DNA from: Candidatus Sigynarchaeota archaeon
GTDB lineage: Archaea; Asgardarchaeota; Lokiarchaeia; Sigyniarchaeales; Sigyniarchaeaceae
Direction of reading: 5' to 3'
DNA length: 36,916 bases
Assembly: GCA_030587505.1 (NCBI GenBank)
Contig: JAUQYY010000036.1
Coordinates: 1-36,916 of the forward strand
In this document: one piece after another, positions 1-36,916 of the stretch
Numbering within the stretch: the first letter of the stretch is position 1
Layout: every line of letters begins with the position of its first letter
Program-made: the position numbers and the translations under genes
Notes under the pieces: model-generated
Told to the model about the DNA's origin: nothing
What the model saw: the letters and a program-made list of their open reading frames with translations, nothing else
Databases searched by the model: none

Positions 1-18
1 GATGTGTATAAGAGACAG
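1..18 (+). other. Residual Tn5/Nextera mosaic-end adapter
   Basis: The first 18 bases read GATGTGTATAAGAGACAG, which is the Tn5 transposase mosaic end used in Nextera libraries minus its first A. This is not genomic sequence. It marks the contig edge, so nothing upstream of about base 19 should be interpreted. Confidence 0.95.
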
Positions 19-37
19 ATTATGAACAAGTCTGCTG

Positions 38-466
38 GTGATAATTCTGGATCCCTTAAATGAACTGGCGTACGCTTTAAAGGTTGGCGATCAGAAGGGA
101 GCCATTGCTATTATTCGTTCAACGATTAACAATGGGAAGTTTAAGAGTGAGTGGGCTCGTATTGCTTGGGAGGGTTGGCTAAAAGCTCTTGAGTCTAATT
201 CCAGGGATTCTCTGATTTTCCAACTTATGAATGGTTTGTCTCCTGAGGTTGTTGATAAGTATCTTAAAAATTTCAAGAATTATATGAGGACTATTCCTCA
301 GAGAGATCCGCAGAAGAGGGATTTTGCGCGTCATTTTATTGGTAGTTGGGTTGGTGTGCTAAAGGCATTTAAAGACACTGATTTGACCTCTGAAGATTTG
401 GCCAAAAGGAGTGAAAATCTAAAGAAATTCAGAGTGGAGGTAACTGGGGAGGAGGAACCATCCTGA
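38..466 (+). CDS. Hypothetical protein, possibly 5'-truncated
   Basis: A 142-residue soluble, mostly helical, charged protein that I do not recognise. Residues ~40-70 contain WARIAWEGWLKALE and residues ~75-110 contain NYMRTIPQRDPQKRDF, which look like helical segments. No membrane segment, signal peptide or cysteine motif is visible. The GTG start at 38 is only a guess: an in-frame stop (TGA, 23-25) lies just upstream, and sequence before base 19 is adapter. It ends about 300 bp before cdc6 on the same strand. Third codon positions favour G and T like its neighbours, which supports it being a real gene. Confidence 0.6.
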   Translation: MIILDPLNELAYALKVGDQKGAIAIIRSTINNGKFKSEWARIAWEGWLKALESNSRDSLIFQLMNGLSPEVVDKYLKNFKNYMRTIPQRDPQKRDFARHFIGSWVGVLKAFKDTDLTSEDLAKRSENLKKFRVEVTGEEEPS

Positions 467-767
467 AGTGAGGAAGGCCGTGGGTTTTAGTTTTCTTTCT
501 TCTGTTGTCTCCTCTCGTTCACACTTGACATCACTTTTTGACATCTTTTTCTGATATCTTTTAATGTTATCTAAAAATGATACTCAACTTTATATTTGGA
601 CGGTGTTACTTACATCTTACTTATTCACTGCGCAATCTTTATTACCTTGATTTCCAATGGAAATTGTGCCGATTACTACCTTCGGAGGATTTGAATAATC
701 TAGCGTTCACCGAAGCGATTTCTTATTTGATTATCCCCCTATGTGGTAACCATCAACAGGTAGATGT
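467..767. other. Intergenic region upstream of cdc6
   Basis: This 300-bp AT-rich stretch has no convincing gene. A 64-codon reading frame at 577-771 has no ribosome binding site and unlike composition. Its notable content is a run of five 13-bp direct repeats at 526-590, listed separately. It is a candidate origin or cdc6 regulatory region. Confidence 0.6.
526..590 (+). repeat. Five tandem 13-bp iterons upstream of cdc6
   Basis: The heptamer TGAYATC or a close variant recurs at exact 13-bp steps: tgacatc 526, tgacatc 539, tgatatc 552, tgttatc 565, tgatact 578. T- or A-rich 6-bp spacers separate them. The first three are nearly identical and the last two degenerate. The same heptamer repeats with the same 13-bp period on the other side of cdc6 (2011-2043). 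Tandem short direct repeats next to an initiator gene suggest binding sites for Orc1/Cdc6 or another regulator. They do not look like the classical ORB/mini-ORB sequences known to me. Confidence 0.7.
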
Positions 768-2003
768 TTGAGAATGAGTGAGAAGCCCCTTGATGTCATA
801 TTTGAAAAGTTTCTTTCGGGTCCCAGAATATTCAAGGATCGCGAGGTTCTCCGTCCCACCTATGTTCCAGACCATTTACCCCATCGAGACAAGGAAATAA
901 GCCACGTTGGACTCATTTTAGCCACTGCCCTGAAGAGTGGAACGCCCTCAAACGTATTCATCTATGGTAAAACGGGAACCGGGAAGACTGCGGTGGTTAA
1001 GTATGTTTTGAAGCATCTGGCTGAGAAGTGTAGGGATTTGGGTGTTTCGACTCCTAATTATGTTTATTTGAATTGTAGTACTGTTAATACTAATTATCGT
1101 GTTTTGGCTCATTTGTGTGAGAATTTGGGGGTTAGTGTGCCTTTTACGGGGTTGCCCACCGATGAGGTTTATAACCGTTTTATTTCAGCTCTTGACTCTA
1201 AGAGAGAACTTATGATTATTGTTTTGGATGAGGTTGACAAACTGGTGGATAAGGACGGGGATAGTGTACTCTACGATCTGACGAGGATTAATCATTCCGT
1301 TTTGAAGTCTGCTCGTGTAAGCATTATTGGTATTTCTAACAATCTAAAGTTTAAGGAGAATTTGGATCCTCGTGTTTTGAGTAGTTTGGGGGAGGAGGAG
1401 CTGGTGTTCCCGCCCTATGTTGCGCTCGAGTTACAGGACATTCTTAGGGAGCGGGCGAAAATGAGTTTCTATGATGGTGCTTTGGAGGAGCCTGGTGTGA
1501 TTAACCTTTGTGCTGCTCTTGCTGCTAGAGAACATGGTGATGCGAGGCGTGCTTTGGATCTTCTGCGTGTGGCGGGTGAGCAGGCTGAAAGAATGGGAGC
1601 GAATAAGGTTACTGAGGAGCACGTAAGGATGGCCCAGAAAATACTGGAGACTGATCGCGTTTCTGAGGTTCTTTCTACGCTTCCTATTCAGTCCAAGCTT
1701 GTTCTTTATAGTATATACTTGTTGGACCGGCATAAATCGAAGATTACTACTGGTCGGGTTTATAGTGTTTATTCAGATCTTTGTAAAATAGTTAATCTTG
1801 AGGTGTTGGGGCAGAGGCGTGTCAGTGGTCTTATCGCGGAGTTGGATATGCTTGGAATTATTGTTGCTAAGCTTAAGAGCGAGGGGCGTTATGGGATGAC
1901 GAAACAAATTAAGATTAACGTTCCTGCTAAACAGATAAAGGAGATCCTTGAGAGGGATCACCATATTCAAAAAACCGTGAATTACGTTCCTAATGTTTCG
2001 TAA
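768..2003 (+). CDS. cdc6: Orc1/Cdc6 replication initiator
   Basis: AAA+ ATPase of 411 residues, the usual size, that binds origins and loads the MCM helicase. The Walker A motif GKTGTGKT is near residue 66 and Walker B (IIVLDEVDKL) near residue 150. Sensor regions follow, then a C-terminal winged-helix domain from about residue 300 (KLVLYSIYLLD onward) that contacts origin DNA. TTG at 768 and ATG at 774 are both possible starts; a weak AGGTAG lies at 758-763. Tandem 13-bp repeats flank the gene on both sides (526-590 and 2011-2043). The convergent neighbour is the small subunit of the replicative polymerase PolD, so this is a replication locus. Confidence 0.96.
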   Translation: MRMSEKPLDVIFEKFLSGPRIFKDREVLRPTYVPDHLPHRDKEISHVGLILATALKSGTPSNVFIYGKTGTGKTAVVKYVLKHLAEKCRDLGVSTPNYVYLNCSTVNTNYRVLAHLCENLGVSVPFTGLPTDEVYNRFISALDSKRELMIIVLDEVDKLVDKDGDSVLYDLTRINHSVLKSARVSIIGISNNLKFKENLDPRVLSSLGEEELVFPPYVALELQDILRERAKMSFYDGALEEPGVINLCAALAAREHGDARRALDLLRVAGEQAERMGANKVTEEHVRMAQKILETDRVSEVLSTLPIQSKLVLYSIYLLDRHKSKITTGRVYSVYSDLCKIVNLEVLGQRRVSGLIAELDMLGIIVAKLKSEGRYGMTKQIKINVPAKQIKEILERDHHIQKTVNYVPNVS

Positions 2004-2010
2004 TAGCGTT

Positions 2011-2043
2011 TGATATCAAAAAGTGATATCTAAATTTGATGTC
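2011..2043 (+). repeat. Three 13-bp iterons downstream of cdc6
   Basis: The heptamers tgatatc (2011), tgatatc (2024) and tgatgtc (2037) lie at exact 13-bp spacing just after the cdc6 stop codon. They match the heptamer and period of the upstream array (526-590). A further TGATGTT lies at 2055, out of phase. The core GATATC is a perfect palindrome. The array sits between the convergent ends of cdc6 and the PolD small subunit gene. Confidence 0.65.
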
Positions 2044-2085
2044 AGATTTTGGAGTGATGTTTACGATTCTATTCCAACCCGGTAA

Positions 2086-3696
2086 TTAGAGAAAGTCTAG
2101 TTGTGTGATTTTGTACGATTGAAGGTCGAGGATTATTGGTTTGGCCGGGGTTGGCTGGAGGCCCATTGATTTTTGGTATGCTGTTTGTGCTTGGAATGTT
2201 CCAGAGTTTAGAAGGATTGTGCCTCTGTATGCTCCCGTGTCGTTGATGTGTATGTGGCCGCAGTGTAAAATGTCTGGAACTCTTTCGATTACTAGCCAGT
2301 CTTGAGGTTCGGGTGCGATTGGTGTGAGCCCATAAATGGGACCTAGGTGTCTTCCTTTTATTAGTTCTGTCATGGCTCTGTGTGGTTTTGTTTGGTCTAT
2401 GGGGAGGGCGGCCATGACATCATTCAGGCTTTCTCCGTGGAAAACTAGAATTTCTACATCGTGTATTCGGATCTGGGCAGGGTCACCTAGCATCACTATA
2501 CCGATTTCATAAAGTGGCTCGGCATAGTCTTTAGGTATGGCGGGTCGAGGGAGTGCCATTCTTGTTGCGTCGTGGCCTCCGGGTATTGCAATCATTTTTA
2601 TGTGTTCTGGGACTTCTTCAAAAAGTCTTGCGGCTTGCTCGTATTGTTCGTAGATATCTGTGATTATTAGGTCTTCTTCTTGTGTGGGGTAAACTCCTAT
2701 GCCGTCTGCGATGTCTCCTGCGATTATTAGGTATTTTACGCGTTCGGCTAGTTCTCTGCTTCTCTCGTTTCCCACCTGTCCTTTTAGCCATTGTATAAAT
2801 TTCTTAAAGGAGTTGGCTAGGAACTCTTTGCTGCCGAAGTGTGTGTCCGAGATGAAAGCTGCGCAGATTGGTTCGCTTGCCTTGTTTCGTACACGTTTGA
2901 GTGGTGTGTCTGGCCATAGGAAATCGTTTACTACGAACATGTTTCTGGATGTGTGTCCGTCTAGGCATATCACTTGGTCTAGCATTAAGTACTCTGCTTT
3001 TCTTATTACTTCACTGTTGCTCTCGTAGATAATTGCCTTGATTGTGCTTTCAAGGTCTTCTAATTCGATTATTACGTGTCCTGACTTTGTTTTTTGAATT
3101 GATGTTACTATTCCGATTACTCTGGCTTGTTTTTCTCTGCTGTTTGTGATTTCTGAAAGTTTGGATATGTTTTCTATGTCTCCTCTTTTTAGAAAGATGT
3201 TGTATATTCTCATGTATCTGTCTCTGAAGTATTCTATAAAATTTTCAAGTGTGCCTTTGCCTTTCATTCTTCCGGTGGGGTCGAATACTACTTCGAGTCT
3301 GGCGTCGATATCCTTTGCTAAGAATCTTTTTGGGCTTTGAGTTAATACGAGCTGATTGCTGGTGTAAAGTTCTGGCTTTTTTGATATTTGACTGGGTTCT
3401 TGAGTTTCTAGTGTTGCCGTTTCTGTGGTTATTTCCGCTCTTACGTCTTTTGCCTCTATGTTTTCTGTTTCTTCTGGTTCGCTTGTTGTTTCCTTTTTTT
3501 TGTATAATTCGTTAATATACTTGTGGTCTATGGTGATGACGTCTTCTGAGGTTTCTTCGATTTTTGAGATTAATTCTTTTGCAACCTCTTCTGGGTTTTC
3601 ATACAGTGAAAATGCTTTCAGCGCTTCTGGAGTTATCTGGTATCCCGCATCTAAAATGATTTTTAGTGTTTTTCTGATCCTGTTCTGCGCCTGCAC
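2086..3696 (-). CDS. polB: DNA polymerase D small subunit (DP1), 3'-5' exonuclease
   Basis: The 536-residue proofreading subunit of the archaeal replicative polymerase PolD. The N-terminal ~130 residues are a helical region and a charged linker. An OB-fold follows (~190-270), then a calcineurin-like phosphoesterase domain with SDTHFGS (~285), AGDIADG (~328), GGHDATR (~375), FHGES (~425) and GHIH (~485). Motif III is normally GNHD; here the metal-ligand Asn is replaced by Gly. The GTG start at 3696 has no clear ribosome binding site, but a TATA-like TTATAAAG lies about 30 nt upstream (3725-3732), which fits a leaderless mRNA. Presence of PolD argues against a classical crenarchaeote. Confidence 0.95.
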   Translation of the reverse strand: MQAQNRIRKTLKIILDAGYQITPEALKAFSLYENPEEVAKELISKIEETSEDVITIDHKYINELYKKKETTSEPEETENIEAKDVRAEITTETATLETQEPSQISKKPELYTSNQLVLTQSPKRFLAKDIDARLEVVFDPTGRMKGKGTLENFIEYFRDRYMRIYNIFLKRGDIENISKLSEITNSREKQARVIGIVTSIQKTKSGHVIIELEDLESTIKAIIYESNSEVIRKAEYLMLDQVICLDGHTSRNMFVVNDFLWPDTPLKRVRNKASEPICAAFISDTHFGSKEFLANSFKKFIQWLKGQVGNERSRELAERVKYLIIAGDIADGIGVYPTQEEDLIITDIYEQYEQAARLFEEVPEHIKMIAIPGGHDATRMALPRPAIPKDYAEPLYEIGIVMLGDPAQIRIHDVEILVFHGESLNDVMAALPIDQTKPHRAMTELIKGRHLGPIYGLTPIAPEPQDWLVIERVPDILHCGHIHINDTGAYRGTILLNSGTFQAQTAYQKSMGLQPTPAKPIILDLQSYKITQLDFL

Positions 3697-3724
3697 GGTC
3701 GTTCAACTTCTACTTTGATTCTAC

Positions 3725-3732
3725 TTTATAAG
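3725..3732 (-). promoter_or_regulatory. TATA box for the PolD small subunit gene
   Basis: TTATAAAG on the minus strand, centred about 32 nt before the GTG at 3696. In archaea transcription starts roughly 25 nt after the TATA box, so the transcript would begin at or near the start codon. The lack of a Shine-Dalgarno sequence agrees with this. Confidence 0.4.
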
Positions 3733-3963
3733 AAGAGAGTTGCGGAATATAACTTTTGGTATTTCTAGAAAGCTGTTCTATGTGATTCGGATTGAAGTAG
3801 AATGGTATGTAAAAAACAAAATGTTAATACAATATCAAAAGTTACCCAAAACTATATATACCTCTAAAGAATTTCTTTTGCACGAATTAAACCCAAAACC
3901 TGTTCGATGTTCTGATAGATTGTTCTTGATAAGGGTATTAAGCTGAATGGGGTGTTTGGAAAA

Positions 3964-4931
3964 ATGGAAATTCGAAAGTTGCAGAAAACGGGAGGCAGTA
4001 CTTTTTTATAAGTCTTCCCAAGGACTGGATAAAGAGACTTGGATTGAAAAGGGGAGATTTGGTTGCAATTATTGAGAGAGGTGACGGGGCTCTCCTAGTG
4101 GACCCCAAGTACTCCGAGAGAGAGCATTTGAGGGTCGCTGAGATCGAAATGGATGAAGGCTTTACTCGTGAAATTACTGCAAAGTACCTTTACGGCTATG
4201 ACATTATTCGTTTGAAATCAAAGGGACCTAGGATAAATCCTTATCAAAGGGAAGAAGTCAAAAAGTCTCTGCAGCAATTGGTTGGTGTGGAAATAGTTGA
4301 GGAAGACGCTCGGGAAATTACTCTGCAGTGTTTGCTATCTCCCTCTGCGGTGCCCTTGAGGAGAACGATGAAAAGAACTTATTTGATAGCGGCTAAGATG
4401 CAGGAGGAGGTAATTACTGCTCTTAAAGAGCTCGATGACAAACTAGCGAAGAATGTTATTAACCGTGATGAAGAGGTTAACAGACTTTATTTCCTGATAG
4501 TTCGGCAGCTCAGGACCGCAATACAGGATCCTCGGTTGGCTGAGAAAATGGGAGTGACTCCGATAGAGTGTCTGGACTATCGTGCAGTTGTGAAAAGTAT
4601 CGAAGCACTAGCTGACTACGCGGTAAAGATAGCAAAACAGATTCCATTCCTCCAGAAAACACCTATACCCCAAACAGTGCTTCAGAAAATCTTGGAGTTA
4701 AGTCAAATAACGCAAGAGATTCACTCAAATGCAATCGAAGCTCTTCTGAGAAAGGATGTGAATCTAGCCTCGAAGACCATCGCTAAAAAACCTGAACTAG
4801 AAAAGGCTTTGAACGCTGCGTATGAAGAAATCCTAAATCACGCGCCTCTTCTGGCAACTCCACTCAACACCATAGTAGATATGCTGGATAGGATAGCTGA
4901 GTGCGGGATAGACATCGCCGATTTGACATAA
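3964..4931 (+). CDS. PhoU-family phosphate regulator with AbrB-type DNA-binding domain, apparent -1 frameshift
   Basis: The gene starts at ATG 3964 with MEIRKLQKTGG, typical of archaeal proteins that join a SpoVT/AbrB swapped-hairpin domain to PhoU helical repeats. After GGSTFL it meets TAA at 4009-4011. Reading resumes in the -1 frame at 4008 as ISLPKDWIKRLGLKRGD, the rest of the AbrB domain, then PhoU repeats to 4931 (about 320 residues in all). The break lies at T TTT TTA (4002-4008), a perfect in-phase slippery heptamer with the stop immediately after it. One missing T in a six-T run would also explain it. Initiation at TTG 4044 would lack half the DNA-binding domain. Likely role: phosphate-dependent regulation. 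Confidence 0.8.
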
Positions 4932-5183
4932 AAACAGTTAACTCTTCCCTCCCCTGTTACCTCTACCAAATGAGCATTCGCCCTCAGCGCCGTGCAATCT
5001 TCCGCGTAAAGTCTTCTGGATTATACCAAGGTTTCCACCCAAAAGCGTTTCCGAAAAGATAGGTTAATTACGAACCTTAATCATAAATTTCTCGAAGTTT
5101 GCTTGGTAGTACTAGCTTATCTTAACAGTGGAAGAAGCCGGGCGAAACCGCCGAAGGAATTTTAATTGGTGCGGGGAGCGAGA

Positions 5184-5214
5184 TTCTCGATAGGCATCCA
5201 TTCTTGATGCTTCT
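5184..5214 (-). other. tRNA-Leu intron 4 (T-loop, 31 nt)
   Basis: The T-stem GCGAG/CTCGC forms the outer helix. Exon TTCG pairs with intron CGAG (one T-G pair), with bulges AA|A and AA|T. Cutting there gives the canonical T-loop TTCGAAT. The intron has an internal GCATC/GATGC hairpin. Confidence 0.75.
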
Positions 5215-5235
5215 TTCGAACTCGCGCAGGCCTAC

Positions 5236-5263
5236 GCAGCTGTCCTTTTGAGGATGCCTCTAC
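5236..5263 (-). other. tRNA-Leu intron 3 (variable arm, 28 nt)
   Basis: Exon GCTG pairs with intron CAGC, with a 3-nt bulge on one side and 4 nt on the other (a relaxed BHB). The intron contains a TCCT/AGGA hairpin. The hexamer GCGTAG occurs at both junctions, so the boundary can slide by up to 6 nt without changing the product. Confidence 0.65.
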
Positions 5264-5280
5264 GCCAGCAGGTCCTGAGC

Positions 5281-5304
5281 CTCGGCCAGGAATATGACTC
5301 CTGT
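5281..5304 (-). other. tRNA-Leu intron 2 (anticodon stem, 24 nt)
   Basis: The intron carries a CAGGA/TCCTG hairpin. Exon GGC pairs with intron GCC, and the bulges are AG|A and AG|G. Removal rebuilds the anticodon stem GCAGG/CCTGC. The site lies inside the anticodon stem, close to that of tRNA-Ser intron 2 in this window (21685-21715). The exact cut can shift by up to 2 nt. Confidence 0.75.
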
Positions 5305-5313
5305 CTGCCTCCT

Positions 5314-5331
5314 CTGGCCACCTGTCTGGCT
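5314..5331 (-). other. tRNA-Leu intron 1 (D-arm, 18 nt)
   Basis: The 5' exon GGCC pairs with GGCC in the intron, with bulges AA|A and AG|A. Cutting after the second bulge base joins GTGGCCAA to AGGAGGCAG and restores the D-stem TCC/GGA. The inner helix is GCC/GGT with a 5-nt loop. At 18 nt this is among the shortest archaeal introns. Confidence 0.75.
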
Positions 5332-5611
5332 TTGGCCACTCGGACATCCCCGCAACCTTTCCATTAACCGTTACTTTCTTACTAAACCCATATACGAGTA
5401 GTTATTTTAATTTTATCGATGACAGATAAGCGTTTTTTTAAATTTTCCTATTTCTACTTTCTCTTTTTTCTATTTTTGGTGATTGCTTGGAATTTTTCTG
5501 ATTTTAATGGTGGTGTGCTCTTACCTGTCCCGATCGGTTTAACGCAGGTATTTGGAAAGAGAGTGGAACCTCTTTATTATTTTTTCCATAGTTTCTGAGG
5601 ATTCTTCCCAT

Positions 5612-7048
5612 TTATGCTTTCTTATTCTCATTTTTTGCTTTGATTTTTTCAAATATTTCCTTTGCCTTTTGTTCTGCTTTTATTTTTAATTTTTCTGATA
5701 TTGCTCCGTTTCTGTATGCTTCGTTTAGTTCATCCATGTCTATGATTTTTACTTCGCCGTTGGGCCATTCCACCACGTCTACGGCGAGGTCTATGTATCT
5801 AACTCTGTTGGGCGGGTAAAACTCTATTCCTGTGTTTATGTTATAGTATGCTCCTTTGAATTCGCCGTTTTTTGAGTAGTATTCTGTTTGTAGGCTCCAG
5901 GATCCGAGTACTATTTCTGTGTTTCCGTAGTCTCCCATTTGCTTGGGTATGTTGAGTCCGTCAAAGTATCCGCCGCCCCTGAATAGTCTCTTTACGCTTA
6001 ACTGTTTATTGTTGAGATCTAGGTTGGTTAGGGTGCCTGAGAGTGTGAATTGGTAGCCGTTTATTTTTACGTGTTCGATTAGGATTTGGTCGCCTTTTTT
6101 GGGGAATTCTCTGGTGTATAACTTGTTAAAGACTTCTAGCACCGTACTTTCCATTTTTGGGTTCTTTGTTAAAATTTCTTCTGTGAAATCGACTAGTAGG
6201 GCGTATTCGTGGCCTATTGATTTGTAGTAATGGTGTTGGTCAATGGTTTTTACGACTTGTTTTCTGATGCTGTCTAGTTTTCTTTTGTCTTCGCTTGTGA
6301 ATTCGACGAATATGTTTTCGTCGCCTTCTAGTAGTAGGGCTGGGCTTTTACTTTCCCTGTTTTTTTCCATTAACAATTTTGCTTTTCTACTTAGTTCGGA
6401 GACTTCTTGGATTAAGACGCTTGGTGGTTGGTTTGCTGCTCCGGTTCTGAAAATTATTCCCCAGTTATCTGGTTTTATTTTTTCTCCGAGTGAGTACAGT
6501 TCCTGTCTTGTTTCTCTGTCTCTGATTTTTTTACTGATTTTGACGCCTTCCTGCTCAATTAAGATTGCATATTTTCCAATTATTGAGATACTGGTCGTTA
6601 CTAGGGGGTATCGTGTGTGTGGATTTACCACTTCAACCAAGTATTCTTCTCCTATTTTTACTGGTTCATCTAAAAGTATGGCGCGACAGTTACCGATATC
6701 GACAAACGCTTTGTTCTCATTGACTTTTACTACTCTCCCTTTGTATATGGAGTTTAATTTAATTGTTGGTATTCTAAAAACCGCGTCTTCTAGTTGTGCT
6801 CTCAGTACCTCCTCGACCTTTTTTAATTTGCTGGCTTCCCCTGTAATTGTGATTCCCTGTCTATTGTCAAAATCAACTATGTCGATATCTGGCCGTGCGA
6901 AATTATTCTCTAGATTAAATCTTTCTAACTGTATCGGTGAGGCTTGAGTGATTTCGAATCCGTTATCGAGGAATATTTTTGTTAGCGCGGTAGAATATAT
7001 GCCTCGTATTTTGACCAATATTGATTGCTGTGTCAATTGTAAAACCAA
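5612..7048 (-). CDS. FAU-1-type RNA-binding protein / RNase E-G-like (S1 + DUF402)
   Basis: A 478-residue protein of the archaeal FAU-1 family, described as an AU-rich RNA-binding protein and probable RNase E/G-type ribonuclease. An N-terminal region (VKIRGIYSTALTKIF) comes first. An S1-type OB segment follows near residues 100-150 (YKGRVVKVNENKAFVDIG). The C-terminal DUF402 domain spans roughly 330-460 and contains YYNINTGIEFYPP and RYIDLAVDVV. A TTG at 7048 opens the frame, but the family usually starts nearer VKIRGIY, so TTG at 7018 is a good alternative. No Shine-Dalgarno sequence is visible for either. Likely role: rRNA or mRNA processing. Confidence 0.9.
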   Translation of the reverse strand: MVLQLTQQSILVKIRGIYSTALTKIFLDNGFEITQASPIQLERFNLENNFARPDIDIVDFDNRQGITITGEASKLKKVEEVLRAQLEDAVFRIPTIKLNSIYKGRVVKVNENKAFVDIGNCRAILLDEPVKIGEEYLVEVVNPHTRYPLVTTSISIIGKYAILIEQEGVKISKKIRDRETRQELYSLGEKIKPDNWGIIFRTGAANQPPSVLIQEVSELSRKAKLLMEKNRESKSPALLLEGDENIFVEFTSEDKRKLDSIRKQVVKTIDQHHYYKSIGHEYALLVDFTEEILTKNPKMESTVLEVFNKLYTREFPKKGDQILIEHVKINGYQFTLSGTLTNLDLNNKQLSVKRLFRGGGYFDGLNIPKQMGDYGNTEIVLGSWSLQTEYYSKNGEFKGAYYNINTGIEFYPPNRVRYIDLAVDVVEWPNGEVKIIDMDELNEAYRNGAISEKLKIKAEQKAKEIFEKIKAKNENKKA

Positions 7049-7237
7049 AAAATAATCATTCTTGAATGCTTATAGTTTTTTTGGGTTAATGTGCGTTTCT
7101 TCTGGGTGTAAATGAATTGGCTTCAATAAAATAAGATTAAGATAGATTAAAATGTGTTACATTTAACTAATATAAATAATAGATATAATTAATAAATTGT
7201 TAATTATTTTAGTAAGATATACTTTTTATTTTTGCGC

Positions 7238-7498
7238 CTAATCACTAATTGTTTCCAGTATCGATACCGCATTCCAAATTTTTGTTCTACTATGTAGCGG
7301 ACAATTTGGGTCCTGTGATATTTCATCAAGTATAGATATTGCGTTTGAAGCTCTGACTGCGGGGGAATCCTCATCGGTTTGCAATGCTTCCATAGCTTGT
7401 ATTGCTGCCCTGCGTATGTTACGGGGAGTTGCAGTATCCTCTGAAATCTGTTTTAAAATCAACATTGCTTGTCCCATTTTTTCAGAAGAGTCACTCAT
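7238..7498 (-). CDS. UPF0147 family protein
   Basis: An 86-residue, all-helical conserved archaeal protein of unknown function. Family hallmarks are DTATPRNIRRAAIQAMEAL, VRASNAISILDEISQDPN and a C-terminal WNAVSILETI. I start it at ATG 7498 because GAGGGAG lies 7-13 nt upstream; the frame stays open further 5' but without family similarity. It stands alone between FAU-1 and pyrI, with AT-rich flanks. Confidence 0.88.
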   Translation of the reverse strand: MSDSSEKMGQAMLILKQISEDTATPRNIRRAAIQAMEALQTDEDSPAVRASNAISILDEISQDPNCPLHSRTKIWNAVSILETISD

Positions 7499-7732
7499 TT
7501 TTTTCTCCCTCTTTCGATTTGTTTCCTTTAAATCTATTGTGCAAAGGCCTCTCAGAAATATAGGACACAGTGTCTCGATGGTAATATCTGCACATAACAC
7601 TTATATTTATTGTCTATTTCTGTTTGGCTCTAAAAAGAGTTTGATTCTTAGTTTCCCGTAAAAGACTTGGAAAAATGATTTATTTCTGTTTCGTGAAAGA
7701 TATAACTGATCCTTGTCCTGTGAGGGTTTTTT

Positions 7733-8197
7733 ATGACTGAAAAGGAGCTTAGAGTTCGGAAGATTCGTGATGGCACGGTAATTGACCACATATCTGCGGG
7801 CACTGCGTTGGAGGTTTTGAAAATACTTGGATTGACTGGAAAGGAAGGACATACGATTAGTATCCTGATTAATACTCCTAGTAGCAAATTAGGGAAGAAA
7901 GACGTAGTAAAGATCGAGGGAAGAGAGTTGGATCCCAAGGAGGTAGACAAGATAGCCTTGATTTCTCCGAGAGCGACAATTAATATTATCCGAAATTATG
8001 AGGTAGTGGAGAAACAGCGCGTATCCTTACCTCCCATTATTACTGGGTTTCCGAGGTGTGTTAATCCCAATTGTATTATGAACAGTAGGGAACCTGCTCC
8101 TCCTTCCTTCACTGTTGTTTCCAAAGATCCTGTGAGAATCCGATGCAGGTATTGCGGTGTAATAATGGAGTTTGAAGATATCTTAGCAAATCTGTGA
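7733..8197 (+). CDS. pyrI: Aspartate carbamoyltransferase regulatory chain
   Basis: The 154-residue regulatory subunit that binds nucleotide effectors and controls the catalytic PyrB trimer in pyrimidine synthesis. The N-terminal allosteric domain begins at TEKELRVRKIRDGTVIDHI. The C-terminal zinc domain has the four ligands C-x4-C (CVNPNC, ~111-116) and C-x2-C (CRYC, ~139-142). The ATG at 7733 follows GTGAGGG. PyrB is not adjacent, whereas pyrBI is usually an operon, so the catalytic gene must lie elsewhere. Confidence 0.95.
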   Translation: MTEKELRVRKIRDGTVIDHISAGTALEVLKILGLTGKEGHTISILINTPSSKLGKKDVVKIEGRELDPKEVDKIALISPRATINIIRNYEVVEKQRVSLPPIITGFPRCVNPNCIMNSREPAPPSFTVVSKDPVRIRCRYCGVIMEFEDILANL

Positions 8198-8325
8198 TTT
8201 TCTGGCATTTTAGGGTTTTTTATTCTGTGTACGGAATTGTTGTAATCTCAGCACAAAGAATATTAATCACTTTTCAATTACTGGAAGAAAGAAACTCTTA
8301 GAAATAACAAGCTAAGGTGAAAAGT

Positions 8326-8640
8326 TTGGAAATCGCTGTTGTTGGGGACAAAGACACAATAATGGGATTAAAACTTGCGGGTGTAACGAAAGTTTTCGAA
8401 ACAAACGATAAGGATGAAGCTCAACAAAAAATACGCGAGTTCTTCCACGAGCCAGAAGTTGGGCTCATTATAACAACTGAACTCTTAGCAGACCAGCTTC
8501 GTCCCTTCTTGAATAAATTAATCGAGACAAGTCCAATTCCGATAATAATAGAAATTCCAAGTCGGTTGGGCGAGAGAAAAGGAGAAGACCCCATACTAAC
8601 ACTAATCAAAAGAGCTGTAGGAATAGAAATAAAGGTTTAA
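8326..8640 (+). CDS. atpF: A-type ATP synthase subunit F
   Basis: The central-stalk F subunit of the archaeal A1Ao ATPase, about 104 residues. The family signature is at the N-terminus (EIAVVGDKDTIMGLKLAGV), followed by a Rossmann-like fold (GLIITTELLADQL, PIPIIIEIPSRLG). I chose TTG 8326 because AAGGTGA at 8314-8320 sits 5 nt upstream and homologues start at this residue; GTG 8317 overlaps that site. Other ATPase genes normally flank it, but here subunit A lies 1.25 kb away behind an antisense regulator and a tRNA. Confidence 0.92.
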   Translation: MEIAVVGDKDTIMGLKLAGVTKVFETNDKDEAQQKIREFFHEPEVGLIITTELLADQLRPFLNKLIETSPIPIIIEIPSRLGERKGEDPILTLIKRAVGIEIKV

Positions 8641-8827
8641 GCGTGAATATTCTGGGACCCAAGCGACGATAACTATTGTTCCATAAATTACACTTCTTCG
8701 GAAATATGTTTTTGGTTATTATCCTTACTTTTAACAGTCTACGGGATGTCTCCCAAATTCTCTTTTAAATGGTCTTCTAAGGAGGGTGAATTTGGAAGAA
8801 TTAGGAAAGTTAAGTGAAAACGAAACG

Positions 8828-9556
8828 TTACAATGGAACAATTTGTCTTAATTCTTTTATCAAATCTTCAACGGATTCTATTTTAGAGATTGCTAATGGA
8901 ATGCCCTCTTTTTTCGCTAATTCAATTGCAAGAGGATCCGGCTCTGAAAGTCCGTGCAGAACGATTAAGCTCGGCTTTCGCGTATTAATCTTTATCGTGA
9001 TTAGTGGGGAGCGTCCCGTACTAGCATTTGTGAAGATAACCCCTCTCTCGCTAGTTGCTTCATAAAGCTTGAGAAAGGCGTCGCCGGAAAGCTCTCTAAA
9101 TGCGCTTATGCTGTCGATGACTATGTATCCTAACAGATTTCTATCTAGGAACTCCTCCCCCACAACACACTCCGCTTTAATAGCGGCACAAAACTCTTTG
9201 GAATTTACAGGAGTAGTAAACTCCCGTATATCTAAAATTATGTCCGTGGGAATTTCAACACTCATTAACCGGCTAAATGCAGCGGTTATTTGACCTCCAT
9301 TTTTCTCGTCGATTGCGAGTAGACCTTCAACAAAACGCCTTATTGTTTTGGTTCCCGGTGACTTCCTCCGGCTTCCTTCATAGTCGCTAATAACGGAGGG
9401 AGAAACATCTAAATACTCCGCAAGGATAATTTGAGGTACGTGAAACAGTTCCCGCCATTTACGCATCATCTTGCCTGGGTCATCCGATAGCGATATCTCG
9501 CCAGCAACTCTTCTAGCTAATCTCTCTGCGTTACTTTTCGAAATGCTCATATTCAA
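8828..9556 (-). CDS. XRE-family transcriptional regulator (COG1709-like)
   Basis: A 242-residue protein with an N-terminal helix-turn-helix at ~30-75 (MRKWRELFHVPQIILAEYLDVSPSVISDYE, then SRRKSPGTKTIRRFVEGL). A conserved archaeal C-terminal domain of unknown ligand follows (DIILDIREFTTPVN, IVIDSISAFRELSGDAFL, VIFTNASTGRSPLITIKI). This layout matches the archaeal COG1709 group of predicted regulators. It is antisense and inserted between ATPase subunits F and A. Its target is unknown. The start is ATG at 9556 or 9550. Confidence 0.85.
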   Translation of the reverse strand: MNMSISKSNAERLARRVAGEISLSDDPGKMMRKWRELFHVPQIILAEYLDVSPSVISDYEGSRRKSPGTKTIRRFVEGLLAIDEKNGGQITAAFSRLMSVEIPTDIILDIREFTTPVNSKEFCAAIKAECVVGEEFLDRNLLGYIVIDSISAFRELSGDAFLKLYEATSERGVIFTNASTGRSPLITIKINTRKPSLIVLHGLSEPDPLAIELAKKEGIPLAISKIESVEDLIKELRQIVPL

Positions 9557-9697
9557 GTTTTTTAGAACAAATACACATAAATATTTCGGGTATTATCGAA
9601 TTAACATGACTCAAGTAATGCTAAGTGCTTTCAGCAAAAATTTTATCTGTCAGAACCATCTTTAAATCCAAACAGAAAAGTTTTCTTAACCAAGAAT

Positions 9698-9801
9698 GGG
9701 CGGATGGTCTAGAACTCTCATCCCTTGGAGAGTGGAAAACTTGGTATGATTCCTGGTTCGGGTCCAGGAGGTCACCAGTTCGAATCTGGTTCCGCCCACC
9801 A
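9698..9801 (+). tRNA. tRNA-Pro(CGG) with a D-loop intron
   Basis: The acceptor GGGCGGA (9698-9704) pairs with TCCGCCC (9791-9797), then A73 and encoded CCA to 9801. The anticodon arm is CCTGG-TTCGGGT-CCAGG with anticodon CGG at 9759-9761. The T-arm is ACCAG-TTCGAAT-CTGGT. The D-loop is interrupted by 27-28 nt; removal gives GTCTAG(C)TTGGTATGAT, the usual D-arm. A TATA-like TTTAAATC at about 9660-9667 lies ~33 nt upstream. Confidence 0.93.
9713..9739 (+). other. tRNA-Pro D-loop intron
   Basis: An internal ACTCTC/GAGAGT stem is flanked by bulges AG|A and AA|C, and a short exon-intron helix TCT/GGA. Cutting after the second bulge base gives a 27-nt intron. A 28-nt alternative ending at 9740 also yields an acceptable D-loop. 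Confidence 0.7.
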
Positions 9802-9894
9802 CTACTTCCTCTGCAAATATTTTTAAGTAAATACAAATCTAAGTGTAATCAATCTGAATCAGGCTGATTCGATAATACAAGGAGATTGTTGAAA

Positions 9895-11685
9895 TTGGCA
9901 GTCAAAGAGAGAATAGGAAGAATTGTTAGAATCACCGGACCTGTGGTCGAAGCGGAAGGACTTAGCGGGATTCAAATGTACGAGGTATGCCGTGTCGGAG
10001 AGGAAGAGCTGATCGGCGAAGTAAACAGGGTTGAAGGGTCAAATGCAACCATCCAGGTTTATGAAGAAACGACAGGCCTCAAACCGGGAGAAAAGGTCAT
10101 AGCTACAGGAGCGCCCCTATCCGTGGAACTGGGTCCAGGGCTCATTGGGCAGATTTTTGACGGTATCCAAAGACCCCTGCACATACTCAAAGAAGAAACC
10201 GGGGACTTCATTCGCAGAGGAGTACTAGCGAAAGCCTTGCCTCGAAATAAAAAATGGAAGTTCACACCAACCGTTGAAAAGGGCGCTACAGTAAGCCCGG
10301 GAGACATTATTGGAATTGTACCGGAAACAACCACAGTCACCACGAAAATACTGGTACCCGTAGGTATCAACGGCGAGATTGTGAGTATAGTTCCGGAAGG
10401 GGAGTATACGGTAGAGGAACCCATAGCGCGCATCAGAACACCCCGAGAAGAACGGGAGATCACCCTAATGACTACCTGGCCAGTACGTCAGGGGCGGCCC
10501 TATCTTAGGAAGCTTGGTTCAACAACACCTCTCATAACCGGGCAGCGTATAATAGACACTTTCTTCCCGACCGCAAAGGGAGGAACCGCGTCTATACCCG
10601 GCGGATTCGGCACGGGCAAAACCGTTATGCTTCACCAACTCGCAAAATGGGCGGACAGCCAAATCGTGGTATACGTCGGTTGCGGAGAAAGAGGAAACGA
10701 AATGACTGAGGTACTGGAAGACTTCCCCAAACTTGAAGACCCAAGAACAGGGGAACCCCTTATGAAGCGGACAATACTCATCGCAAACACCTCCAATATG
10801 CCAGTAGCCGCTAGAGAGGCTTCCATTTACACGGGAATTACTTTAGCCGAGTATTTCAGAGACCAAGGATACGACGTCGCATTAATGGCGGATTCAACCT
10901 CAAGATGGGCCGAAGCGCTGCGAGAAATCAGCGGAAGACTCGAAGAAATGCCTGGCGAGGAGGGTTACCCCGCCTATTTGGCCTCTCGCCTCGCAGAGTT
11001 TTACGAGAGGGCCGGACGCGTTGAAACATTGGGCTCAACCAAAGACAATCCCCGAATAGGGTCAGTAACCATCTGCGGCGCTGTTTCTCCCCCTGGAGGC
11101 GACTTTTCAGAGCCCGTTACCACAAATACTCTTCGTGTCGTCAAGGTCTTCTGGGGGTTAGACAAAGACTTGGCAAGCAGGAGACACTTCCCATCGATAC
11201 ACTGGTTAAACAGTTACAGTTTATACCTAGAGAGCCTGGATTCATGGTTCGCGGATCACGTTAGTGAAGAGTTTTCAGAATTAAGAAGTGAAGCTATGTT
11301 TCTACTTCAGCGTGAAGAGGAGCTCCGTGAGATTGTCCAACTAGTAGGTCCCGATGCTCTCCCCGAGAGCGAGCGTGTAATACTTGAGGCGGCTCGTATG
11401 ATCCGCGAGGACTATCTAATGCAGTCAGCGTTACATCCCGTTGACACCTACTGCAGTCCGCAAAAAGCGTATCTTATGCTGAAAACTATTCTGAAGTTCT
11501 ATCATCAAATGAAGAATGCAGTAGACAGAGGCGTACCCATCTCTTCAATCCAACAAATGGATGTACTCAACGATATCTCCCGTCTCAAAATAGTGCCACA
11601 CGACGAGATTGATAAACGTGTTGGCGAAGTGAACAAAAAGATCGATGAAGAATTCGCGTCCCTTACCGTGGAAACCCTCGCTTAA
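9895..11685 (+). CDS. atpA: A-type ATP synthase catalytic subunit A
   Basis: The catalytic ATP-binding subunit of the archaeal A1Ao ATPase, about 596 residues. The beta-barrel N-terminus ([18 protein letters not shown]) is followed by the subunit-A-specific bulge region (~100-200), then Walker A as GGFGTGKT near 230, the [11 protein letters not shown] motif near 258 and [14 protein letters not shown] near 325. I chose TTG 9895 because AAGGAGA (9879-9885) lies 9 nt upstream; TTG 9886 and 9889 are too close to it. It follows tRNA-Pro. Subunit B, normally directly downstream, is absent; an intergenic gap and HMG-CoA synthase follow, so the ATPase genes are scattered. Confidence 0.97.
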
Positions 11686-12069
11686 CTCCCCACTTTCCAT
11701 ATCCTTTCTTTTCCTCAGGTATCCGTTCCCTCCCTTTTCAACTATCGTTCATTCTTCTACTCAAAAAGGTGTCCTTCATCTTTTTCCGAGATTCGGTTGC
11801 CTCAATCTGGAAACCGAGATAGCGTGTGGACTTAATTATTTTAAAAGTTTGAAAGGTTCATAGTCTGCTCTAGGAAAAATTTGTAAATGTTCCCTACTAA
11901 TCAGACATACGCTAAACTCGTTTAGAAAGTTAAAGTTTATGAAACCCCATTGATATTTCTTGAACTACGTGAAGTGTTTTCGTAGTAAAAAAATTATACG
12001 TAGCATAATCTTGGAAAAATATGAAGGAACTGTCCCTTGGCAATTTATCAAACATTCAAAGGTGGTTTT
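11686..12069. other. Intergenic region between atpA and HMG-CoA synthase
   Basis: About 380 bp with no gene I can support. It begins with a pyrimidine-rich tract just after the atpA stop (11686-11770), which could act as an archaeal terminator. The remainder is AT-rich. No repeats or tRNA-like folds were seen. Confidence 0.4.
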
Positions 12070-13170
12070 GTGGCGGATAATACCGAAAATGATACCGTGT
12101 TGATTATGAAACCCTTACGCAAGGTTGGCATTCTAGGCTGGGGGGCGTATATTCCCCGCTATAGGCTTAAGATTCAAGAGTTAGCTAACGTATGGAGCGA
12201 GAGTAAGGAAAGGTTTGAACTAAACTTGGGTGTTTCAGAGAAGGCTGTTGCTGGTCCTGATGAGGACACTACTACTATCGCTACCGAAGCAGTTAAGAAT
12301 GCTATTGCCCGGGCTCAAGTAAACCCGCGTGAACTGAGAGCCGTCTTAGTTGGCACTGAATCCCCAACGTATGCTGTAAAGCCTACTGGTACTATCGTCG
12401 CGGAGGCGATAAATGCTACGCCAAGCGTGCTAGCTTCTGATTTGGAGTTTGCGTGTAAAGCTGGAACTGAAGCCATGGAATATTGTATGGGGCTGGTTTC
12501 ATCGGGGATGATCAAATACGGAGTAGCTGTAGGCGCAGACGTGGCTCAGAGCAGGCCCGGTGATGAGTTAGAATTCTCAGCTGCTGCGGGCGGGGCGGCT
12601 TTTATTATCGGAGCAAAAAATAGTAGTAAAACAATAGCAACTATCGAGGCTTCTTATTCCTACTGCACAGATACACCTGATTTTTGGAGGCGCCCCACAG
12701 AAATATACCCCTGCCACGGAGAAACATTTACGGGTGAACCCGGATATTTTAGTCACACAATAAGCTGTGCTCAAACCCTAATGAATGAATTAGATTTGAA
12801 AAGTTCTGATCTAACTTATGTTGTTTTCCATCAACCCAATCTCAAGTTTCCCCTGAGAACTTCTAAAAAACTAGGATTTACACGAAAACAGCTCGAGCCA
12901 GGATTACTCGTAGGCGAAATTGGGAATACTTATTCCGCTTCGGCTATGCTTGGGCTGGCAGCGGTTCTGGATGTAGCGGAGCCAAATGATACGATACTTC
13001 TGGTTTCCTATGGATCTGGGGCCGGAAGTGACGCATTTTATATAATCGTCGATGATGGTATTAAAGAAAAGAGGGAACTAGCTCCGAGCGTTAGGGCGTA
13101 CATTGCACGTAAAAAGTATATTGATTATGTTACCTATCTTAAGTGGAGAAAACTTATTAAAGGGTTATAA
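12070..13170 (+). CDS. Hydroxymethylglutaryl-CoA synthase
   Basis: Condenses acetyl-CoA with acetoacetyl-CoA to HMG-CoA, the second step of the mevalonate pathway to archaeal lipids. It is a thiolase-fold protein of about 366 residues. The catalytic triad is visible: Glu in GTESPTYAVKP, Cys in EFACKAGTEA, and His in VFHQPNLKFP. GTG at 12070 follows AAAGGTGG by 4 nt; the family core starts at MKPLRKVGILG (ATG 12106). Thiolase and DUF35 genes follow, the usual archaeal set whose products form one substrate-channelling complex. Confidence 0.95.
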   Translation: MADNTENDTVLIMKPLRKVGILGWGAYIPRYRLKIQELANVWSESKERFELNLGVSEKAVAGPDEDTTTIATEAVKNAIARAQVNPRELRAVLVGTESPTYAVKPTGTIVAEAINATPSVLASDLEFACKAGTEAMEYCMGLVSSGMIKYGVAVGADVAQSRPGDELEFSAAAGGAAFIIGAKNSSKTIATIEASYSYCTDTPDFWRRPTEIYPCHGETFTGEPGYFSHTISCAQTLMNELDLKSSDLTYVVFHQPNLKFPLRTSKKLGFTRKQLEPGLLVGEIGNTYSASAMLGLAAVLDVAEPNDTILLVSYGSGAGSDAFYIIVDDGIKEKRELAPSVRAYIARKKYIDYVTYLKWRKLIKGL

Positions 13171-13517
13171 AAAATAGTTTAAAAAATTATTTACGGAGTT
13201 TATTTTTAATAAAATAATTTTTGTATATTTCTACAAGCGATAATCACAAAATGCTTTTCCTGAAGTTTGCGGAAAATTCTAATATCTCTTTTGTAACTAC
13301 TAATAAAATAGCTTCTCATTCCCCTACATAACCCTCCCTGATATACCAAAAAGGCACGCCTTACTAGGATTACCCTTCAGATATGAAAATTATGTAAATA
13401 GAAGGTTGTTGTGAAAATCAAAACCCTTTAAAGAATATCCTCCCATCATTCAGTAAAATCCTTAGAAGGAAAATATAGTCCCCTTATATCCGTTCTACGA
13501 TAATGGAGGCCTTTCTG
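13171..13517. other. Intergenic region between HMG-CoA synthase and thiolase
   Basis: About 345 bp, very AT-rich at its left end, without a supportable gene. A TATA-like CCTTTAAAG near 13425-13435 could be the thiolase promoter. These genes usually lie nearly adjacent, so the spacing is long for the set. Confidence 0.4.
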
Positions 13518-14672
13518 TTGAGAAGAGTGGCAATTTGTGGTTTTTCGATGTGTAAAGTTGGGAATCACTACCAAAAGTCTCTTAGTGAACTATTCGCTGA
13601 AGTAGCCTTGGATGCTCTGGAAAGCGCGGGCAATCCGGATATAGATGCCATTTACGTTGGGAACATGTCTGCGAGTGAGCATACCTTTCAGAAGAATCTC
13701 GGTGTTCTTCTCTCCAATTCCATAGGCTTGAATTCTACGCCGTGTAAACTCGTGGAGTGTGCTGACGGCTCTGGCGGAGCGGCGCTTTACGAGGGGTATA
13801 ACTCTGTTGCTTCAGGACTATATGATGTTGTTATTGTAGGAGGGGTGGAGAAAATGTCCGAAGTTCTTCAGGGAGAAAATAGGAAAATAAGATCTATGAC
13901 GATTGAGCAGGAATATGAAGCGTTTCATGGACTATCAATCGATGGTGAATTCGCGATTATTATGCGTTATTACATGCATTACTATGACGTACCTAAGAGA
14001 CAGTTTGCCCTATTCGCGGTTCAGATGCACAAACACGCCGCTGGAAACCGTTATGCCAAACTACCATATGAAATATCCCTAGAGGCTGCTTTGAACATGC
14101 AGACGATTGCGGATCCGTTGACCTTGTTTGATATGGCTCCTACCGGAGATGGATCCGCAGCGGTTGTTTTGTGCCCTTTGGAGAGAGCTAGGGAGTTTAC
14201 TGACACTCCGGTGGAGATAGCTGGAGCGGGGCAAGCAAGTGATACTCTGGCACTCTATGATAGAAAAAATATACTCACTTTTAAGGCGACTTCCAAGGCC
14301 GCCGAAATCGCATTGAAGACTTCCAAATTAAAGATTTCGGATGTAGATTTGTTTGAGGTGCATGATTCCTACACTATTTCTGGTTTTCTTGCTTTGGAGG
14401 ACCTAGGTGTCATTGAGAGGGGGAAAGTGGGGCAGGCTGTCGAAGAGGGGTTAATCGACCTGGATGGGCCTGCTCCCACCAATTTGAGTGGAGGTTTAAA
14501 GGCGAGGGGGCATCCTGGTGGCGCTACAGGCGTTTACCAGGCGGTAGAGGCTACGCTTCAGCTTAGGGGGGAGGCTGGTAAAAACCAAGCCGATCCCGCG
14601 GAAGTAGCGCTAATCCAGAATGCTGCAGGAATAGGTTCCCTAGTCACCGTGCATGTGTTTAAAAGAATTTAG
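13518..14672 (+). CDS. Thiolase (acetyl-CoA C-acetyltransferase)
   Basis: Condenses two acetyl-CoA to acetoacetyl-CoA for HMG-CoA synthase. About 384 residues with the archaeal thiolase pattern RRVAICGFSMCKVG at the start, the nucleophile Cys in LVECADGSGGAAL, the His in EVHDSYTISG, and the C-terminal GGLKARGHPGGATGVYQAVE. I chose TTG 13518 because GGAGG (13505-13509) lies 8 nt upstream and the family begins at this point; the upstream ATG at 13503 overlaps that site. It lies between HMG-CoA synthase and the DUF35 partner. Confidence 0.95.
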   Translation: MRRVAICGFSMCKVGNHYQKSLSELFAEVALDALESAGNPDIDAIYVGNMSASEHTFQKNLGVLLSNSIGLNSTPCKLVECADGSGGAALYEGYNSVASGLYDVVIVGGVEKMSEVLQGENRKIRSMTIEQEYEAFHGLSIDGEFAIIMRYYMHYYDVPKRQFALFAVQMHKHAAGNRYAKLPYEISLEAALNMQTIADPLTLFDMAPTGDGSAAVVLCPLERAREFTDTPVEIAGAGQASDTLALYDRKNILTFKATSKAAEIALKTSKLKISDVDLFEVHDSYTISGFLALEDLGVIERGKVGQAVEEGLIDLDGPAPTNLSGGLKARGHPGGATGVYQAVEATLQLRGEAGKNQADPAEVALIQNAAGIGSLVTVHVFKRI

Positions 14673-14685
14673 AGGCTCGTGAGCA

Positions 14686-15096
14686 ATGAGACTGCCGAAA
14701 GTGTGGAGAGAAATCCCTCGGAGATACAGATTGGAGGGGGCTGTTTGTAAAAATTGTAAATTCTGCTTTTTCCCTCCCCGACCTGTTTGTCCCAACTGTG
14801 GAAGCAGAGATTTGGACTCGCAAAAACTACCACAAAAAGGCAAGGTTTTATCGTATACTGTGGTAAGGAAATCCCCCGATGACTTCAAATCTTACGTACC
14901 GTATCCTGTTGCCTTGGTTGAATTGTCGGGAGGCGTAAAAATAATTTGCCAGTTGACGGACTGCGACGTTGATGAAATTTCTATCGGTATGCCAGTAGAA
15001 GCTGTACTCCGAAAAGTTAAAGAAGATGGTGAGGACGGAGTAGTTTACTACTCAATAAAATTTAGGCCTCTACTTAGTGCAAAGAAAGTTAGCTAA
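14686..15096 (+). CDS. DUF35 OB-fold zinc-ribbon protein, thiolase/HMGS partner
   Basis: A 136-residue protein with a rubredoxin-like zinc ribbon, C-x2-C near 21-24 (CKNC) and C-x2-C near 35-38 (CPNC), followed by an OB-fold (KGKVLSYTVV, YPVALVELSGGVKIICQL). In archaea this family bridges thiolase and HMG-CoA synthase in one complex so that acetoacetyl-CoA is channelled. Gene order and 13-nt spacing behind thiolase support that role. Confidence 0.93.
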   Translation: MRLPKVWREIPRRYRLEGAVCKNCKFCFFPPRPVCPNCGSRDLDSQKLPQKGKVLSYTVVRKSPDDFKSYVPYPVALVELSGGVKIICQLTDCDVDEISIGMPVEAVLRKVKEDGEDGVVYYSIKFRPLLSAKKVS

Positions 15097-15168
15097 AGCA
15101 AAGAAATATTTTTAAAACTATTATAATTTTAATATTGAAATAATCGGATGTATTTAAAGGGGGTTAAA

Positions 15169-17463
15169 TTGTCCGAAAATTTGGAAGATTGGAAATTAAC
15201 TTCGGCAGTCCTGTCTGCATTGTCTAGTGAAACGCGTATACAGATACTAAAAATTCTCGGCATGAAAAGTCCTCTTTCTTTTACCAAAATTATGCAGTTG
15301 TTAGAAATGGACACGAAAAAAGAAGCGGGAAAGTTTGCTTATCACCTTGGGGAACTCACTAAGAAGGCGCATCTTGTTGATTGTGACGAAGACAACAATT
15401 ATATGTTAACAAGTTTAGGGGAAAAAGCAGTCGAATTCATTAGAATGTTAGAAGAGTTTAGTCGGCGAGAAAAAGGAGAACTCTTTGTTAGAACGTCAAG
15501 ATTGGCGATTGAGAGATTTGATAGGAAAAAAATCGCAAACTCATTAGTGCGAGAAGCCAGGGTTCCAAGGCAACTTGCTGAGAACATCGCCACCGAAGCG
15601 GAGGAACGATTGTTTAAATCCAAAATACGGTACCTAACGGCCCCCTTAATTCGAGAGTTTGTCAATGCAATGTTACTAGAAAAAGGGCTAGAAGAGTATC
15701 GGCACGCACTGACCCGTTTAGGGCTTCCCGTCTATGATGTTACAACGATAATAAAGAACCCCCGGAGTGGGTTTTCAAATGCTGAAAGAATCCATAGGCT
15801 TGCAGGGGACGCCGTTTTGGAACAGTACCTTCTTCTAAAGATTTTACCGAGAGAAATAGCTGATGCGCATCTCTCTGGGTCCATACATATCCCTGACGCC
15901 AGTTACTGGGTATTACGCCCCAACAATATTCAACACGATATTTACCACTTGCTGTCCCTAAACTTTAAATCCAGAGGAGGCGGCACTCCGCTGAGCAGAA
16001 TAACTAGCGCGGAGCAAATAATTTCACAACTATCTCATCTAATCGACTTGTTCCAAACCGATTTAAGCGGCGAACAGGCCCTCGACAACTTTAACTTTTT
16101 CCTAGCTCCCTTTCTAAAGGGCGTGTCGTACGAGGAAACGAAAAAAGTGGCACGCTATTTTATCTCCGAATTTTGTCGAAACATAAATCATTCCATTAGC
16201 ATTAACCTAGAGCTTGTTACTCCTCGCCATCTAAGAAATAGGGCTGCAATAGGTCCTAAGGGAAAAACCATAGGGAAGTATGCTGATTTTGAAGAAGAAG
16301 CCCAACTATTCGTTAACACTCTACTGGATGTTTTAATGGAAGAAGAAAACTTGATAGACAAACCCTTTCTTAACTGTAATCTTATCTTTAAGTTGAGGCC
16401 CGATGTCTGGAAAGATGATACCCTTCAAACCGTTTTGGATAAGATGTTTGAACTATCCGCCAGCTTGGGGGCTCCTTTCTTTGCAAACTTTTCACCCCGA
16501 TGGCAAAATGAGAATGTTAATTACACAGGCGCGTTAGAGCGTCTAGGTACCGATTGGAGTAACGATTGGGAGCTTGATACTCTAAGAACCGGAAATCTTG
16601 GAGCCGTCATTATTAACCTACCCCGAATCGCTTACGAATCAAATAATGATGATGAAATTTTTTTCGAGTTACTCGCTGAAAGACTGGATATGGCCTCAAC
16701 GGCTCTCAAAATCAAGCTACAAGCAATCAAAGAGCGAATGTTTACCGATAAAACTCTCCCCTCCCTAACCTCCGAACTGGCGGGAGAAGCGTACTACCGA
16801 ATAGATAACGCGACACTTTCACTGAGCTTTGTGGGGTTGGATGAAGCAACCAAACAACATGTAGGCTCCCCCCTAGGAAGTTCTAATAACTCTCTAGATT
16901 TCGCGTTAAGAATTCTACGATATTTCTGCGAATACGCAAACAATTTAAAGGTAGACACAGGATTAAGGTGGGTGGTAACCCAACCTAAGAGTGGATCCTA
17001 TGTAAATAGGCTAGCGAAGCTAGACGTTGAAAAATTTGGAAAAAAACACGTCAGTGTTAAGGGCAAAGGTGAAAACGTATACTACTCTGCAAGTAATATT
17101 CGTGTCTCTGCACCTTTAACACTCGATGAGAGACTAAGCATAGAGAGTACATTTCACCCCCTTTTGTTAGGAGGTCACCTGATGAATATTCCCCTCAAAA
17201 GAAAGGTGGCTTCTGAGCTATTAATGGAACTAAGTGAAAAAATTTGTAGAGATACGCAAATAGGAAATTTTACATTTACAAGAGACACCACATACTGCTT
17301 CCACTGTTCAAAATCTTTTAACGGTATTCAAAGTAAATGTCCGAAGTGCGGGTCTTCCATGAATAACATAGCGCGATATACCCGAAACATTGGACATTAT
17401 TCTGTCCTGTCTCCCTGCTCTAAATGGGAGGAAGAAGAAGTTAGAGACAAACATTACTACTAA
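15169..17463 (+). CDS. nrdD: Anaerobic ribonucleoside-triphosphate reductase with fused winged-helix domain
   Basis: A class III ribonucleotide reductase that makes dNTPs anaerobically with a glycyl radical. An N-terminal ArsR-like winged helix (~10-90, SSETRIQILKILGM) precedes an ATP-cone (~105-195) and the catalytic barrel (FFANFSPRW, TGNLGAVIINLPR). A four-Cys zinc site follows (CFHC, CPKC), with the radical Gly in YTRNIGHY near the C-terminus. TTG 15169 follows GGGGGT; the ATG at 15148 lies before that site and before a TATA-like TATTTAAAG, so I consider it unlikely. The finger-loop cysteine expected between FFANF and the LPR strand is not visible. No activase gene (nrdG) is adjacent. Confidence 0.9.
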   Translation: MSENLEDWKLTSAVLSALSSETRIQILKILGMKSPLSFTKIMQLLEMDTKKEAGKFAYHLGELTKKAHLVDCDEDNNYMLTSLGEKAVEFIRMLEEFSRREKGELFVRTSRLAIERFDRKKIANSLVREARVPRQLAENIATEAEERLFKSKIRYLTAPLIREFVNAMLLEKGLEEYRHALTRLGLPVYDVTTIIKNPRSGFSNAERIHRLAGDAVLEQYLLLKILPREIADAHLSGSIHIPDASYWVLRPNNIQHDIYHLLSLNFKSRGGGTPLSRITSAEQIISQLSHLIDLFQTDLSGEQALDNFNFFLAPFLKGVSYEETKKVARYFISEFCRNINHSISINLELVTPRHLRNRAAIGPKGKTIGKYADFEEEAQLFVNTLLDVLMEEENLIDKPFLNCNLIFKLRPDVWKDDTLQTVLDKMFELSASLGAPFFANFSPRWQNENVNYTGALERLGTDWSNDWELDTLRTGNLGAVIINLPRIAYESNNDDEIFFELLAERLDMASTALKIKLQAIKERMFTDKTLPSLTSELAGEAYYRIDNATLSLSFVGLDEATKQHVGSPLGSSNNSLDFALRILRYFCEYANNLKVDTGLRWVVTQPKSGSYVNRLAKLDVEKFGKKHVSVKGKGENVYYSASNIRVSAPLTLDERLSIESTFHPLLLGGHLMNIPLKRKVASELLMELSEKICRDTQIGNFTFTRDTTYCFHCSKSFNGIQSKCPKCGSSMNNIARYTRNIGHYSVLSPCSKWEEEEVRDKHYY

Positions 17464-17472
17464 AAAGGGTCT

Positions 17473-18204
17473 TTAGAATCTTCGGAAGCTTTGCTGGTTA
17501 TATCTATAGCCTCTGTATAAAAGTTTATGCTTTATGCTCTTTATTAGTTGCCTATACACATCCCAAATCCAACGTATCGTGTCCTCAAAATTTCGCATTT
17601 TCGACTTTTCCTCTCCGTAAATAGTTTTTACTTTTGCCTCTGCTATTTTGAAACCCTTCCTATGTGCATCAACTAGTATCTCTGTCTCCGCAGAAAAGCG
17701 GGGTGCGGAAAATTCAACATTCTCCAAGACTTCTCTTTTGTACGCTCTAAACCCACTTTGACTATCCGTGATAGGCAGCCCAAAATACAGCCTAAGAATT
17801 AATGTAGTCAACGTGTTGCTTAGGATCCGAATCCTGGGCATACCTTTTATATCACCTAGGAATCTCGAACCTATTACTATATCCGAACTTTTATTATACA
17901 TGGTTTTGAGGAGTTTAGGTATTTCTTCTGGATTGTGTTGGCCATCTGCATCCAGAACTACTACTATGTCAGCCTCCATCTCTAATGCTGTTTTGAAACC
18001 CGTTTTTAAAGCAACGCCTTTGCCCATGTTTTTACTGTGTCGAACAACTGTAGCTCCTGCCTTCCTTGCTTTTTTATAGGTACTATCTGTGCTTCCATCA
18101 TCGACGACTATTACTCCATCTGTGTATTTTAGAGCGCCTTTTACCACTTCAGAAACTGTTTTTTCTTCGTTATATGCTGGGGAGACGCAAAGTGTTTTTG
18201 TCAT
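17473..18204 (-). CDS. Family 2 glycosyltransferase (dolichol-phosphate mannosyltransferase-like)
   Basis: A 243-residue GT-A enzyme that probably transfers a sugar from a nucleotide sugar to a lipid phosphate. It shows PAYNEEKTVSEVV at the N-terminus, VVDDGSTDST, the metal-binding DADGQH, IGSRFLGDIKGMP and the DSQSGFRAYKRE acceptor motif. No C-terminal membrane segments are present, so it is the short soluble form. It converges with nrdD with only 9 bp between them. The acceptor cannot be told from sequence. Confidence 0.9.
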   Translation of the reverse strand: MTKTLCVSPAYNEEKTVSEVVKGALKYTDGVIVVDDGSTDSTYKKARKAGATVVRHSKNMGKGVALKTGFKTALEMEADIVVVLDADGQHNPEEIPKLLKTMYNKSSDIVIGSRFLGDIKGMPRIRILSNTLTTLILRLYFGLPITDSQSGFRAYKREVLENVEFSAPRFSAETEILVDAHRKGFKIAEAKVKTIYGEEKSKMRNFEDTIRWIWDVYRQLIKSIKHKLLYRGYRYNQQSFRRF

Positions 18205-18500
18205 TTCCTCTCATCGCTACCCGTTGCTTTTTAGATTTCTATGTATCCGTTTTAATAAATTTTTATGCCCTTGAAAATGTTCGTCTAGGATGCGTTTGTT
18301 TTTCGATGTGGTTATCCTCCTTTCCTTTCTTCGACTGTATATGAAAAAATATCCATATTTCGACAAAACACGATTTAAGGTGAACTTCTTGAGAAAAATT
18401 TTTATTTTAAAAATAAATCCTACTACGCATTAATCCTAAAATAGAATACACCTAATTACAAACATCTCAATAATCATATTCAAAAAGGTGTGTGCGATAG

Positions 18501-19409
18501 ATGTTTGAGTCACTGTTTAACACGGGAACCATGAACATAATCCAGATCCTGCTCGGTATTCTGGTAGTTGGCGGATTCGGAGTGGTCTCTATAAAACTAC
18601 ATGTAGTTGATTTCTCTGGATTCTTAGCAGGGCTGGTTGTAGGTTTAGCGGTGTGGATATTCGGCAACTGGGCATGGTTTATGGTTATACTAGTCTTCTT
18701 CCTGGTTTCTGCTGTGTTCACAAAATTCAAGTACGAAAGGAAAAGAAAAATGGGAGCGGCGCAAGAAAAGGGTGGCGCTAGAGCATGGACAAACGTCATA
18801 GCTAACGGCGGTCTTGCGGCTTTTCTCGCAGTAATGGAAGGAGTATGCTTATTTTTCATTCCAATGGGATATTTCGATATTTTCTTCGCCGGTTTTATTG
18901 GAGTTATCGCCACAGCCGCTGCAGATACGTTGGCAACCGAAGTAGGCTTACTAAACCCTCATCCCCCCCGACTAATTACAAACCTTTCCAAAAAAGTCGC
19001 CCCCGGCACCTCTGGAGGAGTCTCCCCCCTGGGAGAACTGGCAATACTTATGGGCGGGTTAATAACCGGTGGGGTTGCCTGCCTACTTCAATACTTCAAT
19101 CTACTCGGGATAGGCTTGTTCCCTTGGCTAGATGCACTAAATTTTGGATTGCCGACCGGAATAAAGCTGATAATAATCGCCGTGGGCGCAGGTTTTCTCG
19201 GAAGCACAGCAGATAGTCTAATAGGCGCAACCGTGCAAGCTCTTTACAAGTGCCCTGTCTGTGGCAAAATCACAGAACACGACATTCACTGTGGAGAAGC
19301 GACAGTCCACCTGAAAGGCCACAAAGCTATCGATAACAACATCGTTAATTTTGTTTCAACCGCAATTGGAGCAATTAGTGCCTTCGCAATTTATCTCCTG
19401 CTATTCTAG
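18501..19409 (+). CDS. DUF92 (TMEM19/VTE6-like) integral membrane protein
   Basis: A 302-residue protein with about seven hydrophobic segments. Family marks are AWTNVIANGG, AAAADTLATEVG and KVAPGTSGGVSPLGE, and STADSLIGATVQ near 235. A cysteine-containing loop (CPVCGKITEHDIHCG) precedes the final helices. The plant homologue VTE6 is a phytyl-phosphate kinase, so a role in prenyl-phosphate metabolism is possible here, though unproven. AAGGTG lies 9 nt before the ATG. Confidence 0.85.
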   Translation: MFESLFNTGTMNIIQILLGILVVGGFGVVSIKLHVVDFSGFLAGLVVGLAVWIFGNWAWFMVILVFFLVSAVFTKFKYERKRKMGAAQEKGGARAWTNVIANGGLAAFLAVMEGVCLFFIPMGYFDIFFAGFIGVIATAAADTLATEVGLLNPHPPRLITNLSKKVAPGTSGGVSPLGELAILMGGLITGGVACLLQYFNLLGIGLFPWLDALNFGLPTGIKLIIIAVGAGFLGSTADSLIGATVQALYKCPVCGKITEHDIHCGEATVHLKGHKAIDNNIVNFVSTAIGAISAFAIYLLLF

Positions 19410-19440
19410 AATCACACAACAACACTTTCCCCTTTTTGGT

Positions 19441-19686
19441 TTATACTTCATCTTCCTCTTCATAAAATGAATCCACAAACTCACTGTATGCATCCACGGG
19501 TTCTGTGAGTTTATTAATCTTCACCTTTTTCTTCACTCCGCATGCGCCACAACCTACTATCGCGTACCCCTCATTTTTATTAATCTCTACCTTTACACTC
19601 TCCTCCCCGCAGGAAGGACATGTAAAAATAGTAGGTATCTTCCTCTCAGGCCTTCTCAGTACCTTTCTTCTCCTTCGACGCCCCAT
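19441..19686 (-). CDS. Elf1-like zinc-ribbon transcription elongation factor
   Basis: An 81-residue protein with a basic N-terminus (MGRRRRRKVLRRPERK), a zinc ribbon C-x2-C...C-x2-C (CPSC, CGAC) and an acidic tail. This matches the archaeal/eukaryotic Elf1 family, which associates with RNA polymerase during elongation. The ATG at 19686 has AGGTGGTGAG upstream; the two GTG codons before it are part of that site. Confidence 0.85.
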   Translation of the reverse strand: MGRRRRRKVLRRPERKIPTIFTCPSCGEESVKVEINKNEGYAIVGCGACGVKKKVKINKLTEPVDAYSEFVDSFYEEEDEV

Positions 19687-19711
19687 CCTGCTCACCACCT
19701 AGGTTCTCTAT

Positions 19712-20587
19712 CTATCCGTAATAATTAAACGGAATTCTCCAATCTAAGCTCGGAGTTCTATGCGACAGTTTGAAAATAATAGGAAGCTTTCTTTTGTGTT
19801 CACTCTTTCTCCACATTTCTACAATCTTTTTTACTTTTTCAAGAGGTATGTTGAGTTCCACAGCAATTTCCGCCTCATCCATCCAGTGTTCTAAACCATA
19901 CAATATTAGATCCAAAACATCATACGCCACGCCGATTTCAGATTCATCCGTTTGCCCTTTCCAAAGCCCCGCTGTGGGCACTTTTTGGATTACTTCTCTT
20001 GGGATTCCTAGATATCCCGCCAGCCTACGAACTTGGGTCTTGTACAAGTCGCCTATGGGGAGAATATCCGAGCCCCCGTCACCAAATTTGGTGAAGTTTT
20101 CGGCAGTAATGGTACCCAACCATTAACTGTATCCGACTAATATCTCACTTTTATTCCCAGTGCCCACAACCAAACGGTTAAGCTTATTAGCATAGTAATA
20201 AAGGGTCACCATACGTATGCGTGCCTTAACATTTCCGATTACTCTCGGGGACTCGGAATCGTTTTTTGCATATGTGTTCAGACAAGCATCGAGGATTGGA
20301 GTTATATTTACAATCCTGTATGGAATGCCCAACTGTTCCGCCACTTTTTTCGCATCCTTGACATCGTCAGGATTGCTGTCCTTTTCCGGTAACATTAGGC
20401 CTAGTACACGGTCTGGTCCTATCGCTTTTGCGCAAAGGGTCGCAACAACCGAAGAGTCGATGCCACCACTCAACCCTACTACAGCTCCGGAAAAACCCGC
20501 ATCAACAATCCTTGCACGAATAAATTTGAGGATACGCTTCTCTACGAATTCCGGGTCAATACTAAGTACTTCTGGCGAAAGTTTCAT
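19712..20587 (-). CDS. nadE: NAD synthetase, interrupted by a 33-nt BHB intron
   Basis: Makes NAD from deamido-NAD, ATP and ammonia. Exon 1 (20587-20131) carries the PP-loop GLSGGIDSS, LMLPEKDSNP and VVGTGNKSEILVGY. An in-frame TAA follows at 20123-20125. Exon 2 (20097-19712) resumes with FTKFGDGGSDILPIGDLYKTQVR and ends SLDWRIPFNYYG. Joining the exons gives an uninterrupted 280-residue protein with the conserved GYFTKFGDGG loop. The interrupting 33 nt fold as a bulge-helix-bulge intron (20098-20130). ATG 20587 has GGAGGT 7 nt upstream; the frame also opens at 20623. The divergent neighbour is a nitrilase, a candidate ammonia-supplying partner. Confidence 0.9.
20098..20130 (-). other. BHB intron in the nadE mRNA (33 nt)
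   Basis: The central helix is exon TCGG (20133-20136) with intron CCGA (20100-20103). The two 3-nt bulges are AT|A (20130-20132) and AA|A (20097-20099). The inner stem is CAGT/ACTG, a single bulged T, then AATGGT/ACCATT and a 5-nt loop. Cutting after the second bulge base on each side removes 33 nt and the TAA stop, joining GGAT to ACTTC so that the protein reads VGY-FTKFGDGG. The outer helix is weak (2 bp). Confidence 0.8.
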
Positions 20588-20681
20588 TCCCAAGACCTCC
20601 ATAGGATTAACTCGTATAAACATAAAAGTATATCAAGCTACTATTACTCCAAAAGTATATTAAATTGTTGGAGGAACTTCC

Positions 20682-21500
20682 ATGAAAGTAAAATTAGCCC
20701 TAGCTCAAATTGAACCCACACTTGAAGACAAAGAAAAAAATTTACAAAAGATGGATAGAATGATATCCCGGGCTGCAGGCGAAGGAGCGCAATTAGTAAT
20801 TTTTCCCGAACTAGCACTAACAGGTTATCTGTGTAGAGATCGGTACTACTCGCTGGCAGAAAACGTCCCGGGCGCCTCTACGGAAAAAGTAGCAGATATC
20901 GCGAAGAAAAATAATGTGTACATTGTCTTCGGAATGGTGGAAAAGGCGGGGGAGGGTGTTCTATACAATACGTCAGTAATGGTAGGGCCCGAAGGCTTCA
21001 TAGGTAAGTACCGTAAAAAGTATTTGCCCACACATCTAGTTTTTGAAGAAAAAAGATATTTTCGCCAAGGGTACGAAACCCGGGTGTTTGAAACCGAAAT
21101 CGGAAAAATAGGCTTGATGATATGTTACGACATATTCTTTCCCGAGGTCGCAAGGCTACTCACCCTTATGGGCTCACAACTTATAGTGTGTATATCCGCC
21201 TCACCCGGCACTCGAAGAGGCTTCTTTGAAACATTTATATCGTCTAGAGCTATGGAAAACACGGTTTTCTTGGCTTATGCGAATCTGGTAGGTGTTGAAG
21301 ACGGTTTAGTTTTCTGGGGTGGAAGTCGTATCGTTGGTCCTAACGGTACAATTATAACAAAAGCAAAATATGATGAGGAAGACATGGTAACCTCAACAAT
21401 CGACTACTCGGATTTAAAAGCGTCAAGGATAGCGGCGCCGGTATTACGCGACCTTAGGCCCGAAATTTACGAGGAACTCTACCAGCTAAGCAGAAAATGA
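20682..21500 (+). CDS. Nitrilase-superfamily carbon-nitrogen hydrolase
   Basis: A 272-residue amidase-fold enzyme with the full Glu-Lys-Cys triad: Glu in FPELALTGY (~43), Lys in YRKKYLPT (~114) and Cys in LMICYDIFFPE (~146). GGAGG precedes the ATG by 7 nt. It is transcribed divergently from nadE. In glutamine-dependent NAD synthetases a domain of this superfamily supplies ammonia, so a partnership is possible, but substrate specificity cannot be read from sequence. Confidence 0.88.
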   Translation: MKVKLALAQIEPTLEDKEKNLQKMDRMISRAAGEGAQLVIFPELALTGYLCRDRYYSLAENVPGASTEKVADIAKKNNVYIVFGMVEKAGEGVLYNTSVMVGPEGFIGKYRKKYLPTHLVFEEKRYFRQGYETRVFETEIGKIGLMICYDIFFPEVARLLTLMGSQLIVCISASPGTRRGFFETFISSRAMENTVFLAYANLVGVEDGLVFWGGSRIVGPNGTIITKAKYDEEDMVTSTIDYSDLKASRIAAPVLRDLRPEIYEELYQLSRK

Positions 21501-21651
21501 ACGGTAAAAAATGAAAATCACTTTGTTTTTCCACACTTCTCACCGCAACTTTCAAACACCAAGAAGCCGTTAAAGAGAAACATAGAACATTAGAAATAAA
21601 TATATCCTAAATCTCCTTCACATAATACGTAGCAGGGATAGCCAAGTGGAC

Positions 21652-21674
21652 AGATTAATTTTACTGCCCCACAC
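21652..21674 (+). other. tRNA-Ser intron 1 (D-loop, 23 nt)
   Basis: Exon GTGG pairs with intron CCAC and the bulges are AC|A and AC|T. Splicing joins AAGTGGAC to TACGGC and gives an 11-nt D-loop. The AC dinucleotide is repeated, so the cut could lie 2 nt earlier with the same product. Confidence 0.75.
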
Positions 21675-21684
21675 TACGGCGCTG

Positions 21685-21715
21685 ATTGAATGGTACCTCT
21701 ATCCTTCAAGCGTAG
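21685..21715 (+). other. tRNA-Ser intron 2 (anticodon stem, 31 nt)
   Basis: Exon GCGC pairs with intron GCGT and the bulges are TG|A and AG|G. The inner helix is TTGAA/TTCAA. Splicing joins GCGCTG to GCCTTGAGA and rebuilds the anticodon stem CTGGC/GCCAG. This is a textbook BHB at a non-canonical position within the anticodon stem. Confidence 0.85.
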
Positions 21716-21822
21716 GCCTTGAGAGCCAGTATCCCTTTGGGATGCGGGGGTTCGAATCCCCCTCCCTGCGCCATACCCCCTCTACCGCAAAAGGGTAATC
21801 GACTACTCCCTAGTATAAAAGG

Positions 21823-22251
21823 TCAAATATCAAAAACAAATTCTAAAACTGTTTTATCGGGGGACTGGTTGATTTTCATTTCATGGTAGGTTATCGCTTT
21901 TATCTCCGTTCCCTGCGGATGCCTCTCCTCGTCGAATTCTTCGCCGACTGCTTCGCCCCTCAGTTTTAGTCGCCCTTCTGTTTGTTGTATGCTTTTGACC
22001 TTAAACTCCGAAAAAACCAGCCTTTCAGAATCAAATAGATAGATGAATTCTTCCAACCATTCATAAAGTAACGCCTCCAAATCCTCCGCCTCAACCTCTA
22101 TCTCCCTCCTCATAATCGGGCGAACCTTAGAAGTATCCGTAATTACATCAAAAAGTGCTCGGGCTGCCTCTTCAAAAGCTTCATTGAGTGTTTTACCATA
22201 GACTTCTACTTTAATGTCCGCAGTGTGTTCAAGAAAACGGTATCCCCTCAT
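21823..22251 (-). CDS. Archease, cofactor of the RtcB RNA ligase
   Basis: A 142-residue protein with the archease signature: N-terminal YRFLEHTADIKVEVYG, central LEALLYEWLEEFIYLFDSE and C-terminal AITYHEMKI. Archease accelerates guanylylation and turnover of RtcB, the ligase that joins tRNA exons in archaea. It lies next to tRNA-Ser with two introns, in a window with nine predicted introns. RtcB itself is not in the window. Confidence 0.95.
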   Translation of the reverse strand: MRGYRFLEHTADIKVEVYGKTLNEAFEEAARALFDVITDTSKVRPIMRREIEVEAEDLEALLYEWLEEFIYLFDSERLVFSEFKVKSIQQTEGRLKLRGEAVGEEFDEERHPQGTEIKAITYHEMKINQSPDKTVLEFVFDI

Positions 22252-22467
22252 AAGAATTCACTCCATTAAGTGTTTCTTTCATTAATTGATTTCGAGCCAA
22301 GTTAATTATTAAGAAATAATCCTTTAATTAAATTGCCATAATCCAAAGTTCCAGCTGGGGAAACCTAATTATGAGCCAGGCAGGGCAAAATTTTAAAAAT
22401 GGGGCATCTTCAATAGACAAGGAAAGTTGAGGATAATCTCCCTAATCAGATTTCAGAAGGTAGGTCT

Positions 22468-24306
22468 ATGAGTACTGAACTGGAACGAACAGCATCGCTA
22501 TACCGGTTGCTCTTCCAACTGCCTACAATGAAAAAACTCCTAATATTATCTGTTACCTCGTCTCTAACTGTCGGCGTCACCATCAGGCTAATCGCCTATT
22601 TTTCTTTATACCCGATTAACAATTTAATTATGGGAATCATTCAAGGGAGCGTCATCCTATTTACCCCCATTGTCTTGTCAACCCTAATAGTACGTCCCCT
22701 CCTAAAGGGCAATGACCTTGTTTGGAACACAAGACGCCTATTTGCATTATCCTTTCTATGTATGCTCTTTCTAAGTGCAGCTTATCTCGTAGGAGCCATA
22801 ATCTCCAGCCTAACAAACCAAATTATCCTACTCTACATAGCCTTTATCCTTGGAGCCTCCCTCATATTTATGATAAGATTACTAGTGTTTCGCGTAATGG
22901 CCGAATTCAGCATCCCCAAGTTGCTAGCAGCCGCTATTTCACAACCTCTATTCTGCGTAGGCGCATTCCTGCTCTTCGACCCATTTACCTCCCTTCCGAG
23001 AATAGCTGAAACCGTGATAATGTTCACAATCACCCTAGCCGTATCCGGTACCGCCGTAGCGCTGTATCTCTGGCTGGTGAATAGACCCCTTCTCAAAGCT
23101 TTGGGGGTTGGAGGCCTACGCTTCCTCTACGGTTTTCTCCTAGACTGGATAGAAAACGAGCCACGCGTACTTGAGGAAAGCTTCGAAAAAATAGGAGAAA
23201 CCACTTCGCTCCCAGTGCTCACCCTCCTATTTAAGCACTCAAACGCCTTAAGTAGCGTACTTGTTGTCCCCAATATCCACCCAGGCCCATTCAAGAACGT
23301 TGGTGGCAGCGAAATGCCACACATCATCGCAAAACACATAACAGAAAAAACTGGAGCCATAACCTCCGTGGCACACGGCCCCTCCACACACGGCCAGAAC
23401 CCCGTTTCCTCCAAGGAAATTAAAAAGGTCCTCCAAGCCGTTGAAAGCTCTCTAAAACAATCCAACTTCACATCAAGAGCCAGCCAATTCGTTAGATACA
23501 CCGAAGACGAAGTAAAAGTGAGCTGCCAAATCTTCGGAAACCTAGCCCTACTCACGGCAACACTATCCCCCACAAGCTTCGACGACATAAGCCCCACTCT
23601 GGGAGAACAGATAATAGAAGCCGCCAAGAGTGAAGGCGTAGAGGACGCTTTCCTAATCGACGCACACAATTGCGGTGGCGAAGTCGTTACACCCATTTTA
23701 CCCAACACCGAAACCGCGAAAAAAATGATCCACGCAGCAAAAATGGCGGTTAGAAACGCAATAACCAAAACAAGCACGCAAATCAAGATGAGCGCTGCAC
23801 AATCAAACCTCAAAACCCTAGGCAAACCAGAAGGTATAGGCCCAGCAGGAATCACAGTTTACGTAATAGACATATCAGGGCAAAAGACCGCCTACATAAT
23901 AATAGACGGAAACAACATGGTACCCGGGCTAAGAGAAAAAATAATCGACGAAATCCAAAAAACAGGCATCCAAGAAGCAGAAGTGATGACCAGCGACACC
24001 CACACGGTCAACGCCGTATCCCTAAACCCCCGAGGCTACAACGCCGTAGGCCAAGTTGGAAACCAAGAAGAACTGGTAACAACCATCGCAAAAATGGCAA
24101 AGGAGGCCACAGCAAACCTCCAACCCGTAAAAACGGCTCACACTGTAAAAAACGCGGAGAAAATCAAGATTGTCGGCGAGAAACAAATGAACCTCCTAAC
24201 CTCCCAAATAGTAAAATCCGTCTCAACAGCAAAAAAATCCCTCCTCCTAATCATACTCGCAATGCTACTAAACACCCTAATCCCCCTTCTACTCTTCGTT
24301 TCATAG
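22468..24306 (+). CDS. DUF2070 membrane protein
   Basis: A 612-residue protein of the archaeal DUF2070 family. The first ~215 residues contain about six membrane segments. A large soluble domain follows, with VVPNIHPGPFKNVGGSEMP, VAHGPSTHGQNP, LIDAHNCGGE and MTSDTHTVNAVS, whose clustered His and Asp suggest a metal-dependent hydrolase-like site. One C-terminal helix ends the protein. Function is unknown. AAGGTAGG precedes the ATG. The coding strand is markedly A+C-rich. Confidence 0.88.
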   Translation: MSTELERTASLYRLLFQLPTMKKLLILSVTSSLTVGVTIRLIAYFSLYPINNLIMGIIQGSVILFTPIVLSTLIVRPLLKGNDLVWNTRRLFALSFLCMLFLSAAYLVGAIISSLTNQIILLYIAFILGASLIFMIRLLVFRVMAEFSIPKLLAAAISQPLFCVGAFLLFDPFTSLPRIAETVIMFTITLAVSGTAVALYLWLVNRPLLKALGVGGLRFLYGFLLDWIENEPRVLEESFEKIGETTSLPVLTLLFKHSNALSSVLVVPNIHPGPFKNVGGSEMPHIIAKHITEKTGAITSVAHGPSTHGQNPVSSKEIKKVLQAVESSLKQSNFTSRASQFVRYTEDEVKVSCQIFGNLALLTATLSPTSFDDISPTLGEQIIEAAKSEGVEDAFLIDAHNCGGEVVTPILPNTETAKKMIHAAKMAVRNAITKTSTQIKMSAAQSNLKTLGKPEGIGPAGITVYVIDISGQKTAYIIIDGNNMVPGLREKIIDEIQKTGIQEAEVMTSDTHTVNAVSLNPRGYNAVGQVGNQEELVTTIAKMAKEATANLQPVKTAHTVKNAEKIKIVGEKQMNLLTSQIVKSVSTAKKSLLLIILAMLLNTLIPLLLFVS

Positions 24307-24551
24307 CATCAATATCTAATAAATAAAAGTCTCACTAGTTGTTTTCAAAAAACGATGCGATAAAGCGTAATACTTTAAAGCAACAAATGAGATAATCTCC
24401 GAAACCCAACCTGAATTTTTAACACAACCCTTCACACCCTCAACATCTCTCCACAACCACAAGAACAAAAGCTTCCCAAAAGGTGCCTAAAAAAGCTAGG
24501 AGAAAAACAATACGAAAAGAAAAATCATCCCAAAAAATTGGAGGAAGTGCC

Positions 24552-25109
24552 TTGACAGATATAATTAAAATTCGCTTTCACGGCCGCGGAGGACAGGGTG
24601 TCGTAACCGCCAGTAGACTTGTCGCAGAGGCCGCCCTGAAGGAGGGAAAAAACGTTCAGAGTTTTCCGACGTTTGGCGCTGAGAGAAAAGGCGCTCCGAT
24701 AAAGGCATTCACCAAGATAAGCGATAAACCGATACTCAGCAGGTCACAAATCTACGATCCCGATATCGTAGTCGTACTAGACCCAACCATACTAAAGGTC
24801 GAAAAAATCACAGAAGGATTAAAGCCAGACGGTATCATAATCGTAAACATAGACAAAACACCAGAGCAATTGAAATCGGAACTAAACGTGAATAACAAGA
24901 TTGCAACAGTTGACGCGACGAAAATCGCGATAGAAATCCTCGGGGTCCCAATAACCAACACCCCAATCCTCGGGGCGCTCGCAAAAACAACAGAACTTGT
25001 ACACCTAGACTCCATTATCGAGGTAACCAAAGAACGATTCAAACAAGGCTTAGCAGAGAAAAACGTAAACGCGATAAAAAGAGCATATGAGGAGGTAAGG
25101 ATGAGTTGA
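24552..25109 (+). CDS. porG: Pyruvate-type 2-oxoacid:ferredoxin oxidoreductase, gamma subunit
   Basis: The gamma subunit of a CoA-acylating, ferredoxin-dependent oxidoreductase, about 185 residues. Family marks are IRFHGRGGQGVVTASRLVAEAA, FPTFGAERKGAPIKAF and DPDIVVVLDPTI. TTG 24552 has GGAGGAAG upstream and matches the family start; the frame also opens at GTG 24483 with a Lys/Arg-rich stretch unlike homologues. First gene of a compact gamma-delta-alpha-beta operon, overlapping delta. Confidence 0.93.
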   Translation: MTDIIKIRFHGRGGQGVVTASRLVAEAALKEGKNVQSFPTFGAERKGAPIKAFTKISDKPILSRSQIYDPDIVVVLDPTILKVEKITEGLKPDGIIIVNIDKTPEQLKSELNVNNKIATVDATKIAIEILGVPITNTPILGALAKTTELVHLDSIIEVTKERFKQGLAEKNVNAIKRAYEEVRMS

Positions 25110-25396
25110 GTGAACCCAAAAACAAACTCTCAGCCTGGAACGAAGTCCCCTTCGGAGGCTACATCCTAACGCCGGGAAACGCCAGAGAATACAGAACAGG
25201 CGACTGGAGAGAAGGAAAAAAACCAGTACTACGAAAAGACAAGTGCAACAACTGCCTCCTATGCTGGATTTTCTGCCCCGAAGGCGCCATAGAACGAGAA
25301 GAAAACAGCGTCAAAATCAACTACTATTACTGTAAGGGCTGCGGAATATGCAGCGTCGAATGCCCCGTGAAAGCAATAGAAATGGAGGAAGAATAA
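25106..25396 (+). CDS. porD: 2-oxoacid:ferredoxin oxidoreductase, delta (ferredoxin) subunit
   Basis: A 96-residue protein with two 4Fe-4S motifs of the bacterial ferredoxin type: CNNCLLCWIFCPEGA and CKGCGICSVECPVKA. It passes electrons from the catalytic core to ferredoxin. The TTG start overlaps the gamma stop (TTGA), with GGAGG about 10 nt upstream, which suggests translational coupling. Confidence 0.95.
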   Translation: MSEPKNKLSAWNEVPFGGYILTPGNAREYRTGDWREGKKPVLRKDKCNNCLLCWIFCPEGAIEREENSVKINYYYCKGCGICSVECPVKAIEMEEE

Positions 25397-26593
25397 ATGG
25401 GAAAAATCGTTGCGTTAACCGGAAACGAAGCGGTAGCCCACGCCGTAAAACAGTGCAGACCCGACGTAATCGCTATGTACCCCATCACCCCCCAAACACA
25501 AATCGTTGAGGAACTATCACAGTTTCATGCTAACGGCGAGATCGACGCGGAGCTCATCCCCGCAGAATCCGAACACTCAGCAATGTCAGCATGCATCGGC
25601 GCCTCCCTGACCGGAGCCAGAGTATTCACCGCCTCCGCCTCCCAGGGAATCGCGCTGATGTATGAAATGCTATTCGTCGCCTCATCTTTCAGGCTACCAA
25701 TAGTCATGGCCGTATCCAACAGAGCGCTAAACAGCCCCCTAAACATATGGAACGATATGAGCGACACCATGGGCGTCCGAGACTGCGGCTGGATCCAAAT
25801 CTACAACCAAAACGTCCAAGAATCCTACCACACAATCATCCAAGCATTCAAAATAGCAGAAGACAAAGAAGTACAACTACCCGTAATGTCATGCCACGAC
25901 GGCTTCGTCATAAGCCACGCAACCGAAGGCCTACAACTCCTAGAACAAAAAGAAATCGACGGCTTCCTACCCCCTCGAGAAGCGATACACCCAATAGACG
26001 TCAAAAACCCCATCACCGTCGGATGCGTAGGAATACCCGAATACTACCCAGAAATCAAAGTCCAACAAGAAGTAGCCACACAAAACTCCCTAAAAATCAT
26101 CAAAAAAGTCTTCCAAGACTTCAACAGCAGATTCGGCACAAACTACAGCGTTCTCTCCCCCCACGAAATGGACGACGCCGAAGTCGCATTACTAGCCATA
26201 GGCTCACTGGCTGGAACCGCCAAAGAAGCCGTCGACAAAATGAGAAAAGAAGGAAAAAAAGTGGGCATCGTAGCACTCCGCGTCTTCCGCCCCTTCCCCC
26301 ACAAAGAACTATGCGACTCTCTCAAAAACGTAAAAGCCGTCGGCGTCATAGACCGCAACATCAGCTTCGGATCCATGGGTGGAGCACTCAGCATGGAAGT
26401 AAGAGCAGCACTATACGAACTCAAAAACAGACCACACGTAATGAGCTTCCCCACAGGCCTAGGCGGACGAGACACACGACCCGAACACTTCGAAAAAGTC
26501 ACAGAAATCCTCCTCGAAGTCGCCCAAAAAGACAGCATTGAAGAAAACTACAAAGTTGTGGGCTGCAGAGGCCCAGGATGCATAGAAGTATAA
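25397..26593 (+). CDS. porA: 2-oxoacid:ferredoxin oxidoreductase, alpha subunit
   Basis: A 398-residue alpha subunit with the conserved start VALTGNEAVAHAVKQ, MYPITPQTQIVEELS near 30, ESEHSAMSACIGASLTGARVFTASASQG and SNRALNSPLNIWNDMSD. The C-terminal domain II has RVFRPFP and GVIDRNISFGSMGG. The gene is intact, in contrast to its paralogue at 30659-31869, whose equivalent YPITPQT codons are split by an intron. It overlaps the upstream region of the beta gene. Confidence 0.95.
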   Translation: MGKIVALTGNEAVAHAVKQCRPDVIAMYPITPQTQIVEELSQFHANGEIDAELIPAESEHSAMSACIGASLTGARVFTASASQGIALMYEMLFVASSFRLPIVMAVSNRALNSPLNIWNDMSDTMGVRDCGWIQIYNQNVQESYHTIIQAFKIAEDKEVQLPVMSCHDGFVISHATEGLQLLEQKEIDGFLPPREAIHPIDVKNPITVGCVGIPEYYPEIKVQQEVATQNSLKIIKKVFQDFNSRFGTNYSVLSPHEMDDAEVALLAIGSLAGTAKEAVDKMRKEGKKVGIVALRVFRPFPHKELCDSLKNVKAVGVIDRNISFGSMGGALSMEVRAALYELKNRPHVMSFPTGLGGRDTRPEHFEKVTEILLEVAQKDSIEENYKVVGCRGPGCIEV

Positions 26594-26607
26594 AGGAAGT
26601 GAAAAAC

Positions 26608-27540
26608 ATGTCCCTCAAAAGTCTACCCACACAAGAATACTTCACTCAAGGACACAGACTATGCTCCGGCTGCGGCGCCGCAGTAACACTAAGACAAATA
26701 TTCGCCGCCCTCGACAAACCCCCAATAATAGTCAACGCCACCAGCTGCGTCGAAGTATCCACCACCCCCTACCCCTACACCGCATGGACAGTCCCCTGGA
26801 TACACCCCGCATTCGAATGCACCGCCGCAACCGCCTCCGGCATAGAAGCAGGACTCAAAGCACTCCAGAGAAAAGGCCGAAGCCCCAAAACCGACAACCC
26901 AATCATAGCCATCGCAGGAGACGGCGGCACCTACGACATCGGACTACAAGCACTATCCGGAGCACTAGAAAGAGGACACAACTTCACCTACATCTGCTAC
27001 AACAATTCCGCCTACATGAACACCGGTATTCAAAGAAGCGGAGCCACCCCAAAGTTCGGATGGACGACAACCAGCGCCGTGGGCAAAAAGATTCCGGGCA
27101 AAGTTGAATTCCCGAAGGACATTATGAAAATTGTGGTTGCGCACGAGATTCCATACGCGGCCACCGCGAGTCCAGCCTACCCAATGGACCTAATAAGAAA
27201 GGTACGAAAAGCGATTACCGTTGAAGGACCATCATTCATAGTGGTTTTGGCTCCGTGCCCCCGAGGTTGGAGGACCGAATCTTCCCTAACCATCGAAATC
27301 GCCCGGCTCTCGGTGCTTACCCGCTACTGGCCGCTCTACGAGGTGGAAAACGGAAGGTACAAAATAACAAAGAAAGTCGTTAAAAAAAGACCGGTGGAAG
27401 AGTACTTGAAGCACCAAGGAAGGTTCAGGCACCTCTTTAGACCAGAGCGTCGAGATGATTTAATAAAGGAGATCCAAGATTACGTAGACAAAAAATGGCA
27501 TGAACTCCTCGTTTTGGAAGAAGCGACATCAAAACTTTAA
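26608..27540 (+). CDS. porB: 2-oxoacid:ferredoxin oxidoreductase, beta (TPP-binding) subunit
   Basis: The 310-residue thiamine-pyrophosphate subunit. CSGCGAAVTLRQI near 24 supplies cluster-ligand cysteines and GDGGTYDIGLQALSGALERG near 105 is the TPP/Mg motif. YNNSAYMNTGIQRSG and LAPCPRGWRTE follow. ATG 26608 is preceded by AAGGAAGTG; the frame also opens at 26578 inside porA. Codons end almost only in A or C up to about 27050, then become balanced, an abrupt change within the gene. Confidence 0.95.
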   Translation: MSLKSLPTQEYFTQGHRLCSGCGAAVTLRQIFAALDKPPIIVNATSCVEVSTTPYPYTAWTVPWIHPAFECTAATASGIEAGLKALQRKGRSPKTDNPIIAIAGDGGTYDIGLQALSGALERGHNFTYICYNNSAYMNTGIQRSGATPKFGWTTTSAVGKKIPGKVEFPKDIMKIVVAHEIPYAATASPAYPMDLIRKVRKAITVEGPSFIVVLAPCPRGWRTESSLTIEIARLSVLTRYWPLYEVENGRYKITKKVVKKRPVEEYLKHQGRFRHLFRPERRDDLIKEIQDYVDKKWHELLVLEEATSKL

Positions 27541-27749
27541 CCGGCGTCTCCATGTACGGACCAGAGATGTCAACCATCCGGTGACCTGCAACCTAAACTC
27601 GAAAAAGAAGTACCGAGAACTTCCTATAAGTTCCCCCTTATTACTTTTTCCTGAATTCACTTAGCAGATACAGGTAGAGTATGCTTCCTCGGTTAGAATT
27701 GTAGAAATTAAAAAAGGGATGGATCCGAGTACCTCTTGCTTGGTCTACT

Positions 27750-28022
27750 TTACCTACTGAGCGTAATCTCTATGGCGGAAACGTTCGCCGTGTCTCCTTC
27801 TGACGTGTTGATTGTCTCTGTGCCTATCTTGATGTCCTTGACTTTGAGGTCGTTCATAAACCTAGTTCGCAGGATTTCGGCAACATCGACCGCTCTGCTG
27901 ATGGACCTTCCTCGTGCTTTTAGTACGATCTCATCAGCGCCGCTGTTTAACTGCGTAACACACGCCAAAACATAGCTCATAACGCTCTTACGGCCAATAA
28001 AAATTGTGTTTTCATCTGACAA
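27750..28022 (-). CDS. albA: Alba DNA/RNA-binding chromatin protein
   Basis: A 90-residue Alba-family protein that coats DNA and [24 protein letters not shown] and [20 protein letters not shown] are the family core, with the conserved Lys of [10 protein letters not shown] near residue 12. TTG 28022 has AGAGGTGA 6 nt upstream. It stands alone between the two oxidoreductase loci, near the midpoint where the strand composition flips from A+C-rich to G+T-rich. Confidence 0.95.
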
Positions 28023-28189
28023 TACGGTTCACCTCTGGCACCCTTCTTTTAGGGGTTAGCGACTCGGCAGCAGACTTGCCGTTCAACCGTTATGGACACT
28101 AAAATTTCATGTAGACCGTATTAATAAAGATACCCCCAGAAAATTGTTTGAAAGTTTGAAGGTGTTCCTAGTGCTCAGCGTCTCTCAGG

Positions 28190-29098
28190 TTAGTATAAGG
28201 GACACCCTTCCTCCAGCTTCTTATACCTTTCCCACTCTCTGTCTACCCACCGCTGAAGCTCTTGAATCTCCTCCTTGATTTTACTGAATCTGCCCTGAAG
28301 TTCTAGGTACTCCCTGATAGGTTTTCTTTTCGACGGATCCAGAAGTCGTTTGCTGGGCGCGCTCAACTTAAACTCCCCATTCTCGATTTCGTACAAAACC
28401 CACATTCCCGTCTGCACCGCCAATTTACCGATTTCCACCGTTAACTCTGTGTCAAAACGCCACCCTGGAGGACACGGCGCCAGAATATGAATGTACTTCG
28501 TACCCTCAATACTCTTGGCCTTCTTCACCTTCTCATAAAGGTCCTTTGAATAACTAGGCACTGCGGTGGCAACGTAGGGGATTCCGTGAGCTGCCATGAT
28601 CATAGGAACGTTCTTCTTGTTCTGCTTTTTACCAAAGGGCGTCGTAGTTGTCCAAGCACCTAAAGGAGTAGAACCGCTTCTTTGAGTACCCGTGTTCATG
28701 TAAGCTTCGTTGTCATAGCAGATGTAGATGAAGTTGGTGCCTCTTTCGGCTGCTCCTGAGAGTGCTTGGATTCCGATGTCTACTGTGCCGCCGTCTCCTG
28801 CCCATGTTACTACGTTGATGTCTTTTCTGTGTAGGTATTCTAATGCGGCTGCGATTCCGGATGCGACGGATCCGCCGGCGGCGAATGCCATGTCGAAGTA
28901 GGTGACGCCTGCGGCTGAGCGGGGCCACCACCCGCAGTAGACGTTGGCGCAGGATGCGGGTACTACCATTACGGTTTTTTTTCCTAGGGCTTTTAGGACC
29001 CATCTTAGGGCGAGTGTTGATCCGCATCCTTGGCATGCAGAGTTGCCGGGTAGCCAGAGTTCTTCCGGGGCTTCGGAGTATAGTGCTTTTATTGCCAT
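28190..29098 (-). CDS. porB: Second 2-oxoacid:ferredoxin oxidoreductase, beta subunit
   Basis: A 302-residue paralogue of the beta subunit with CQGCGSTLALRWVLKALG near 22, GDGGTVDIGIQALSGAAERG near 105, YDNEAYMNTGTQRSG and LAPCPPGWRFD. It is divergent from the gamma-delta fusion and alpha genes of the same set, 630 bp away. Coding-strand composition changes near 28690, at almost the same codons as in its paralogue. TPP and cluster ligands are intact. Confidence 0.94.
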   Translation of the reverse strand: MAIKALYSEAPEELWLPGNSACQGCGSTLALRWVLKALGKKTVMVVPASCANVYCGWWPRSAAGVTYFDMAFAAGGSVASGIAAALEYLHRKDINVVTWAGDGGTVDIGIQALSGAAERGTNFIYICYDNEAYMNTGTQRSGSTPLGAWTTTTPFGKKQNKKNVPMIMAAHGIPYVATAVPSYSKDLYEKVKKAKSIEGTKYIHILAPCPPGWRFDTELTVEIGKLAVQTGMWVLYEIENGEFKLSAPSKRLLDPSKRKPIREYLELQGRFSKIKEEIQELQRWVDREWERYKKLEEGCPLY

Positions 29099-29728
29099 TT
29101 TCTGATTCCCTTTCTCTTTGATTCTTTGGATTAATTAAACAGAAAAGTACCCCTTTAAAAAGTTAGTGTGTAATAACGGTTGCATACTTTTTCCGGGTGT
29201 TGTGGAGGGCACCGAAATTCTGTTGGCTTCGGTCTGGTCGTGATTTTTGTGTGCAGATAAAGACCGTTTGTTCCTGTGGGTGGGTTTCGTTGAGTTTCCT
29301 TGTGTTGTGTGTACTTCTGGGGGTTGTGCCGCTATTTTTAGGGATTTTGTGTTTTGGGTGTTTTTGTGGGGTTTGAGCGGTGGTGCGGTCTGTTGGTTTG
29401 GTAACCGTTGCGTAGGTTAGACTTGGCTTCTTTGGGGGTCTGCTTCTCGTCTTTTTAATTGTTCTGCATACTTTTTCTACTTTCTATTTTTCCTGGTTTT
29501 TCTTCTTACCGCTGGTTGGTAGGGTTTAGTGTTCCTCGGGTGGTGTTTCTCGTTTGTGCTTGTTTACTGTCTGGGTGTCTTGCGTAAATTTTAAGTTTGG
29601 AGGATGTTTTTTCTTCCCATTCTAGTCAAATTTTATTACCCAAAACTGTTTTAAGCACGGAATTATGTAAACCTAGTAAACTTATACTTTCGTTGATGGG
29701 AACACTTGCTTTGGAGGTACATAGGTAA
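29099..29728. other. 630-bp G+T-rich intergenic region between divergent oxidoreductase genes
   Basis: No reading frame of convincing length or composition lies here on either strand. The plus strand is strongly G+T-rich (29190-29580). The 13-mer TGCATACTTTTTC occurs twice (29181 and 29465). The region must contain the promoters for the beta gene leftward and the gamma-delta gene rightward; GGAGG at about 29714 serves the latter. It could hold an untranslated RNA or a decayed gene, but I cannot show either. Confidence 0.5.
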
Positions 29729-30655
29729 ATGCCGGCTCAGGTGTATGAGACTCGATGGCATGGTCGCGGCGGTATGGGTACGGTTACGGCGGCCCGGATC
29801 TTAGCTGAGGCTGCGTTCCATGAAGGATTTAGAGGAGTTCAGACGATACCTTTTTTCGGTGCGGAGCGTCGCGGTGCTCCTGTTGCGGCTTATACGCGTT
29901 TTTCGAAGGAGCCTATTCGAATTCACTCTAATGTGTATACTCCTGATATAGTGGTTGTTGTTGATCCCACACTGTTTGAGTCTGGTATGGTTAATATTAC
30001 TGGTGGTTTGAAGGCGGGAGGAATTCTTATTATTAACGCTCCGGAGAACTCTGAGATACTTAGTGAGGTTGGGAAGCTTCCCAAGGGCGCTAAGGTTTTT
30101 ACGGTGGATGCTACTTCTATTTCTATTAAGCTTGGTTTGGAGGTAGCAGGGTTAGCGCTTTCCGCTACGCCTATGCTGGGGGCTTTCGCGAAGGCTACTG
30201 GTTTGATTAGTTTGGACTCTATGTTGGAGGCGCTTGGTGAACGGTTTACGGGTGGGTCTGGTGAGAAGAATCTCAAAGCTGTTGAAATGGCGTATGAGGA
30301 GACGAAGGAATGTATTGTGCCTAATGAGCAGTACATCGATGGTAGTATGCCTGTTTCTAGGCGTGAGCGGGTGTCCCAGTTTCACAGTTGGCGGGATTTG
30401 ACGCCGATTCCCATTTCTAAGCCTTCGAAGGCGAGTATGGGGATTACTGGTGAGTGGCGGGTGTTTAGACCGGTTTATGACCGGGAGACCTGTAATAGGT
30501 GTCTGTCTTGTTGGATGTTTTGTCCTGAATCTGCGATGAGTGTGGATGAGGATGGGTATCCTGTGATTGATTATACTTATTGTAAGGGTTGTGGAGTTTG
30601 TGTGGCTGTGTGTCCTAGAAAGAGTATGCGTTTAGTAAGGGAAAAGGAGGAGTAG
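29729..30655 (+). CDS. 2-oxoacid:ferredoxin oxidoreductase, fused gamma-delta subunit
   Basis: A 308-residue fusion. Residues 1-200 are the gamma domain (TRWHGRGGMGTVTAARILAEAA, IPFFGAERRGAPVAAY). Residues ~245-308 are the delta ferredoxin domain with two 4Fe-4S motifs (CNRCLSCWMFCPESA, CKGCGVCVAVCPRKS). The first oxidoreductase in this window has these as separate overlapping genes. GGAGG precedes the ATG. It ends 3 bp before the alpha gene. Confidence 0.94.
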   Translation: MPAQVYETRWHGRGGMGTVTAARILAEAAFHEGFRGVQTIPFFGAERRGAPVAAYTRFSKEPIRIHSNVYTPDIVVVVDPTLFESGMVNITGGLKAGGILIINAPENSEILSEVGKLPKGAKVFTVDATSISIKLGLEVAGLALSATPMLGAFAKATGLISLDSMLEALGERFTGGSGEKNLKAVEMAYEETKECIVPNEQYIDGSMPVSRRERVSQFHSWRDLTPIPISKPSKASMGITGEWRVFRPVYDRETCNRCLSCWMFCPESAMSVDEDGYPVIDYTYCKGCGVCVAVCPRKSMRLVREKEE

Positions 30656-30658
30656 TGC

Positions 30659-31869
30659 ATGGCGAAGGTTATAATAACGACTGGAAACTATGCTGCGGCG
30701 CACGCGGCTAAACTGGCGAGGCCTGCGGTGATAGCGGCTTATCCAAACTGAGCAAGTTTTCTTGCGCGGGGATAATAACGCCGCAGACGGGTATTGTGGA
30801 GAAATTATCCGATTTTGTTGATAGCGGCGAACTGAATGCTAAGTTCGTGCGTGTCGAGTCTGAACACTCTGCTATGGCCGCTTGCATTGGTGCGTCTCTT
30901 ACTGGCGTAAGAACTTTTACTGCTACTTCGGCCCATGGTTTAGCCCTTATGCACGAGATGGTGCACTGGGCGGCGTCCTCCCGGCTTCCTATTGTTATGG
31001 CTGTGGTTAACCGGGCTCTGGGGCCGCCTTGGAATATTTGGGCGGATCACACTGATTCGATTTCTCAGAGAGACACGGGTTGGGTGCAAATCTACTGCGC
31101 GAATCATCAGGATGCTTTTGATTCGATTATACAGGCATTCAAAATAGCGGAGGACCCTGATGTTCTTCTGCCCGTTATGGTGTGTTACGAAGGGTTTACT
31201 ATCAGTCACACCTCTCAGCCGGTTGAGATTCCCGAACAGGAGGAGGTTGACGCTTTCCTCCCTCCGTATAACCCACCTCATATACGTGTGGACGTGGACC
31301 ATCCTATCACTCACGGGAATCTGCAGAATCCTGACGACTGGTTTTACGAATTTAAGTATCTTATACATTTAGCTCAGGAAAACGCTAAAAGGAAAATCGT
31401 AGAGGTCGCTTCTGAGTTTGAAAAGAGGTTCGGTAGGTATCATGGTGCCTTGGTAGAGGAGTATAGGTGCGAAGATGCGGATGCTGTCCTTTTCTGTATG
31501 GGCTCTCTTGCCGATCAGGCTATGGTTGCTGTGGATGAGTTAAGAGAGGAGGGCTACAGAGCAGGCTCGGTTAAGTTGAGAGCATTCAGGCCCTTCCCTG
31601 AGGAAGAGATATGTAGAATTGCCCGCCGAGTCAAGGCCATCGCCGTTATAGATAGAAATCTTTCCGCTGGGAAAGGCGGCGCGTCGGCTTCTGAAATTAA
31701 AGCTGCCCTGTACACCGAAGAGAAACGTCCTCCGGTACTAGAATTCATAGCCGGTCTAGGGGGCCGGGATGTTACGGTACAAGACCAGAAGGATGCGCTG
31801 AAAAAAGCCTTTGAAGTCATTGAGACCGGAGAAATCGTAAAAGAGATAGGATGGATCGGCAGAAAATAG
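30659..31869 (+). CDS. porA: Second 2-oxoacid:ferredoxin oxidoreductase, alpha subunit, interrupted by a 29-nt BHB intron
   Basis: Exon 1 (30659-30746) reads MAKVIITTGNYAAAHAAK and continues to VIAAYP. The frame then hits TGA at 30749. Exon 2 (30776-31869) continues as ITPQTGIVEKLSDFV and carries ESEHSAMAACIGASLTG, NRALGPPWNIW, RAFRPFP and AVIDRNLS. Splicing gives a full-length 393-residue protein in which the AYPITPQTG motif is perfect. AAGGAGGAG lies before ATG 30659. The interrupting 29 nt is not a multiple of three and folds as a bulge-helix-bulge (30747-30775). Initiation downstream would lose the conserved N-terminus. Confidence 0.92.
30747..30775 (+). other. BHB intron in the second porA mRNA (29 nt)
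   Basis: The central helix is ATCC (30741-30744) with GGAT (30770-30773). The bulges are AA|A (30745-30747) and AA|T (30774-30776). The inner helix is CTG-A-GCAAG with CTTGC-G-CGG, one A-G mismatch and a TTTT loop. The outer helix is GCGGC-TT (30734-30740) with AA-C-GCCGC (30777-30784), one bulged C. Cutting after the second bulge base on both sides removes 29 nt and restores TAT-CCA-ATA-ACG (Y-P-I-T). Confidence 0.88.
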
Positions 31870-32016
31870 CGCCGTATCCCTCTTCTCGTACCCTCTCTCA
31901 ACTGCCGCGGACACTTGGAACCGAGTCGAGGAGTTTTACCCTCCCAGAAATTGCCCTCCACTTTTACCTGTTTGAACTTCAGTAAGGATTGTTGATTCCT
32001 TTTACGTCTAAAAATC

Positions 32017-33303
32017 TTAGAGTATTCTGGTGCGGCCTAGTTCTTCTCCTTCTTCGCTGACCTTCAGTAGTCCGAATTGTACAAACTTGATTTTCTCCTT
32101 CTTCGCTGAAGTGTAGAATGTTATTTTCCTATTTTTAAAATCCACCCTTTTTATTATTCCTATGCCACTGTGTTCATTGTTCTGGTCCTGGAATGCGACT
32201 AGGAGGTTTTCAAAATCCTTTTTTTGGGCGATATACACTTCGAGTTTTCTTAAGCGTTTCTCTAAGTACTTGGTTGTCTCTCTTGTCATCTCAACCTCCT
32301 CGTCTGGTAGTATGACGTACAGCAGATCTGGAGATTCCTCGGCATAAACCGGGGAACACCCTAAAACCTGTTTTATTTCTTGTATTTTCTCTGGGTCTGG
32401 TTGAGAGCCGGAGCCTAGTAGAGTGTATCTTAATCCAATCTGTTCAAAGCCTAGAGTTATTTCTCGGCCGCCCTCAAGACTCTTTCGGTACAGGATTTCC
32501 CTGAGAAACTTCCTGTTCTCTCTACTTCTTTTGTATGTTTCCGGGGCGGGGAGCCGTATAATTCTGATGGAGGAGTTCTCAAAGGGGGCTAATAGGTGTT
32601 CTATTTCATTTTTCCTTTGGAGTGCAATCAGAATTCTGGGCTGTAGCATTAAAATTACGGTTGTCTTAAGCTCTCTTGCGCCTCTTCCATACACCCATCC
32701 AGACGTGTCTACGAGAACTATTTCCGCACTATTACTTAGCGCTTTTTTAACCATCGCCTCCATTCCCGCCACGGTTCTGTGCATAACCCGGTAGGGCGTA
32801 TTCGAACCGATAAAGTAGGCTCCTTTTACCTTTATTTCGGACAGTTTAGAAACCGTTTTTTCCATAACTCCCATACTGATGAAACACGGTTGACCAATGC
32901 TACTCTGTCCGACATCTGCGTCGACAATCGCAACCTTGAAGCCTTTTTTAAAGGCGGTGTTTGCTAGAAGAGTTGTTAATGATGTTTTACCAGTGTCCAC
33001 ATCTCCCAGTATGGGTATTATTGCTGGCGCTTCTAACTTGTTGAAAATATTTGCGACGCTTTTCCACTCTTTAGGAAAAGGAGTGTTCAAGGGTTCAATT
33101 GCTTCTTCATTGTCCATATTAACCTCAAGTGTCGCTTCTGAAACGGTTTGAATCGGAAGTGCTTTACCCCTCGCTATAACGATGCTCTCCTCTCTTCCCA
33201 GAGTGTTTCCAAGTACTGAAATCTCTCCCTCAATAATCCTCATTTTTGCTGGACCTTTTACGAGAAACGTTTGATTTGAACCCGTTTTAATTGTTTTTTT
33301 CAA
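32017..33303 (-). CDS. Clp1/Grc3-type polynucleotide 5'-hydroxyl kinase
   Basis: A 428-residue P-loop RNA kinase of the Clp1/Grc3/Nol9 family (COG1341). An N-terminal beta domain is followed by Walker A GDVDTGKTS near 99, then DADVGQSSIGQP near 128 and VDTSGWVYG near 200; a C-terminal beta domain ends the protein. Family members phosphorylate RNA 5'-OH ends, and eukaryotic relatives act in tRNA splicing and rRNA processing. The TTG start overlaps the stop of the upstream RNase H-fold gene (TTGA), so the two are co-translated. Confidence 0.92.
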   Translation of the reverse strand: MKKTIKTGSNQTFLVKGPAKMRIIEGEISVLGNTLGREESIVIARGKALPIQTVSEATLEVNMDNEEAIEPLNTPFPKEWKSVANIFNKLEAPAIIPILGDVDTGKTSLTTLLANTAFKKGFKVAIVDADVGQSSIGQPCFISMGVMEKTVSKLSEIKVKGAYFIGSNTPYRVMHRTVAGMEAMVKKALSNSAEIVLVDTSGWVYGRGARELKTTVILMLQPRILIALQRKNEIEHLLAPFENSSIRIIRLPAPETYKRSRENRKFLREILYRKSLEGGREITLGFEQIGLRYTLLGSGSQPDPEKIQEIKQVLGCSPVYAEESPDLLYVILPDEEVEMTRETTKYLEKRLRKLEVYIAQKKDFENLLVAFQDQNNEHSGIGIIKRVDFKNRKITFYTSAKKEKIKFVQFGLLKVSEEGEELGRTRIL

Positions 33304-34061
33304 GAATCTTTCCTCGTGTTTTTTCTTTTTTGTGATGCGATTGCAAAGTCCAGACTGATTTCTCCTCTCGCAACTTTTATCGCATTAGATTCGTCTATCG
33401 TAATTTTGCCTTGGGACGCTTTTCGGCTCATTTCCTGGATGTGTCTAATTACCCCCTTTTTTATCTTCCTTAATTTTTTAAATTCTTGCGGTTTTAATCC
33501 CTTTTTCTTTGCGATAGCTATAGCTGCTCTGGTGTCTTTAGTTGCTCTAGGACCATTTGAGGTTTCAAACTCGTTTACAAGTTCAATTTCCGCATCTACA
33601 TCCTCTAAAAGCTCCAAAAGCTGTTTGTAATAGATTGGAGCACCCGTCCCGAGGCGAATAACCTTTTTCACAGCAGGGAAGGTTCTCAATATGTCTCTGA
33701 TAATTTTAGATGCGTTTTTCGAAGAAAACGCATTGTAGGTATCCAACACGCTTTCGTTAATGAGCGCGGCTATGCCATATGTTTTCCCGGGGTCTACTCC
33801 AATTATAAGGGTTGATTCGCCTTCCGTTAAAATGAAGCGTAACTTTGGTACAAGATGCCCAAGCTCTTCGGTATCCAGCACCAAAATATTTGGGTGGAGA
33901 ATTAAATCTTTCTCATTGTCTGATGTTATAACACATTTTATTTCTGGTGGAATCCTCTCACCAGGCTTTATGCTGAGAAAGGGCACATCCTCTCTCTTCA
34001 GTTCCTGAACAACCCTGTAGTATAACCGCATATTGCTGGTAACAACTGCTATCTCTGCCAA
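33300..34061 (-). CDS. RNase H-fold (RuvC/YqgF-like) conserved archaeal protein
   Basis: A 253-residue protein. After an N-terminal ~90 residues, an RNase H-like core begins with IIGVDPGKTYGIAAL, whose Asp in a DPG motif is typical of RuvC/YqgF folds. NEFETSNGPRATKDTRAAIAIA follows, then a basic C-terminus with DESNAIKVARGE that could supply the last acidic residues. I do not know an experimentally defined function. Overlap with the Clp1-type kinase suggests an RNA or DNA processing pair. The TTG at 34061 has GGAGTAG upstream. Confidence 0.7.
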   Translation of the reverse strand: MAEIAVVTSNMRLYYRVVQELKREDVPFLSIKPGERIPPEIKCVITSDNEKDLILHPNILVLDTEELGHLVPKLRFILTEGESTLIIGVDPGKTYGIAALINESVLDTYNAFSSKNASKIIRDILRTFPAVKKVIRLGTGAPIYYKQLLELLEDVDAEIELVNEFETSNGPRATKDTRAAIAIAKKKGLKPQEFKKLRKIKKGVIRHIQEMSRKASQGKITIDESNAIKVARGEISLDFAIASQKRKNTRKDS

Positions 34062-34442
34062 GGCCTACTACTCCATTGATTTAATGTGTTTAACTATCTG
34101 AAATTACGTACTAGTTTACCCCGATGTTAAAATTAACCTTCCGCTCTTAAGTGAGCCCATTACCCAGATTAGGCTTCTGAGTTCTCATTTAACAACATTC
34201 ACTTTTTATAATAAAATTTTTGTTCGTTGAATTTTTCAGTTACCTCCATGGAGGATAAGCGGATTGAGAGTGCTGGATTAAAATGTTCTCATTCCAACAG
34301 GGACTAGGTTCAAATAAATATATGTGTTAAAATATGAATATCTAGCTAGTATTGACTCGAATCAACTGTTGATTAAACCGTTTCATATTCTTATAATAAC
34401 CGCCACTTTTGGTGAATAGTAAAAAATCTGAACAAAGATGAG
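34062..34442. other. Intergenic region between the RNase H-fold gene and radB
   Basis: About 380 bp, AT-rich, between divergent genes, so it holds both promoters. The only distinct element is the 12-bp palindrome CCTCCATGGAGG at 34243-34254. TATA-like A/T stretches occur at 34205-34220 and 34310-34330. No gene is supported. Confidence 0.45.
34243..34254. promoter_or_regulatory. 12-bp perfect palindrome, possible operator
   Basis: CCTCCATGGAGG is a perfect inverted repeat in the divergent intergenic region, flanked by TTA and ATAA so that symmetry nearly extends further. It could be a dimeric repressor site, but no regulator is linked to it. Confidence 0.3.
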
Positions 34443-35201
34443 TTGGGAATGACTCCAAAAGACGATAAAGCCTACACGCCCTCAGAACTCCCCACCGGCA
34501 TACCCATCCTTGATAATTCGCTTGGAGGCGGGATACCTTTCGGTCTAATTACCCATATTTTTGGGGCTTCTGCAACTGGAAAAACCACGTTTGCGGTTCA
34601 GTGCGCACTAAACATTGCAAGGAGAGGCATGAAAACTATATATCTAGACACCGAGCGTGGTGTTCACCCGCAAAGATTATTGCAAATGGTCAGGCCTAGG
34701 AGCCTTCTGCAATCCTTAACTGTCATTAGGCCTAAATCCTTCGCTGAGCAATCCTACCTGATTGATAAGATGGAGTCTTTTATAGTTGAGGGGGTGAAGC
34801 TAATAGTTGTAGACACCGCAACAAAACTGTATCGGGCGGAGCTAGCACATCTCGCTAAAAACGTCGCTTTAAACCGTGAGCTTAACAGACAAATGGCAGA
34901 ACTATTAAACCTGGCAAGCAAATATAATTTGGCAGTTATTGTAACAAATCAAGTTTCCGCCGACATTCGAGAGAATGTAAATCGAATCAAACCCGCAGGT
35001 GGAACTATAATATCCTACTGGTCATCAATAGACATAAAAATGGAATATCTTGAGATGGGCCTAAGACGGATTAGTATAATCAAAAATCTTAAGTCTTCTC
35101 AAGAAAAAGAGGTTAATGTTCTATTAACAAAAAGGGGGCTACGGCAACAATCGGTGAATACCTCACCACAAAATAATTTAAAAAGCATAACTGAAAACTA
35201 A
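34443..35201 (+). CDS. radB: RadB recombinase paralogue
   Basis: A 252-residue RecA/Rad51-fold ATPase, the short archaeal RadB form lacking the N-terminal helix-hairpin-helix domain. ELPTGIPILDNSLGGGIPFGLITHIFG leads to Walker A GASATGKTT near 43. Walker B IVEGVKLIVVDTATKLY lies near 115, followed by VIVTNQVSADI. It modulates RadA-dependent recombinational repair. Start at TTG 34443 or ATG 34449; no strong ribosome site. CarS follows 33 bp later on the same strand. Confidence 0.92.
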   Translation: MGMTPKDDKAYTPSELPTGIPILDNSLGGGIPFGLITHIFGASATGKTTFAVQCALNIARRGMKTIYLDTERGVHPQRLLQMVRPRSLLQSLTVIRPKSFAEQSYLIDKMESFIVEGVKLIVVDTATKLYRAELAHLAKNVALNRELNRQMAELLNLASKYNLAVIVTNQVSADIRENVNRIKPAGGTIISYWSSIDIKMEYLEMGLRRISIIKNLKSSQEKEVNVLLTKRGLRQQSVNTSPQNNLKSITEN

Positions 35202-35234
35202 AAATAATTGCTTGACTGGAGGTACTAAAAAGAC

Positions 35235-35918
35235 ATGGACATTTTACCTGCCATTATATTTGCATTCTGGTTTATTTTGCCTGCTTATGCAGCAAATGGA
35301 CTGGCTGTTGTTTTTGGTAGAGGCCAAAGACTGAATAGACCCTTAGATTTCGGACATAACTTTATAGATAACCGGCGTATTTTCGGAGACGGTAAGACGG
35401 TTCGGGGACTCGTTGGAGGAACAGCATTTGGAACCATAATAGGTGCCTTACAGTTTATTTTCGGAGAACAGGTAGCGTTACCTTGGCTCCAATCCAATAC
35501 ACCAATTGGACTCTGGATTTATCTTGCATTCACTACAGGCGCTTCCCCGATCATTATACATTTCCTAATTTATCAGTGGCTAACTTTCTCCCCGTTGTTT
35601 TTCATTCTAATGGGTTTACCCACAAATTCGAAAACACTACTGGCTCCTACTATATTACATGGATTTTTATTATCCTTCGGAGCGTTAATAGGCGATTTAA
35701 TAGGTTCCTTCATAAAACGGAGACTAGATCTTCAAAGAGGTCAACCGGCACCAGTCCTAGATCAGTCAGATTTTGTAATTGGTGCGTTAATCTTTTCATT
35801 TGTTGAGTATATTCCCCCAATAGAGATTATTCTCATACTACTCGTTTTGACACCGATGATACATCTTCTAGCGAATATGATTGGTTACAAATTAAAACTC
35901 AAGAGAGAGCCTTGGTAA
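35235..35918 (+). CDS. carS: CDP-archaeol synthase
   Basis: A 227-residue integral membrane enzyme that activates digeranylgeranylglyceryl phosphate with CTP to CDP-archaeol, an essential step for archaeal phospholipids. About five membrane segments are visible. Family marks are LPAYAANGLAVVFG, DFGHNFIDNRRIFGDGKTVRG (the loop near 45-65), GALIGDLIGSFIKRRLDL and PVLDQSDFVIGAL. GGAGG lies 12 nt before the ATG. It fits the mevalonate genes earlier in the window. Confidence 0.96.
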   Translation: MDILPAIIFAFWFILPAYAANGLAVVFGRGQRLNRPLDFGHNFIDNRRIFGDGKTVRGLVGGTAFGTIIGALQFIFGEQVALPWLQSNTPIGLWIYLAFTTGASPIIIHFLIYQWLTFSPLFFILMGLPTNSKTLLAPTILHGFLLSFGALIGDLIGSFIKRRLDLQRGQPAPVLDQSDFVIGALIFSFVEYIPPIEIILILLVLTPMIHLLANMIGYKLKLKREPW

Positions 35919-35946
35919 CTCCTAAGCTAGGTAGAGGGGGCCCCTT

Positions 35947-36330
35947 TTATCGGGCCCATGGATACAGCCAAGTAGCCTTGGGTATTATCATCCACTGAAG
36001 CAGTAGAATCGCTCCCCCTATCATTATTATTCCCAGTATAAGTAGTTTTGTGGCGTAGCTCGCGTTATAAACATGCTTCGTGGATTCGTAGATAAGCAGG
36101 AACCCCGCAAAACCAATGAATACAAACGCTATAGACAGCACCGTTTCTATCCCATACTGATCCTGCAGGCTGATGTTGACGAGTGACATGCCGGTGGGAT
36201 TATAAAACGAAGGGTTATTAACAAGCAAAAAAATTCCTCCGCCCACAACAAAGAGTACAATCCCTAAAATTATTCCAAAGGCTATGAGAGATGAGACCCC
36301 ACTAGGTAACTCGAATTTAAACCTTCTCAT
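35947..36330 (-). CDS. Small membrane protein, four predicted helices
   Basis: A 127-residue hydrophobic protein with about four membrane segments: SLIAFGIILGIVLFVVGGGIF, a helix around VLSIAFVFIGFAGFLLIY, LLILGIIMIGGAILLLQ, and a weaker one. The loop NPSFYNPTGMSLVNISLQDQYGIE is probably extracytoplasmic. I do not recognise the family. I start at ATG 36330 because GGGTG lies 6-7 nt upstream; the frame also opens at 36345. Confidence 0.7.
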   Translation of the reverse strand: MRRFKFELPSGVSSLIAFGIILGIVLFVVGGGIFLLVNNPSFYNPTGMSLVNISLQDQYGIETVLSIAFVFIGFAGFLLIYESTKHVYNASYATKLLILGIIMIGGAILLLQWMIIPKATWLYPWAR

Positions 36331-36433
36331 ATCAAGCACCCACATTACGAGTCTCAGTGTTTAAGGCTAAAGTTTCTAACCAATCATATCTTAAATAGAT
36401 TCCCCTTTCTACAGTATTTGAAAATTAGTGTTT

Positions 36434-36476
36434 GGGTAGGCGATACCCTTAAGTAGGATTAAGGGCACACCTACCC
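36434..36476 (+). repeat. Nested inverted repeat (two perfect 7-bp stems)
   Basis: GGGTAGG (36434) pairs with CCTACCC (36470), and inside it CCCTTAA (36446) pairs with TTAAGGG (36459) around a 6-nt loop. The structure sits exactly between AT-rich host sequence and a GC-rich island starting near 36530. It precedes the next gene's ribosome site (GGTGA at 36480-36484). It may be an RNA leader structure, an operator, or the edge of an inserted element. Confidence 0.6.
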
Positions 36477-36490
36477 TCTCGGTGACAAAG

Positions 36491-36694
36491 ATGTCAATAG
36501 ACACCCTGTTTCTGAGCTTAATAATCTTTCTGCTCCTCGTGATTCTGCTCCGCGAACACGCTCGCACCGCGGGCACCCCAAGGGCCCCAACCCTCGAGGG
36601 GGCGCTCGACGCCCTCGTCGGCTCGGGCGTCCTGCCCGGAGGAGTCGCGGAGATACTGCGCTACATGGCCCTCAGGAGGCGGAGGGACAGGTAA
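36491..36694 (+). CDS. Small single-pass membrane protein in a GC-rich island
   Basis: A 67-residue protein with an N-terminal membrane helix (TLFLSLIIFLLLVILL) followed by a charged cytosolic tail (EGALDALVGSGVLPGGVAEILRYMALRRRR). ATG 36491 has GGTGA 6 nt upstream; GTG 36482 overlaps that site. From about 36530 nearly all third codon positions are G or C, with AGG and ATA codons, unlike every other gene here. The protein is unrecognised; composition suggests a virus, plasmid or recent acquisition, or a chimeric contig end. Confidence 0.55.
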   Translation: MSIDTLFLSLIIFLLLVILLREHARTAGTPRAPTLEGALDALVGSGVLPGGVAEILRYMALRRRRDR

Positions 36695-36704
36695 CCCCGC
36701 CTGG

Positions 36705-36916
36705 ATGATAACCCTCCACGCGGTTATCCAGTGCTCGGCGGGAACCTTCACCTCGTCGCTCGGAAGCGTGGTGACCCGGCGATGGGAGAAAACGGACATA
36801 AAGAGCCTGATGGAGAGCCTCCTGGACCCGTTCCCGACACCACAGGCGATCACGCGGCGCCTGAGGAGGGAGCGCCCCGAAGACATCAGAGGGGCGACAC
36901 GCGAGCTCCTAAGGAG
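36705..36916 (+). CDS. Partial gene running off the window end
   Basis: A frame open from ATG 36705 to the last base encodes at least 70 residues beginning MITLHAVIQCSAG and containing VTRRWEKTDIKSLMESLLDPF. Third codon positions are strongly G/C, as in the preceding small gene, supporting real coding. The same frame is also open upstream (PSGGGGTGNPAW), so the true start is uncertain. No family recognised. Confidence 0.5.
   Translation, partial: MITLHAVIQCSAGTFTSSLGSVVTRRWEKTDIKSLMESLLDPFPTPQAITRRLRRERPEDIRGATRELLR

Follow-up and report, generated by a model that had tools for sequence, protein, structure and literature searches.

A predicted bulge-helix-bulge intron in the porA gene of an Asgard archaeon, with similar inserts in other conserved genes

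The closest described counterpart of the introns discussed here lies in the archaeal cbf5 gene. In 2009 this was the sole archaeal gene with confirmed pre-mRNA splicing, with putative introns predicted in other genes (PMC2738675). By 2020 the bulge-helix-bulge (BHB) intron of cbf5 was the one reported, besides a UTR case, HVO_1309, presented in that paper itself (PMC7714728). A second relevant system is the tRNA genes of three Freyarchaeia and Atabeyarchaeia genomes, 92-95% of which carry introns, many at non-canonical positions (PMC11291895). The same work finds por genes expressed in all three genomes, and wetland-soil metatranscriptomes are described there and in PMC12918454. In the open-access literature that we searched (titles and the starts of abstracts), no report was found of BHB introns in porA, nadE, HD-domain or rtcB genes, or in Asgard mRNAs.

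The stretch of DNA analysed here, which we call the window, is 36,916 nucleotides long and is the entire contig C281 of G000, an archaeal metagenome-assembled genome in 429 contigs (91% complete, 8% contaminated). Its forward strand carries porA, the gene for the alpha subunit of a 2-oxoacid:ferredoxin oxidoreductase, downstream of a gene for a POR gamma/delta-like subunit on the same strand (29729-30655; POR and Fer4 in Pfam). The first exon of porA, at 30659-30746, starts with an ATG at 30659 and encodes an N-terminus that is conserved in four related proteins (L033-L036). Left unspliced, the gene is open for these 88 nt and then meets a TGA and a frameshift. Excision of the 29 nt at 30747-30775 restores the motif AYP|ITPQT (AYPITPQT) and the frame exactly, giving one protein of 393 aa, MAKVIITTGNYAAAHAAKLARPAVIAAYP|ITPQTGIVEKL..., in which exon 2 (30776-31869) encodes the rest of POR_N and PFOR_II. 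The restored protein matches the Pfam POR_N profile over positions 1-229 with 253.9 bits, and exon 2 alone over positions 23-229 with 217.3 bits. A plain ORF call reports a truncated PorA beginning at GTG 30796. An internal control is available 5 kb upstream, where an intron-less porA paralogue, MYPITPQTQIVEEL, on the forward strand at 25397-26593 carries the same motif uninterrupted (MYPITPQT). Three adjacent 29-nt excisions yield an identical porA product and mRNA, and therefore the cut is not fixed by the sequence alone; the BHB fold picks one of the three. As a separate observation, a gene for a CLP1-type polynucleotide kinase (32017-33303, reverse strand) adjoins porA downstream on the opposite strand. 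The eukaryotic relative of this kinase is involved in pre-tRNA splicing.

The fold of the porA element, all on the forward strand, can be followed from the outside in. The outer helix has its 5′ strand GCGGC in the exon at 30734-30738, followed by UU (30739-30740); its 3′ strand, AA-C-GCCGC, lies in the second exon at 30777-30784, where GCCGC (30780-30784) pairs with 30734-30738 and the UU/AA pairs extend the helix around a bulged C. The central 4-bp helix is formed by the exonic AUCC at 30741-30744 and the intronic GGAU at 30770-30773. On either side of it are the 5′ bulge AA|A (30745-30747, predicted cut after 30746) and the 3′ bulge AA|U (30774-30776, predicted cut after 30775). The inner hairpin, CUG-A-GCAAG / UUUU / CUUGC-G-CGG, occupies 30748-30769, with 30748-30756 paired to 30761-30769. 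The element has what defines a BHB, namely a central helix of 4 bp, a 3-nt bulge on each of its two strands, and flanking helices. An earlier note, made from the letters and their open reading frames alone, had described this anatomy (a central ATCC/GGAT, 3-nt bulges, an inner hairpin and an outer GCGGC/GCCGC), and every helix and bulge was present; its further claim, that cutting after the second base of each bulge restores motif and frame, held to the nucleotide.

The 55-nt porA element folds at -24.0 kcal/mol (z = -4.98), and none of 200 dinucleotide shuffles was as stable. For its 71-nt context z is -2.32, with 5 of 200 shuffles as stable. An equal BHB at the porA junction appeared in 0 of 2000 shuffles of the 29 nt; the count was likewise 0 of 2000 shuffled introns in each of the five cases tested (porA, nadE, the HD-domain gene twice, and cbf5). 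Against the textbook reading, the unconstrained minimum-energy fold has a 6-bp central helix (UUAUCC/GGAUAA) and a 4-nt bulge, and in the window copy the textbook 4-bp BHB lies 3.1 kcal/mol above this minimum. Read by eye, the alignment shows the 6-bp alternative disrupted in both L035 and L036. The 4-bp helix is paired in all five sequences and is the form conserved among relatives.

We examined porA in G000 and in four genomes of the family f17 (Jordarchaeia/Freyarchaeia, Asgard). An insert interrupts the gene at the same nucleotide in all five, with lengths of 29 nt (G000), 28 nt (G119) and 33 nt (G092, G106 and G113); homologous introns are found in L033-L036, L005 and L113. Every insert contains an in-frame stop, TGA or TAA, and those of 28 and 29 nt, in two genomes, also shift the frame. 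The inner hairpin varies in sequence from genome to genome yet remains paired. Across the five sequences and the entire structure 98% of cells are paired, compared with 40-54% when the partners are slid by 1-3 columns. Covariation is weak evidence on so few sequences: one pair changes on both sides, and shuffling gives no support, with 240 of 500 shuffles reaching the score. The exons have dN of 0.050-0.076 and pS of 0.60-0.79 in nine of the ten pairs (the close pair L035/L036 was left out), which shows a functional gene under strong purifying selection with synonymous sites near saturation. The insert is absent from all four genomes of the order's other family (f10/g23), whose open frames of 400-426 aa have no stops; the intron-less allele, TATCCGATAAC, was read in L037 and L038. 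Tested as a conserved and functional host gene for which intron-less alleles exist, porA was positive. Two PorA matches flagged for stops, in G109 and G087, were rejected as candidates, the stop being in each case the gene's own terminal codon.

The lineage of the contig needs some comment. The porA exon 2 product is 87-89% identical to the Jordarchaeia/Freyarchaeota proteins L033 (Candidatus Jordarchaeum madagascariense EB_bin_7), L034 (Freyarchaeota SQRJ_82), L035 (RPF2) and L036 (QZM_A3), and 68-69% identical to those of the other family of the same order (f10/g23). The stated kinship of G000 (f1/g1) conflicts with these best PorA relatives, which are Jordarchaeia. In a Cbf5 tree the G000 protein falls inside the f17 clade with a support of 100/100, and the NadE, HD-domain and interrupted RtcB proteins of G000 likewise go with Jordarchaeia f17. 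By gene affinity we take the contig to be from Jordarchaeia/Freyarchaeia, with the exact host uncertain; G000 may be a mislabelled or mixed bin.

The genes needed for splicing are present. Two EndA-family genes were found in seven of nine genomes, including G000, and one in each of the other two. RtcB is present in eight of the nine, G000 having one match. On our reading of the sequences, one type keeps the Tyr/His/Lys positions of EndA and the other type lacks the His. This fits an enzyme that is probably heteromeric, with one catalytic and one structural subunit. According to PMC2738675, unconventional BHBs are cut by hetero-oligomeric EndA. ARAGORN reported just 5 tRNA genes in 60 of 79 G119 loci (about 1.18 Mb), as expected if many tRNA genes are interrupted. 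One further tRNA observation concerns the window, where an Rfam scan at gathering scores gave a single tRNA, a tRNA-Pro(CGG) at 9730-9801 (forward strand, anticodon at position 30); its score is low, 29.4 bits, and it is possibly odd or interrupted.

We consider it very likely that the 29 nt of porA are a BHB intron of the pre-mRNA, cut by EndA and joined by RtcB. Under this reading EndA would cut the transcript after the second base of both 3-nt bulges, an RtcB-type ligase would join nucleotide 30746 to 30776, and the joined mRNA would encode full-length PorA. The analysis shows the anatomy of the porA element, its conservation with a changing hairpin, a functional gene, an allele without the intron in the order's other family, and genes for EndA and RtcB. 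That the transcript is cut and joined, and the joined mRNA translated, is inferred, and there are no RNA data. The earlier note had likewise inferred that the tRNA machinery splices porA mRNA; comparative data support this, and the actual cutting and joining remain an inference without RNA evidence. Its mention of cbf5 as the known BHB case in mRNA agrees with PMC2738675 and PMC7714728. It also suggested a search for intron-less alleles, which were found in the order's other family (L037 and L038 read), and a comparison of the spliced product with PorA homologues, which the restored POR_N match and the N-terminus shared with L033-L036 bear out. One of the two outcomes that it named as refuting, an assembly error, is contradicted by inserts at one site in five genomes.

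A second predicted intron in the window, which the earlier note does not mention, lies on the reverse strand, in the NAD synthase gene nadE. Exon 1 (20131-20623, start codon uncertain) matches positions 3-137 of Pfam PF02540 and exon 2 (19712-20097) positions 138-242; between them is a BHB intron of 33 nt, 20130-20098, at GY|FTKFGDGG, with predicted cuts before 20130 and after 20098. The joined protein matches PF02540 over positions 3-242 with 305.5 bits. Four pairs make up the central helix, the outer one is weak, and the minimum fold is 2.6 kcal/mol more stable than the BHB. The insert was also found in G119 and G092. It is absent in G106 and G113, which have open frames of 286 and 288 with GYFTKFGDG intact, and in the outgroup copies L160 and L163.

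An HD-domain gene provides a third case, with inserts of 31 nt in G119 and 29 nt in G000 at HD(I/V)GHG|PFSHG. The hairpins of the two copies differ, and in both the BHB is the minimum fold (the constrained fold equals the minimum). G092, whose sequence was read, is without the insert, and the frame is open over 420 aa in G106 and G113. In porA, nadE, the HD-domain gene and cbf5 alike, cuts after the second bulge base on each side restore frame and motif exactly.

Another insert lies in cbf5. In all nine Jordarchaeia genomes looked at, f10 included, 29-35 nt separate the first base of the Asp codon in GTLD|PKVTG from the other two, and a Thermogladius genome (order Desulfurococcales) has 24 nt inserted at that very nucleotide. 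Inserts at this nucleotide were seen in L257-L262, L299-L301, L267 and L298. All 11 copies have a complete central 4-bp helix; G117, G099 and Thermogladius lack the first pair of the outer helix. Another Asgard genome, G183 (L298), has a 17-nt insert at the site with a weak BHB fold (-8.2 compared with -12.7 kcal/mol). The shared position links the Asgard introns to cbf5, the archaeal mRNA intron called confirmed in PMC2738675. A Cbf5 tree gives three changes for intron presence, of which strongly supported branches force two; many branches are weak, and the tree does not settle a single origin. Moreover, its 30 intron-less rows are the best-scoring ones, hence biased towards intact genes. We limited the evidence for cbf5 introns to stops, frame changes or short open frames. 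The splitting of Cbf5 into two Pfam pieces in many Asgard genomes was rejected as evidence of introns; we infer that archaeal Cbf5 probably lacks part of the bacterial profile.

A further and irregular case is rtcB, which encodes the tRNA-splicing ligase itself. In all five genomes of the group (L192-L196: G000, G119, G106, G113 and G092, respectively) an insert of 30 nt with a TGA or TAA stop interrupts LPD|AHQGYG; it is absent from the three f10 genomes with an RtcB match. The minimum fold has 8 nt on the 3′ bulge side in all five. The central helix is 4 bp in G106, G113 and G092, and G106 has an internal loop in place of the 5′ bulge. In G000 and G119 the helix is 3 bp and the minimum fold puts the required cut at the bulge edge; the right product comes only from a 4-bp register, at a cost of 2.5 kcal/mol. 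The exons pair with each other (CCGUAaCCYUG/CARGGyUACGG), and one such pair changes from CUG/CAG in three genomes to UUG/CAA in two, both changes being synonymous. Covariation is suggestive by shuffling (39 of 500 shuffles reach the score). The interrupted gene is the sole RtcB match in G000, G106, G113 and G119, and G092 has two partial matches. In a partial survey of 227 Asgard genomes, RtcB in-frame stops occurred only in G000, G119, G106, G113 and G146, that of G092 coming from a separate search. The stop of G146 was set aside, as there is no insert at it. In the absence of RNA data, the apparent interruption of rtcB may be a BHB intron in relaxed form.

How many such introns a genome contains was estimated by scanning. 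A strict BHB scan of the window and 1,499,542 bases of G119 (about 36% of some 4.2 Mb) found 136 BHB-like sites, of which 16 join open frames at the predicted cut, as against 8-9 at each of four shifted cuts; without a coding filter, about half of the 16 are noise. With coding signal demanded on both sides there remain five sites (porA twice, nadE twice, and cbf5), compared with one over the four shifted-cut controls together. The strict scan misses the HD-domain gene, which is below the coding threshold (0.5 against 1), and rtcB, which is non-canonical with its relaxed 3′ bulge. This leaves a small set in the part scanned, namely porA, nadE, the HD-domain gene, cbf5 and rtcB. Part of the G119 DNA was chosen for carrying porA, rtcB or cbf5, so the 10-15 introns per genome given by straight extrapolation is too high. 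Our guess, and it is no more than that, is 5-15 mRNA introns per genome. Loose scans gave no excess: 27 canonical frame-joining sites compared with 40, 20, 13 and 5 for four decoy geometries in 364 kb of G119, and 22 compared with 80, 24, 12 and 3 in the window and 704 kb of G119. The translations of 14 loose-scan candidates, inspected by eye, mostly look like the 3′ end of a gene joined to the beginning of its neighbour, and these were rejected. Signal could be told from noise only when the strict scan was combined with coding support and shifted cuts. Separately, in PF04055 (radical SAM) matches from five genomes we observed at least one in-frame stop, a TAA at G106:C52:33668-34177; this is a possible intron or pseudogene.

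Three rival explanations have some points in their favour, and we judge each of them very unlikely. The first holds that nothing is spliced: porA has become a pseudogene, or the insert arose as an error of sequencing or assembly. A frameshift and a stop in a fragmented genome with 8% contamination would fit this, and porA could be replaced in function by its intact paralogue at 25397-26593. However, the insert sits at one nucleotide in five genomes, four of them represented by named public records of separate isolates; purifying selection on the exons is strong, and the frame is exactly restored every time.

A second rival, to which we also give little weight, is that translation itself copes with the insert, the ribosome either hopping across or reading through by programmed bypassing, frameshifting or stop recoding. 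A hairpin with a stop right after the take-off site speaks for it, PMC9723677 deals with stop recoding in this lineage, and a stop is all that blocks reading in the 33-nt porA inserts (three genomes) and the 30-nt rtcB inserts (all five). On the other hand, the 28- and 29-nt porA inserts of two genomes leave a different frame. The porA stop is TGA or TAA, and TAA is not known to serve as a Sec or Pyl codon. For hopping, rtcB lacks matching take-off and landing codons (GAT or GAC as against GAA), and neither the BHB geometry nor the paired rtcB exon sequences would be explained. Finally, the cbf5 insert shares its nucleotide with Thermogladius, of the Desulfurococcales, an order with reported cbf5 splicing (PMC2738675).

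The third, again very improbable, is that the BHB is cut without rejoining, as processing or decay, and that exon 2 is translated alone from GTG 30796. Ligation is not obligatory for EndA substrates, this GTG opens a frame of 357 aa within exon 2, and BHB processing has been reported in the 5′ UTR of a Haloferax mRNA (PMC7714728). However, a product of exon 2 only would be missing the N-terminal stretch of POR_N, in which AYP and ITPQT lie, exon 1 retains its ATG and conserved N-terminus, and the nadE, rtcB and cbf5 introns likewise split conserved motifs. A group I or II self-splicing intron can be dismissed, as the porA inserts are 28-33 nt, a catalytic core needs hundreds of nucleotides, and the Rfam scan of the window at gathering scores gave no group I or II match.

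Returning to splicing by EndA and RtcB, a bolder reading is that Jordarchaeia run a small pre-mRNA splicing programme of at least five genes (porA, nadE, HD-domain, cbf5 and rtcB), with introns of 28-35 nt in conserved motifs. As rtcB, in four of the five genomes the sole RtcB match, would itself be interrupted, new ligase would then need pre-existing ligase, in a self-dependent and possibly autoregulatory loop. The evidence leans only slightly towards this reading, and our confidence in it is lowered by the irregular rtcB fold of G000 and G119. Persistence of the introns may follow from their placement: each of the five genes is interrupted within a strongly conserved motif, and we infer that an imprecise loss there would destroy the enzyme. 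If the predictions are true, mRNAs are among the substrates of the protein-based tRNA-splicing pathway in at least two phyla, one of them the Asgard archaea, relatives of eukaryotes, and such introns come and go between related lineages, as the intron-less alleles indicate. Gene callers would then misread interrupted genes, the shortened PorA called from GTG 30796 being an example, and we infer that production of the splicing ligase would depend on the ligase itself.

These introns can be compared with three known systems. The tRNA introns of Freyarchaeia and Atabeyarchaeia (PMC11291895) come from an identical or closely related lineage that makes heavy use of the splicing machinery. They differ in lying in tRNA genes; the passages of that paper on introns, mRNA and splicing mention no mRNA introns, and the term 'protein-coding' is absent from the paper. 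BHB processing of archaeal pre-rRNA has the same EndA/RtcB chemistry, but there the excised piece is useful, whereas in porA it is the exons. The nearest likeness is with the cbf5 intron of Crenarchaeota (Watanabe 2002; Yokobori 2009, PMC2738675), also a short BHB intron in a conserved protein gene, with predicted cuts between the second and third bulge residues and a lineage-specific presence and absence. Indeed, the Jordarchaeia cbf5 intron is at the same nucleotide (GTLDPKVTG) as that of the Thermogladius genome. Crenarchaeal cbf5 splicing has cDNA support, which the Asgard introns are without. Most of the newly predicted crenarchaeal cbf5 BHBs are unconventional (PMC2738675), whereas a textbook 3-4-3 element can be drawn for porA, the HD-domain gene and most of the cbf5 copies in Jordarchaeia. 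The Asgard set also lies in other genes (porA, nadE, HD-domain and rtcB) and in another phylum. It is these host genes and the phylum that are new here; the chemistry is already known.
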